From Lichina pygmaea (Eukaryota > Ascomycota > Lichinomycetes > Lichinales > Lichinaceae): a stretch of 64,000 bases of DNA. Location: the NCBI GenBank assembly GCA_963422465.1, contig OY730174.1:3188914-3252913 (forward strand), in the 5' to 3' direction. The translations under genes and the position numbers were made by a program. Positions within the stretch are counted from its first letter, which is position 1; every line of letters starts with the position of its first letter. The notes beneath the pieces are model-generated. The model made no database searches, was not told the DNA's origin, and saw only the letters and a program-made list of their open reading frames with translations. Below, in pieces: positions 1 through 64,000 of this stretch.

Positions 1-1873
1 TTTCGTGCCGTGGTTCTTCTCAAGATCAACGGCGGCGAGCCATACCGATCTCTTGTTGAAGAAGATGCGAAGAGCGTAAGCGTATATGGCCCGCGCAGTC
101 TCGTATTTACCTCGCGTGATACAGCCCCTGGCATCCTCCATCCAGATCTCCTTTCGATCGTCATCCTCATCCAGCCCCCAGCCTAGAGTCTCCCGGACAA
201 TGGCATTGCATGTGAGGATGGCGCCTTCGACCTCGCATTTCTCGGCCTCCGTTATCCACTCCTCACGCTTCAGCATGGCCGATTCCCGGGCGAGTTCTCG
301 CACCGCCTTCTTCATGACATTGCTCTTTTCGGAGGTACCCATCTGCTCCTGCAGGCGCGCCGCTGCGATCCACACCTCATGGCTGGTCGGTATCGCCTTG
401 TGGGCCTTGTTCAGGATCCTTTGGGCGTTTTCTGGCTTCTCGAGCCGCGCGAGTGCCAACCACAACTCTATCGAGAGGGGAATAATCTCGGTCGCTTTGG
501 CGAGCAGAAGCCGGGCGTCTTCAGGGTTCTCCTCGAGATTGACCGCCTCTTTCCACAGCACGACCGACTGAGGAAGATGGTCTAATGCGCGTCGGATGAC
601 TCGCTTCTTGGCTCTGGAGTCTTGCTCGAGCCTCATGGCCTCGAGCCACAGCCGCACGGAGCGGTCGTTGTTCTTGATCGCATTGGCCGCGATGATCTTC
701 GCGTTCTGGCCTTCGTTGAGCCGAATGTTCTCAAGCCAGGCATCCTCGCTCTTGGGGCAAGATTCGCAGCCTCGCGCTATGACATTTCTGGCCGCGACAA
801 CCCCGCCAGCAATCTCCTCCAAGCGGGCAGCGGCAATCCAGCCAGGGGGATGCTTCGGATTCGTTTTGATCACAGACTCCAAAAGCACGCGCACACGCTT
901 GACGTCCCCAACCTCCACCTCCCCGGCCTTCATCTCGGATTTTGTTAGGTTCGTCAGGTATCCCTTGGGGTCGATGTTGGTAGCGTTTCCAGCCACGGCA
1001 TCGGTGCCTGACCCTCTGGCAGCTTGGTCAAGCCGAACTTGAAGCACCTTATCTCGCGCTGCGCCGATGTCCGCGAAATTCGTCATGGTCCCGTCTGCAG
1101 CGTCGCCAGAGGCTCCGTTGGTAGCGGCTCCATCCTCCTGGACTGTCGTGTCTAGCTGCATGGCGTCTCGCGCGCCAGCAATGACACTGTCCGGGATGGC
1201 GTAGAACCGCTGCCTCAGGTTCTGCTTGGCTCGCCTGTTCTTTCCGGTGAGGTCCCCGACGTCTGGAAGATTGGCCCATTCGTCGTCGGTGACGGTACTC
1301 AACGCTCGTTTGAGGTCGGCAAACTGTTGCTGGATCTTGGGATTATCTCGTTCGTATGCTTCGCGCTCCTTCTTCTCGCGTTCTTCCCTGTAGGCATTGC
1401 AGCAAGTTCAAGTCGGCAATCTATTCAACAACATTCATGGAAATCCATAAACCATCTGCTTCCAAGGCTGCGAGGGCTTTCAAGGACAGGAAGATGACCA
1501 CCAACCTTCTTGTCTTTCGTCTGCGGTCCATCTTCTCATCGACGTCCTGGTATATCCTGTCGGCCTCGTCGTCGTCTTTGTCGTATGCGCCGCCAGCAAA
1601 GAGACCAACTTCGCTGTCCGGATCCTGGAAGCGGTCTTCATCTTCATCGTCGTCCTTCTTTTCGGTAGCGCCGTAGGCAGTGGGGGGTGCGGCGCCTAAT
1701 GCTTGCGCTCGCTTTGCCAACGCCTCCTTGATCTGTTCCTCACTGGGTCCCTCGCGGGCAGGGCCAAGGTCCGATCTGGTTGTGAATCCGGTTGCGCCTC
1801 GTCCCAAACCAGCCACGTAGTTTTCCGGAGCGGGCTGGCTTAGAAAGTCCTTACGTCCTGACATGGTCGGCAT
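1..1873 (-). CDS. PRP6: Pre-mRNA splicing factor Prp6 (U4/U6.U5 tri-snRNP), 5' part
   Basis: This is the tri-snRNP protein that bridges U5 and U4/U6 in the nucleus. Exon 1 is 1873-1506, the intron is 1505-1388 (118 bp, GTTGGT...CTACAG) and exon 2 runs from 1387 off the left edge. The join keeps frame and gives 585 codons so far, of roughly 900 expected for the family. The N-terminus has the PRP1_N signature (RKDFL, then GLGRGATGFTTRSDLGPAR) and an acidic stretch followed by DPDSEVGLFAGG and YDKDDDEADRIY. From about residue 290 there are tandem HAT/TPR-like helices with recurring W-x-x-A-x-x-E patterns (GWIAAARLEE, VWIAAARLQEQ, SVWLAAVDLEKNHG). A second ATG at 1864 is also possible, because the conserved sequence begins with SGRKDFL. 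The C-terminal half lies outside the window. Confidence 0.95.
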
Positions 1874-2166
1874 CTTTGCGGATTGAGAACGTTGGCAAAT
1901 GAAACAACAGTGATTAGGGTGTTATCGCCGAGTATCTGTGCTTGTAGGGCTGAGGTCTTCGTACTCTCGTGACGTACCGGAGCGGTACCGGTATGAGCAT
2001 CTGGATTAGTAATCACCTCACTGCGCAAGCATCGTTAACGGAACAGCAGGTTTGAGCTTGGCCAAGTATTCAACTCATCCTGATTGTTTTCGAGCCCTAG
2101 CTCTGCTTAAAGCCTCATAACTCCTGGGTCTTTTCCAGTATACTACCTGCAGGCTACAGTCCAGTC
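1874..2166. promoter_or_regulatory. Divergent intergenic region PRP6/DIM1
   Basis: This 293-bp gap separates two head-to-head genes for RNA processing and must hold both promoters. No clear TATA box or named site was found. The divergent pairing of a splicing gene and an rRNA methylation gene suggests shared regulation, but that is inference. Confidence 0.5.
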
Positions 2167-3437
2167 ATGGGGAAAGCAAAGCTGGCTAGGAAGAGCTCCG
2201 GCAAGGGGAAGCCGTATGATCCAAGTGTCGCCAGAGTAAAACCCGCAAACAATATCTTCAAGCTGAACAAAGATATTGGTCAACATATCCTCAAGAACCC
2301 TGGAATAGCGCAGGCCATTGTGGAAAAGGCGAGCCTGAAGCAAAGTGATGTAAGGTCACCTTGTTTGGTTTCAGTCCATTTAGTGACTGGAGTCAGGTTG
2401 TTCTAGAAGTTGGCTCAGGGTCTGGAAACTTGACGGTCAGGATCCTTGAGAAGGCCAAGCGGGTGATAGCAGTGGAGATGGATCCGCGTATGGCTGCGGA
2501 ACTCACCAAACGGGTTCAAGGCCAACCTTCAGAAAGGAGATTGGAGATCATCCTAGGCGACGTCATCAAGACAGAGCTCCCATACTTTGACGTTTGCATT
2601 AGCAACACGCCCTATCAGGTCTGGCTCCTCGCTCAGTCTTACTTCCTCGAATGTCAGGCACAAGCATGGTCAAATATTGCAGTGGTCTGATTGTACGTGC
2701 AGATATCTTCGCCCTTAGTTTTCAAGCTTCTAGCCACCAATCCGTCACCTCGGACTTGCATACTCATGTTCCAGCGTGAGTTTGCCATGCGGCTGGTTGC
2801 TCAGCCGGGCGACTCGCTCTATTGCCGGCTGTCGGCCAACGCACAAATGTGGGCCAAGATCACACACATCATGAAGGTCGGAAAGAACAACTTCAATCCT
2901 CCTCCCGCCGTCGAGTCGAGTGTTGTACGATTGGAGCCGAAAACACCTCGACCGCAGATCAGCTACGACGAGTGGGATGGACTACTTAGGATCGTCTTTG
3001 TGAGAAGAAATCGGACCATACAAGCGAGCTTCAACAGCAAAGCCGTGCTCGAGATGATTGAGAGAAATTACAAGACGTGGTGTGCGCAAACCAACACATC
3101 AATATTAGAAACAGAAGAGGGTCGTAAAGAGGACGAAGACATGGCAGTCGCGGAACTGGGGAATCCATCTCAGGCAGACGAGCCATGGGAGGGTATCATG
3201 GACGTTGATACCGATGGCGAGGGAGACGAGGAGGAGGGGACAACGGTGGAGGCTGCCCCGCCAACCGACTCGGCGAGAAGACGGCCTAGGGGTCTTGTAG
3301 GGCGCATCATCGATGCCAAGATTCGGAAGGTACTCCACGATACCCAGCTCGCAGTCAGAAGGGCAGCGAAGTGTGACGAGACGGATTTCCTGAAGCTGCT
3401 ATGGGCCTTCAACAAGGAAGGCATTCATTTCGGATGA
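2167..3437 (+). CDS. DIM1: 18S rRNA (adenine-N6,N6) dimethyltransferase Dim1
   Basis: Dim1 dimethylates two adjacent adenines in the 3' terminal hairpin of 18S rRNA, using S-adenosylmethionine, and is needed for pre-rRNA processing. Three exons fit: 2167-2349, 2397-2618 and 2703-3437, with introns of 47 and 84 bp. They give 379 aa. Seen motifs are the N-terminal lead [20 protein letters not shown], the SAM-binding loop [11 protein letters not shown], the acidic VEMDPRM motif, and the catalytic SNTPYQ / [10 protein letters not shown] block, which is rebuilt exactly across intron 2. Then follow [39 protein letters not shown], and the family-typical C-terminus [13 protein letters not shown]. An acidic insert rich in D and E (about residues 265-330) precedes the C-terminal helices. 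The start is the first ATG, 5' of the basic [13 protein letters not shown] tail. Confidence 0.96.
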
Positions 3438-4894
3438 AGTGAAACTTCAGACTTTGGCCCTCGAACTCGAATTCAACGAAAGGCGCTCGTCAGAGCGAGA
3501 CGACCGTCCTGCAAGCCGGGGTGGTGTTGGCTGAGAACGTGTCTTTCCGCGGCCATGTCCGACACACCGCCGCGGTCGATGCAAGACTTGTAGGGTGCAT
3601 CGAGATGGTCTGCGTTCCGGTGGGACCAAGAAACGCCGTACAGGTCAGCTCTGTGAGACGCTATATCTTCCTCCTCTTGACCATCTGCTGAAGAAGACAA
3701 TGACTCCGGTCCTTCAGAACCGTGGTGACGTCGTGCTTCTGTTCGGCTGAACAGGACAGGTTGCTGTCGTCAACATGTTCGTGTCGAGGACGTCATCATA
3801 GAGTCTACTGCACTTATCTTATCCTCTAAATTTTCACATCTTTTGCCAACTTTCCCATCAGCAGGATCCTGTTCTTGAGAATAAGACTATCACGATCGGG
3901 TTCAGCCACATGCTTGGGAGATGGGTGTGGTGAGGTCTCATTCACTGTGCTCAGAAGATGGACGTGCCGGACTCTCATTCAACATGTCATGCCCTGAACC
4001 GCGGGAGGAACCCGATCAAATATCCTCCCACGCTTCCGAACAGGCTACGTATAGCTGTGCTGATAGGTATCATCCAAGGATTCACGCTCAAATCCAACAT
4101 GGGAGAGCCGCGCACTGTCTCCGAGGCCTCTGAACCAAGCAGAGAATCAGGCTGAAACCAACGCTTGGCCGTGAGTGCGAGAGTGTAGTGTAGATGATGG
4201 TCGGTAATTAGATGGATGTTCTTAGGCGGCTGATGTAGAGTTATTTGTCATGCTCGGGAGTCACTTGTCATGCTTGAAAGTCTCTTGTCACGCTCAGGAT
4301 ACTTGCCGCATCTCCGCAACCATCACTTGGCCTGACAACAGCTCTGCTGGGACGGCACCGAGTGGCACTTTCTGCTTGTAGACGGAGCAATAAGATCTGT
4401 CAGCTGCGGAAAGAACTGTGAAAACCTGCCGTGAACGCAGCAAGACGAAAGAAATGCCACTGACAAGGCAACAAAAATTAGCTGTGATGAAGCAACACGA
4501 CTGTGCTTCTTGGACATCTTTCTTGGGATGACATTGGGATTGATTATCTGTTCTGTGGGGACCAAGAATTGGACTTGCTTGTGGGTTGATCTTTCGGCTC
4601 TGGACTGTACCTCACTACGCTGCACTGTGATCAAGTCTGATCAAGCCTGATCCACGTGCTTTCATGTCACCCCATGTATGTTCATGTAGAGTCATGGATA
4701 TCTATGAAGTGTCATGTACATCGATAGGGCCAGCGCCATTGGATGCAAGGTGTGAGAGAGAGAAAACGAGGGCATGAAAACAACAAGGACACGCTTCGTG
4801 TCTGGGAGGTTGTTTTGGGTAGAGAAATTTAGATCACAAAGAAAAGGTGAGGTGAGAAGTCAAAGGGAGAGTGAAGCTCGACTGATGGTGCTCT
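3438..4894. other. Intergenic stretch with no supported gene
   Basis: About 1.46 kb between DIM1 and a LINE fragment. Short reading frames exist on both strands, but none shows a recognisable domain or a believable splice join. It contains a 20-bp triplet repeat (listed separately) and scattered TCATGT words around 4660-4720. Confidence 0.6.
4245..4304. repeat. 20-bp tandem repeat, 3 copies
   Basis: Three 20-bp units begin at 4245, 4265 and 4285. Each starts with TTGTCA(T/C)GCT. The units differ at several positions, so it is an old minisatellite. Confidence 0.75.
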
Positions 4895-4907
4895 GGGTGA
4901 CGACTAT

Positions 4908-5354
4908 TTATTTATTTATTTTATTTGATTCTTACACTGGTAGTAGCTTTACGGCCATGCAGATCTTCTAGCTAATAGTAAACTCCTTCAGAAAACCTTT
5001 GAAGGAATAAAAACTGAAGGCAGGGTGTGACTAGGGAATGTAACAAAAAAGATCTTGAAGTTTCTGGTAAGAGAAAAGGATCTAGGTATTAGATTGGGAA
5101 TAGTGGAGTTTGAAAGCCAGATTAAACTGGTTCAGTCTTTTCAAAGACATGAACCAGTACAAGAACTTCTGTAGCAGTTCTGGGTTTGAAATAATAGTAG
5201 TGAAGTCTTGGGGATTAAAAGAAACTTGTTGTCTTTGTCTTGAATAAAGAGAGCATGAAGAGGTGATGTGTTTTGCAGTTTCTTCTGCTTGGCCACACAC
5301 ACATAGAGGGGTAGGGAAGTCAGGAACTCCAGCTCTGAAAAGAAAACTTGCCAG
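4908..5354 (-). mobile_element. 5'-truncated LINE 3' end with 13-bp target duplication
   Basis: A 447-bp tail of the same APE-type LINE that is full length further right. The minus strand codes for the last ~70 residues of ORF2 (MCGQAEETAKHITSSCSLYS, then FLYWFMSLKRLNQFNLAFK) and ends in an AAATA/AAAT-type microsatellite at 4908. The 13-bp word GGGTGACGACTAT stands on both sides (4895-4907 and 5355-5367), as expected for target-primed reverse transcription. It lies about 240 bp downstream of the ADA1 stop codon. Its 3' sequence shares differences with the fragment at 35478 against both long copies, so it belongs to a second subfamily. Confidence 0.93.
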
Positions 5355-5592
5355 GGGTGACGACTATGCTGCGGAAGAAAGAGATCAAAGGAGAAAGGAG
5401 AGACAGCGAAGTGATAGGACGAGTAAGATACGCCCCGACCGAAGCAGGTACAGGTGCGCCAGATTTCTCCACAACCACCCAGGGGTATCTATCGTCCCGA
5501 AACCAAAACACCGACAAGAGCCACAAGATCTGTAAATGTGAACTTGCGACAGGAACGAAAAGTGCAGAAAATGCCTCTGCCTCTGCCACCGT

Positions 5593-7161
5593 TCACTCGT
5601 TGCCCGCCAGACAGTCGTCCAGCAGAGTGTTCAGCTTCTCCCGATCCGCCGCGCTGCCGCCTTCCCAGCCCCAGTCAAAGTCGTCGAGCATGACGCAGTC
5701 GCCGTCGGAGAAGAGCGTACCCTTGAATCCGTCGCCGCCGTCATCGTCGTCGCCGGCGGCGACTGCGGTACCAAGGGCACCACCGGCAACGTCGACTCCG
5801 GCAACGCCACCGTCGACCGGCGTGTCAGGGCTGTCGTCCATCTCGAACAGCGGACTGCCGTTCTCGTCGTACAACTCGCCTTCTAGAGGCTCGTTCATGA
5901 CGCGGTACGCCGACAGAGGCATGTGGCCGAGGTACGGGTTGCCCAGCTCGACCGACAGGCGCAGATCCGCCATGCTCAACGCTGGCTGCTTGTTCGTCGT
6001 GGTCTGCTCGATCGGGAAGAGGCCGTTGGCGTTCTTCTGTAGCTCACCCCGTGCAAAGGCATCTTCCTCGCGCTCGAGCTGCCGCTTGTACGCGCCGGTG
6101 ACAATGCCGTTGGGTCCATTGTTGCTACGCGTGCGTTCGAGCATGCCCGCGGTGATCTCCTTGACGAAGAACTCCATAGCCGTGTTCAGGTACGCGGCCG
6201 CGCCGTCCGCAGCCCCGCCGAGGAGGCCTTGTTCGAAGCAGATCGCCTCCATGCGGCTCTGGATGGTTTCGTGGTCGGGGAACTCGCCCGTTTCGGCAGC
6301 CAGCGGCTGTGCGTAGCGTTTGCGGACCTCGGGTTCCCAATCTACGTCAGAGCACATCGTATCAGCCGGAGGCGGAGACCTTGATCTACGAGGCATAGGG
6401 ACAGTACTGGTTTTGTTCATTCCGCCAGCGCTCATCGGTGCGACGTCGGGTACCCTGACTTGCTTGGCTTGGTGATATTCTACGAGCATATCGGCAACCG
6501 TATCAAACGGATCGCTCTAGGTAAACGGATCAGCCAAGCTGACGTGCGCGCCGAGATATACAGCGCTGGTCTCGGTGAATGCCTCACCTCGGGGATCTCC
6601 TTCAACCTCCGTCGATCTCGAGCGGGAAGCTGCATCACCTCCATCTTCAATCGCTGCTCCGCGGCATCCCCCGTAACCGGCTTTGATGCTATCGTGGGCT
6701 TGTCGTTCGCCGAGACCCAGCTGGCCACGACATGATCTGGCAGGTCTCTCGTGACATTGCCGTAGACGGCCGAGATCAGCTGGTTGTGGAGATGTTCCTT
6801 GTTCAGATCGGACCCGAAGAAATGGTCTATGCGCGCAGACAGCTCGGCCTGGTTCAGTTGTCCTTTGGGGAGACGTTGGCTCAGCTTGGGTGTCACCTGA
6901 AAAGAGAGGACATGGACAATTCTACCGACCGAGTATGAAGAGGCTCGTAGCTTCCTTGTAAGGCACCCAGTATTCCCCGATGGCCAACTTGAGGGCCATG
7001 TAGAGAGGCTCCAGGTCGATGCGTTGCCCCATCGAGACAGTCTTGGACTGCTTTTGCGACGACGAGGGCACCACTGCGGGTCGCGCAGTGGCTGTCGGCG
7101 TTGAAGCCGTCAGTGAGCTGGAGCCCTGACGGGTCAAGGCGGCGGGGTCTATGTCAGGCAT
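5593..7161 (-). CDS. HFI1: SAGA transcription coactivator subunit Ada1/Hfi1
   Basis: Ada1 is a core histone-fold subunit of the SAGA complex in the nucleus. Four exons fit: 7161-6930, 6862-6588, 6516-6408 and 6341-5593. The introns are 67, 71 and 66 bp, and the total is 1365 nt, coding for 454 aa. Each join restores a conserved block: ATSLFILG to [18 protein letters not shown] across intron 1, KEIPE to [18 protein letters not shown] across intron 2, and AGGMNKT to [19 protein letters not shown] across intron 3. The SAGA-Tad1 region runs from [19 protein letters not shown] (about residue 46) into the [11 protein letters not shown] region. The C-terminus is acidic and poorly conserved. The start [13 protein letters not shown] was chosen over upstream codons because family members begin this way. 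The promoter lies in the 601-bp gap to AIP1. Confidence 0.93.
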
Positions 7162-7762
7162 CTTGACGAGGTAATCGACAGACGGCGACCGAGCAACACT
7201 TGAATCCGTCCAGCAGAGGTTGCGCGTCAGGCCGCTGAGTCGTACCAAAGACGAAGCGCCAGCTCGTGAAGCTGGCAGATTATCTTCGGCATGTGAATGA
7301 AATGGTGGACGGTCTCAGACCGTGCATCGATCGAGATGAACGATGACTTGGCGTCGAAGAGGCGGCTGGGGACAGAGGTCGACGATAAAGGGGGTTTGAT
7401 AATGAGGCTCTGTGCTCTGTACGGTACCGGTACTCTGGGGAGCAAAGTCATTGGATCAGTGATGGCGTAGCTAGGCAGAGGCTAGTAACAAGACTATTGA
7501 GCCAGGGATGGCTGCACCTAGTTTTAGGCGTACTGCACCGTACTGTACATACGTACGTAGCAGTTGAGAGCAGGTGTTTACCCCAAGCCCCCCCCCCCCC
7601 CCCCCTCTCATCATACTCGTAGTACAGCATCGCTTCCTCCCAGAACGATACATTTGCTAGATCAGATAATTCTGCCATGGAAGACCTTAGCACCAAGTCC
7701 CGAATGCAGCAAGAGCCTGGTCGACGAGAGAAGGCAGACGATTTTAAAGGTCTGGTCCCCAT
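7162..7762. other. Intergenic stretch between AIP1 and ADA1
   Basis: The 601-bp gap contains the ADA1 5' side and the AIP1 3' side. It holds a run of 18 C (7588-7605) and GTAC-rich words near 7420 and 7530-7560. No gene was found. Confidence 0.6.
7588..7605. repeat. Poly-C run (18)
   Basis: Eighteen consecutive C on the + strand, which would be poly-G in an extended AIP1 transcript. It is about 160 bp past the AIP1 stop codon. Confidence 0.9.
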
Positions 7763-9819
7763 CTAAGGCAAGAAATTCCATAATTTGATCGCCGCATCAG
7801 CGCCGACACTGATGATACGGTCGTCGTATGCCGTCCACGCCACGCCATTGACCCCGTCTTTGTGGGCGCCGATGACCTTGGTCCGCTTTGCCGGAGAATC
7901 GACGCTCCAGACAAAGATGTTCGTGTCCAAGCCGCCACTGACAGCGTACGTGCTGTCCTTGTTCCACGCAATGGCCGTGACGCGGGCAGTGTGCGACGAC
8001 CATCGGTCAATGATGATCTTGTACTCCTTCGTGCCAAACGCGACGATCTTTCCGCTCGACTGGCCCGCTGCCAGATACTCGTCGTTCGGAGAGAAAGCGA
8101 GCGCGGTGACAGGTGCCGAGGTGGCACTCAGCTCCTTCTTCAGCGCGATCGTCGACGACTTGCCGTCGAACGTGTAGATTCGGACGATGCGATCCGCGCC
8201 GCTCACAGCGATCGAGACCGCATCTCCTGCAATCTGCGTGGCAGCCAGCGCCAAGGGAGCGGACTTGGTCGTGGCCTCGGCGATCTTCTCCGAGCCGTTG
8301 CGGTAGACCTCGAGTCCGTTCGCGGTCGTTATCGCCACCGTTTTGGGGCCCACACCAACGATTGCTTGTGGCTGCGCAGCGAGAGAGGTGCCGCGTTGAG
8401 CAAACTTCTTGTCGGAGTTTTCGATCGTCCGAAGAGAGTCGTCCCAGGCGATGCTGTACATCTGATCCCCAGACTCGTCGCCTTGGGCGAACCCGACAAT
8501 CTGATTCGAGTGGCCAGGGCCGCGCACGGTCTCGGCGGAGCCGTCACCGACGCTCCAGCCACACACGCGGCCTTCGTAACTCCCCGTCCACAGCGTCGGC
8601 GCGGCAGTGGTCGAATCTCCGGTGACGCGAGCAGCCGTGATGCTCTTCTGATGGCCCTGGAGCGTCCTGGAAGGAGTTGGACTTCCCTCGTGCAGATATG
8701 AGAGGTCTCCGTTCAAGCCCAAGCTGATGACGAGGCCGTCGCTCCGGCCCGCTGGCCACACAACGCCAACCTGCTGGTGACCGACGTTCGGACCGCCGTC
8801 GCCGATCGACCACGACCGGATAGCCCTTCCAGCTTCGACATCCCAGAGCTTGACTGTTTTGTCCGCACTGGCGGTCGCGAATCTCTTCGAGTCACTTGCC
8901 CAGGACACTCCAAAGATGCTGCCTTTGTGCTCGCCTCGTCCGATGTGGCCTCTGACCTCGCCCGTCTTGCCATCATACAGCCATATTTTCTTGTCCGCGC
9001 CGACGCTCACGAAGCTCCCGCCGTCAGGGCTGAATGCTACGCCGTAGACGAAGCCATCGTGCTGGCCACGTAAGCTGGTGTTGAACTTGAACGGCGCTCC
9101 GTGGTAGAAGACGATGGAGCTGTCGTCGCTTCCCGTGGCAGCTCGTAGCGGCCGCTGCTGCCGGATCGAGACGGCGTTCAAGAGGGAGCTATGACCCGAG
9201 ATCTCGCCGACCGAATTGCCGCTGTCGGCGGTGATGCAATGGCCAAAGCGCTGCTTGCCGTCTCCGACGGCGATCAGACGCTGAGAGTCACCATCCCAGG
9301 CTATGTCGTTGATGCGGCCCGAGATGATGTGGTACTCTCCTGCAGGTTGGCTTGTTGTTTAGCCGGAGTGTCAATGGCGGTATAACAGCCAGAGGCGGCA
9401 ACCTTTGGTGGCACCCTCGCCGACACAGTCCCATACCCTGACCGCGCCCGAAACGTCACCGCTGGCCACGTAGAAGCCCGAGGGAGAGAAGCGGGCCACG
9501 GTGGTCTGGGCGATGTGAGCCGTGTACTGGCTGCTCGAGGCCGGATCATCAATGGACCGCAGCAAAATAGATCTGTTCGACTTTCAAGAGGGTCCACCGT
9601 CAGCCCTCCGTCGCATCGGCACCGTGGCACGGCTTGTGCAGCAAAGTGTACCGACAGCGTAGGCTATCCTTTGGCCTTTCGAGTCGGCCGACAACGGAGT
9701 CGGCTGCCCACGAGCGGTCGACGGGGCCGGAGCCCAAGTTGCGACTTTCGAATGGAATTAGAGACTCCGCCTCTACATCAACGATGGGTGAGGGTCTACT
9801 CACTGGCACTTAGAGACAT
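7763..9819 (-). CDS. AIP1: Actin-interacting protein 1 (WD40 repeats)
   Basis: Aip1 works with cofilin to disassemble and cap actin filaments in the cytoplasm. Four exons fit: 9819-9804, 9744-9656, 9580-9403 and 9339-7763. The introns are 59, 75 and 63 bp, and the total is 1860 nt, coding for 619 aa. The tiny first exon (16 nt, donor GTGAGT) leads into TWAPAPSTARGQPTPLSADS, then IAYA joins SNRSILLRSIDDP. GATKG joins EYHIISGRINDIAWDGDSQR across intron 3. WD units are clear throughout: VYGVAFSPDG, GVSWASDSKRFATASADK with TVKLWDVE, ITAARVTGD, ALAFSPNDEYLAAGQSSGK, AIAWNKDSTYAVSGGLDTN, and a last blade ending IKLWNFLP. The length fits the family's double seven-bladed propeller. It is divergent to the TRP/FLC gene. 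Confidence 0.95.
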
Positions 9820-11033
9820 GCCAAAGTTTCGATTCCTGACGATTGGACAAGGACAGGATATCCCTGGACCCGGAGGGGTAAATTAAGTTACGAGCGGGGG
9901 TGTCGTCCAGTCGTGAGCATCCAAGACCACGTGACCGCATGTGATTGCACGTGACCCTTGTTACATGTACCCCTGTAAGCTAGGCTCGCAATGGTTCTTA
10001 CAACCGTGGTCAGATGTTTCGGCGGCCTGACCTCGGACCTCCATACGGAGTACGAGTATACATAAACATGGCTAATCTCAGCTTCATCTTCGTCGACAAT
10101 CTTCGCGGCGCCAAATTCAGCTGCGTACGAGTATACACTATCATGTCATGTGATCATGCTCGAACCATGGAGCAGATCACGTAAGCAAGGATGCTCTGTA
10201 AGCAGCTGAAACAGGGTAAATCTCGGCTAGTGTCTCACCAAACGCCGAGCCAAAGCGCGCCACCAGCTTTCTCCTTTTGCGTCTTCGTCCCCTAAAATCA
10301 GGCTTCAAGGGCCTAGGCTTACGCTCGCGCGGCTCCTTCGTCTGAGCCTCATCGTGCCCCGGAGCCGTCGTCGTTCTCGCATCCTACCCACCCCTGACGC
10401 CCGACGCGACGGTAGCCCCAAACAGTTTCTCTCCCTTGTCGTCTTTCCGAAGGTCGTTCGTTGTCAGGCTTGTTCTTGGTCTTGTCTCACGACCTGCTAC
10501 ACCTGTCCCCTGGACGCGCCGAGTGCCGTGCGTCCGTATCCTGTCCTTCCTCCATCTCCTGGCTCTCTCGGCGCTTCTTCTTCTCGCCATCTCTCTGGCT
10601 AGGTCGACACATCAGTCTGGCACAATATTGGCCTATCCTCTCTCTCCTCTATCCTTTGCTACCCTTCCCGCTCTCTTCTCTTCTTTGTTCTAGGCCATCC
10701 GTGGTTGATCCAGGATTGGCTCTTTTCGACGCTCCTTTTGGAAAGTTTTCGTTGGGCCTATGGCACATCATAATTGGGGCACTGAGCTGTAAGCGGCATT
10801 GACAGACGCAATCCGAAGTACGGCATCCGTCAGACTTCAGGTGTGATCGGCCTCCTGTCGTCAAAGTTCGATCCATCAGGCGTTGTTGCACGGCCGCATG
10901 CAAAGAGGGTCTGGCACCGCCGTCGGGGGGACGCCGGCCAGATCGAACACCTTTGGAGAACTAGACGCTGTCGCAAGCTGAGGAACGCTGCATACGGCAG
11001 TCGTCCTTGGGGCCTTCCGAGCCAGGCGAAAGG
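9820..11033. promoter_or_regulatory. Divergent intergenic region AIP1 / TRP-like gene
   Basis: A 1.2-kb gap between head-to-head genes. Two CACGTGAC words lie 20 bp apart at 9928 and 9948, about 110 bp upstream of the AIP1 ATG; CACGTG is the core site of bHLH factors. The word TACGAGTATACA occurs near 10050 and again near 10125. The part from about 10340 to 10700 is rich in C and T, as in long fungal 5' leaders. Short frames here show no domain. Confidence 0.55.
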
Positions 11034-13482
11034 ATGAGATCCCAAATCTTCGCGCGGCCGACTTCGTTGCTCCTGTTCCTTTTAGTCGCGCCCTTGATCA
11101 TCCATGCCACAGACATTCTGCAGACGTCTGGCTTCTCCGAATGTCTGCCGAACTCGGACATCAACGTCGAACGGGTCGACATTCAGTACAACCGGCAGGA
11201 CAAGACGATCACCTTCGACGTGGCCGGGGGCAGCTTCAAAGAACAGAATGTGACGGCGTCGTTGGTCGTCACGGCGTACGGCAACGAGGTGTACAAGCGG
11301 GAGTTCGATCCATGTGATGACGGCACCAGAGTCGATCAGCTCTGCCCAGGTAGGACCGCCCGTCGTCGGCCCAGCGAGACGTTTTCCCGGACGGTTGACT
11401 GATCGCCCAACTCAGTACCCGTCGGCAACTTCGCCGCAAAGGGCTCGCAGAAGATCCCGGACGAGTTTGCCAGTCTGATCCCGGACATAGCCTTCCAGCT
11501 GCCGGACCTCGACGGAGTGGCGAAACTGCAGCTCAAGCCGGCCGCGGGCGGCCCGGACTTGGCCTGCATCCAGTCGCCTGTCAACAATGGCAAGACCGCC
11601 GTCGTCCCGGCCGTGTCGTACGTCGCCGTCGGCGTGACCGGCGCGGCCCTGCTCCTGTCCGGCGTGTCGGCTCTCGGCGCGGTCAGCGCCGGATTCGCCG
11701 CTCCTGGCGCTTCGGCGCCGAGCCCCAGCTTCGGCGAGGTCTTGGGCTGGATGCAGTCCATGGCCTTGAACGGCATGCTCAGCGTCGACTACCCGCCCGT
11801 CTATCGCAGCTTTACCAAGAACTTTGGCTTCAGCTGTGGGCTCGTGCCGTGGAACGACATGCAGGCGGCCATCGACAGCTTCCGAGGCGTCACGGGCGGA
11901 AATCTCACGGCCAACAGCGTCGCGTACCTGCGGAACGTAACGCTCGTCTACCACGACGGCTCGTCCAGCGGCGGCGGCGTGTCGAAGCGCAGCCTCGACG
12001 CCCTCGTCGGTGGGCTGCGGCTCCTGGCTCGCGACGTCACCACCAGCGTCAACGGATCCGAGACCACGCTCGACGGCCTCGCCGGCGGCGAAAACGCGAC
12101 CGAGACCGACGCCAAGGACTCGCATTTCGTCGAGGGCATCAAGGCTTACGCGGCCCAGCTGACCATCCCGGACTCGAACATGTTCATGTCGATCCTGATG
12201 GTCTTCGCCATCGTCATCGCCGCCATCGTCGTCGGCATCCTGGTCTTCAAACTCGTCCTCGAGCTGTGGGCCCTGTGCGCCTCCTTCCCCAAAGGCCTGA
12301 CCGGCTTCCGCAAGCGGTACTGGGGCTTCATGGGCAGGACGATCGTCAGCATGATCCTGGTGCTCTACGGCGTCTGGACGCTCTACTGCGTCTATCAGTT
12401 CACGCACGGCGACTCGTGGGGCGCCAAGGCGCTGGCCGGCGTGACCCTCGTCGCCTTCACTGCCGTGCTCGGCTTCTTCACCTTCCGCATATGGCAGCTC
12501 GCGCGGCGGTTCAAGAAGGCCGAGGGCGACGCCAAGGCGCTCTTCGAGGACAAGGAGACGTGGCGCAAGTACAGCCTCTTCTACGATCAGTACAAGAAGG
12601 GCTGGTGGTGGCTGTTCGTGCCCGTGATCGTGTACATGTTCGCGCGAGGCTGCGTCATCGCGGCGGGCGACGGGCACGGCCTGTTCCAGACGTCCGGCCA
12701 GCTGGTCATCGAGGCCTTGATGCTGATGCTCCTGCTGTGGAGTCGGCCGTACGCGACCAAGGCCGGCCAGTGGATCAACATCGTGATCCAGGTCGTGCGC
12801 GTGCTGTCGGTCGTCTGCATCCTCGTCTTCGTCGACCAGCTCGGCGTCGCGCAGACGACCAAGACCGTGACGGGCGTGGTTCTGATCGCGGTGCAGTCGG
12901 TCTTGACGGCGGCGCTGGCCATCCTGATCGCCGTCAACGCCATCATCGTCTGCTGTCGAGAGAACCCTCACCGCAAGCGCAGAAAGGAAGCAGGTGTGTC
13001 ATCGTCTCTTTTTCGTTCTTTTGTTCTCCTCGACGAGAGCGCCCGGTCGACTAAATCGTTTCGTCTGCTACCTAGAAAAACTCAATCGAGACCTCGACAA
13101 CCTGACTCCGCTCGACCCACGCAACTCGTTGCTCATGGAGCCCCGGGCGTTCGACTCGACTCGACGCAAAGACAAGTACGGCCTGGGTTACGTCGTGAGC
13201 GAGCGGGACGTCAGCCACGATCAGTACCCGCCGAGATACCGGTCCGAGTCGCCCGAGGACGGACTGGGCACGAAAGGCCGACGAGAGTCGACAGAAGGCC
13301 TTGTCACGTCCGCGGCGGCGATGCCGTACTCGGCCCACCGTGGGGCTGCTGCAGCAGCTCATCACGATCATCCGTGGGGCATGAACGACGCCGCCGCAGA
13401 CCAACAATATCTGCCGCCAGACATGGATCGCGCACCACCGCCTCAACGACAACCGACGCTGCCTAACACGGGGTATCGGTGA
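11034..13482 (+). CDS. TRP-like / flavin carrier (FLC) family integral membrane protein
   Basis: A secretory-pathway or plasma-membrane protein of the fungal Pkd2/FLC family (lipid-binding ML-like domain plus TRP-type membrane domain). Members have been linked to FAD transport, calcium influx and cell-wall integrity; the role here is inferred. Exons are 11034-11349, 11416-12993 and 13076-13482 (introns 66 and 82 bp), giving 766 aa. A signal peptide (TSLLLFLLVAPLIIHA) is followed by a lumenal domain with paired cysteines and N-x-T sites (ECLPNSDINVERVDIQYN). One hydrophobic segment follows, then a lumenal loop. The C-terminal half has about seven membrane helices, among them MSILMVFAIVIAAIVVGILV, IVSMILVLYGVWTLYCVYQF and VVRVLSVVCILVFVDQ. 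The cytosolic tail is polar and ends in PNTGYR. The ATG at 11034 begins directly before the signal peptide. Confidence 0.9.
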
Positions 13483-13551
13483 GGCTTTGATGGTATCGGT
13501 GAGGTCTTGATGTGCTCGGTGAGGTCTTGATGTGCTAGGTGAAGACTTGAT
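13472..13551. repeat. 20-bp minisatellite (4 units) across the TRP-like stop codon
   Basis: Four 20-bp units start at 13472, 13492, 13512 and 13532. Units 1 and 2 begin GGTATCGGTGAGG; units 3 and 4 begin GTGCT(C/A)GGTGA. The stop codon of the TRP-like gene (13480-13482) lies inside unit 1, so the array forms the start of the 3' UTR. Confidence 0.88.
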
Positions 13552-13766
13552 GCGAGAACAGCAGCGGAGATACCATTGTAGAAGAGAGACGGGAGATGGG
13601 CTTACTCGGCATGACCGCGAGTAAACAGAGGAGGAGTTGGAGTGTGGAGTGTGGAACGTGGAACGTGGAGGAGAAGGAATGTAGAGGAAGCTGAGGAGAT
13701 GGAGGTGGCAAAGCGTGCACTGTACTGTACATACCCTACCTTTCTCGATACGTGTTTCCGACAATG

Positions 13767-13804
<38 letters not shown>

Positions 13805-13805
13805 C
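13767..13805. repeat. (AAC)13 microsatellite
   Basis: Thirteen AAC units without interruption. Confidence 0.95.
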
Positions 13806-14255
13806 GAAGACTAGATCACTTTCCTTTACGAGTACCTTGCTTACTGTACTTATCCCCCTGATGTGATAACTCCTTTTCGTTCACCAACGGCCTCTTGCGG
13901 TGCTGCAACTCCACAATTCTCCTTTGCCCTATTCATCTCCTGCAGCCGTGGGTGAGTGGGTGAGTGGGTGAGTGGGGTGGCCAAGGGGAGACTTGCCAAA
14001 CACGTTAGGTTTTTTGGACTACGTACCCGGGCCCCTCCTTCTCCGTTGCCGTGCAACACAGGAAGACTTAATTATATCTTGCAGCTTTTACTGGTCATCG
14101 ACTTTCCAGCCCTTGACTTTTTGTGGCTGGCCGGCCGGCCGGGCGGCGCTCTGACGGCCTGGGTCCTTCGCCCACGGTGTGTCCTTCCCCAGTTCTCCTC
14201 CTGGACTCTCTGGAGTTTAGCTGGAAGCTTGGCTAACTGGCCAGTCCACCACCCA

Positions 14256-14277
14256 CCCCCCCCCCCCCCCCCCCCCC
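14256..14277. repeat. Poly-C run (22)
   Basis: Twenty-two consecutive C on the + strand, between two convergent genes. Confidence 0.9.
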
Positions 14278-14490
14278 TCAAATAAAGGTTTTACAGTACC
14301 TTGGCAGGATAGCGTTGGTTAGGCGCTGCGGGCAAAGGTTCTTCACCTTAGCAGGTCTCCGGGGGTTTTCCTTGCCTGACACTTCATGGTTGACTTGGCA
14401 TGGTCTAGATCCCTGGTGATAGGATAGAGTAGGAATATCGATACCAATACTGATTATTTCCTATTTCTCTTCTTGTTTTCTCCCTCTTTT

Positions 14491-14527
14491 TGTGTGTGTG
14501 TGTGTGTGTGGCTACGGAAGCTGCGCG

Positions 14528-14572
<45 letters not shown>
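14491..14572. repeat. (TG)10 followed by (GA)18 microsatellites
   Basis: (TG)10 occupies 14491-14510. After a short unique spacer, (GA)18 occupies 14537-14572. Confidence 0.93.
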
Positions 14573-14575
<3 letters not shown>

Positions 14576-14814
14576 GGAGAGATAGAAAGAGAGGCACGCC
14601 AATCCAATCCAATCTTTAATCACCACTTCCTAGATTGTCAAGTCTTTGACCATCGAAGAATGTGTTCAAAGCCCATCGACTGCGTTTCTCTCTGGAATTC
14701 ACCGCACCTTGTCCCAGCATTGTGGTCCAGCACTGTTGCCCAACACCTTGTCCCATACCCTGCCTCAACGCCCTGTCCCAGCAATCAAGACGGACGACTG
14801 GTTCCACCAAACCA

Positions 14815-14841
14815 CCCCCCCCCCCCCCCCCCCCCCCCCCC
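14815..14841. repeat. Poly-C run (27), poly-G in the Yippee-type 3' UTR
   Basis: Twenty-seven C on the + strand. On the strand of the Yippee-type gene it is a G27 run starting about 11 nt after the stop codon, so it would be part of the mRNA unless cleavage is very early. Such runs can form G-quadruplexes. Confidence 0.9.
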
Positions 14842-14851
14842 AAGTCGTCAT

Positions 14852-15919
14852 TCATTCGCCCCGGCCGAAACGTCTGCGGCTCCTGCGCCGCGTCGCGAGG
14901 GCCGGAGACCACACGCCTGCAAACAGATCGTCGCATTCTTCTTCGTCCTGGCTGTCGAATTGAATCTCTCCCGTCGCTGCTCCTGCTCTGTCTCTATCCC
15001 TGTCCCTGTCGACGCCGCGAAGAGGACGGCTAGGTCTGGGTGGCTTGTTCGACGAGGATGTGGCGCTGTAGAAACTTGCTGCGCCGGTGCTGCTGGGGTC
15101 TTGAGCCTTAGGGGGACCTCTTTTTCCTCTGCCGGAACCCAGAACACCGCTGGCTCCTTCCGACTGCTCTTTGGCAGCGACCGCCTCGTCCTCCTCATCT
15201 TCCTGCTCTTCCCAGAAATGCGCCACGCACACTTTCCTCGTCTCGAGTATGAACTTGCCGATCTTGTATCTCTGAGCCTCGTCCTCGGCCGCAACGTACT
15301 TCCAGCCCAAGACCGCCCCGCACACGGCGCAGCTGATGTCGCTGACGGTGTGTGCCCCCGTAACCAATTGCCTCGGGACCGCTCTGTGCGTGATCGTGTT
15401 CGGCAGAGACGTCGTCGACGACCGCGACGACCATGTATTGGAACCGCTGTGGACAGCGCCACTGTTCGCAGAGTGAAACAACGACCCGGTGCTGGGACAG
15501 ACGAGATACGCCCGTCCGTGCCGCCCCGTAAAGCCCTTGCTGATGATCTGCGACGTCAGACAGATGTGCGTGCTGCATCTTGCGCATCGAAGAAAGGACG
15601 TGTTTCCTGTGAGATAGTTTGACGGCGGCGACGGTGCGGATGACGACTGCAGCGCCGACGAGGATGGTGTCGCTTCTGGCGGATCGTGCGTGGTCGTCAA
15701 AGGGACGGAGGAGCTCTGCGGTCGCGGTCCCGATCGATGCGCCTCCGCCGTCGAGGAAGCGGAAGCGGAGGGCAACGGAGTGGAGCGCCGTCTGAGCCGG
15801 TCATGCTCCGCCGACGTCGAGCTCGAGCCATTCCCGCTACTCACGTAGAAGGGCGTAGGCGGGAACAGATACTGCGAGAAGGGTATCGAGTTCTTGGAGA
15901 TCCATGTCTGGAGGGACAT
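14852..15919 (-). CDS. Yippee-type zinc-binding domain protein
   Basis: A single-exon gene of 355 aa with a Yippee/Mis18-type zinc fold. The two zinc knuckles are C112-x2-C115 (FLRCARCSTHICLTSQ) and C197-x2-C200 (TVSDISCAVCGAVLGWKYV). Family-typical ISKGFTGRHGRAYLV follows the first, and QRYKIGKFILE follows the second. About 35 Ser/Thr-rich residues sit between the halves, which are adjacent in the ~120-aa minimal Yippee proteins. Both flanks are long and low in complexity: an N-terminal Ser/Pro-rich 100 residues and an acidic then basic C-terminus with an RDRDRDR run. Yippee-like proteins (Moh1 in yeast) have no firm biochemical role; substrate-receptor use of the fold is known for cereblon. 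Function here is open. A poly-G run follows the stop codon. Confidence 0.85.
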   Translation of the reverse strand: MSLQTWISKNSIPFSQYLFPPTPFYVSSGNGSSSTSAEHDRLRRRSTPLPSASASSTAEAHRSGPRPQSSSVPLTTTHDPPEATPSSSALQSSSAPSPPSNYLTGNTSFLRCARCSTHICLTSQIISKGFTGRHGRAYLVCPSTGSLFHSANSGAVHSGSNTWSSRSSTTSLPNTITHRAVPRQLVTGAHTVSDISCAVCGAVLGWKYVAAEDEAQRYKIGKFILETRKVCVAHFWEEQEDEEDEAVAAKEQSEGASGVLGSGRGKRGPPKAQDPSSTGAASFYSATSSSNKPPRPSRPLRGVDRDRDRDRAGAATGEIQFDSQDEEECDDLFAGVWSPALATRRRSRRRFGRGE

Positions 15920-16465
15920 CGCCGGATCGATCCAGCGGCCGTCGTGCTTCGGTTACTCGATCAAGCACGAACCGGCTTCACGAACCTCAAGAGTACGGTA
16001 CGAATCGAAGGCTGTGATCCTTGAACCGTGGTCTCGCACGGAGGCTTTGCTACTATGTCATGTCCTGATCGTTGAAGCTCGTCGAGGTGGGGGCGTTGCG
16101 AGGTGGCGGGGGCTCCGGCTAGCTGCGGCGGTGCGAGGCACGATGGGACCTGGTCACGTGCGAGTTGGCCAGCTGACCGATAGTCTCCACACCGTTGGCT
16201 TTCTGCATCCTTTCTGGTGGGGGGATGGAGTCAAAAAGTCAGTGGCACGTCGCCGGCGTAGTGAAGAGAATCTACTTAGTACCGTACGGGTAGTACACTG
16301 TGCCTGTAGTGATCGGATCGAGCAAATTTAAATCACGTGATATGGTTCTCCACGGGTATGGACATCGTTCAACAGTAGGAACCAGGCCGGACAAGAAAAC
16401 AGAGCAGGAGTGAAGAAAAAGCAATGTATTGGAAAGGCGACAGCACAAGCTCCAGCAGTCACGAA
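15920..16465. other. Intergenic stretch upstream of the Yippee-type gene
   Basis: A 546-bp gap between two minus-strand genes, holding the Yippee-type promoter side and the antizyme 3' side. A CACGTG lies at 16334-16339. No gene was found. Confidence 0.55.
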
Positions 16466-17485
16466 TCACACTTCCAAAGCCAAGAACAGCCATCGCGGAC
16501 TGAATATCTCCGTACCATTGGTCCAGTCCTTGAGCGTGATCGCCGTGAAGCCGACCCAGCCGAGATCCCTCACCAGGCCCTGCGTCTGACTTGGAGACAG
16601 ATCTCGGTCGACGCACACGATCAGGGTAGAACATCCGAGGTGGGGACTGCTGGCCAGCTCGATGAGGGCCATCAACCTGCAAGCACCGCGTCGTTAGCGC
16701 AACGTTACTTCAACCCGCATCTGTGACCCGAGACGATGAAATATCCTCACCCAGACTTCAGATCTGCGACGATGGCCGATCCCTCGAAGAACACAAACAT
16801 CTCCTTTCTCCCTCCCGAGTCATGGTCGACGACGAAACTTCGAAAGCAAGCCCCTCCGACGTAATCCCACACCTCGAGCCAGCGCTCAACAACGCTGAGC
16901 TTTCCGTCGGCCTGCCGTGGTCCTACCGACGAAAACGGCTCCTCCTCCTCGTCAACACCGTGACTGCTCGTGGCCGTGTAGCCTCTTCGAATCGTACCCA
17001 TCACTACCGACCCGTTCCGGGCAGCCTTTCCCTCACCAAGAAAGACCGCCCTCATGGTGTCGCAAAAGAGCCTCTCACACTCTTCCGTGATGACGTACAT
17101 TGCCCCCTCGACCGCACCGGTGCCTCGCGAGAGCTCGGAGCATCGCGAGACGTCAGTCGCGAGAGGGGGACTCGACGCGGTGAGCGATTTCCCCAAGCCG
17201 ACCTCAGGGACACCACTCCGCTCCTGTCGTGGGCCATCGAGTCAGTTGCTTGAGCTTGAGCTTGAGCTTGAGCTTTCGCCATGGACTAGTCGACTCAAGG
17301 ACAAGGATGGTGTCGGTCTCACCGCCGGCACCGCAAGCGGAGTAGTGGAAGGCACTAAGCGAGGCGTTCGGGCCGGAGCCGAGGGCGTAACAGCTCGCGG
17401 AGATATTCATGATCGCCTCCGTCATGGCGGCACTCGATCGATTGCTGTTCTTTGTACTGGTCTTCTCCCGATTGTACATCGCCAT
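16466..17485 (-). CDS. OAZ1: Ornithine decarboxylase antizyme (needs +1 frameshift)
   Basis: Antizyme binds ornithine decarboxylase and sends it to the 26S proteasome, closing the polyamine feedback loop. Two overlapping frames are seen. ORF0 starts at an ATG at 17485 (another at 17479) and ends at a TGA at 17206-17204 in the context TGT CCC TGA G. The +1 frame continues from GAG at 17205 without a good ATG. It runs to 16751, then a 74-bp intron (16750-16677), then 16676-16466, giving about 221 aa. The ORF1 C-terminus has the antizyme core: LMALIELASSPHLGCSTLIV, CVDRDLS, GLVRDLGWVGFTAITL and the end SPRWLFLALEV. ORF0 carries the fungal-like NISASCYALG and FHYSACGAG words. A 99-bp segment (17322-17224) has GTGAGA...CGACAG ends and may be an intron. 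Both forms stay in frame. The exact ORF0 start is uncertain. Confidence 0.88.
17203..17211 (-). other. Programmed +1 ribosomal frameshift site of antizyme
   Basis: On the minus strand the ORF0 frame reads TGT CCC TGA and stops. Skipping the T at 17206 continues as GAG GTC GGC in the ORF1 frame. Antizyme genes from yeast to mammals shift +1 at a UGA stop in response to polyamines, usually with a slow sense codon before it. The lack of any early ATG in ORF1, and the conserved antizyme fold in ORF1 only, support this. Confidence 0.85.
17248..17271. repeat. Hexamer GCTTGA x4 inside the antizyme 5' part
   Basis: Four GCTTGA units. On the gene's strand they would read as alternating Lys-Leu codons, but they fall inside the possible 99-bp intron and may not be translated. 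Confidence 0.85.
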
Positions 17486-18030
17486 GATATCGAGTACGCC
17501 ACCGTGTAGCCAAAGGATAAGATGTCGTGAGCTGTTGGGATCGTGCGGCCAAGGTAGTGAGGTCTTTCTGATGTTCTTTCTCAAGACGGAGAGAGATTTC
17601 AATACTTCTATCAGGCGCCACTGCTGTCGATCTTTCTTTTCCGGTGGAAACGGAGGTTTGCTCGTTTGTGGTAGACCGTGATGATGGAACTGGTTGATGT
17701 GGGCTGTCAAGATCACATGACGTGTGCAATCTCTTAGTAAGCACAGGCTCTATCATGGTGACCACTTCGGAGGTATCTTGTACCTTCGTACCCCGTACGG
17801 AAGCCGGCGACAAAAGTATTCGCAATGATTTGTATGGGGGCAACAAAAGTCGCGAGACACCCCGCATTTCTCCTCCCAATCTGAGTCCCCGTCGCTATTG
17901 TTGCTGTTCCCCTTCTCCACCACCAGAATCTTCAAGTCTCAAGTCTTGTGACTAGTCATCTTCCCAATCTGAGCTCTCATCACTCTGTTACTCCTCCTCC
18001 TCATCCTCCTCTTCTTCTTCTGGTGCCAGT
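17486..18030. promoter_or_regulatory. Antizyme upstream region, ending at the transposon edge
   Basis: About 545 bp between the antizyme ORF0 and the first LTR. It includes a C/T-rich stretch (about 17990-18020). The five bases before the LTR are CCAGT (18026-18030), the expected left copy of a target duplication whose partner should lie beyond the window. Confidence 0.55.
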
Positions 18031-18547
18031 TGTTGCGGTCCGTACTGTACTGTCCTATCCGAGTATAGGATTAGGGCGAGATGCGGAAGGCGGGTTGGTT
18101 CTCGCAGGAGAGGAGTGTCAAGGAGCGTGAAGGGGTTTGGTGGAACGTGGTGGTGATGACACCTGATCAGTGGCTTCGTACAAGATTGTATTGAAGTAGA
18201 TCTAGTTGTCTAGATCACAACATGAGTTGAAGACAATCGTTCCATAAGGGAACTAACGCCGGACTATATAGTGCTCAGTCTGTGAGCTCAGTGAGCTCTG
18301 CTCACTTTGCTCACTCGGTGAGATCAGTGAGCTCTGCTCACTTTGCTCACTGTTCATGCATGCTATGGCGAGCTGGGCAAGCTCTGCTCACTTTGCTCAC
18401 GCATATACGTGCTGCGGCGAGTAACCCCTGGTCAGTCTCGCCAGTCACGTGACTGCTTCCTGTGTTATGCTGTCTGGTACTTCTATCCAGTATCCTGTCT
18501 GCTGCTTTCTGTGAGTATAAAGACTGTGTTCCTCCTGGGTTGTAACA
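18031..18547 (-). repeat. E0 3' LTR, type A (517 bp)
   Basis: It has TGTT...AACA ends. Read on the minus strand, it opens with the AACCCAGGAGGAACACAG block and contains U3 repeats with GAGCAAAGTGAGCAGAGC words and a central TATATA. It ends in the AGTACGGACCGCAACA block shared with the other A and B LTRs. Confidence 0.92.
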
Positions 18548-18590
18548 CTATCCTCCTCTCCATCTTTCATTATCTTGATGAAACTTGGTC

Positions 18591-18990
18591 ATGTCTCCAA
18601 AGTCATGTGCGACTGTTAGCTGAACTCAGCTTGCTGCTCAAATCTACGATCAGGGTTTTGTTTCGCGTACGCCCTGCAACTTTTGTGCTCTGTGGTTGTC
18701 TGTGCTTCCAGATGCCGGGGGAAGATGATAAGTTGAAATGTGCTGCGTGCACTCAGCGTGGGAGGTCTTGTGTCTCTGTGTTCTGGGAATCTCTGAACAT
18801 ATCCTGGGACAACCTTTGTGAGGATGTGGCTGCTGAAGAGGCAACACGCGACACACTCTTCGAACAACTTGCCGTGGTGCAAGTTTGTCTGTCTTGGAAG
18901 TGAAAGGTGTTGGAAGGCGCCAAGGTCTGTGCAAGGCAGAAGCTTCAGTGTCTGGTGAAAAAGATAGAGTCGGATGGTGAGGATTTGACT
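18591..18990 (+). other. E0 antisense Zn2Cys6-like stretch (type A version, broken)
   Basis: On the strand opposite the element, starting 44 bp inside the 3' LTR. It resembles the E1 copy (26871-26557), with the words PGEDDKLKCAACTQRGRSC and VFWESLN, then a heptad-like helix and a tail rich in Lys and Glu. It is broken and shown only as a relative of the open E1 copy. Confidence 0.7.
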
Positions 18991-21495
18991 TAATCAGTCA
19001 TTGACACATCCCTCCTGCAGGCTGAGCTGTTCAGTCCTGCTCCTGCCAAAACTATCACAGAAGAAGCTGGCAGTTCGCGAGGTTCTTGAGTGGTTTCCAG
19101 GTATTCTCCGAGTCTGGGTATCCTTTCCACTTGACAAGGTATTGCTGATCTTTCCTAGCCAGGATCTGTTCAACTTCGAACTCTTGTTCTTCTTCAGGTT
19201 GATAATGAAATGTTTCCTGCAAGGGTGTGCTCTGGTCGGCTGGTTCAATCGTTGATATATGAAAGTTTGGATAGACTCTGGCATCTCTTGGTAGTTGTAT
19301 CTTGACGTTGACTGGTCCTGTTTTCTCTTCGACTGAAAATAGTCTGACCTTGATATTGTCAAGTTTCTTTGTCTTTGGCTTTTTTGTTTTCCAATTTTTT
19401 GTGAGAAGTTAGACTTTATCCCCCTTCTTTAGCTGAGGTACTATTTTTGATTTTTTGTCTATTTAACACTGTATTTTTTCTGAGGTCTCTTGAAGGTAGT
19501 GCCTCATCATCGTGTGTTTGTTGTAGGAGCTTGTCATGTTGGAGTGCTTTCTCTGTGTTTGGTGAAGCTCTGCTTGGTATTCTGATGTTTGCATGTCATC
19601 CAAAATTGGCAAAGAATAGTGATTCCTTTATTGAGTCTGATCTGTGCTGGTTGATTGCCAGCTGTGCCACTGGTAATAACTGTACCCAATTACTGTGGGT
19701 CTGGTTGATGTAATACCACAAATAAGTCTCCAGGACTTGGTTTGCTTACTCTGTCTAGCTGTCAGTTCATGGGTGATAGGCTGTAGACATTTTGGGTTTT
19801 GTTCCCATGACTACACTGATTGTCTTCCAGTAGTTGGACATGAAGAGTTTATCTCTGTCTGTAATAATCATGATTAGAACTCTGTGGTCTCTGACCAATC
19901 TGTCCAGTAAGAGGTGTCCCAACTGTTCTGCTGTGTGGGTCTCCTTGAATAGTACCACTATCAGATATTTTGTGAATCTGTCTGCTATCACTATAATCAA
20001 GTTGTAGGTGATTCCTGTGACTGGGTCTTTGGACTTGGGTAGCTTTGTGATGAAGTCTATTGACACATCTTCCCACAGGCCTCTTGGTATTGTGTTCGGG
20101 TGTCCTTCTCCATATGGCTTGTGTCTTCCATGTTTGTTTTTTTTTGGTACAGTAGACATTTGCTGATGTAGCTTGTGACATGTTGTCAGAGGTTGATGAC
20201 ATTGTTCCCTACCTGTTGGATAAGGTCTGTGGTCTTGGTGATTCCTGGGTGACTATGTGCTGGGTTGTTGTGGTAGTTCCTTATTAATTCTTCAGTGTCT
20301 TCTGCTGTGAGCTTGTTGATCTGTGGTCAAGGCACCAGGTTTTCTTGCTGGTCCTGCTGTAAGATTGTTCCTTGGCGTTCATCATCTTCCATGTGGTCTT
20401 TTCGTCAGCTTAGTGTGTCTGCTCTCCTGTTATCTTGTCCGGGGGTGTACAAGATCTTGAACTTGTGTTGCCCTAGGAGTTCAGCCCATCTGACTTGCTG
20501 TCTGTTCAGCTTCTTGGTTGTTGTGAACATTGTCAGATTCTTGTGGTCTGTGAGAACAGTGAGTTCAGAACTGCTTTCCGCGTACACTCTCCAGTGTTTG
20601 AGTGTGTTGACAACTGCCAGTAGCTCTTTGTTGTGGATATCATAGTTTTGTTCTGCTTGTGTCATTTTTTGTGAGTAGTAGGCAACTGGGTGCCACTTGT
20701 TGTCTGCCTGTTGGCATAAACATACTTCCACTACCTGATCTGAAGTGTCTGTCTTGATTTGTGTCGGTTGGCCTATCTTGAAGTTGAGAAGAAGTGGTTC
20801 CTTGGCACAAGTGTTCTTGAGCTGCTGGAATACTTTTTGTTGTCTCTCCATCCACCAGTACTCCACATTCTTCTTCATGAGTTCTGTCAGTGGTATTGCT
20901 GTCTGTGAGTAGTTCTTGATAAACTGTCAGTTAAAGTTGGTAAATCCTAGGAAGACTTGTACTTCCTTAACTGATATCAGTATTAGCCATTGTTGAATCA
21001 CTTTGATTTTCTCAGAGTTGATCTTGATCCCTTCAATTCCTATGATATATCTGAGGAATTCAACTTCTGGTTTGTTGAACTTGCATTTCTTCAGGTTGAG
21101 CTTGAGCCCTGCTTTTTGTAGACATCATAGAACATCCTTCACATGTTTGGTATGTTCCTGTTATGTGTTCAAGTAGACAAGAATGTTGTCTAAGTAGGTG
21201 ATAGCTGTTTAGTCCAGGTGTACTCTGATGATGTTATTGATCAAGGCTTGACATATTGCTGGTGTGTTCATGAGTCTGAATAGTATAACCAGATACTTGT
21301 AGTGTTTGTATCAGGTTCTGAAGGCTGTTTTCCATTCTTCTCCTTCTTTCATATGTATCAGGTTGTATACTCCTTTCAAGTCTAGCTTGGTAAAGATTGT
21401 AGCTTGGCTGATCCTGTCTCACAATTTGTTTGCATTTGGCAACAGATATCAGTTTTTGATAGTAATATTGTTGAGTTTCCTGTAATCCACACAAA

Positions 21496-22155
21496 TGTTA
21501 CAACCCCTGGGATGGGAGCCACTTATTTATAGGCAATCAGGCCGCAGGCCAGGCAAGAGGATACCATGGAAGTCAAGTGACTGTCAAGACATACAGGCAG
21601 CTTGACGCAGTATGCATGAAGTATCAAGACAATCTCACCAGTCTTGATGCAGGATGCAGGAAGTATCAAGACAGCCTCACCAGTCTTGACGTAGTGTGCA
21701 TGAAGTATCAAGACAATCTCACCAGTCTTGATGCAGAATGTAGGAAGCATCAAGACAGCCTCACCAGTCTTGACGCAGTGTGCATAAAGCATCAAGACAA
21801 TCTCACCAGTCTTGACGCAGAGTGCATAACATGGTGGGACTGTCAAGACAATCTCACCTGTCTTGATGTCAAGACTGTCAAGACAATCTTGATCATCTTG
21901 ACAGGCCAGCACTATATAGTCTGGTGATAGTTCCCTTATGGAATAATCATCTTCAACTTATGTTGTGATCCAGACAACTAGATCTACTTCAATACAATCC
22001 TTTGTACAGAGCCATTGATCAGGTGTCACCACCACCATGTTCCACCAAACCTCTTCGCACTCCTTGACACTCCTCTCCTGCGAGAACCAACCCACCTTCC
22101 ACATCTCACCCTTAATCCTATACTCAGTGAGGACAGCACAGTACAGACTGCAACA
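21496..22155 (+). repeat. E2 5' LTR, type B (660 bp) with five 42-bp U3 repeats
   Basis: It begins TGTTACAACCCCTGGG and ends ACTGCAACA. Five 42-bp units fill 21601-21810, each starting CTTGA(C/T)G and carrying ATCAAGACA and CTCACCAGT. The TATATA-type box follows, then the block shared with type A. Confidence 0.93.
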
Positions 22156-22976
22156 CTTTGAAGACCCTCAAGGATGAGTACCTCAGGAGCAACCAACCCT
22201 GGATTCCCAGATGGAAAGATTAGCATCACCAAGCCAGACCTGTTCTACAATAAAAGAAACAAGGTTGACGACTGGCTTATGCAACTCCAAGTCTACTTCC
22301 AATTCCAACCAGAGACAAAGCTGCCTAAGGAGAAGTGGCCTCTCTTTGCAAGCACTTACATGAGAGGTAATACTTATTGATGGATCAAGCCCTACGTCAA
22401 CAAACATCTCTCAGGAAACAGAGACCACAATGGTATATCAGAATGGATGACAAAATAGACGTGATTCAAGGACAAGATCAAAAGGATCCTTGGACTATCT
22501 AACAAAGACAAAGTGGCTATACAAATGATCTAGCATATCAAACAACAACACTCAGCCGCAGAGTACACCACACAGTTCAAACAATACTCAGTACTGACTG
22601 ATTAGGACGACAACACCCTGATAGTCATGTACTGACATGGAATCAAGGAAAACATGAAGGATGAAATCACCTTTGACAGACAAGCAGTCAACACACTGGA
22701 CAAGCTCATCGTACAAGCAATCAACATTGATGACAAACTATTCAAGTGAGTGATGGAGAAACACCATGACGGAGGATACAGCTGCCCCACATAGTATATG
22801 AGCAACCACTACAAGCTGCCTAACAAGGCACCACCACATGATCCATATAGCTATGCACCCATAGAACTGGATGCAGTCCACCACAAGGGAAGGTTCACGA
22901 AAGGAAGAAACAACAAGAAGGGGAAAGCACTGAAGTGCTATGCCTGTGGTAAGCTAGGCCACATGGCAAGAGACTG

Positions 22977-23470
22977 TGTTACGACCCAGGAGGAACATGG
23001 TCTTTATATACTCACAGAAAGCAGCAGACAGGATACTGGACAGAAGTACCAGACAGCGTGACACGGGAACCGGTCACGTGACCGGTGAGACAAACCAGAG
23101 GGTGCTCACCACAGCATGCATATGCACGAACAAGTGAGCAAAGTGAGCAGAGCTCACCCAGCTCGCCGCAGTGTGCATGAAAAGTGAGCAAAGTGAGCAG
23201 AGCTCACTCTGCTCACGAACTGGGCACTATATAGTCCGGCGATAGTTCCCCTATGGAACGATCGTCTTCAACTCATGTTGTGATCCAGACAACTAGATCT
23301 ACTTCAATACAATCCTTTTGTACGAAGCCGTTGATCAGGTGTCACCACCACCACGTTCCACCAAACCTCTTCGCACTCCTTGACACTCCTCTCCTGCAAG
23401 AACCAACCCGCCTTCCACCTCTCGCCCTAATCCTATACTCGGATAGGACAGTACAGTACAGACTGCAACA
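22977..23470 (+). repeat. E1 5' LTR, type A (494 bp)
   Basis: TGTTACGACC...CTGCAACA. The U3 has a perfect 18-bp palindrome, ACCGGTCACGTGACCGGT (23069-23086), two copies of the GAGCAAAGTGAGCAGAGC word, and TATATA at 23228-23233. Confidence 0.94.
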
Positions 23471-23480
23471 CTTTGAAGAC
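23228..23480 (+). promoter_or_regulatory. E1 TATA box and possible self-priming pair
   Basis: TATATA at 23228 is followed 36 bp later by GTCTTCAA (23264-23271), near where transcription should start. Directly after the LTR the 18-nt leader holds TTGAAGAC (23473-23480), its exact complement. No TGG-type tRNA primer site follows the LTR. The Tf1/sushi branch of chromoviruses is known to prime from its own folded 5' end; the same layout is proposed here by inference. Confidence 0.45.
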
Positions 23481-23488
23481 CCTCAAGG

Positions 23489-24403
23489 ATGAGTACCTCA
23501 GGAGCAACCAACCCCAACTTCCCAGATGGAAAGATTAGTGTCGCCAAGCCAGACCTGTTCTACAGCGAAAGAAACAAGGTCGACGACTGGCTCATGCAAC
23601 TCCAAGTCTACTTTCAATTCCAACCAGAGACAAAGCTGCCTAAGGAGAAGTGGCCCCTCTTCGCAACCACTTACATGAGAGGCAATGCTTATCGATGGAT
23701 CAAGCCCTACGTCAACAAACACCTCTCAGGAAACAGAGACCACGACAGCACAACAGAATAGATGACGAAATGGACACAATTCAAGGATGAGATCAAAAGG
23801 ATCCTTGGACCATCTAACGAAGACAAAGTGGCTATACGAATGATCCAGCACATCAAACAACAATATTCAGCCGCAGAGTACACCACGCAGTTCAAACAAT
23901 ACTCAGTACTGACCGACTGGGATGACAACGCCCTGATGGTCATGTACCGACATGGACTCAAGGAAAATGTGAAGGATGAGATCACCTTTGATGGACAAGC
24001 AGTTGACACACTGGATGAACTCATCACACAAGCAATCAACATCGATGACAAGCTATTCGAGCGAGCGATGGAGAAGCACCACAACGGAGGATACAGCCAC
24101 CCCGCATGGCATGTGAGCAACCACTACAAGCCGCCTAACAAGGCACCACCACATGATCCATATGGCTATGCACCCATGGAACTGGATGCAGTCCACCACA
24201 AGGGAAGGTTCACAAAGGGAAGAAACAACAAAAAGGGGAAAGCACTGAAGTGCTATGCCTGTGGCAAGCTAGGCCACATGGTGAAAGACTGTTGTTCAAA
24301 GAACAAGGTGCACCGACAGCAACTTAATACGCTTGACAGAGACTGGAATTTCATCAAGCCAGAGGACCCACCAGGAGAGGCTCAGCTATCCCTCGAACAA
24401 TAG
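23489..24403 (+). pseudogene. E1 gag-derived region (fossil)
   Basis: It starts with MSTSGATNPNFPDGKIS only 18 nt after the LTR. It carries a Ty3-type gag core (DDWLMQLQVYFQFQPET, then PLFATTYMRG) and a single CCHC knuckle (CYACGKLGHMVKDC) near the end. It is broken. The same start is seen in E2 (22174), E4 (47092), E5 (50209) and E6 (60232). Confidence 0.88.
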
Positions 24404-24421
24404 GACAACTACGATCAGACA

Positions 24422-24988
24422 TTGGAAGCAGCCCACCAACTGGCAACATCAGGAGGCAAGGATCTACCAGAACTAACAGGTCAGGACAAGGGACAGGAGC
24501 TCTTAACCACCTCTGATGGGGACCGAGACAAACCCGCGTCTATCAAAGAAGAAATACCACAAGGAAGCTATGCGTATAGCATGGACCCACAAAACCTACG
24601 GCACAGCGAACTACAGTGGAGGTTTTGCACAAAGCACTACTGCACCTACCATGAACAACTACGAAGGTACAGAGGACATTCACCCTACCACGCCACCTGC
24701 CACAAGCATTGGGTCAATTGCGAGAAGGATGTGTGTGAGATCCATCTTTGGGACAAACACCAACACACCACATTCCCCGGGCACACACATGATTGGCACA
24801 AACGCCTCATGTTCCTACAGCAAGGCAACAACTACAACTGCTACGTTGACAATTGGCAGTACTGCCTCAAGCCTGGATGTGACAAGTATCAGCAAGACAA
24901 ATTCATGAACAGATTCCTCAGAACTGATGGGAATGGCTGGACCCATTGCCCAGTCAGTGGTAAGACACTTCGATCAGAAAAAGACTGA
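24422..24988 (+). other. E1 Cys/His-rich module between gag and protease
   Basis: About 190 codons, open in this copy, after the gag knuckle and before the protease. It has C-x2-H-x-C-x2-H (FCTKHYCTYHEQ), then C-x2-H-x3-C-x4-C-x2-H (TCHKHWVNCEKDVCEIHLW), followed by more His and two further Cys (YCLKPGCDKY). The spacing is largely kept in E2, E3 and E5. I do not recognise the domain. It looks zinc-binding. Confidence 0.7.
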
Positions 24989-25026
24989 ACTCCCTTGTCA
25001 AGGGGCGACATCGGGAGCTCAACAAC

Positions 25027-26428
25027 ATGACCCCTAGCAACACAAAGCACCTGCGATTGCCTGTGTCACTACATGCCAACACGCCAGTACGGACATACGC
25101 ACTTGTTGACTCTGGAGCCAGTGGAAACTACATCTCGAGACAACTTTACAATACCCTCAGCACTGGAAGGAGACACAAGCAGCAGCCCTATCAGCTCGCG
25201 ATGGCAAATAGACAGACAGAGCTAGTCTGCCATGAGACGCAGCCAATAGAAATAGTTACCAGACACCATGCTGAAAGGATCCACCTTGATATTGTCGAGT
25301 TGGCCACTCAGGATATCTACTTGGGGATGCCTTGGCTAAAGAAGCACAACCCAGTTGTTAACTGGAAGACAGGAGTACTCATGTTTAGGAACTGCACTAA
25401 CAACACAGCTCGGACCTGTTACCAGCCGCAGAAGGCGTGGACAGATGAGGGAAGGAGTCCTCAGTGGAACCTCACTGACAGAAAGGACGACTCTCAAAAG
25501 AAGAGGTCTGCCTTGACAGGCACACTCCGGAACCAGGTGGCCAAACAGTCAGAGATGAAGAGAGAGGAAGTTGTTAACCCTCTGGAGATCCCTGAAGAGT
25601 ACTGACCTGGGTATGATAACCTCTTTCAGGAAGAGACAACGACAGCAGCGTTGCCTAAGCACCAATCTTGGGATCATGAGATCAAGTTGCAACCAGGGAC
25701 GGAGCCAGGATTTGGACCAATTTACCAGTTATCAGAGAAAGAGCTCCAAGTACTTCGCGAGTACCTGGAGGAAAACCTGAAAAAGGGTTTCATTCAAGAA
25801 TCTCAATCGCCAGCAGGATACCCGATACTATTTGCACCAAAGAAAGACAGAAGTCTTCGACTTTGTGTGGACTACAGGAAACTCAACAACATTACTATCA
25901 AGAACTGATATCTGTTGCCAAATACGAACAAATTGCGAGACAGGATCAGTCAAGCTACAACCTTTACCAAGCTGGACTTGAAAGGAGCATACAACCTGAT
26001 ACACATGAAAAAAGGAGAAGAATGGAAGACAGCCTTCAGAACCTGATACGGACACTACAAGTATCTGGTTATGCTATTCAGACTCACAAATGCACCAGCA
26101 ACATGTCAAGCATTGATCAACAACATCATCAGAGCACACCTGGACCAAACAGCTATCGCCTACCTGGACAACATTCTTGTCTACTCGAACACGCAACAAG
26201 AACATACCAAACATGTGAAGGATGTTCTACAATGCCTACAAGAGGCAGGGCTCAAGCTCAACCTGAAGAGGAACAAGAGTTTGAGGTTGAACAGATTCTG
26301 GCTAGAAAAAGTCAGCAATACCTTGTCAAGTGGAAAGGATACCCAGACTCAGAAAATACCTGGGAACCACTCAAGAACCTCGCGAACTGCCAGCTTCTTC
26401 TGCGACAGTTTTGGCAGGAGCAGGACTG
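25027..26428 (+). pseudogene. E1 protease, reverse transcriptase and chromodomain remains (fossil)
   Basis: An aspartic protease core ([12 protein letters not shown]), the linker typical of this group ([18 protein letters not shown]), reverse transcriptase words ([28 protein letters not shown]) and a terminal chromodomain ([19 protein letters not shown]). It is broken in several places and no repaired protein is implied. Confidence 0.85.
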
Positions 26429-26556
26429 AACAGCTTGGCCTGCAGGAGGGACATGTCAATGACTGATCAAGTCAAATCCTCACCATCCGACTCCATCTCT
26501 TTCACCAAGCACTGAAGCTTCTACCTCACACGGACCTCAGCGCCCTCCAACACCTT

Positions 26557-26871
26557 TCACTTCCGAGACAGACGAGCCTGCACTGTGGCAAGTTGTTTGA
26601 AGAGTGCATCGCGTGTTGCCTTGTCAGCGGCAACATCCTCACGGAGGTTATCCCGGGACATGTTCAAAGATTCCCAGGACACAGAGACACAAGACCTTCC
26701 ACGCCGAGTGCATGCAGCACATTTCAACTTATCGTCTTCTCCTGGCATCTGGAAGCACGGACAACCACGGAGAACACAAAAGTCGCAGGGTGTACGTGAA
26801 ACAAAACCCTGATCGCAGATTTGAGCAGCCAGCTGAGTTCGGCTAACAGTCGCACGTGACTTTGGAGGCAT
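26557..26871 (-). CDS. Antisense Zn(II)2Cys6-like protein of E1 (type A), open 104 codons
   Basis: A 104-aa frame on the strand opposite E1. It starts with an ATG at 26871, only 44 bp inside the 3' LTR. Cysteines 29, 32, 39, 51, 54 and 61 give C-x2-C-x6-C-x11-C-x2-C-x6-C, which lies within the Zn(II)2Cys6 (Gal4-type) consensus. Basic residues (TRRGRS) sit in the second half. Residues 63-104 are charged and leucine-spaced (NLREDVAADKATRDALFKQL), as in the linker and coiled coil after such clusters. Relatives with the same spacing occur in E3 and E5 and in more broken form in E0 and E2. The position suggests antisense transcription from the 3' LTR. A DNA- or RNA-binding role is inference; it could also bind the element's own nucleic acid. 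Confidence 0.72.
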   Translation of the reverse strand: MPPKSRATVSRTQLAAQICDQGFVSRTPCDFCVLRGCPCFQMPGEDDKLKCAACTRRGRSCVSVSWESLNMSRDNLREDVAADKATRDALFKQLATVQARLSRK

Positions 26872-26914
26872 GACCAGATTTCATCAAGATGATGAAAGAT
26901 GGAGAGGGGGATAG

Positions 26915-27394
26915 TGTTACAACCCAGGAGGAACACAGTCTTTATATACTCACAGAAAGCAGCAGACAGGATACTGGACAGAAGTACCAGACAGCGTGAC
27001 ACGGGAACCGGTCACGTGACCGGCAAGACAAACCAGAGGGTGCTCGCCGCAGTATGCATATGCACGAACAAGTGAGCAAAGTGAGCAGAGCTCACTTATC
27101 TCACCAAGTGAGCAAAGTGAGCAGAGCTCACTCTGCTCACGAACTGGGCACTATATAGTCCGGCAATAGTTCCCCTATGGAACGATCATCTTCAACTCAT
27201 GTTGTGATCCAGACAACTAGATCTACTTCAATACAATCCTTTTGTACAAAGCCGTTGATCAGGTGTCACCACCACCACGTTCCACCAAACCCCTTCGCAC
27301 TCCTTGACACTCCTCTCCTGCGAGAACCAACCTGCCTTCCACCTCTCGCCCTAATCCTATACTCGGATAGGACGGTACGGTACGGACCGCAACA
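26915..27394 (+). repeat. E1 3' LTR, type A (480 bp)
   Basis: TGTTACAACCCAGGAGG...GGACCGCAACA, preceded by the purine tract GGAGAGGGGGATAG and followed by the duplication GACTG. Confidence 0.93.
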
Positions 27395-29287
27395 GACTGT
27401 TGTTCAAAGAACAAGGTGCACTGACAGCAACTTAATACACTCGACAGAGACTGGAATATCATCAAGCCAGAGGACTCACCAGGAGAGGCTCAGCTATCCC
27501 TTGAACAATAGGACAACTACAATCAGACATTGGAAGCAGCCCACCAACTGGCAACATCAGGAGGCAAGGATCTACCAGAACAGACAGGTCAGGACAAGGG
27601 ACAGGAGTCCTTAACCACCTCTGATAGAGACTGAGACAAACCCACATCTATCAAAGAAGAAATACCACAAGGAAGCTATGCTTACAGTATAGACCCACAA
27701 AACCTACAGCACGGTGAACTACAGTGGAGGTTTTGCACAAAGCACTACTGCACCTACCACAAACAACTACAAAGGTACAGAGGACATTCACCCTACCGCG
27801 CCACCTGCCACAAGCATTGGGTCAATTGCGAGAAGGATGTGTGTGAGATCCACCTTTGGGACAAACACCAACACACCGTATTCCCCGGGCACACACATGA
27901 TTGGCACAAACACCTCATGTTCCTACAGTAAGGCAACAACCACAACTGCTACGTCAACAATTGGCAGTACTACCTCAAGCCTGGATGTGACAAGCATCAG
28001 CAAGACAAATTCATGAACAGATTCCTCAGAACTGATGGGAATGGCTGGACCTATTGCCCAGTCAGTGGAAAGACACTTCAATCAGGAAAAGACTGAACTC
28101 TCTTGTCAAGGGGTGACATCGGGAGCTCAACAACATGACCCCTAGCAACACAAAGCACCTGTGATTGCCTGTGTCACTACACACCAACACGCCAGTACGG
28201 ACATACACACTTGTTGACTCTGTAGCCAGTGGAAACTACATTTCAAGACAACTTTACAACACCCTCAGCACTGGAAGAAGATGCAAGCAGTAGCTCTATC
28301 AGCTCACGATGGCAAATGGACAGACAGAGCTAGTCTGCCATAAGACACAGCCAATGCAAATAGTTACCGGACACTATGCTGAAAGGATCCACCTTGATAT
28401 TGTCAAGTTGGCCACTCAGGATATCTATTTGGGGATGCCTTGGCTAAAGAAGCACAACCCAGTTGTTAACTGGAGGACAGGAGTACTCACGTTTAGGAAC
28501 TGCACTAACAACACAGCTCAGACCTGTTACCAGCCGCAGAAAGTGTGGACAGATGAGGGAAGGAGTCCTCAGTGGAATCTCACTGACAGAAAGAACAACT
28601 CTCAAGAGAAGAGGTCTGCCTTGACAGGCACACCCCAGAACCAGGTGGCCAAACAGTCAGAGATGAAGAGAGAGGAAGTTGTTAACTCTCTGGAGATCCC
28701 TGAAGAGTACTGACCTGAGTATGATAACTTCTTTCAGGAAGAGACAACAACAGCAGTGTTGCCTAAGCACCAACCTTGGGATCATGAGATCAAGTTGCAA
28801 CCAGGGACAGAGCCAGGATTTGGACCAATTTACCAGTTATCAGAGAAAGAGCTCCAAGTACTTCACAAATACCTGGAGGAAAACCTGAAAAAAGATTTCA
28901 TTCAAGAATCTCAATCGCCAGCAGGATACCCAATACTATTTGCACCAAAGAAAGACAGAAGTCTTCAACTTTGTGTGGATTACAGGAAACTCAACAACAT
29001 TACCATCAAAAACTGATATCTGTTGCCAAATGCAAACAAATTGCGAGACAGGATCAGCCAAGCTACAATCTTTACCAAGCTGGACTTGAAAAGAGCATAC
29101 AACCTGATTTTTTTTTTGATTTGATTTGATTTGATTCTTACACTGTTTGTAGCTTTACAGCCATGCAGATCTTCCAGCTAATAGTGAACTTCTTCAGAAA
29201 ACCTTTAAAGGAATAAAAACTGAAGACAGGGAGGTGACTAGAAAGTGTAGCAAAAGGAAATCTTGTAGTGTCTGGTAGGAAAAGCTT

Positions 29288-32200
29288 CTAGATGTTGGAG
29301 TGTGAATAGTGAAGTTTGAAAGCCAGATTAAATTGGTTTAGTCTTTTCAAAGACATAAACCAGTACAGAAACTTCTGTAGAAGCTCTGGGTTTGAAATAA
29401 TAGTAGTGAAATCTTGGGGGTTAAAGAGAGCATGTTGTCTTTGACTTGAGTAGAGAGAGCATGAAGAGGTGATATGCTTTACTGTCTCTTCTGCTTGACC
29501 ACACATGCATAGGGGGGTAGGAAAGTCAGGGACTCCAGCTCTGAAAAGAAAACTTGCTAGACCAATTCTCCCAGTTCTGGTTTGCAGTAGTAGACTTGCC
29601 TCAGCTTTCTGTAGCTCTTTGTAGAGCTTTAGGTTGTTGTAGTGAGGTTTTTGGCAAAACACCTGCCATCCAGCATAGCCTTTTCTTTTCTTCTCCTCCC
29701 ATTGGTTTTCCCACTCTTTAGTAAAGAGTATTTGTAGTTCTTTCTTTGAACTAGCCTGGTTAGTAGTTATTTGACTTAACCAAGTGAACTTCCAATTAGG
29801 AGAGATAGTTGAGCATTTCTTTAAAGGTTTCCTCAGTGAAGAAGCATAGGAAGAAATAGTAGAAAAGGTACTGTCAAGAAAGTCTTTCAGAGAGGAGGTT
29901 TGGATAGAAGATAGAAAACAAGCTGTGCGAAATTTAAAATAGAGATCTAGAGGTAAAAGAAAAAGCTCACTCTCTAATAGAAAAGAAGGAGTGGCTTTGA
30001 AAGCACCCCCAATAAGTCTCAGACATTTGTTTTGGAATATGATAAGAGAGGAAATATTAGAGGATTTTCTGAGTGGGTTGAACCAAATTCCCACTGCATA
30101 GCTCAGTACAGATCTGAGTATTGCAGTGTACACAAGGCGTGCTGTGAGAACTGGAAAGCCCCAGGTGGAGTAAGAGGTTCTAGAAAGAGAAGATAGTGCT
30201 TTTTGTGCTTTTTGAAGAATAATTCTCTGGTGTTTGTGCCAGTGGAGTTTGGCATCCAGGTAAACTCCCAATACTCACACTTCTTCTTTTGGTTTTAGAA
30301 TCACATTCCCAAGTCTAAGCTTGAGCTGCAGATTGTCTGATCTTCTTCTGGAAAAATGAAGTATTTCATATTTCTCAGGAGAGAAGACCATTCCATGTCT
30401 TGCAGCCCAAGATAGACATTTAAGATGTGTATTCTTCAACTTCAGAAGGTTGCTTTTAAGAGAGTGTCCAAATGCAAGCAGATTTGTATCATCTGCAAAT
30501 CCCAGAGCAGAAACACCAGTAGTAGGAGAATGTACAGTCTCATGAAGTTCAGAAATATAGAATAGAAAAAGAATAGGAGACAAAGGGGAACCTTGGGGAA
30601 CTCCACAGTGAATAGGAATAGAAGAGGACTCAGAGTCATCAAAAACTAGGGTGGTGGTACGTCTGGTACAGAAAGAGAAGATCCAAGAAGTTAGCCAGAG
30701 AGGGATTCCTTTTCTCTCCAGAATCTTTTGAAGAATCTCTGGAAGAACTCTGTCATATGCTCCTGAGATGTCCAGAGAAAGTAGAGATGCAACCATGCCT
30801 TCTTTCCAGACTTTTTCCACTTGGGAAGTTAGAAGGAAAAGTGCTGATTCAGTTGATCTGCCTTTCCTGAACCCCATCTGGATTTCTGGCAAGAGTTTAG
30901 TCTCTTCTGCTACCTTGCTTAGTCTGGCTGCTGTAATAGCTTCCATCAGCTTGCCAGTTGTGTTTAGCAGAGCTATAGGGCGCCAGGCTTTAGCTTGGTT
31001 ATAGATTCCCTTGCCAGGTTTTCTTAGACAGACTGTTTTTGCATTCTTGAATTTCTCTGGAAAGTATTCCAGTCTCCAGCATGTTGATGTGAGAACAGCT
31101 ATAGCTTGGCAGAACTTGGGACCCAGAGCTTTCAGAAATCCATTTGGCAGCTTGTCTTTTCCTCCTGCTGTAAAAGGTTTCTTCTTGTTCAGAATTTGCT
31201 CCACTTCTTCAGTGGTAACCTCCTGAGAAAGCTGGATATCTGGGGTACTCTGGTGACTTTCTGTACTTGGTTCTGGAACATGTGCTTCTGGAAAGAATTG
31301 AGCTGAGAAAGATTTTGTCTTCTCCTCAAAGCTTTTGGCTAGTCCTTCTTGAGTCTCCAGATCAGGGACCAGAGGAAGATCAGAGGTCTTGTTAGCTTTT
31401 GATTTTCCCCACTTTGCAAGCTTCCAGAATTTTGAGGAACTGGCTAGCTCATGAACTTGTTTTCTGAAGGTGTTCTGTTTGCCTTCTCTGACAGCTTTCT
31501 TCTTGAGCTTAGTTGCTTCTTCTAGCTCTTCTTGGCTTGCCTGTCCTCTGAGCACTTGTCTTCTTATTCTTCTTTCCTGCTTAACTTTAGTTTGGATCTC
31601 TTGGTTCCACCAGGGGACTGAGTGGCTAGATTGCTTCTGGAGTTCTGTGCATCTGTCTGCTATTTCTTGGAGAAAGTGGTTAAGATATTCCAAGTACTCA
31701 TCCACTTCATGTTTATCTTGAAAGTGGAAGGGCAGCTGCAAATTATTACACTCTTGTTTTGCCAGGTTTGTGTCCAGTGTTTTCCAGTTCCTTTCTGGCT
31801 TCCAGGTTTTTCTTGGTGAGTCCAGGTCCAGGCTAGTTAGCACAGGTCTGTGGTCAGACCCATGAAAGAACTGCAAAGCAATTTTAGAAAAGATTAGAGA
31901 GTTAGAAAGAGAAGAAGATATAAAGGAAAGATCAATAGGTGAACAGGGTTTGTGGGAAAGAGATCTAGCTCTTGTGGGTGTAAAAGGTGCAATAGCTAAC
32001 TCCAGATTTGAGTTTTTCATTAGAGTTTGGAACTTGTGTGCAGTGTCAGAATATAGTCTTCTTTTCTTTGACCAGTCAGGGTGGTGAAGATTTGAGTCTG
32101 TAAGAAGAATATGCTGCCCTTTTGCTTGTAAAGCATTTTGGAGTAGACAGAGAAGAGCTTCTGATGCTTGTAGGTAGTTCTCTTGACTTGAGGGAGTGAA

Positions 32201-32530
32201 GTATAGATTATGCACCCACAGAGAAGTAGAGGTGTTTTCCAGATGAATTTCAAGAGAAACAAAGTCTTTACTCCAGAAAGTAGGGTGGAGAGATGACAGA
32301 TTCAGGTTTTTGTTAATAAGAAAAAGAGTTCTACCAATCTCTGGAGAATATAAAGAAAGAAAAGAAGAAAAAACAGTTGAGGTGCTGGTTTGAAGGTGAG
32401 GATTCTTCCAGGGTTCTTGAAGTGCAATAATATCTACTTCTTGAAGAGTTGGGGTTGCTAGAAGTAGCTCTTGGACTGATTGGCTTTTCTGCACATTGTA
32501 TTGAAGAAGTGTGAACTTTGTATTCTTCAT
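29288..32530 (-). pseudogene. LINE-1 ORF2: endonuclease-reverse transcriptase with one in-frame TGA
   Basis: 1081 codons including the final stop, open except for a TGA at 30277-30275 (codon 752). Residues 1-230 form an APE endonuclease (LLQYNVQKSQSVQELL, ALQEPW, LTDSNLHHPDWSK, SDHRP). The reverse transcriptase lies at about 470-720: WRPIALLNTTGKLMEAI, QMGFRKGRSTESALF, LDISGAYDRV, CGVPQGSPLSPILF and the catalytic FADD. The C-terminal third has CMCGQAEETVKHITSSC, a Cys/His motif common in such LINEs. No RNase H motif was seen. The TGA sits just before VLGVYLDAKLHW and is shared with LINE-2 at the same codon. Confidence 0.92.
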
Positions 32531-33927
32531 GTAGACATTTCATCTTCAAAGATCTTGAAGGGGTTGACTGACTGCTTTCCCCCTGTGTTTGTTGATCTTG
32601 TAGACAGAATTTGCACTTCTGGAGGCCCTCCTCTGAGTCTCTCTGAGCTTCTAGTTGGCTCTGTGGTTTTCCGTCTTTTTCCCCCTGGAAGAGTCTGTAT
32701 GAAGGGGAAAGTAACTGGAGACTGTGTGACTGGGACAGTGGTAGCAGTGGAGATCTCATACTTCCCTGGGCGGGAAATCCATGCCTCTCTTGCCTTCTTG
32801 ACTGCTTCTTGGTGTACTGGGCATGTGCTAGCCCAGGCTGGGTGAGCTCCTTTGCAGTTGCTGCATTTTGGCTTTAGCAGTTGCTCAGGGATTTGGCAGG
32901 TTCTTCTTTCATGCTGGCCTCCACAGGCACCACATACAGCTTGATTCCTGCACAGGCGAGCTTGGTGTCCATACCCAAAGCACTTGAAGCATTGTGCCAC
33001 CACTGTGTTAGCCAGAAAAGGCTCTGCCTCATGCAATCTGTGGCCCAGCACTACTCCACTCTCAATTAGAAGATTGGCCTGTTCCGGGGTGGCCAGATCC
33101 AGGTGGAGTGAAGTAACTGGTTTCTTTTGAGCTATAGCCTTCTTTGACCAGTAGGCTCTTAGAATAGTGATTTGCTTGTTCAGGGATGGGTTGCTGTTCT
33201 GGATAGTCTGGCGAGTTTTTTCCAGGTTTTCTGGCTGGATGTCTGTGGTTCTGACTCCATGAATCAACACTGGGAATCTCTTGGGTTGGATAGTTGCTTC
33301 CTTGGTAAAAATAGCTGATATCCAGGCAGAGTCTTTCTCCAGAAAACTCTTAGTCTCTTGGGTTTCAGTGTTAATAAGAATGTCCCCTGAGGGAAGTTTT
33401 CTCACTGCTCTGACTTGTTTATTATAGGGACTGGGGAGTCTGTCTTGGAGAGCTTGAAAAAGCTGGATGTGAGTCCTGTTGGCCATATCAGGTGTCTGGT
33501 TACCAGGGTGGACAAGAACTTCCTTCAGAATCCTTGGAGCTAGAGGGATTTGAGCTGGGATATGTTTCTGAACAGCCTGGGCATATGATGGCTTAGATTC
33601 TTGCTTGTCTAGCCGCTTGCTAATATTCTCCAGCTCCTGGAAAATCTTGTTGGTCAGACCAGTGGGGAGAGACTGGGTTTTGGTGGACTGGGCTTCATTA
33701 GTACAAGAGTTTTTCTTAATATTCTCCCAGCTTTTCAGTACAGATTCTGGGGTAGCTTGAGTCTTGAGCCATGAGTCCAGTAGGTTGTAGTCATTCTGGA
33801 GAGCTGGATAGGGGGTAGAAGAACTAGGCTGAGTACCAGCAGAACTGGGAGCTGGCATTGTTGGAGAAGGTGTTGTTTTTCTGGTAGTGTTCTGGGAGGA
33901 GTCCGGTTTCTTCTTTTTGACAGGCAT
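32527..33927 (-). CDS. LINE-1 ORF1 protein (gag-like, CCHC knuckles)
   Basis: 466 aa, intact. It begins MPVKKKKPDSSQ, with a Ser/Thr/Pro-rich N-terminus. The central part (LAPRILKEVLVHPGNQTPD, QVRAVRKLPSGDILINTET) is RNA-binding-like. Three zinc knuckles follow near residues 320-380: CFKCFGYGHQARLC, CGACGGQHERRTC and CSNCKGAHPAWASTC. The protein should coat the LINE RNA. An upstream in-frame start at 33969 exists, but LINE-2 begins at the same MxxKKKK position (48061), which favours 33927. Confidence 0.88.
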   Translation of the reverse strand: MPVKKKKPDSSQNTTRKTTPSPTMPAPSSAGTQPSSSTPYPALQNDYNLLDSWLKTQATPESVLKSWENIKKNSCTNEAQSTKTQSLPTGLTNKIFQELENISKRLDKQESKPSYAQAVQKHIPAQIPLAPRILKEVLVHPGNQTPDMANRTHIQLFQALQDRLPSPYNKQVRAVRKLPSGDILINTETQETKSFLEKDSAWISAIFTKEATIQPKRFPVLIHGVRTTDIQPENLEKTRQTIQNSNPSLNKQITILRAYWSKKAIAQKKPVTSLHLDLATPEQANLLIESGVVLGHRLHEAEPFLANTVVAQCFKCFGYGHQARLCRNQAVCGACGGQHERRTCQIPEQLLKPKCSNCKGAHPAWASTCPVHQEAVKKAREAWISRPGKYEISTATTVPVTQSPVTFPFIQTLPGGKRRKTTEPTRSSERLRGGPPEVQILSTRSTNTGGKQSVNPFKIFEDEMST

Positions 33928-35477
33928 AGGGTAGGTAACCTGCACAGTGGGTTGTTCACAAAGGGTCACCTGGTTCCTAGCAGTAATTGCACAATCCTGG
34001 GACCACTCCCCAAGACTGTACTTTCCTGGGCAGTCTTTTCCAACTAGACTCTAGGGAAATCTGGCTGTATTAACTCAAGCTGGAGACCACACCCCCTGCC
34101 TGAGCTTTCCTAGAGTTTTTCAACTCTACCAGCACTAGAGGCAAGCTCTAAACCATTTCTCTTATCCTGGGAGCCCTGATCTCCTTGATGCTAGATGTTT
34201 CTCATGAGAGAAGTTCAAGCTGTTATCTGTCTGACTGGGAGTACTTGCTCAATCCTGGGACCACACCCCAAGACTGAGTGTTCCTAGGTAATTGGGGCCT
34301 GTCCCCAGTCTTTCAGAATCCCACTGGCCACTCTCTGCCTTGTTATAGATAGTCTGTTGGTTGTTGAAGTTGAAGATCGAAGATTCAGAGATCACAACTT
34401 TTGACAAACAAGCTGGGTTACCCAAAGTGATGGGTTTTCACCTTAAGGTTTTGGTGGTTCCCAACAGATACTCGCTTGGTTTCCAGAACTTCGGACAAAG
34501 TCCGGTGATTATCAGAAGTGATGGTCCTTGAACGTAGTGGTACTGGGAAGAGTTTTGATACAACCTGATACACATGAAAGAAGGAGAAGAATGGAAGACA
34601 GCCTTCAGAACCTGATACAGACACTACAAGTATCTGGTTATGCCATTCGGACTCACGAACACACCAGCAACATGTCAAGTATTGATCAACAACGTCATCA
34701 GAGCACACTTGGACCAAACAGCTATCACCTACCTGGACAACATTCTTGTCTACTCAAACACGTAACAGGAACATACCAAACATGTGAAGAATGTTCTACG
34801 ATGCCTACAAGAGGTAGGGCTCAAGCTCAACCTGAAGAAATGTGAGTTCAACAAACTGGAAGTTGAATTCCTCAGATACATCATAGGAATCAAAGAGATC
34901 AAGATCAACCCTGAGAAAATTAAAGCAATTCAACAATAGCCAACACTAACATCAGTTAAGGAAGTACAAGCCTTCCTAGGATTTGCCAACTTCAACTGAC
35001 AGTTGATCAAGAACTACTCACAGACAGCAACACCACTGACAGAACTCATGAAGAAGAACATGGAGTACCAGTGGACGGAGAGACAACAAAAAGTATTCTA
35101 GCAGCTCAAGGACACTTGCGCCAAGGAACCAGTTCTCCTCAACTTCAAGACAGGCCAACTGACACAAATCAAGACAGACACTTCAGATCAGGCAGTAGGA
35201 GCATGTCTATGCCAACAGGCAGACAGTAAATAGTACCCAGTTGCCTACTACTCACGCAAAATGTCACAAGTGGAACAAAACTATGATATCCACAACAAAG
35301 AGCTACTGGCAGTTGTCAACGTACTTGAACACTGGAGAGTGTACGCGGAAAGCAGTTCTGAACTCACTGTTCTCACAGACCACAAGAATCTGACAATGTT
35401 CACAACAACCAAGAAGCTGAACAGACAACAAGTCAGATAGGCTGAACTCCTAGGGCAACACAAGTTCAAGATCTTGT

Positions 35478-35885
35478 TTATTTATTTTATTTATTTATTT
35501 GATTCTTACACTGGTAGTAGCTTTACAGCCATGCAGATCTTCTAGCTAATAGTGAACTCCTTCAGAAAACCTTTGAAGAGATAAAAACTGAAGGCAGGGT
35601 GTGACTAGGGAATGTAACAAAAGGAATCTTGAAGTTTCTGGTAAGAGAAGAGAATCTAGGTATTGGATTGGGAATAGTGGAGTTTGAAAGCTAGATTAAA
35701 CTGGTTTAGTCTTTTCAAAGACATAAACCAGTACAAGAACTTCTGTAGTAGCTCTGGGTTTGAAATAATAGTGGTGAAGTCTTGGGCATTAAAAGAGACT
35801 TGTTGTCTTTGTCTTGAATAAAGAGAGCATGAAGAGGTGATATATTTTGCAGTTTCTTCTGCTTGGCCACACACACATAGTGGGG
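35478..35885 (-). mobile_element. 5'-truncated LINE tail inside E2 with 12-bp target duplication
   Basis: 408 bp, the same family and subfamily as the fragment at 4908. The duplication TCAAGATCTTGT is at 35466-35477 and 35886-35897. It splits the RNase H region of E2. The minus strand codes for the ORF2 end, and the tail is (AAATA)-type. Confidence 0.93.
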
Positions 35886-37429
35886 TCAAGATCTTGTATA
35901 CCCCCAGACAAGATAACAGGAGAGCAGACGCACTAAGCTGATGAAAAGACCACATGGAAGATGATGAAAACCAAGGAACAATCTTATAGCAGGACCAGCA
36001 AGAAAACCTGGTACCTTGACCACAGATCAACAAGCTCACAGCAGAAGACACTGAAGAATTAATAAGGAACTACCACGACAACCCAGCACATGGTCACCCA
36101 GGAATCTCTAAGACCACAGACCTTATCCAACAGGCAGGGAACAATGTCATCAACCTCTGACAACATGTCACAAGCTACATCAGCAAATGTCTACTATGCC
36201 AAAAAAACAAACATGGAAGACACAAGCCATATGGAGAAGGACACCCGAACACAATACCAAGAGGCCTGTGGGAAGATGTGTCAATAGACTTCATCACAAA
36301 GCTACCCAAGTCCAAAGACCCAGTCACAGGAATCACCTACAATTTAATTATAGTGATAGTGGACAGATTCACAAAATATCTAATAGTGGTACTATTCAAG
36401 GAGACCCACACAGCAGAACAGTTGGGACACCTCTTACTGGACAGATTGGTCAGAGACCACAGAGTTCTAATCATAATCATTACAGACAGAGACAAACTCT
36501 TCATGTCCAACTACTGGAAGACAATCAGTGCAGCCATGGGAACAAAACCCAAAATGTCTACAGTCTATCACCTACAAACTGACAGCCAGACAGAGTGAGC
36601 AAACCAAGTCCTGGAGACTTATTTGCAGTATTACATCAACCAGACCCACAGCAATTAGGTACAATTACTACCAGTGGCACAGCTGGCAATCAACCAGCAC
36701 AGATCAGACTCAACAAAGGAATCACTATTCTTTGCCAATTTTGGACAACACGCAAACATCAGAATACCAAGCAGAGCTTCACCAAACACAGAGAAAGCAC
36801 TCCAACATGACAAGCTCCTACAACAAACACACACAATAATGAGGTATTACCTTCAAGAGACCTCAGAAAAGATGTAACACCAAATAGACAAAAAATCGAA
36901 AATGGCATCTCAGCTGAAGAAGGGGGATAAAGTCTACCTTCTCACAAAAAATTGGAAAGTCAAGAAACCAAGAACAAAGAAACTGGACTATGTCAAGGTT
37001 GGACTATTTTCAGTCAAAGAAAGAACCAGACCAGTCAACATCAGACTGCGACTACTGAGAGACACTCAGGTACACCCAAACTTTCACATCTCAATGATTG
37101 AATTAGCTGACCAGAGCACACTCTTGCAGGAAATATTTTATTACCAACCAGAGGAAGAACAGGAATTCAAGGTGAAACAGATCTTGAAGAGAAAAGGTCA
37201 GCGATACCTTGTGAAGTGGAAAAACTACCCAGACTCAGAAAATACCTGGGAACCACTCAGGAACCTTGCAAACTGCCAGCTCCTCCTGCAGCAGTTCTGG
37301 CAGAAGTAGGACTGAACAGCTTGGCCTGCAGTGTGGACATGTCAATGACTGTTGCTGACAAGTTTTCACCATCCACCTCTATTTCAGCAACAAGGCACTA
37401 GAGCTTCTTCTTTGCTCAACCCTCAGCAC

Positions 37430-37757
37430 TTTCAAGAATCTTTTGCTTTTGGGACACACAAGCCTGCAGCTTGGCAAGCTGCTTAACAAGAGCATCCTGC
37501 TTGGCCTCATCAACAGCCAAATCCTCATGAAGGTTATCTCAGGTTATGTTCAGTGACTCCCAAGGAAGTGACACACAGGACTTCCTACAACAAGTGCATT
37601 CAGCGCACTTTAACTTATCGTTGTTGTCAGACATTCAGAAGCAGGGCTTATAGCTCAAAACACAGAAGTCACACAGAGCAAGTGACACAAAGTTATGATC
37701 ACAGATCTGGGCTACCAGTTGTTTTCAGTAAGCAGAGGTATGTGATTTTGCAGACAT
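37430..37757 (-). other. E2 antisense Zn2Cys6-like stretch (type B version, broken)
   Basis: Starts with an ATG at 37757, about 45 bp inside the 3' LTR, on the strand opposite E2. It keeps the word CDFCVL and the later coiled-coil region. It is broken. Confidence 0.6.
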
Positions 37758-37801
37758 ACTCAAGAATTCATCAGGACGATGAATAAAGGAGAGGAGGGTA
37801 G

Positions 37802-38402
37802 TGTTACAACCCCTGGGATAGAAGCCACTTATTTATAGACAATCAGGCTACAGGCCAGGCAAGAGGACACCATGGAAGTCAAGTGACCAACCAACAAGAG
37901 GTCACGTGACTGTCAAGACACACACGGGCAGCTTGACACAGCATGCATGAAGCATCAAGACAATCTTACCAGTCTTGATGCAGGATGTAGGAAATATCAA
38001 GACAGCCTCACCAGTCTTGATGCAGGGTGCATGAAGTATCAAGACAATCTCACCAGTCTTGACGCAGGGTGTATAACATACTGGGACTGTCAAGACAATC
38101 TCACCCATCTTGATGTCAAGACTGTTGAGACAATCTCAATCGTCTTGACAGGCCAGCACTATATAGTCTGGTGATAGTTCTCTTATGGAACAATCATCTT
38201 CAACTCATGTTGTGATCCAGACAACTAGATCTACTTTAATACAATCCTTTATACAAAGCCATTGATCAGGTGTCACCACCACCATGTTCCACCAAACTCT
38301 TTCGCACTTCTTGACACTTCTCTCCTGCAAGAACCAATCTGCCTTCCACATCTTGCCCTTAATCCTTTACTTGGTTAGGACAGCACAGTACAGACCACAA
38401 CA
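37802..38402 (+). repeat. E2 3' LTR, type B (601 bp)
   Basis: It starts TGTTACAACCCCTGGGATAG after a purine-rich tract (GGAGAGGAGGGTAG) and ends ACCACAACA. It has fewer 42-bp U3 units than the 5' LTR. It is followed by the duplication ACAAA. Confidence 0.92.
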
Positions 38403-39634
38403 ACAAAGTTGAAGACTTCTGTCTTTCTTTGGTGTAAATAGTATCAGGTATCCTGCTGGCAATTAAGATTCTTGAATGAAACTTTTTTTCAGGTTTTCCT
38501 CCAGGTACTTGTGAAGTACTTGGAGCTTTTTCTCTGATAACTGGTAAATTGGTCCAAATCCTGGCTCCATCCCTGGTTGCAACTTGATCTCATGATCCCA
38601 AGGTTGGTGCTTAGGCAACACTGCTGTTGTTGTCTCTTCCTGAAAGAGGTTATCATACCCAGGTCAGTACTCTTCAGGGATCTCCAGAGGGTTAACAACT
38701 TCCTCTCTCTTCATCTCTGACTGTTTGGCCACCTGGTTCTGGGGTGTGCCTGTCAAGGTAGACCTCTTCTCTTGAGAGTTGTCTTTTCTATCAGTGAGGT
38801 TCTACTGAGAACTTCTTCCCTTATCTGTCCACACCTTCTGTGGCTGGTAACAGGTCTGAGCTGTGTTGTTAGTGCAGTTCCTAAACATGAGTACTCCTGT
38901 CCTCCAGTTAACAACTGGGTTGTGCTTCTTTAGCCAAGGCATCCTCAAATAGATATCCTGAGTAGCCAACTTGATGATATCAAGGTGGATCCTTTCAGTA
39001 TAGTGTCCAGTAACTATTTCCATTGACTGTGTCTCATGGCAGACTAGCTCTATCTGTCTATATACTATCATGAGCTGATAGGGCTACTGCTTACATCTCC
39101 TTCCAGTGCTGAGGGTGTTTTAAAGTTGTCTTGAAATATAGTTTCCACTGGCTCCAGAGTCAACAAGTGTGTATGTCTGTACTGGCATGTTGGTGTGTAG
39201 TGACACAGGCAATCACAGGTGCTTTGTGTTGCTAGGAGTCATGTTGTTGAGCTCCTGATATCACCTCTTGACAAGAGAGTTCAATCTTTTCCTGATTGAA
39301 GTGTTTTTCCACTGACTGGGCAATAGGTCTAGCTATTCCCATCAGTTCTGAGGAATCTGTTCATGAATTTGTCTTGCTGATGCTTGTCACATCCAGGCTT
39401 GAGGCAGTACTGCTAATTGTTGATGTAGTAGTTGTGGTTGTTGCCTTGCTGTAGGAACATAAGGTGTTTGTGCCAATCATGTGTGTGCCCGGGGAATGCA
39501 GTGTGTTGGTGTTTGTCCCAGAGATAGATCTCACACACATCCTTCTTGCAATTGACCCAATGTTTGTGGCAGATGGTGTGGTAGAGTGAATGTCCTCCAT
39601 AACTTTGTAGTTATTTGTGGTAGGTGCAGTAGTG

Positions 39635-40287
39635 TGTTGCAGTCTGTACTGTGCTGTCCTAACCAAGTATAGGATTAAGGGTGAGATGTGGAAGGTGGGT
39701 TGGTTCTCGCAGGAGAGGAGTTTCAAGGAGTGCGAAGGGGTTTGGTGGAACATGGTGGTAGTGACACCTGATCAATAGCTTCATACAAAAGGATTGTATT
39801 GAAGTAGATCTAGTTGTCTGGATCACAACATAAGTTGAAGATGATCATTCCATAGAGGAACTATCACCAGACTATATAGTGCTGGCCAGTCAAGAGAATC
39901 AAGATTGTCTTGACAGTCTTGATGTCAAGACACGTGAGATTGTCTTGACAGTCCCACCATGTTATACACCCTGCGTCAAGATGGGTGAGATTGTCTTGAC
40001 AGTCCCACCATGTTATGCACTCTGCGTCAAGATGGGTGAGATTGTCTTGATACTTCATGCATGCTGTGTCAAGACTGGTGAGGCTGTCTTGATACTTCCT
40101 GCATCCTGCATCAAGACTGGTGAGATTGTCTTGATGCTTCATGCATGCTGTGTCAAGCCACCTGTGTGTGTCTTGACAGTCACGTGACCCCTTGTTGGTT
40201 GGTCACTTGACTTCCATGGTGTCCTCGTGCCTGGCCTATGGCCTGATTGCCTATAAATAAGTGGCTCCTGTTCCAGGGGTTGTAACA
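39635..40287 (-). repeat. E3 3' LTR, type B (653 bp)
   Basis: On the minus strand it starts TGTTACAACCCCTGG and ends ACTGCAACA. It includes several 42-bp U3 units (TCAAGAC / GTCTTGA words) and the TATATA-type box. Confidence 0.92.
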
Positions 40288-40331
40288 CTACCCTCCTCTT
40301 CTTTATTCATCATCCTGATGAATTCTTGAGT

Positions 40332-40640
40332 ATGTCTGCAAAATCACATGCCTCTGCTTACTGAAGATAACTGGCAGCCCAGATCTGTGATTATAACTTT
40401 GTGTTACTTGCTCTGTGTGACTTCTGTGTTTTGAACCACAAGCCCTGCTTCCAAATGTCTGATGACAACAATAAGTTGAAGTGTGCTGAGTGCATTTGTT
40501 GTGGGAAGTCCTGTGTGTCACTTTCTTGGGAGTCACTGAACATGACCCGAGATAACCTTCACAAGGATTTGGCTGTTGACAAGGCTAAGCAGGATGCTCT
40601 TGTTGAGCAGCTTGCTAAGCTGCAGGCTTGTGTGTCCTGA
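40332..40640 (+). other. E3 antisense Zn2Cys6-like stretch (type B version)
   Basis: On the strand opposite E3, with an ATG at 40332 about 45 bp from the LTR. It reads CDFCVLNHKPCFQM, then NNKLKCAECICCGKSC, so the six cysteines keep C-x2-C-x6-C-x11-C-x2-C-x6-C although many other residues differ from E1. A heptad-like helix follows (NLHKDLAVDKAKQDALVEQL). It is broken near the start. Confidence 0.68.
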
Positions 40641-43600
40641 AAGTGGAAGGTTCTTGAAGGTGCTAAGAGTCAAGCAAAGAAGAAGCTCCAGTGCCTTGTT
40701 GCTGAAATAGAGGTGGATGGTGAAGACTTGTCAGCGATAGTCATTGATGTGTCTGTGCTGCAGGCCAAGCTGTTCAGTCCTGCTCCTGCCAGAACTACTG
40801 CAGAAGGAGCTGGCAGTTCACAAGGTTCTTGAGTGGTTCCCAGGTATTTTCCGAGTCTGGGTAGTTTTTCCACTTGACAAGGTATCGCTGACCTTTTTTC
40901 TTCAAGATCTGTTTGACCTTGAATTCCTGTTCTTCCTCTGGTTGGTAATAGAATATTTCCTGCAAGGGTGTGCTCTGGTTGGCTAATTTGATCATTGAGA
41001 TGTGAAAGTTTGGGTGTACCCAAGCGTCTCTCAGTAGTCGCAGTCTGATGTTGACTAGTCCAGTTCTTTCTTTGATTGAAAATAGTCTGACCTTGACATA
41101 GTCCAGTTTCTTTGTTCTTGGTTTCTTGACTTTCCAATTTTTTGTGAGTAGGTAGACTTTATCCCCCTTCTTTAGCTGAGATACCATTTTCAATCTCTTG
41201 TCTATTTGGTGTTACATCTTTTCTGAGGTCTTGTGAAGGTAATGCCTTATCATTGTGTATGTTTGTCGTAGGAGCTTGTCATGTTGGAGTGCTTTCTCTG
41301 TGTTTGGTGAAGCTCTGCTTGGTATTCTGATGTTTGCATGTCATCCAAAATTGGCAAAGAATAGTGATTCCTTTGTTGAGTCTGATCTGTGCTGGTTGAT
41401 TGCCAGCTGTGCCACTGGTAATAACTATACCCAATTGCTGTGGGTCTGGTTGATGTAATACTGTAAGTAAGTCTCCAGGACTTGGTTTGCTTGTTCTGTC
41501 TGGCTGTCAGTTCGTGGGTGATAAGCTGTAGATATTTTGGGTTTTGTTCCCATGGCTGCACTGATTGTCTTCCAGTAGTTGGATGTGAAGAGTTTGTCTC
41601 TGTCTGTAATGATTGTGATCAGAACTCTGTGGTCTCTGACTAATCTGTCCAGTAAGAGGTGTCCCAACTGTTCTACTGTGTGGGTCTCCTTGAATAGTAC
41701 TACTATTAGATATTTTGTGAATCTGTCCACTATCACCATGATCAAGTTGTAGGTGATTCCTGTGACTGGGTCTTTGGACTTAGGTAACTTTGTGATGAAG
41801 TCTATTGACATATCTTCCCACAGGCCTCTCAGTATTGTGTTCAGGTATCTTTCTCCATATAGCTTGTGTCTTCTGTGTTTGTTTTTCTGGCACAGTAGAT
41901 ATTTGCTGATGTAGCTTGTGACATGTTGTCAGAGGTTGATGACATTGTTCCCTGCCTGTTGGATAAGGTCTGTGGTCTTGGTGATTCCTGAGTGACTATG
42001 TGCTGGGTTATCATGGTAGTTCCTTATTAATTCTTCAGTGTCTTCTGCTGTGAGCTTGTTGATCTGTAGTCAAGGCACCAGGTTTCCTCACTGGTCCTGC
42101 TGTAAGATTGTTCCTTGGTGTTCATCATCTTCCATGTGGTCTTTTTGTCAGCTTAGTGCGTCTGCTCTCCTGTTATCTTGTCCGGGGGTGTACAAGATCT
42201 TGAACTTGTGTTGCCCTAGGAGTTCAGCCTATCTGACTTGCTGTCTGTTCAGCTTCTTGGTTGTTGTGAACATTGTCAGATTCTTGTGGTCTGTGAGAAC
42301 AGTGAGTTCAGAACTGCTTTCCGCGTACACTCTCCAGTGTTTGAGTGCGTTGACAACTGCCAGTAGCTCTTTGTTGTGGATATCATAGTTTTGTTCTGCT
42401 TGTGTCATTTTTCGTGAGTAGTAGGCAACTGGGTACCACTTGCCATCTGCCTGTTGGTATAGGTATGCTCCTACTGCCTGATCTGAAGCATCTGTCTTGA
42501 TTTGTGTCAGTTGGCCTGTCTTGAAGTTGAGGAGAACTGGTTCCTTGGCGCAAGTATCCTTGAGCTGCTGGAATACTTTTTGTTATCTCTCTATCCACTG
42601 GTACTCCATGTCCTTCTTTGTGAGTTCTGTCAGTAGTGTTGCTATCTGTGAGTAGTTCTTGATGAACTGTCAGTTGAAGTTGGCAAATCCTAGGAAGGCT
42701 TGTACTTCCTTAACTGATGTCAGTGTTGGCCATTGCTGAATCACTTTGATTTTCTCAGGGTCAATCTTGATCCCTTCAATTCCTATGATGTATCTGAGGA
42801 ATTCAACTTCCAGTTTGTTGAACTTGTATTTCTTCAGGTTGAGCTTGAGCCCTGCCTTTTGTAGACATCGTAGAACATCTTTCACATGTTTGGTATGTTC
42901 CTGTTGTGTGTTCAAGTAGACAAGAATGTTGTCCAAGTAGGCAATAGCTGTTTGGTCCAGGTGTGCTCTGATGATGCTGTTAATTAATGCTTGACATGTT
43001 GCTGGTGTGTTCATGAGTCCGAATAGTATAACCAGATACTTGTAGTGTCTGTATCAGGTTCTGAAGGCTGTTTTCCATTCTTCTCCTTCTTTCATGCATA
43101 TCAGGTTGTATGCTTCTTTCAAGTCCAGCTTGGTGAAGATTGTGGTTTGGCTGATCCTGTCTCACAATTTGTTCGCATTTGGCAACAGATATCAGTTTTT
43201 GATAGTAATGTTGTTGAGTTTCCTGTAATCCACACAAAGTTGAAGACTTCTGTCTTTCTTTAGTACAAATAGAATCAGGTATCCTGCTGGTGATTGAGAT
43301 TCTTGAATGAAACTCTTTTTCAGGTTTTCCTCCAGGTACTTGTGAAGTACTTGGAGCTCTTTCTCTGATAACTGGTAAATTGGTCTAAATTCTGGCTCCA
43401 TCCCTGGTTGCAACTTGATCTCATGATCCCAAGGTTGGTGCTTAGGCAACACTGCTGTTGTTGTCTCTTCCTGAAAGAGGTTATCATACCCAGGTCAGTA
43501 CTCTTCAGGGATCTCCAGAGAGTTAACAACTTCCTCTCTCTTCATCTCTGACTGTTTGGCCACCTGGTTCCGGGGTGTGCCTGTTGAGGTGGACCTCTTC

Positions 43601-45145
43601 TCTTGAGAGTTGTCCTTTCTGTTGGTGAGGTGCTACTGAGGACTCCTTCCCTCATCTGTCCACGCCTTCTGTGGCTGGTAACAGGTCTGATCTGTGTTGT
43701 TAGTGCAGTTCCTAAACATGAGTACTCCTATCTTCCAGTTAACAACTGGGTTGTGCTTCTTTAGCCAAGGCATCCCCAAGTAGATATCCTGAGTGGCCAA
43801 CTTGACAATATCAAGGTGGATCCTTTCAGTATAGTGTCTGGTAACTATTTCCATTGGCTGTGTCTCATGGCAGACTACCTCTGTCTGTCCATTTGCCATC
43901 GCAAGCTGATAGGGCTACTGCTTGTGTCTCCTTTCAGTGCCAAGGGTGTTGTAAAATTGTCTTGAAATGTAGTTTCCACTGGCTCCAGAGTCAACAAGTG
44001 CATATGTCCATATCAGTGTGTTGGCGTGTAGTGACACAGACAATCACAGGTGCTTTGTGTTGCTAGGGGTCATGTTGTTGAGCTTCTGATGTCACCCCTT
44101 GACAAGGGAGTTCAGTCTTTTCCTGATTGAAGTGTTTTTCCACTGACTGGGCAATGGGTCTAGCCATTCCCATCAGTCCTGAGGAATCTGTTCATGAATT
44201 TGTCTTGCTGATGCTTGTCACATCCAGGCTTGAGGCAGTACTGCCAATTGTTGATGTAGCAGTTGTGGTTGTTGTCTTGCTGTAGGAACATGAGGTGTTT
44301 GTGCCAGTCATGTGTGTGCCTGGAGAATGTGGTGTGTTGGTGTTTATCCCAGAGGTGGGTTTCACACACATCCTTCTTGCAATTAGCTCAATGTTTGTGG
44401 CAGGTGGTGTGGTAGGGTGAATGTCCTCCATACCTTTGTAGTTGTTTGTGGTAGGTGCAGTAGTGCTTTGTGCAAAACCCCTACTGTAGTTCACCATGCT
44501 GTAGGTTTTGTGGGTCTATGCTGTAAGCATAGCTTCCTCATAGTATTTCTTCTTTGATAGACATGGGTTTGTCTCAGTCCCTATCAGAGGTGGTTAAGAG
44601 CTCCTGTCCCTTGTCCTGACCTGTCTGTGGTAGGTCCTTGCCTCCTGATGTTGCCAGTTGGTGGGCTGCTTCTAATATCTGATCTTAGTCATCCTATTGT
44701 TCAAGAGATAGCTGAGCCTCTCCTGGTGAGTCCTCTGGCTTGATAATGTTCCAGTCTCCGTCAAGCATATTAAGTTGCTGTCAGTGTACCTTGTTCTTTG
44801 AACAACAGTCTTTCACCATGTTGCCTAGCTTGCCACAGGTATAGCACTTCAGTGCTTTCCTTTTTTTGTTGTTCCTTCTCTTTGTGAACCTTCCCTTGTG
44901 GTGGACTGCATCCAGTTCCATGGGTGCATAGCCATATAGGTCATGTGGCAGTGCCTTGTTAGACAGCTTGTAGTGGTTGCTCACATGCTATACAGGGTGG
45001 CTGTATTCTCTGTCATGGTGTTTCTCTATCACTTGCTTGAATAGTTTGTTATCAATGTTGATTGCTTGTGTGATGAGCTTGTCCAGTGTGTTGACCACTT
45101 GTCTGTTGAAGGTGATTTCATCCTTCATGTTTTCCTTGAGTCCAA

Positions 45146-45447
45146 TGTGACAAGGCAATAGCAGAGCAGAACTCAAGCCTAACTGATTTGGTAACCTTGA
45201 CCTGACTTGGCTTGAGACTTGAGACTTGGATTGATGTACAAGACAAAAGACAAGGAAGGAAGAAAAAAAGAAAAGAAGAGAAGAAGCTGGGATAGCAGGA
45301 GAAGTTCTTATAGGCAGAGGATCAGATAACAGTGGAGCAAACAGGCAACAGTGCAGATAGAACTTTCCAGCAAGGTGTGTGCAGATGGAACTTCCTGGCA
45401 AGGTGTGTGACTTGTGCCAGATATACAACTAGGCCAGAACTGTGACA
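45146..45447 (-). repeat. E7 3' LTR, type C (302 bp)
   Basis: Begins TGTGACAAGGCAATAGCAG on the + strand. It contains a near-perfect ~28-bp tandem doubling (GTGCAGAT(A/G)GAACTT..., about 45350-45408) that is single in the E8 LTR. Confidence 0.88.
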
Positions 45448-46490
45448 TTACCCCCCTCCTTCACATAGCAAACTCCTGTGAGCCTTAGGCCACTTGTGAG
45501 TGTAGTTCTGTAGCTGTGGTTTTCTTGGGTATTTCTCATGGAAGTTGTAGATAGTGTCTTTGGTGTTGTCAAGATACTGAATAGACTCTTCAGTAGTATC
45601 TTCAATTGGCCATCCAGACTATTTGACCAGGTACTTAAACTTCTGTCAAGATGTTGCTGGCTTGGAGTCAAGGATTTCTTCAACCTGGAACTTTTTATCT
45701 ATGTCTTGACTAATGACAGGGCCAGAGTGTTTATTTGATTGGCCAGAGATAGGATTAGCAGGTGTCAGATGTAGAAGGGAAACATGAAAGACAGAGTGGA
45801 TCTTGAGAGTGTGTGGAAGCTCCAGATAGCAGGCACAGCTTCTGACTGTTTTCAACACCTTGAATAGTCCAATCCACTTGTTGTCAAGCTTTTTGCATGG
45901 GTGGCGTGTCCTGATGTTCTTGGTATTCAGCCAAACAAGATCTCCAGTTTGATAGGACAGTGACAGGACTTGATGCAAATTGGCAGTGTGAGCTTGAGCT
46001 TCCTGGGATAGTCAGAGTTCAGCTTACAACTGTTCCAGAATCTACATTATTTCTCCAGAGATTTCCATAGCATCTTGGTTGCAGGCTTCACTCATGGGTG
46101 TGATGCTGAGCTGTAGATAGAACTCTTTGTTAGCAAAGAACAGTGATATGCCAGAGGAATCAGACTGGGAGTTGTTCTGTGTGAACTCTGCCAGAGGAAG
46201 CTATTGGACCCAGTCATCTTGGAGATAGTTGACATAGAATCTCAGGTAGTGTTCAAGCTTCTGATTCTCTTGTTCTGTCTGACTATCTATCTCTGGGTGG
46301 TGTCCTGAGGATAGTTGTAGCATGATGTTGAGATGGGCACAGAGTACTTTCCAGAATAAGCTGACAAACTGACCTTCTCTGTCTGAGACAATACTCCTGG
46401 GTAAGCCATGGGTACAGACAACAAACTGGATGAACATCCAGACAAGATGCAAGGTTGTTATCTCAGCACATGGCACAAAGTGGTGTTTTT
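45146..46490 (-). mobile_element. E7: chromodomain Ty3/gypsy fossil, LTR type C, inserted in E3
   Basis: The 3' LTR is 45146-45447 (302 bp, ends TGTGACA...TGTGACA on the + strand), next to a purine tract on the element's strand (GAAGGAGGGGGGTAA). A chromodomain/GPY-type integrase end (FHVSLLHLTPANPISGQS) and the integrase core (GLPRSIVSDREGQF) follow. E4 interrupts it at 46491. The left target copy is about TCCAA (45141-45145). It is broken and the rest lies beyond the window. Confidence 0.85.
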
Positions 46491-47073
46491 TGTTACGACC
46501 CAGGAGGAACACAGTCTTTATACTCACAGAAAGCAGCAGACAGGATACTGGACAGAAGTACCAGGTGGCATAACACGGGAAACAGTCACGTGACCGGCGA
46601 GACTGACCAGGGGGTGCTTGCCGCAGCATGCATATACGTGAGCCAAGTGAGCAGAGCTCGCCCAGCTTGCCACAGCATGCATGAACAGTGAGCAAAGTGA
46701 GCAGAGCTTTCCCAGCTCACCGCAGCATGCATGAACAGTAAGCAAAGTGAGCAGAGCTTGCCCAGCTCACTGCAGCATGCATGAACAAGTGAGCAAAGTG
46801 AGCAGAGCTCACTGAGCTCACAGACTGAGCACTATATAGTCCGGTGATAGTTCCCTTATGGAACAATTGTCTTCAACTCATGTTGTGATCCAGACAACTA
46901 GATCTACTTCAATACAATCCTTTTGTACAAAGCCATTGATCAGGTGTCACCACCACCACGTTCCACCAAACCCCTTCATGCTTCTTGACACTTCTCCTGC
47001 AAGAACCAACCCACCTTCCACATCTCACCCTAATCCTATACTCAGATAGGATAGTACAGTACAGACTGCAACA
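46491..47073 (+). repeat. E4 5' LTR, type A (583 bp) with amplified U3 repeats
   Basis: TGTTACGACC...CTGCAACA. About four ~50-bp U3 units (about 46620-46810) combine GCATGCATGAA with GAGCAAAGTGAGCAGAGC. A GTCACGTGAC site lies upstream of them. Confidence 0.92.
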
Positions 47074-48060
47074 CTTTGAAGACCCTCAAGGATGAGTACC
47101 TCAGGAGCAACCAACCCTGGATTCCCAGATAGAAAGATTAGTGTCGCCAAGCCAGACCTGTTCTACAGTGAAAGAAACAAGGTTGATGACTGGCTTATGC
47201 AACTCCAAGTCTACTTCCAATTCCAACCAGAGACAAAGCTGCCTAAAGAGAAGTGGCCCCTCTTCGCAACCACTTACATGAGAGGTAATACTTATTGATG
47301 GATCAAGCCCTACGTCAACAAACATCTCTCAGGAAACAGAGACCATGACAGCATAACAGAATAGATGACAAAATGGACATGATTCAGGGACAAGATCAGA
47401 AGAATTCTTGGACTATCTAACAAAGACAAAGTAGCTATACAAATGACCCAGCACATCAAGCAACAACACTCAGCCACAGAGTACACCACACAGTTCAAAC
47501 AATACTCAGTACTGACTGATTGGGATAACAATACTCTGATGGTCATGTACTGACGTCACAACTCTTCCCAGAACCACACTGTTCAAGGACCATCACTTTT
47601 GGCAAAGACGGCATTTTGTCATATGTTCTGGAAAACAGCCGACATCCTGTCCCGACCCACCCAAACCTTAAGGTGAAAACCCATCACCTTTGAGAATCAC
47701 ACGTGATTGTCAAAAGTTGTGATCTTGGGATCCATGATGTTTTTCTTCAACAACCAGCAATCCAGCCACAACCAGAGAGAGAGAGTCTCAGGATAAGAGG
47801 AATGGTTAGAGTCTGACTGACTCTGGAGCTAGCAGAGTCCTTGACTCAAGGAAAGTCTAGATAGGGGGTCTGGTCTCTAGTCTAGGCAAATACTCCTAGC
47901 TTTACCCAGAGCTTAGTTGGAATAAGCTGCCCAGGAAAGTCTAGTCTTGGGGTCTGGTCCCAGAACTAGATTATTACTGGTGGGAAACCAGGTGACTCCT
48001 CTCTCTCTGGCACTACTTCACAGACTGGAAACAGTTGACCTGTGCCAAGCAAGCTCCACC

Positions 48061-49455
48061 ATGGCACTAAAAAAGAAAAAACCCACTTCTTTAGAAACCA
48101 ATCCCAGAGCACCACTAGCCACACCAGCTTCCAGTCTCTCTAACACTCAAGCTAGTTCTCCCACCACTGAAAGTACTATACAGAAAGACTGGGAACTTCT
48201 TAACTCCTGGCTAAAAACCCAAACAGTTCCAGAACCAGTCAGAAAAAGCTGGGAGAACCTCAAGCAAAAACTCTCTGCAGAGCTGCAGACTAGCACTGTC
48301 CAGCCTCTACCCTCTGGCATTACCAACAAGATTATCCAGGAACTTGAAAACCTCAACAAACGTCTAGATAGACAAGAGGCAAAACTATCTTATGCACAGG
48401 CAGCTGCAAAAACTTCCTCTGCTCAAATTCCACTAGCTTCCAGAATTCTCAAAGAGGTTCTGGTACACCCTGGGCACCAGACTCCAGACATGGCCAACAG
48501 AACCCATGTCCAGCTCTTCCAAGTCCTCCAAGACAGACTCCCAAGCCCTTATAACAAACAGATCAGGGCAGTGAGAAAACTCCCATCAGGGGATATTCTT
48601 ATTCACACAGAGAGCCAGGAAACTAAGCTTTTTCTGGAAAAGGATTCCTCCTGGACTGCAACTATCTTCAACACAAAGGCAATAGTCCAGCCCAAGAGAT
48701 TCCCAGTTCTGGTTCATGGAGTCAGAACAGCAGATATCCAGCCAGAGAATCTGGAGGACACCTGCAAAAAAATCCAGACTAGCAACCCTTCTCTTGGCAA
48801 ACAGATCACTATTCTGAGAGTATATTGGTCCAAGAAATCCATAGCTCAAAAGAAACAGGTCACCTCTCTTCACCTGGATCTCTCTACTCCCCAACAGGCC
48901 AATCTTCTTATTGAGAATAAACTAGTGCTGGGACACAGACTACATGAAGTGGAACCCTTCCTGGCAAATACAGTTATTGCACAATGCTTCAAGTGCTTTG
49001 GCTATGGCCACCAAGCTCATGCCTGCAGGAACAGAACTGCCTGTGGAGCATGTGGTGGACAACATAAGAGGAGAGCATGCCCAATTCCTGAAAACTTGCT
49101 GAAACCAAAATACTGCAATTGCCAGGGATCTCACCCAGCCTGGGCTATCACATGCCCAGTACGCCAGGAAGCAGCCAAGAAAGCCAGGGAAGCTTGGATT
49201 TCACGCCCAGGGAAGTATGAGATCCCAATCTCTACATCTCTGACACCAGTACCCCAATCTCCAGCTACATCTTTCTCTTTCTCCCAGCCACTCCCAGGGG
49301 GGAAAAAACATAAAACAGCTGAGCCAACCAGAAGCTCAGAGAGAATCAGAGGAAGCTGTCCAGAAGTTCAAATTCTTGGGGCAAGATCAACAAATAATAA
49401 GGGAAAAGTATCAGCTAACCCTTTCAAGATCTTTGAAGATAAGATGTCTACATGA
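48061..49455 (+). CDS. LINE-2 ORF1 protein (gag-like, CCHC knuckles)
   Basis: 464 aa, intact. It starts MALKKKKPTSLETN. The middle region (LASRILKEVLVHPGHQTPD, RAVRKLPSGDILIHTES) and three knuckles (CFKCFGYGHQAHAC, CGACGGQHKRRAC and CNCQGSHPAWAITC) match LINE-1 ORF1. The stop overlaps the ORF2 ATG (ATGA, 49452-49455). A longer in-frame extension to 47947 is not supported by LINE-1. Confidence 0.9.
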   Translation: MALKKKKPTSLETNPRAPLATPASSLSNTQASSPTTESTIQKDWELLNSWLKTQTVPEPVRKSWENLKQKLSAELQTSTVQPLPSGITNKIIQELENLNKRLDRQEAKLSYAQAAAKTSSAQIPLASRILKEVLVHPGHQTPDMANRTHVQLFQVLQDRLPSPYNKQIRAVRKLPSGDILIHTESQETKLFLEKDSSWTATIFNTKAIVQPKRFPVLVHGVRTADIQPENLEDTCKKIQTSNPSLGKQITILRVYWSKKSIAQKKQVTSLHLDLSTPQQANLLIENKLVLGHRLHEVEPFLANTVIAQCFKCFGYGHQAHACRNRTACGACGGQHKRRACPIPENLLKPKYCNCQGSHPAWAITCPVRQEAAKKAREAWISRPGKYEIPISTSLTPVPQSPATSFSFSQPLPGGKKHKTAEPTRSSERIRGSCPEVQILGARSTNNKGKVSANPFKIFEDKMST

Positions 49456-49589
49456 AAGACTCAAAGCTCACACTTCTCCAGTATAATGTGCAAAAAGGCC
49501 AATCAGTCCAAGAGCTACTTCTAGCAACCTCAGCTCTTCAAGAGGTGGACATTATTGCACTTCAAGAACTCTGGAAAAACCCTCACCTG

Positions 49590-50190
49590 TGTTACAACCC
49601 AGGGGATGGGAGCCACTTATTTATAGGCAATCAGGCTGTGGGCCAGGCAAGAGGACACCATGGAAGTCAAGTGACCAACCAACAAGGGGTCACGTGACTG
49701 TCAAGACACACACAGAAGTCTTGACACAGCATGCATGAAGTATCAAGACAATCTCACCAGTCTTGACGCAGGATGCATGAAGCATCAAGACAATCTCACC
49801 AGTCTCAAGGCAGGATGCATGAAGCATTGAGACAACCTCACCAGTCTTGACGCAGGGTGCATAACATGGTGGGACTGTCGAGACAATCTCACCCATCTTG
49901 ACGTCAAGACTGTCAAGACAATCTTGATTGTCTTGACAGGCCAGCACTATATAGTCTAGTGATAGTTCCCTTATAGAACAATTGTCTTCAACTCATGTTG
50001 TGATCCAGACAACTAGATCTACTTCAATACAATCCTTTTGTACGAAGCTATTAATCAGGTGTCACCACCACCATGTTCCACCAAACCCCTTCGCACTTCT
50101 TGACACTCCTCTCCTGCGAGAACCAACCTGCCTTCCACCTCTTACCCTAATCCTATACTTGGATAGGACAGTACAGTACAGACTGCAACA
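49590..50190 (+). repeat. E5 5' LTR, type B (601 bp)
   Basis: TGTTACAACCCAGGGG...CTGCAACA, with GTCACGTGAC and 42-bp U3 units. TATATA is at 49948 and GTCTTCAA at 49984, again 36 bp apart. The leader word TTGAAGAC is at 50193-50200. Confidence 0.94.
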
Positions 50191-53100
50191 CTTTGAAGAC
50201 CCTCAAGGATGAGTACCTCAGGAGTAACCAACCCCAACTTCCCAGATGGAAAGATTAGCGTTGTCAAGCCAGACCTGTTCTACAGCGAAAGGAACAAGGT
50301 TGATGACTGGCTCATGCAACTCCAAGTCTACTTTCAATTCCAACCAGAGACAAAGCTGCCTAAGGAAAAGTGGCCCCTCTTCGCAACCACTTACATGAGA
50401 GGCAATGCTTATTGATGGATCAAGCCCTACGTCAACAAACATCTCTCAGGAAACAGAGACCATGACAGTACAACAGAATGGATGACAAAATAGACACAAT
50501 TCAAGGACAAGATCAAAAGAATCCTTGGACTATCTAACAAAGACAAAGTGGCTATACAAATGATCCAGCACATCAAGCAACAACACTCAGCCACAGAGTA
50601 CACCACACAGTTCAAACAATACTCAGTACTGACTGACTGGGACAATGACACCCTGATGGTCATGTACTGACATGGACTCAAGGAAAACATGAAGGATAAA
50701 ATCACCTTGGACAGACAAGTGGTCAACACACTGGATGAACTCATCACACAAGCAATCAACATCAATAACAAACTATTCGAGTGAGCGATGGAGAAACACC
50801 ATGACAGAGGATACAGCCACCCTGCATGGCATGTGAGCAACCACTACAAGCTGCCTAACAAGGCACCACCACATGACCCATATGGCTATGCACCCATGGA
50901 ACTGGATGCAGTCCACCACAAGGGAAGGTTCACGAAGGGAAGGAACAACAAAAAAGGGAAAGCACTGAAGTGCTATGCCTGTGGCAAGCTAGGCCACATG
51001 GTGAAAGACTGTTGTTCAAAGAACAAGGTGCACTGACAGCAACTTAATACACTTGACAGAGACTGGAATGTCATCAAGCCAGAGGACCCACCAGAAGAGG
51101 CTCAGCTATCCCTTGAACAATAGGACAACTACAATCAGACATTGGAAGTAGCCCACCAACTGGCAACATCAGGAGGCAAGGACCTACCAGAACAGACAGG
51201 TCAGGACAAGGGACAGGAGCCCTTAACCACCTCTGATAGGGACTGAGATGAACCTGTGTCTATCAAAGAAGAAATACCACAAGGAAGCTATGCTTACAGC
51301 ATGGACCCACGAAATCTATGGCACGGCGAACTACAGTGGAGGTTTTGCATGAAGCACTACTGCACCTACCATGAACAACTACAAAGGTACAGAGGACATT
51401 CACCCTCCCACACCACCTGCCACAAGCATTGGGTCAATTGCGAGAAGGATGTGTGTGAGATCTATCTTTGGGACAAACACCAACACACCGCATTCTCTGG
51501 GCACACACAAGATTAGCACAAACACCTCATGTTCCTACAGCAAGGCAACAACCACAACTGCTATGTCAACAATTGGCAGTACTGCCTCAAGCCTGGATGT
51601 GACAAGCATCAGCAAGACAAATTCATGAATGGATTCCTCAGGACTGATGGGAATAGCTGGACCTATTGCCCAGTCAGTGGAAAGACACTTCAATCAGGAA
51701 AAGACTGAACTCTCTTGTCAAGGGGTGACATCAGGAGCTCAACAACATGACCCCTAGCAACGCAAAGCACCTGTGATTACCTGTGTCACTACACACCAAC
51801 ACGCCAGTACAGACATACACACTTGTTGACTCTGGAGCCAGTGGAAACTACATCTCAAGACAACTTTACAACACCCTTGGCACTGGAAGGAGATGTAAGC
51901 AGCAGCCCTATCAGCTTGTGATGGCAAATAGACAGACAGAGCTAGTCTGCTATGAGACACAGACAATGGAAATAGTTACCGGACACCATGCTGAAAGAAT
52001 CCACCTTGATATTGTTGAGTTGGCCACTCAGGATATCTATTTGGGGATGCCTTGGCTAAAGAAGCACAACCCAGTTGTTAACTGGAAGACAGGAGTACTC
52101 ATGTTTAGGAACTGCACTAACAACACAGCTCAGACCTGTTACCAGCTGCAGAAGGTGTGGACAGATAAGGGAAGAAGTCCTCAGTGGAACCTCACCGACA
52201 GAAAGGATAACTCTCAAGAGAAGAGGTCTGCCTTGACAGGCACACCCCAGAACCAGGTGGCCAAACAGTCAGAGATAAAGAGAGAGGAAGTTGTTAACCC
52301 TCTGGAGATCTCTGAAGAGTACCAACCTGGGTATGATAACCTCTTTCAGGAAGAGACAACAACAGCAGTGTTGCCTAAGCACCAACCTTGGGATCATGAG
52401 ATCAAGTTGCAACCAGAGATAGAGCCAGGATTTGGACCAATTTACCAGTTATCAGAGAAAGAGCTCCAAGTACTTCGCGAGTACCTGGAGGAAAACCTGA
52501 AAAAAAGTTTCATTCAAGAATCTCAATCGCCAGCAGGATACCCGATACTATTTGCACCAAAGAAAGACAGAAGTCTTCGACTTTGTGTGGATTACAGGAA
52601 ACTCAACAACATTACCATCAAGAACTGATATCTGTTGCCAAATGCGAACAAATTGCGAGACAGGATCAGCCAAGCCACAATCTTTACCAAGCTGGACTTG
52701 AAAGGAGTATACAACCTGATACACATGAAAGAAGGAGAAGAATGGAAAACAGTCTTCAGAACCTGATACAGACACTACAAGTATCTGGTTATGCTATTCA
52801 GACTCACAAACACACCAGCAACATGTCAGGCATTGATCAACAACATTATCAGAGTACACCTGGACCAAACAGTTATTGCCTACTTGGACAATATTCTTGT
52901 CTACTCAAACACGCAACAGGAACATACCAAACATGTGAAGGATGTTCTACGATGCCTACAAAAGGTAGGGCTTAAGCTCAACCTGAAGAAATACAACTTC
53001 AACAAACCAGAAGTTGAATTCCTCAGATACATTATAGGAATTGAAGGGATCAAGATCAACCCTGAGAAAATCAAAGTGATTCAGCAATAGCTAACACTGA

Positions 53101-55159
53101 CATCAGTTAAGGAAGTACAAGCCTTCCTAGGATTTGCCAACTTCAACTGACAGTTTATAAAGAACTACTCATAGATGGCAACACCACTGACAGAACTCAC
53201 AAAGAAGGACATGGAGTACCAGTGGACAGAGAGACAACAAAAAACATTCCAACAGCTCAAGGACACTTGCACCAAGGAACCAGTTCTTCTCAACTTCAAG
53301 ACAGGCCAACCAACATGAATCAAGACAGACACTTCAGATCAGGCAGTGGGAGCATGTCTATACCAACAGGCAGACAGTAAGTGGCACCCAGTTGCCTACT
53401 ACTCACAAAAAATAACACAAGCAGAACAAAACTATGATATCCATGACAAAGAGCTACTGGCAGTTGTCAACACACTTGAACACTGGAGAGTGTACGTGGA
53501 AAGCAGTTCCAAACTCACTATTCTCACAGACCACAAGAATCTGACAACATTCACGACAACCAAGAAGCTGAACAGACAGCAAGTCAGATGGGCTGAACTC
53601 CTAGGGCAACACAAGTTCAAGATCTTGTACACCCCTGGACGAGACAATGGGAGAGCAGACACACTAAGCTGACAAAAAGACCACATGGAAGATGATGAAC
53701 ACCAAGGAATGATCTTACAGCAGGACCAGCAAGGAAACCTGGTGCCTCAACCACAGATCAACAAGCTCACAGCAGAAGACACTGAAGAACTAATAAGGAA
53801 CTACCATGATAATCCAGTACATGGTCACCCAGGAATCTCCAAGACCACAGACCTTATCCAACAGGCAGGGAACAATGTCATTAACCTCTGACAACATGTC
53901 ACAAGCTACATCAGCAAGTGTCTACTATGCCAGAAAAACAAACATAGAAGACATAAGCTATACAGAGAAGAACATCTGAACACGATACCGAGAGGCCTGT
54001 GGGAAGATATGTCAATAGACTTCATCACAAAGTTACCCAAGTCTAAAGACCCAGTCACAGGAATCACCTATGACTTGATTATGGTGATAGTGGACAGATT
54101 CACAAAATATCTAATAGCAGTACTATTCAAGAAGACCCACACAGCAGAACAGTTGGGACACCTCTTACTGGACAGATTGGTCAGAGACCACAGAGTTCCA
54201 ATCATGATCATTACAGACAGAGACAAACTCTTCACATCCAACTACTGGAAGACAATCAGTGCAGCCATGGGAACAAAACCCAAAATGTCTACAGCCTATC
54301 ACCCATGAACTGACAGCCAGACAGAGCAAGCAAACCAAGTCCTGGAGACTTACTTACAGCATTACATCAACAAGACCCACAGCAATTGGGTATAGTTATT
54401 ACCAGTGGCACAGCTGGCAATCAACCAGCACAGATCAGACTCAACAAAGGAATCACCATTTTTTACTAATTTTGGACAACATGTGAACATCGGGATGCCA
54501 AGCAGAGCTTCACCAAACACAGAGAAAGCACTCCAACATGACAAGCTTCTACAACAAACACACATGATGATGAGGCACTACCTTCAAGAGACCTCAGAAA
54601 GAATGCAACATCAAATAGACAAGAAATCCAAAATGGCACCTCAGCTAAAGAAGGGGGATAAAGTCTACCTTCTCACAAGAAATTAGAAAACAAAGAAAGC
54701 AAGAACAAAGAAACTGGACTATGTCAAGGTCAGACCATTTTCGGTTGAAGAAAAAACCAGACCAGTCAATGTCAGACTGCGACTACTGAAAGACGCTTGG
54801 GTACACCCAAACTTTCACATCTCAATGATCAAATTAGCTGACCAGAGCACACCCTTGCAGGAAACATTTCATTACCAACCAGAGGAAGAACAGGAATTCA
54901 AGGTCAAACAGATCTTGAAAAGAAAAGGTCAGTGATACCTTGTCAAGTGGAAAAACTACCCAGACTCAGAAAATACCTGGGAACCACTCAGGAACCTCAC
55001 GAACTGCCAGCTCCTCCTGCAGCAGTTCCGGCAGAGGCAGGACTGAACAGCTCAGCCTGCAGCGCGGACATGTCAATAACTGTCACCGACAAGTCTTCAC
55101 CATCCACCTCTATTTCAGCAACAAGGCACTGGAGCTTCTTCTTTGCTCAACCCTCAGCA

Positions 55160-55488
55160 CCCTCAAGAACCTTTCGCTTTCAGGACACACAAGCCTGCAG
55201 CTCAGCAAGCTGCTCAACAAGAGCATCCCGCTTGGCCTCATCAACAGCCAAATCCTCGCAAAGGTTATCTCAAGTCATGTTCAGCGACTCCCAAGAAAGT
55301 GACACACAGGACTTCCCACAATGAGTGCATTCAGCGCACTTCAAGTTATTGTTGTTGTCAGACATTCGGAAGCAGGGCTTGTGGTTCAAAACACAGAAGT
55401 CACACAGAGCAAGTGACACAAAGTTATGATCACAGATCTGGGCTGCCAGTTGGTTTCAGTAAGCAGAGGCACATGATTTTGCAGACAT
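55160..55488 (-). other. E5 antisense Zn2Cys6-like stretch (type B version)
   Basis: On the strand opposite E5, with an ATG at 55488, about 45 bp from the 3' LTR. It contains CDFCVLNHKPCFRM and NNLKCAECTHCGKSC with the same six-cysteine spacing as E1 and E3. It is broken elsewhere. Confidence 0.66.
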
Positions 55489-55532
55489 ACTCAAGAATTC
55501 ATCAGGATGATGAATGAAGGAGAGGAGAGTAG

Positions 55533-56133
55533 TGTTACAACCCAGGGGATGGGAGCCACTCATTTATAGGCAATCAGGCCCTGGGCCAGGCAAGAGGACA
55601 CCATGGAAGTCAAGTGACCAACCAACAAGGGGTCACGTGACTGTCAAGACACACACAGGAGTCTTGACACAGCATGCATGAAGCATCAAGACAATCTCAC
55701 CAGTCTTGACGCAGGATGCATAAAGCATCAAGACAATCTCACCAGTCTTGACGCAGGATGCATGAAGCATTGAGACAACCTCACCAGTCTTGACGCAGGG
55801 TGCATAACATGGTGGGACTGTCAAGACAATCTCACCCGTCTCAATGTTGAGACTGTCGAGACAATCTTGATTGTCTCAACAGGCCAGCACTATATAGTCT
55901 GGTGATAGTTCCCTTATGGAACAATCATCTTCAACTCATGTTGTGATCCAGACAACTAGATCTACTTCAATACAATCCTTTTGTACGAAGCCATTGATCA
56001 GGTGTCACCACCACCACGTTCCACCAAACTCCTTCGCACTCCTTGACACTCCTCTCCTGCGAGAACCAACCCACCTTCCACCTCTCACCCTAATCCTATA
56101 CTCGGATAGGACAGTACAGTACAGACTGCAACA
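55533..56133 (+). repeat. E5 3' LTR, type B (601 bp)
   Basis: It starts TGTTACAACCCAGGGG after GGAGAGGAGAGTAG and ends ACTGCAACA. It is followed by the duplication ACCTG. Confidence 0.94.
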
Positions 56134-59100
56134 ACCTGGAGACAAGCACCTCTACTGTTTTCTCTTCTTTTCTTCCTCTTTACTGTTCAGAGATTGGTAG
56201 AACACTTTTTCTTATTAACAAAAACCTGAAACTCTCTTCTCTTCATCCTACTTTCTGGAGTAAAGACTTTATTTCTCTTGAAATCTACTTAGAAAACTCT
56301 TCTCCTTCTCTTTGGGTGCATAATCTTTACTTTACCCCATCAAGTCAAGAAAACTATACAGAGGTATCAGAAGCTCTCCTCTGTTTACTTCAAAATGCTT
56401 TACAAGTACAAGGACAACATATTCTTCTCACAGATTCAAACCTCCACCACCCAGACTGGTCAAAGAAAAGAAGACTGTACTCTGACACTGCAAACAAGTT
56501 CCAAGGTCTAATGAAAGATTTAAATCTGGATTTAGCTATTGCACCTTTTACTCCCACCAGAGCAAGATCTCTTTCAGAAAAACCATGTTCTGCAATTGAT
56601 CTGTCTTTTATTTCTTCTTCTCTTTCTAACTCCCTGATTTTCTCTAAAGTGGCTCTCCAGTTCTTTCATGGGTCTGACCACAGACCTATACTAACTAGCC
56701 TGGACCTGGATCCTCCAAGGAAAACCTGGAAGCCAGAAAGGAACTGGAAGACACTGGACTCAAACCTTGCAAGAGTAGAGTGTGAGAAGCTACAGCTACC
56801 TTCCCACTTTCAAGACAAAAATGAAGTGGATAAGTACTTGGAGTACCTGGACAACTTTCTCCAAGAAGTGGCAAGCAAATGTACACAGCTCCAGAAGCAA
56901 TCTGGTCACTCAGTTCCCTGGTGGAACCAAGACATCCAAAACAAGGTTAGAGAGGAAAGAAGAGTAGGAAGACAAGTTCTCAGAGGACAGGCATCCCAAG
57001 AAGACCTTGAGCAAGCAACTAAGAACAAGAAAAAAGCAGTCAGAGAGGGAAAGCAGACCACCTTCAGACAACAAGTCCATGAGCTAGCCAGTTCTTCAAA
57101 ATTCTGGAAGCTTGCAAAGTGGGGAAAAACAAAAGCCAACAGGACTCCTGATCTTCCCCTGGTCCCAGATTTGGAAACACAAGAAGGACTAGCTAAAACC
57201 TTTGAGGAGAAGACAAAAGTATTCTCAGCCCAGTTCTTCCCCAAAGCACTTGTTCCAGAACCAAGTACAGAGAGTTCCCAGAGTACTCCAGAGATCCAGC
57301 TCTCTCAGGAAGTTACTGCTGAAGAAGTAGAACAAATCCTGAACAAAAAGAAACTTTTCACAGCAGGGGGAAAAGATAAGCTGCCAAATGGATTTCTGAA
57401 AGCTCTGGGTTCCAAGTTCTGCCAAGCTATAGCTGTTCTCACATCAACATGCTGGAGACTGGAATACTTTCCAGAGAGGTTCAAGAATGCAAAGACAGTC
57501 TGTCTAAGAAAACCTGGTAAAGGATACTATAACCAAGCTAAAGCCTGGCGCCCTATAGCTTTACTAAACACAACTAGCAAGCTGATGGAAGCTATTACAG
57601 CAACCAGGCTAAGCAAGGTAGCAGAAGAAGCTAGACTTTTGCCAGAAATCCAGATGGGCTTCAGGAAAGGAAGATCAACTGAATCAGCACTCTTCCTACT
57701 AACTTCCCAAGTGGAAAAAGTCTGGAAGGAAGGCATGGTTGCATCTCTACTTTCTCTGGATATCTCAGGAGCCTATGACAGAGTTCTACCTAAGATCCTC
57801 CAACAAATCCTAGAGAGAAAAGGAATTCCTCTCTGGCTATCTTCCTGGATTCTCTCTTTCTGCACCAGTTGTTCTACCACTCTTGTGTTTGATGACTCTG
57901 AGTCTTCTGCTATTCCTATTCACTGTGGAGTTCCCCAAGGTTCCCCTTTATCTCCTATTCTATTTCTATTTTACATTTCTGAACTTCATGAAACTGTACA
58001 CTCTCCTTCCACTGGTGTTTCTGCTCTGGGATTTGCAGATGATACAAATCTGCTTGCATTTGGACACTCTCTAAAAAGCAACCTTCTGAAGTTAAAGAAC
58101 ACACACCTCAAGTGTCTATCATAGGCTGCAAGACATGGAATGGTCTTCTCTCCTGAGAAATATGAAATACTTCATTTTTCCAGAAGAAGATCAGACAATC
58201 TTCAGCTTAAGTTCAGACTGTGGAATGTGATTCTAAGACCAAAAGAAAAAGTGTGAGTATTAGGAGTGTACCTGGATGCAAAACTCCACTGGCATAAGCA
58301 CCAGAGAATTATTCTTCAAAAAGCCCAGAAAGCACTTTCCTCTCTTTCTAGAACTTCATATTCTACTTGGGGTTTCCCAGTCCTCACATCACGTCTTGTG
58401 TACACTGCAATACTCAGATCTCTACTGAGTTATGCTGTGGGGATCTGGTTCAATCCTCTAAGAAAAGCTTCTAATATCTCTTCTCTTAGCACATTCCAGA
58501 ACAAATGCCTGAGACTTATTGGAGGTGCCTTCAAAGCCACTCCATCTTTCTTATTAGAGAGTGAGCTTTTTCTTTTACCTCTAGATCTCTATTTCAAATT
58601 TCGCACAGCCTGTTTTCTCTCTTCTATTCAAACCTCCTCTCTGAAAACACTTCTGGACAATATCTTTTCCAATATCTCCCACTATGCCTCTTCTGTGAAG
58701 AAACCTTTAAAGAAATCCTCAACTATCTCCCCCTATTGGAAGTTCACTTGGTTAAACCAATTAACTACTAACCAGGCAAGTTCAAAGAAAGAACTACAGA
58801 AACTCTTTGTTAAAGAGTGGGAAAACCAATAGGAGGAGAAGAAAAGAAAAAGCTACTCTGGGTGGCAGGTGTTTTGTCAAAAGCCTCACCACAACAACCT
58901 GAAGCTCTACAAAGAGCTACAGAAAGCTGAGGCAAGTCTACTACTACAAACCAGAACTGGGAGAATTGGCCTGGCAAGTTTTCTATTCAGAGCTGGAGTT
59001 CTAGACTTTCCTACCCCTTTATGTGTCTGTGGTCAAGCAGAAGAGACAGTGAAACATATCACCTCTTCATGCTCTCTTTATTCAAGTCAAAGACAGCAAG

Positions 59101-59563
59101 CTTCTTTTAATTCTCAAGATTTCACTTCTATTATTTCAAACCCAGAGCTTCTACAGAAGTTTCTATACTGGTTCCTGTCTTTGAAAAGACTGAACCAGTT
59201 TAATCTGGCTTTCAAACTCCACTATTCACACTCTAATATCTAGAAGTTTTCTTTCTACCAGTCACTACAAGATTTTCTTTTGCTACATCCTCTAGTCACC
59301 CCCAGTCTTCAGTTTTTATTCCTCTAAAGGTTTTCTGAAGAAAATCACTCTTAGCTAGAAGATCTGCATGGCTGAAAAGCTACTATCAGTGTAAGAATCA
59401 AATAAAAATAAAAAATGTACTGACGTGGACTCAAGGAAAACATGAAGGATGAAATCACCTTTGATGGATGAGTGGTCAACATACTGGACAAGCTCATCAC
59501 ACAAGCAATTGATATCAATAACAAACTATTCAAGCGAGCGATGGAGAAATGCCACAACAGAGG

Positions 59564-60213
59564 TGTTACAACCCTGGGACAGGAGACACTCATTTATAGG
59601 CCATCAGGCCACAGGCCAGGCAAGAGGAACACCATGGAAGTCAGGTGACCAACCAACAAGGGGTCACGTGACTGTCAAGACACATGGGTGGCTTGACACA
59701 GCATGCATGAAGCATCAAGACAATCTCACATGTCTTGACACAGGATGCAGGAAGCATCAAGACAGCCTCACCAGTCTTGACACAGCATGCATGAAACATC
59801 AAGACAATCTCACCTGTCTTGACACAGGATGCATAACATGGTGGGACTGTTGAGACAATCTCACCTGTCTTGACGTAGGGTGCATAACATGGTGGGACTG
59901 TCAAGACAATCTCACCTGTCTTGACATCAAGACTGTTGAGACAATCTTGATTGTCTTGACTGGCCAGCACTATATAGTCCAGTGATAGTTCCCTTATGGA
60001 ACAATTGTCTTAAACTCATGTTGTGATCCAGACAACTAGATCTACTTCAATACAATCCTTTTGTACGAAGCCATTGATCAGGTGTCACCACTACTATGTT
60101 CCACCAAACCCCTTCGCACTCCTTGACACTCCTCTCCTGTGAGAACCAACCCGCCTTCCACCTCTCACCCTAATCCTATACTCAGATAGGACAGTACAGT
60201 ACAGACTGCAACA
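59564..60213 (+). repeat. E6 5' LTR, type B (650 bp)
   Basis: TGTTACAACCCTGGGA...CTGCAACA, with GTCACGTGAC, several 42-bp U3 units and the TATATA-type box. Confidence 0.92.
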
Positions 60214-60905
60214 CTTTGAAGACTCTCAAGGATGAGTACCTCAGGAGCAACCAACCCCAACTTCCCAGATGGAAAGATTAGTGTCACCAAGCCAGACCTG
60301 TTCTACGGTGAAAGGAACAAGGTCGACGACTGGCTCATGCAACTCCAAGTCTACTTTCAATTCCAACCAGAGACAAAGCTGCCTAAAGAGAAGTGGCCCC
60401 TCTTCGCAACCACTTACATGAGAGGTAATGCTTATCGATGGATCAAACCCTATATCAACAAACATCTCTCAGGAAACAGAGACCACGATAGCATATTGGA
60501 ATAGATGACAAAATGGACACAATTCAAGAACAAGATCAAGAGGATTCTTGGACTATCTAACAAAGACAAAGTGGCTATACAAATGATCTAGCACATCAAA
60601 CAACAACGCTCAGCTGCAGAGTACACTACGCAGTTCAAGCAATACTCAGTACTGACTGATTGGGACAACAACGCCCTGATGGTCATGTACTGACATGGAC
60701 TTAAGGAAAACATGAAGGATGAAATCACCTTTGACGGATGAGTGGTCAACACACTGGACCAACTCATCACACAAGTAATCAACATCAATGACAAACTGTT
60801 CAAACAAGTGATGGAGAAACACCATGACAGAGGATACAGCCACCCCGCATGGCATGTGAGCAACCACTACAAGCCGCCTAACAAGGCACTGCCACATGAT
60901 CTATA
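59564..60905 (+). mobile_element. E6: Ty3/gypsy fossil, LTR type B, inserted in E4
   Basis: The 5' LTR is 59564-60213 (650 bp) and gag starts at 60232. Gag continues to 60905, where E8 interrupts it; the left target copy for E8 is CTATA (60901-60905). The rest should lie beyond the window. It is broken. Confidence 0.87.
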
Positions 60906-61183
60906 TGTGACAAGGCAATAGCAGAGCAGAACTCAAGCCTAACTGATTTGGTAACCTTGACCTGACTTGGCTTGAGACTTGAGACTTGAGACTTGGATTG
61001 ATGTACAAGACAAAAGACGAGGAAGGAAAAGAGAAAAGAAGAGAAGAAGCTGGGGGAGCAGGAGAAGTTCTTATAGGCAGGGGATCAGGCAACAGCGGAG
61101 CAAACAGGCAAACAGTGCAGATAGGACTTCCCGGCAAGGTGCGTGGCTTGTGCCAGATATGCAACTGGGCCAGAACTGTGACA
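60906..61183 (-). repeat. E8 3' LTR, type C (278 bp)
   Basis: Its ends are TGTGACAAGG and AACTGTGACA on the + strand, matching the E7 LTR apart from the ~28-bp doubling present there. Confidence 0.9.
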
Positions 61184-61381
61184 TTACCCCCCTCCTTCAC
61201 ATGGTGAACTCCTGTGAGCCTCAGGCCGCTCGTGGGTGTAGTTCTGTGGCTGTGGTTTCCTTGGGTATTTCTCATGGAAGTTGTAGATGGCGTCTTTGGT
61301 GTTGTCAAGATGCTCAATAGACTCTTCAGTGGTATCTTCGATTGGCCATCCAGACTATTTGACCAGGTACTTGAACTTCTG

Positions 61382-62440
61382 TCAAGACATTGCTGGCTTG
61401 GAGTCAAGGATTTCTTCAACCTGGAACTCTTCATCTGTGTCTTGACCAATGACAGGGCCAGAGTGTTCATTTGATTGGCCAGGAATAGGATTAGCAGGTG
61501 TCAGATGTAGAAGGGAAACATGAAAGACAGGGTGGATCTTGAGAGTGTGTGGAAGCTCCAGATGGCAGGCACAGCTTCCGACTGTCTTCAACACCTTGAA
61601 TAGTCCAATCCACTTGTCGTCAAGCTTTTTGCATAGGCGGTGTGTCCTGATGTTCTTGGTATTCAGCCAAACAAGATCTCCAGTTTGATAGGATGGTGAC
61701 GGGACTTGATGCAAATTAGTGGTGTGAGCTTGAGCTTCCTGGGATAGTCGGAGTTCAGCTTGCAACTGTTCTAGAATCTGCGTCATTTCTCCAGAGATTT
61801 CCATAGCATCTTGGTTGCAGGCTTCACCCATGGGTGTGATGCTGAGCTGTGGATGGAACCCTTTGTTGGCAAAGAACAGTGACATGCCAGAGGAATCAGA
61901 CTGGGAGTTGTTCTGTGTGAACTCTGCCAGAGGAAGCCATTGGACCCAGTCATCTTGGAGATAGTTGACATAGGATCTCAGGTAGTGTTCAAGCTCCTGA
62001 TTCTCTTGTTCTGTCTGACCATCTGTCTCTGGGTGGTGTCCTGAGGATAGTTGTAGCATGACGTCAAGATAGGCATAGAGTGCTTTCCAGAATGAGCTGA
62101 CAAACTGACCTCCTCTGTCTGAGACAATGCTCCTGGGCAAGCCATGGGTACAGACAACAAACTGGATGAACATCCGGACAAGATGTGAGGTTGTCATCTC
62201 AGCACATGGCACAAAGTGGTGTTCTTTGGTGAGACAGTCAGTGATGACCCAGATGTGCTTGGCACCAGGGAAGCAGGCATCTCTTGACTTGGGCAAGTCA
62301 GTAATGAAATCCATAGCCAGATCCTGCCAACATTGCTGAGGCACAGGAAGAGACAGCAGCTCTCCTTGGCAATCACAGGCAGGCTTTGCTCGAGAGCAGA
62401 CATGACAATTCCTGATGTACTGCCGTATGATGTTCACCAT
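61382..62440 (-). pseudogene. E8 integrase region (fossil, long open stretch)
   Basis: About 350 codons. It has the end of an HHCC zinc finger (CHVCSRAKPAC), a catalytic core (MDFITDLPKSRD, GLPRSIVSDRGGQFVSSFW, HPETDGQTEQENQELE), a GPY/F-like end (DDKWIGLFKVLKTV, FHVSLLHLTPANP) and the first strand of a chromodomain (EEFQVEEILDSK). It is part of a broken element. Confidence 0.88.
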
Positions 62441-62836
62441 CTTTGGCCAATAGTACCAACAAGACAGAAGATTGTGGGTCTTGGCAATCCCAGTGTGGCC
62501 AGCTATTACTTGGTCATAGGCTTCTTGGAACAGGCGTAGGTGTAGCTCATCGTTCTCAGAGATCCAGAGTCAGTTCTTGTAGAAGAGACAGTCATTTTCC
62601 AAGCTGCAGTCTGATAGAGACACTTCTCGACTGTGCCTGACACTATCCCTTAGCATCTGTGACACTGTTGCCACTGGATCACCTTCAGCAAGGTTGTTAT
62701 AGGCAGCTTGGATAACATCTGAAAGAGGTGTAGCATCAGGTTCAGTGTCAACTGGTGCAGCTTCTGAACATCTCAGGATCTGGATGGGCTTGACTTGAAC
62801 CTCTGAATGTGCAAGATTCTTGGGCTTGAGGATGAC

Positions 62837-64000
62837 TTACTCCATGAAGTCTTGACAGGGATCACTGTCTGACAGGAGGTCTTGGGAATGTTGAGTGAGG
62901 GCGTCAGCCTTGCACTGACTGCCTGGACAGTAGCTGATCTTGAAATTGAAGTGTGACAAGAACTTGCTCCAACAGACTTGACAGCAGGAAAGACACTTTG
63001 ACGACATGAAGTACTCCAAGTTCTTGTGATCAGAGATCACTTTGACAGGTTCTGGAGATCCTTCAAGCTCTGCTCACCATTCTTCAAAGGCACAGACAAT
63101 TGCCAGCAACTCTTTGTTGTAGATTTTGTAGTTGCATTCTGCCGGCAGGTGGCGGTGTGACAAGAAGGCAACAGGGCGTAGAACTCCTTCATGGTCTGGC
63201 TGTGACAGGACAGCACCAGAGATGTAGTCAGAAGTGTCAGTCTTAACAACACACTCCTTCTCCAGATCAAAGTGCTGCAGGATAGGTGCAGTGCTGAACA
63301 CCTTCTTGATACTTTCAAACAAGCACTGCTCTGGGGTTTCCCACTTGAAGGCAACATTCTTCTTGGTCAGAGCTGTGAGCGGGGATGCAAGCTTGGCAAA
63401 GTCTTTGATGAACCGGTGGTAGAAGTTTGCAAAGGCAATAAAGCTCTGCACTTCCTTGAGACTGGCAGGAGGCTTCCACTCCTTGATGGTGTCAGTCTTG
63501 GCTGGGTCCATACTCACAGATCCAGGTCGGCCATGTTTAGTGGCAGACTGAATGATGAGGCCAAGGTACTTGACTTGATGGACTTCAAAGTTACACTTAG
63601 AGATGTCAACTTGCAGGCTTGCATCTTGTAGTCAACTGAGAACAAGCTTGACATGCTTCCGGTGTTCCTTGAGTGTCTGACTGTAGATAAGGATGTCATC
63701 CACATAGGCAGTGCCAAAGACGTCAAGGATGTCAGGTCCCAAAACATTATTGATGTAGTTCTGGAATGTGCTTGGAGCATTAGCAAGACCAAAGGGCATG
63801 ACAAGGTATTCGTAGAGGCCTGAGCGTGTGCGGAACACAGTCTTCCATTCTTCACCTTCCTTCATCCAGATACAGTTGAAGGCACCAACAATGTCAAGCT
63901 TGGTGTACCACACAGCTTTGCAAAGCTGGTCCAACATCTCCCGGATCAGTGGTAGGGGGTAACAGTTCTTGATGGTGATAGTGTTGAGTGCTCTGTAGTC
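62837..64000 (-). pseudogene. E8 reverse transcriptase and RNase H region (fossil, partial)
   Basis: It reads [20 protein letters not shown] and [19 protein letters not shown] (reverse transcriptase), then SFIAFANFYHRFIKDFAKLA, VKTDTSDYISGAVLSQPDHE and [14 protein letters not shown] (RNase H). The reverse transcriptase start is beyond the right edge. It is broken. Confidence 0.88.

Follow-up and report, generated by a model that had tools for sequence, protein, structure and literature searches.

An antisense frame beside the 3′ LTR of LTR retrotransposons in Lichina pygmaea is a real gene, and the six-cysteine cluster of its product probably has a Zn2Cys6-like fold. With a probability of roughly 0.55, we read it as a third gene of the element, transcribed from the LTR, whose product would be a Zn2Cys6-like dimer that binds the element's own U3 and regulates the element that carries it; transcription, zinc binding, dimerisation, DNA binding, the U3 target and regulation are steps that we infer from sequence. 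The carrier has a polypurine tract, a TGTTACA LTR edge and, by eye, a sense translation that is integrase-like with a chromodomain-like end; it is probably a Ty3/gypsy chromovirus.

The antisense frame is a real gene

The window, that is, the whole stretch of 64,000 nucleotides that was analysed, holds five copies of the frame (Table 1). The earlier note had reported a 104-codon frame opposite element E1 with cysteines spaced C-x2-C-x6-C-x11-C-x2-C-x6-C, and both frame and spacing were found as described, with the ATG 44 bp inside the start of the 3′ LTR. A scan of all six frames of the window for C-x2-C-x6-C-x5-12-C-x2-C-x6-8-C returned exactly E1, E3 and E5, the latter two (at 40332 and 55488) being the copies for which the same pattern had been claimed. 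The partial spacing ascribed to E2 and E0 stands with qualification: E2 (37757) has all six cysteines but with a stop between them, and E0 (18591) is frameshifted. A seventh E1 cysteine, within RGCPC, is missing from the eight open copies aligned. E1 seems to be internally deleted, with sequences contiguous at 26259-26269 lying about 1.9 kb apart in E5, E3 and E0.

Table 1. Positions in the window of the antisense frame, its parts and the LTR features next to it
Feature	Position	Strand	Remark
E1 antisense ORF	26557..26871	(-)	104 aa, starts ATG
Region homologous with the antisense frame that in open copies has 166 codons	26371..26871	(-)	interrupted by stops in E1
Six-cysteine cluster, codons 29-61 of E1 frame	26689..26787	(-)	
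Charged helix, possibly a coiled coil, codons 67-131	26479..26673	(-)	
E3 antisense ORF (subfamily B)	40332..40829	(+)	decayed
E5 antisense ORF (subfamily B)	54991..55488	(-)	decayed
E2 antisense ORF (subfamily B)	37260..37757	(-)	decayed
E0 antisense ORF (A-like)	18591..19086	(+)	frameshifted
Antisense TATA box (TATATAAAG) in 3′ LTR	26940..26948	(-)	75-77 nt upstream of ATG
Polypurine tract of E1	26901..26914	(+)	pyrimidine-rich on the antisense strand, downstream of the TATA box
3′ LTR of E1	26915..27394	(+)	starts TGTTACAACC
U3 of E1 LTR	26915-27148		subfamily-specific
R-U5-like part of E1 LTR	27148-27394		shared with B elements
U3 array of inverted A-type arms (GTGAGC / GCTCAC)	27040..27140	(+)	
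E5 antisense TATAAA	55563-55568		80 nt upstream of ATG

Copies were collected by a protein search of the genome (32.5 Mb, eight contigs) with the E1 protein, representing subfamily A, and one subfamily-B protein, which gave at least 150 matches each, counted per query. The A sample consists of the best 90 of the at least 150 A matches, E1 included, and is biased to well-kept copies; the B sample consists of six of the at least 150 B matches, mainly chosen for open frames, together with the three B copies of the window. The frameshifted E0 is excluded from copy counts. All 90 A and all nine B copies have the LTR edge 53–54 nt before the ATG, and in the copy read (L014) pol ends inside the antisense frame, overlapping it from about codon 137 on. 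The frame is open across all 166 codons in seven of the 90 A copies and three of the six fetched B copies; open copies reach 166 codons with the same end, and across these codons no indel separates the subfamilies (eight copies aligned).

The remaining copies carry the marks of decay after insertion, since 157 of the 168 stops in the 90 A copies belong to the class made by CpG decay of arginine codons, and the 11 arginines that A and B have in common survive in an average of 60% of copies, as opposed to 95% for the 101 other residues common to both. Two stops are widely shared, at codon 135 (79 of 90 A copies) and codon 105 (47 of 90). They may reflect either recurrent decay or inheritance, and in some parts of the family the usual product may have been shorter, at 134 or 104 residues.

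Purifying selection on the antisense frame, which the earlier note had proposed as its test, was detected between the subfamilies, with dN/dS of 0.09–0.24 depending on the method. Comparison of open copies (7 A × 3 B) gave 0.17 for the antisense frame (0.16 with CpG-type sites masked), 0.28–0.29 for the mirrored sense frame and 1.20–1.85 for the other four frames. The corresponding values were 0.19–0.20, 0.32 and 0.96–1.64 in a wider, mostly decayed set (30 A × 6 B), and 0.238, 0.278 and 1.26–3.23 for maximum-likelihood omega (ten open copies, codons 1–137). Over codons 1–146 with masking, dN/dS was 0.12 and pN/pS 0.24 (bootstrap 0.16–0.34). The charged segment behind the cluster is itself under selection. 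Within subfamilies the signal is weak, at 0.47 for A (300 random pairs) and 0.56 for B, and resembles that of several other frames, as expected of dead copies; among the seven open A copies dN/dS is 0.32, and 0.19 after masking.

Over codons 1–137 the antisense frame (0.09–0.12) lies below pol of the same elements (0.27–0.28 for the IN-CTD/chromodomain part, 0.49–0.55 for the IN core), in a comparison where dS is near saturation, B is represented by the three decayed copies of the window and the pol alignment of one A copy (L057) is partly wrong. Where the end of the antisense frame overlaps pol, it shows no constraint (0.89–1.02) and the pol frame does (0.22–0.38), on few sites; the tail motif TVIDAS recurs in relatives.

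The low value of the mirrored frame is a shadow, because its third positions coincide with those of the antisense frame. Nor can that frame be a gene: within codons 1–146 it is interrupted by three or more stops in each of the 90 A copies and by two or more in each of the seven B copies examined, and every sense frame contains at least one stop in each of these copies. A sense-strand gene, which the earlier note had named as a refuting explanation, is thereby rejected. An artefact, in which the frame opened by chance and owes its conservation to a sense product or an RNA structure, could draw on the dN/dS of 0.28 in the mirrored frame, a value expected of a shadow. It is extremely improbable given the stops in that frame, the absence of the six-cysteine pattern from 60 first-order Markov sequences of 64 kb, and the relatives retrieved from databases with the antisense protein as query; selection, the closed sense frames and the same 60 sequences led us to reject a chance ORF.

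Profile searches for these relatives reached 111 and then 131 proteins (120 listed) at E values up to 10, and among the matches listed relatives range from 24% identity upwards, one of them from a Watsoniomyces obsoletus MAG. Protein P0002 matches 26374-26871 of the window at 91% identity (tblastn). For P0043 the best match in this genome is just 66% identical, so its group probably comes from another organism. P0045 extends upstream, with ...DRNTILPFPSHCPNDFLI preceding MPPK; R-N-T is encoded by the LTR edge here, at the same distance from the start as in P0045, and copies of the P0045 type probably also sit at an LTR edge. P0114 carries the precomputed Pfam accession PF27583, which lies outside the Pfam set scanned, and part of the family may already be a Pfam entry under that accession. 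A search of viral contigs for the context of distant relatives found none.

Affinity of the six-cysteine cluster

Fourteen relatives, picked for spread and a full cluster, were aligned, two from this genome (L014 and L106) and 12 from databases, with 28–72% identity to L014. Nine columns do not vary, namely those of the six cysteines and of G58, V62 and S65; the spacing between Cys3 and Cys4 is variable, as it likewise is in Zn2Cys6 clusters. The earlier note had named cysteines no better kept than other codons as a refuting outcome. Among the relatives the cysteines belong to the nine invariant columns; in decayed A copies they are only slightly better kept than other conserved residues (0.97–0.99 vs. 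0.95).

The Gal4-type assignment put forward in the earlier note fared unevenly. Its spacing stood, agreeing with that of PF00172 (C-x2-C-x6-C-x5-12-C-x2-C-x6-8-C), and remote similarity to Zn2Cys6 domains exceeds what cysteine spacing gives; the search against PF00172 itself stayed below the gathering cut-off of 21, with best scores of 14.2 bits (P0102) and 14.1 bits (P0141). Because this cut-off was not reached, the family is called Zn2Cys6-like and is not assigned as a member. Nonetheless, no other family is matched by as many members as PF00172 (6 of 14; best E 0.049, below the cut-off). Other Pfam families gave equal or better E values on single members, among them a zf-PHD-like family at 0.0089, matched by two of the eight members of alignment A2, and several helix families, each touched by one or two members. 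Pfam and NCBIfam scans reached no curated cut-off in any row showing one, and in scans of alignments these are the first member's rows. A PF00172 scan of the genome returned 40 places, none of them, by eye, a listed antisense copy.

Alignment by hhalign with a small reference set of only four Zn2Cys6 domains gave a probability of 87.8 and a score of 40 with all six cysteines aligned (72.6 and 29.5 for the cluster alone). When the non-cysteine columns of the reference were shuffled, which also breaks its gap pattern, none of 100 shuffles reached 40 (best 24.7, median 13.5). A profile search of solved structures returned 22 chains at E values up to 10, and two of them, the Zn2Cys6 proteins GAL4 (E 0.46) and CBF3 subunit B (E 2.2), are matched mainly over the cysteine-bearing part. 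In a third chain, a DNL-type domain protein (E 0.63), the match overlaps Cys4–Cys6, and the remaining chains lie on the helix. Structure searches that started from one sequence or from a shallow profile gave no convincing match to the cluster.

In Gal4, lysines among the basic residues between Cys2 and Cys3 contact DNA. Conserved basic residues are absent from this segment in the family, which reads VLRGRP in A and VLNHKP in B and has no conserved K or R in the others. The lack of these lysines and the unreached PF00172 cut-off, together with strong selection on the helix as well, would suit an accessory protein whose zinc module binds protein or RNA, in a nucleocapsid-like or chromatin-tethering role, and does not bind DNA sequence-specifically. 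We hold this to be possible and on balance rather unlikely, given that the cysteine part finds its closest counterparts, among solved structures and curated families alike, in Zn2Cys6 domains and that the subfamily-specific inverted arms of U3 described below resemble dimer sites. The helix following the cluster is charged, as the earlier note had it, and contains S-R-K-R-K-V, conserved across A and B; the heptad periodicity also proposed for it was not significant in either sequence tested (p = 0.34).

The genome contains 34 Zn_clus matches over the cut-off and nine for DUF3716 (PF12511), a cysteine-rich fungal family that may be distantly related, four of the nine containing stops. P0002 scores 13.8 bits against DUF3716 (E 0.055), short of its cut-off of 22; one of the eight members of alignment A2 touches this family, which is missing from the 25 listed for alignment A4. 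Such genome matches could be sources for a recently captured host gene that travels in the element as a functionless passenger, and the weak contact of P0002 with DUF3716 would agree with that origin. The same place of the frame in 90 of 90 A and nine of nine B copies, the selection between subfamilies and the divergent relatives elsewhere make a passenger very improbable.

A putative antisense promoter and the U3 units

Upstream of the ATG, TATA[AT]A occurs within 60–100 nt in each of the 90 A copies and at 79–80 nt in each of the nine B copies; the distance from TATA box to ATG is 75–80 nt in all 99 copies counted, and the box lies about 25 nt outside the LTR edge. As the copies are related, these are not 99 independent cases. 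BLAST homology between A and B ends at 26925-26928 of E1, short of the TATA box, and the sequence and offset of the box differ between the subfamilies. An antisense promoter in the 3′ LTR is plausible on these grounds. A TATA box in every copy counted would also serve a transcript that acts as RNA, pairing with genomic RNA into dsRNA so that RNA interference limits the element, as proposed for plant relatives in the text available to us of PMC7264820. Codon-level selection, a gapless frame and distant protein relatives require a protein and render an RNA acting in its place improbable, and RNA and protein roles can go together.

The U3 parts of the LTRs fall into two kinds. Each of the 90 A copies contains GTGAGC four or more times and lacks GTCAAGA, and the three window B copies, which are the three of the nine B copies with the full U3 seen, have five or six GTCAAGA and no GTGAGC. 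Window LTRs with a recognisable U3 are of the same two kinds, without hybrids: A-type at 22977, 26915, 46491 and 18547, and B-type at 21496, 37802, 40287 and 59564. Within this one nest of elements, the two LTR types have differing repeat arms and similar downstream halves.

Other features of the window were recorded alongside. Repetitive ORFs on both strands at 21523-21927 (KTGEIVL-like and SLDAxCxKYQDNLT-like) lie in the U3 array of LTR 21496. A 327-aa ORF at 29288-30271 (-) resembles, by eye, the C-terminal part of a non-LTR retrotransposon, and the 3.1-kb stretch containing it has an inverted second copy at 56134-59250 that is 88% alike. A host gene of the window has a dimethyladenosine transferase, presumably yeast Dim1, as its best match among eight solved chains.

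The U3 units of A and B have a common core, CnCAGnnTGCATGAA, and differ in both inverted arms, with the layout GCTC..-core-..GTGAGC in A and TCTTGA-core-..TCAAGA in B. Units were aligned on CnCAGnnTGCATGAA, a motif picked after seeing the sequences, and number 228 in 90 A LTRs, eight in three B LTRs and seven in two further window B LTRs. Arm complementarity, as mean longest match, was 5.4 and 6.4, vs. 3.4 and 3.6 in shuffled flanks. CGG triplets were considered as Gal4-like sites and rejected; a CCGG-ended palindrome occurs in two A U3s and is absent from two B U3s.

Identity between A and B is 85–98% through gag-pol, measured in 100–200-bp steps to about 800 bp before the ATG, 79–83% nearer the ATG, and 61–70% over most of the antisense gene. 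Three of the fetched B copies, L101–L103 on genome contigs C4, C2 and C5, are mosaics with B-type codons 1–75 followed by A-like codons 76–105; beyond codon 105 they are A-type in L101 and L103 and B-type in L102. This pattern implies recombination within the antisense gene. In all three the B-type LTR edge adjoins the B-type cluster codons, and none of the 90 A copies contains any B-like block.

In the self-regulation that we favour, the steps would run as follows. The antisense gene, lying between the pol end and the 3′ LTR of fungal Ty3/gypsy chromoviruses, would probably be transcribed from the antisense TATA promoter at the outer LTR end. Its product, of some 134–166 residues, would comprise a short N-terminus, the six-cysteine cluster, probably folded as a Zn2Cys6 binuclear cluster, and the long charged helix, which probably dimerises. 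The dimer would most likely enter the nucleus and bind the inverted-repeat U3 units of its own subfamily, and once bound it would regulate the element's transcription or copy number.

More tentatively, protein and sites may form one 3′ module whose specificity diverged along with the arms, gag-pol and R-U5 being shared by recombination. U3 type and cluster type are fully linked because they are adjacent, and tandem repeats homogenise by themselves, so that concerted change of the arms is no proof of co-evolution; the arms could equally be sites for host factors. Should this module reading be true, the element would carry a self-recognition switch by which subfamilies in one genome regulate themselves and not each other.

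Relation to known antisense genes

Antisense genes at such a position are already known, from Botrytis brtn and plant Retand elements. A literature search for zinc-cluster proteins encoded antisense in fungal LTR elements, by title and start of abstract and with subscription journals mostly uncovered, found none. Zhao et al. 2011 reportedly described brtn in Boty-like Ty3/gypsy elements of Botrytis cinerea. The accessible part of PMC4227169 gives a Boty-like element a gag-pol that includes a chromodomain, and that of PMC7264820 groups brtn with antisense ORFs between pol and the 3′ LTR. On these partial descriptions, which are all that was compared, brtn likewise is an extra antisense gene of a fungal LTR element and differs in that they mention no zinc cluster for it. 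The position between pol and the 3′ LTR and the retention in many copies (at least 150 matches per query) are shared with the class aORF-3R, the antisense additional ORFs found there.

Plant Retand elements carry antisense TRP28 ORFs with predicted DNA binding and tandem repeats nearby, presumed to be regulators in the portion of PMC11963269 at hand, and gene23 of maize Grande and the RIRE2 ORF are further antisense ORFs according to the available text of PMC7264820. TRP28 differs in having another domain (PF04195) and in belonging to a plant non-chromovirus lineage, and subfamily-specific sites are not mentioned for Retand, Grande or RIRE2 in the passages available. HBZ of HTLV-1, a bZIP protein with a dimerising helix, resembles the present gene, as far as the partial sources go, in being antisense, driven by a promoter in the 3′ LTR and nuclear and regulatory in role; it has no zinc cluster and belongs to a retrovirus of people, which makes the likeness an analogy only. 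PF00172 proteins such as Gal4 and Cep3 share the six-cysteine spacing, the variable Cys3–Cys4 loop and a helix after the cluster, whereas the family here scores below the cut-off, has no conserved basic residues in the Cys2–Cys3 segment and is encoded antisense in a retrotransposon.

Antisense genes beside the 3′ LTR recur in plants, fungi and retroviruses, and for those of transposons the literature, in the parts available, gives the function as unknown. Here the DNA-binding-like fold and the candidate sites both come in a natural A and a natural B version, so that self-regulation can be put to a direct yes-or-no test. If it holds, it would show a characteristically fungal transcription-factor fold at work in a transposable element.
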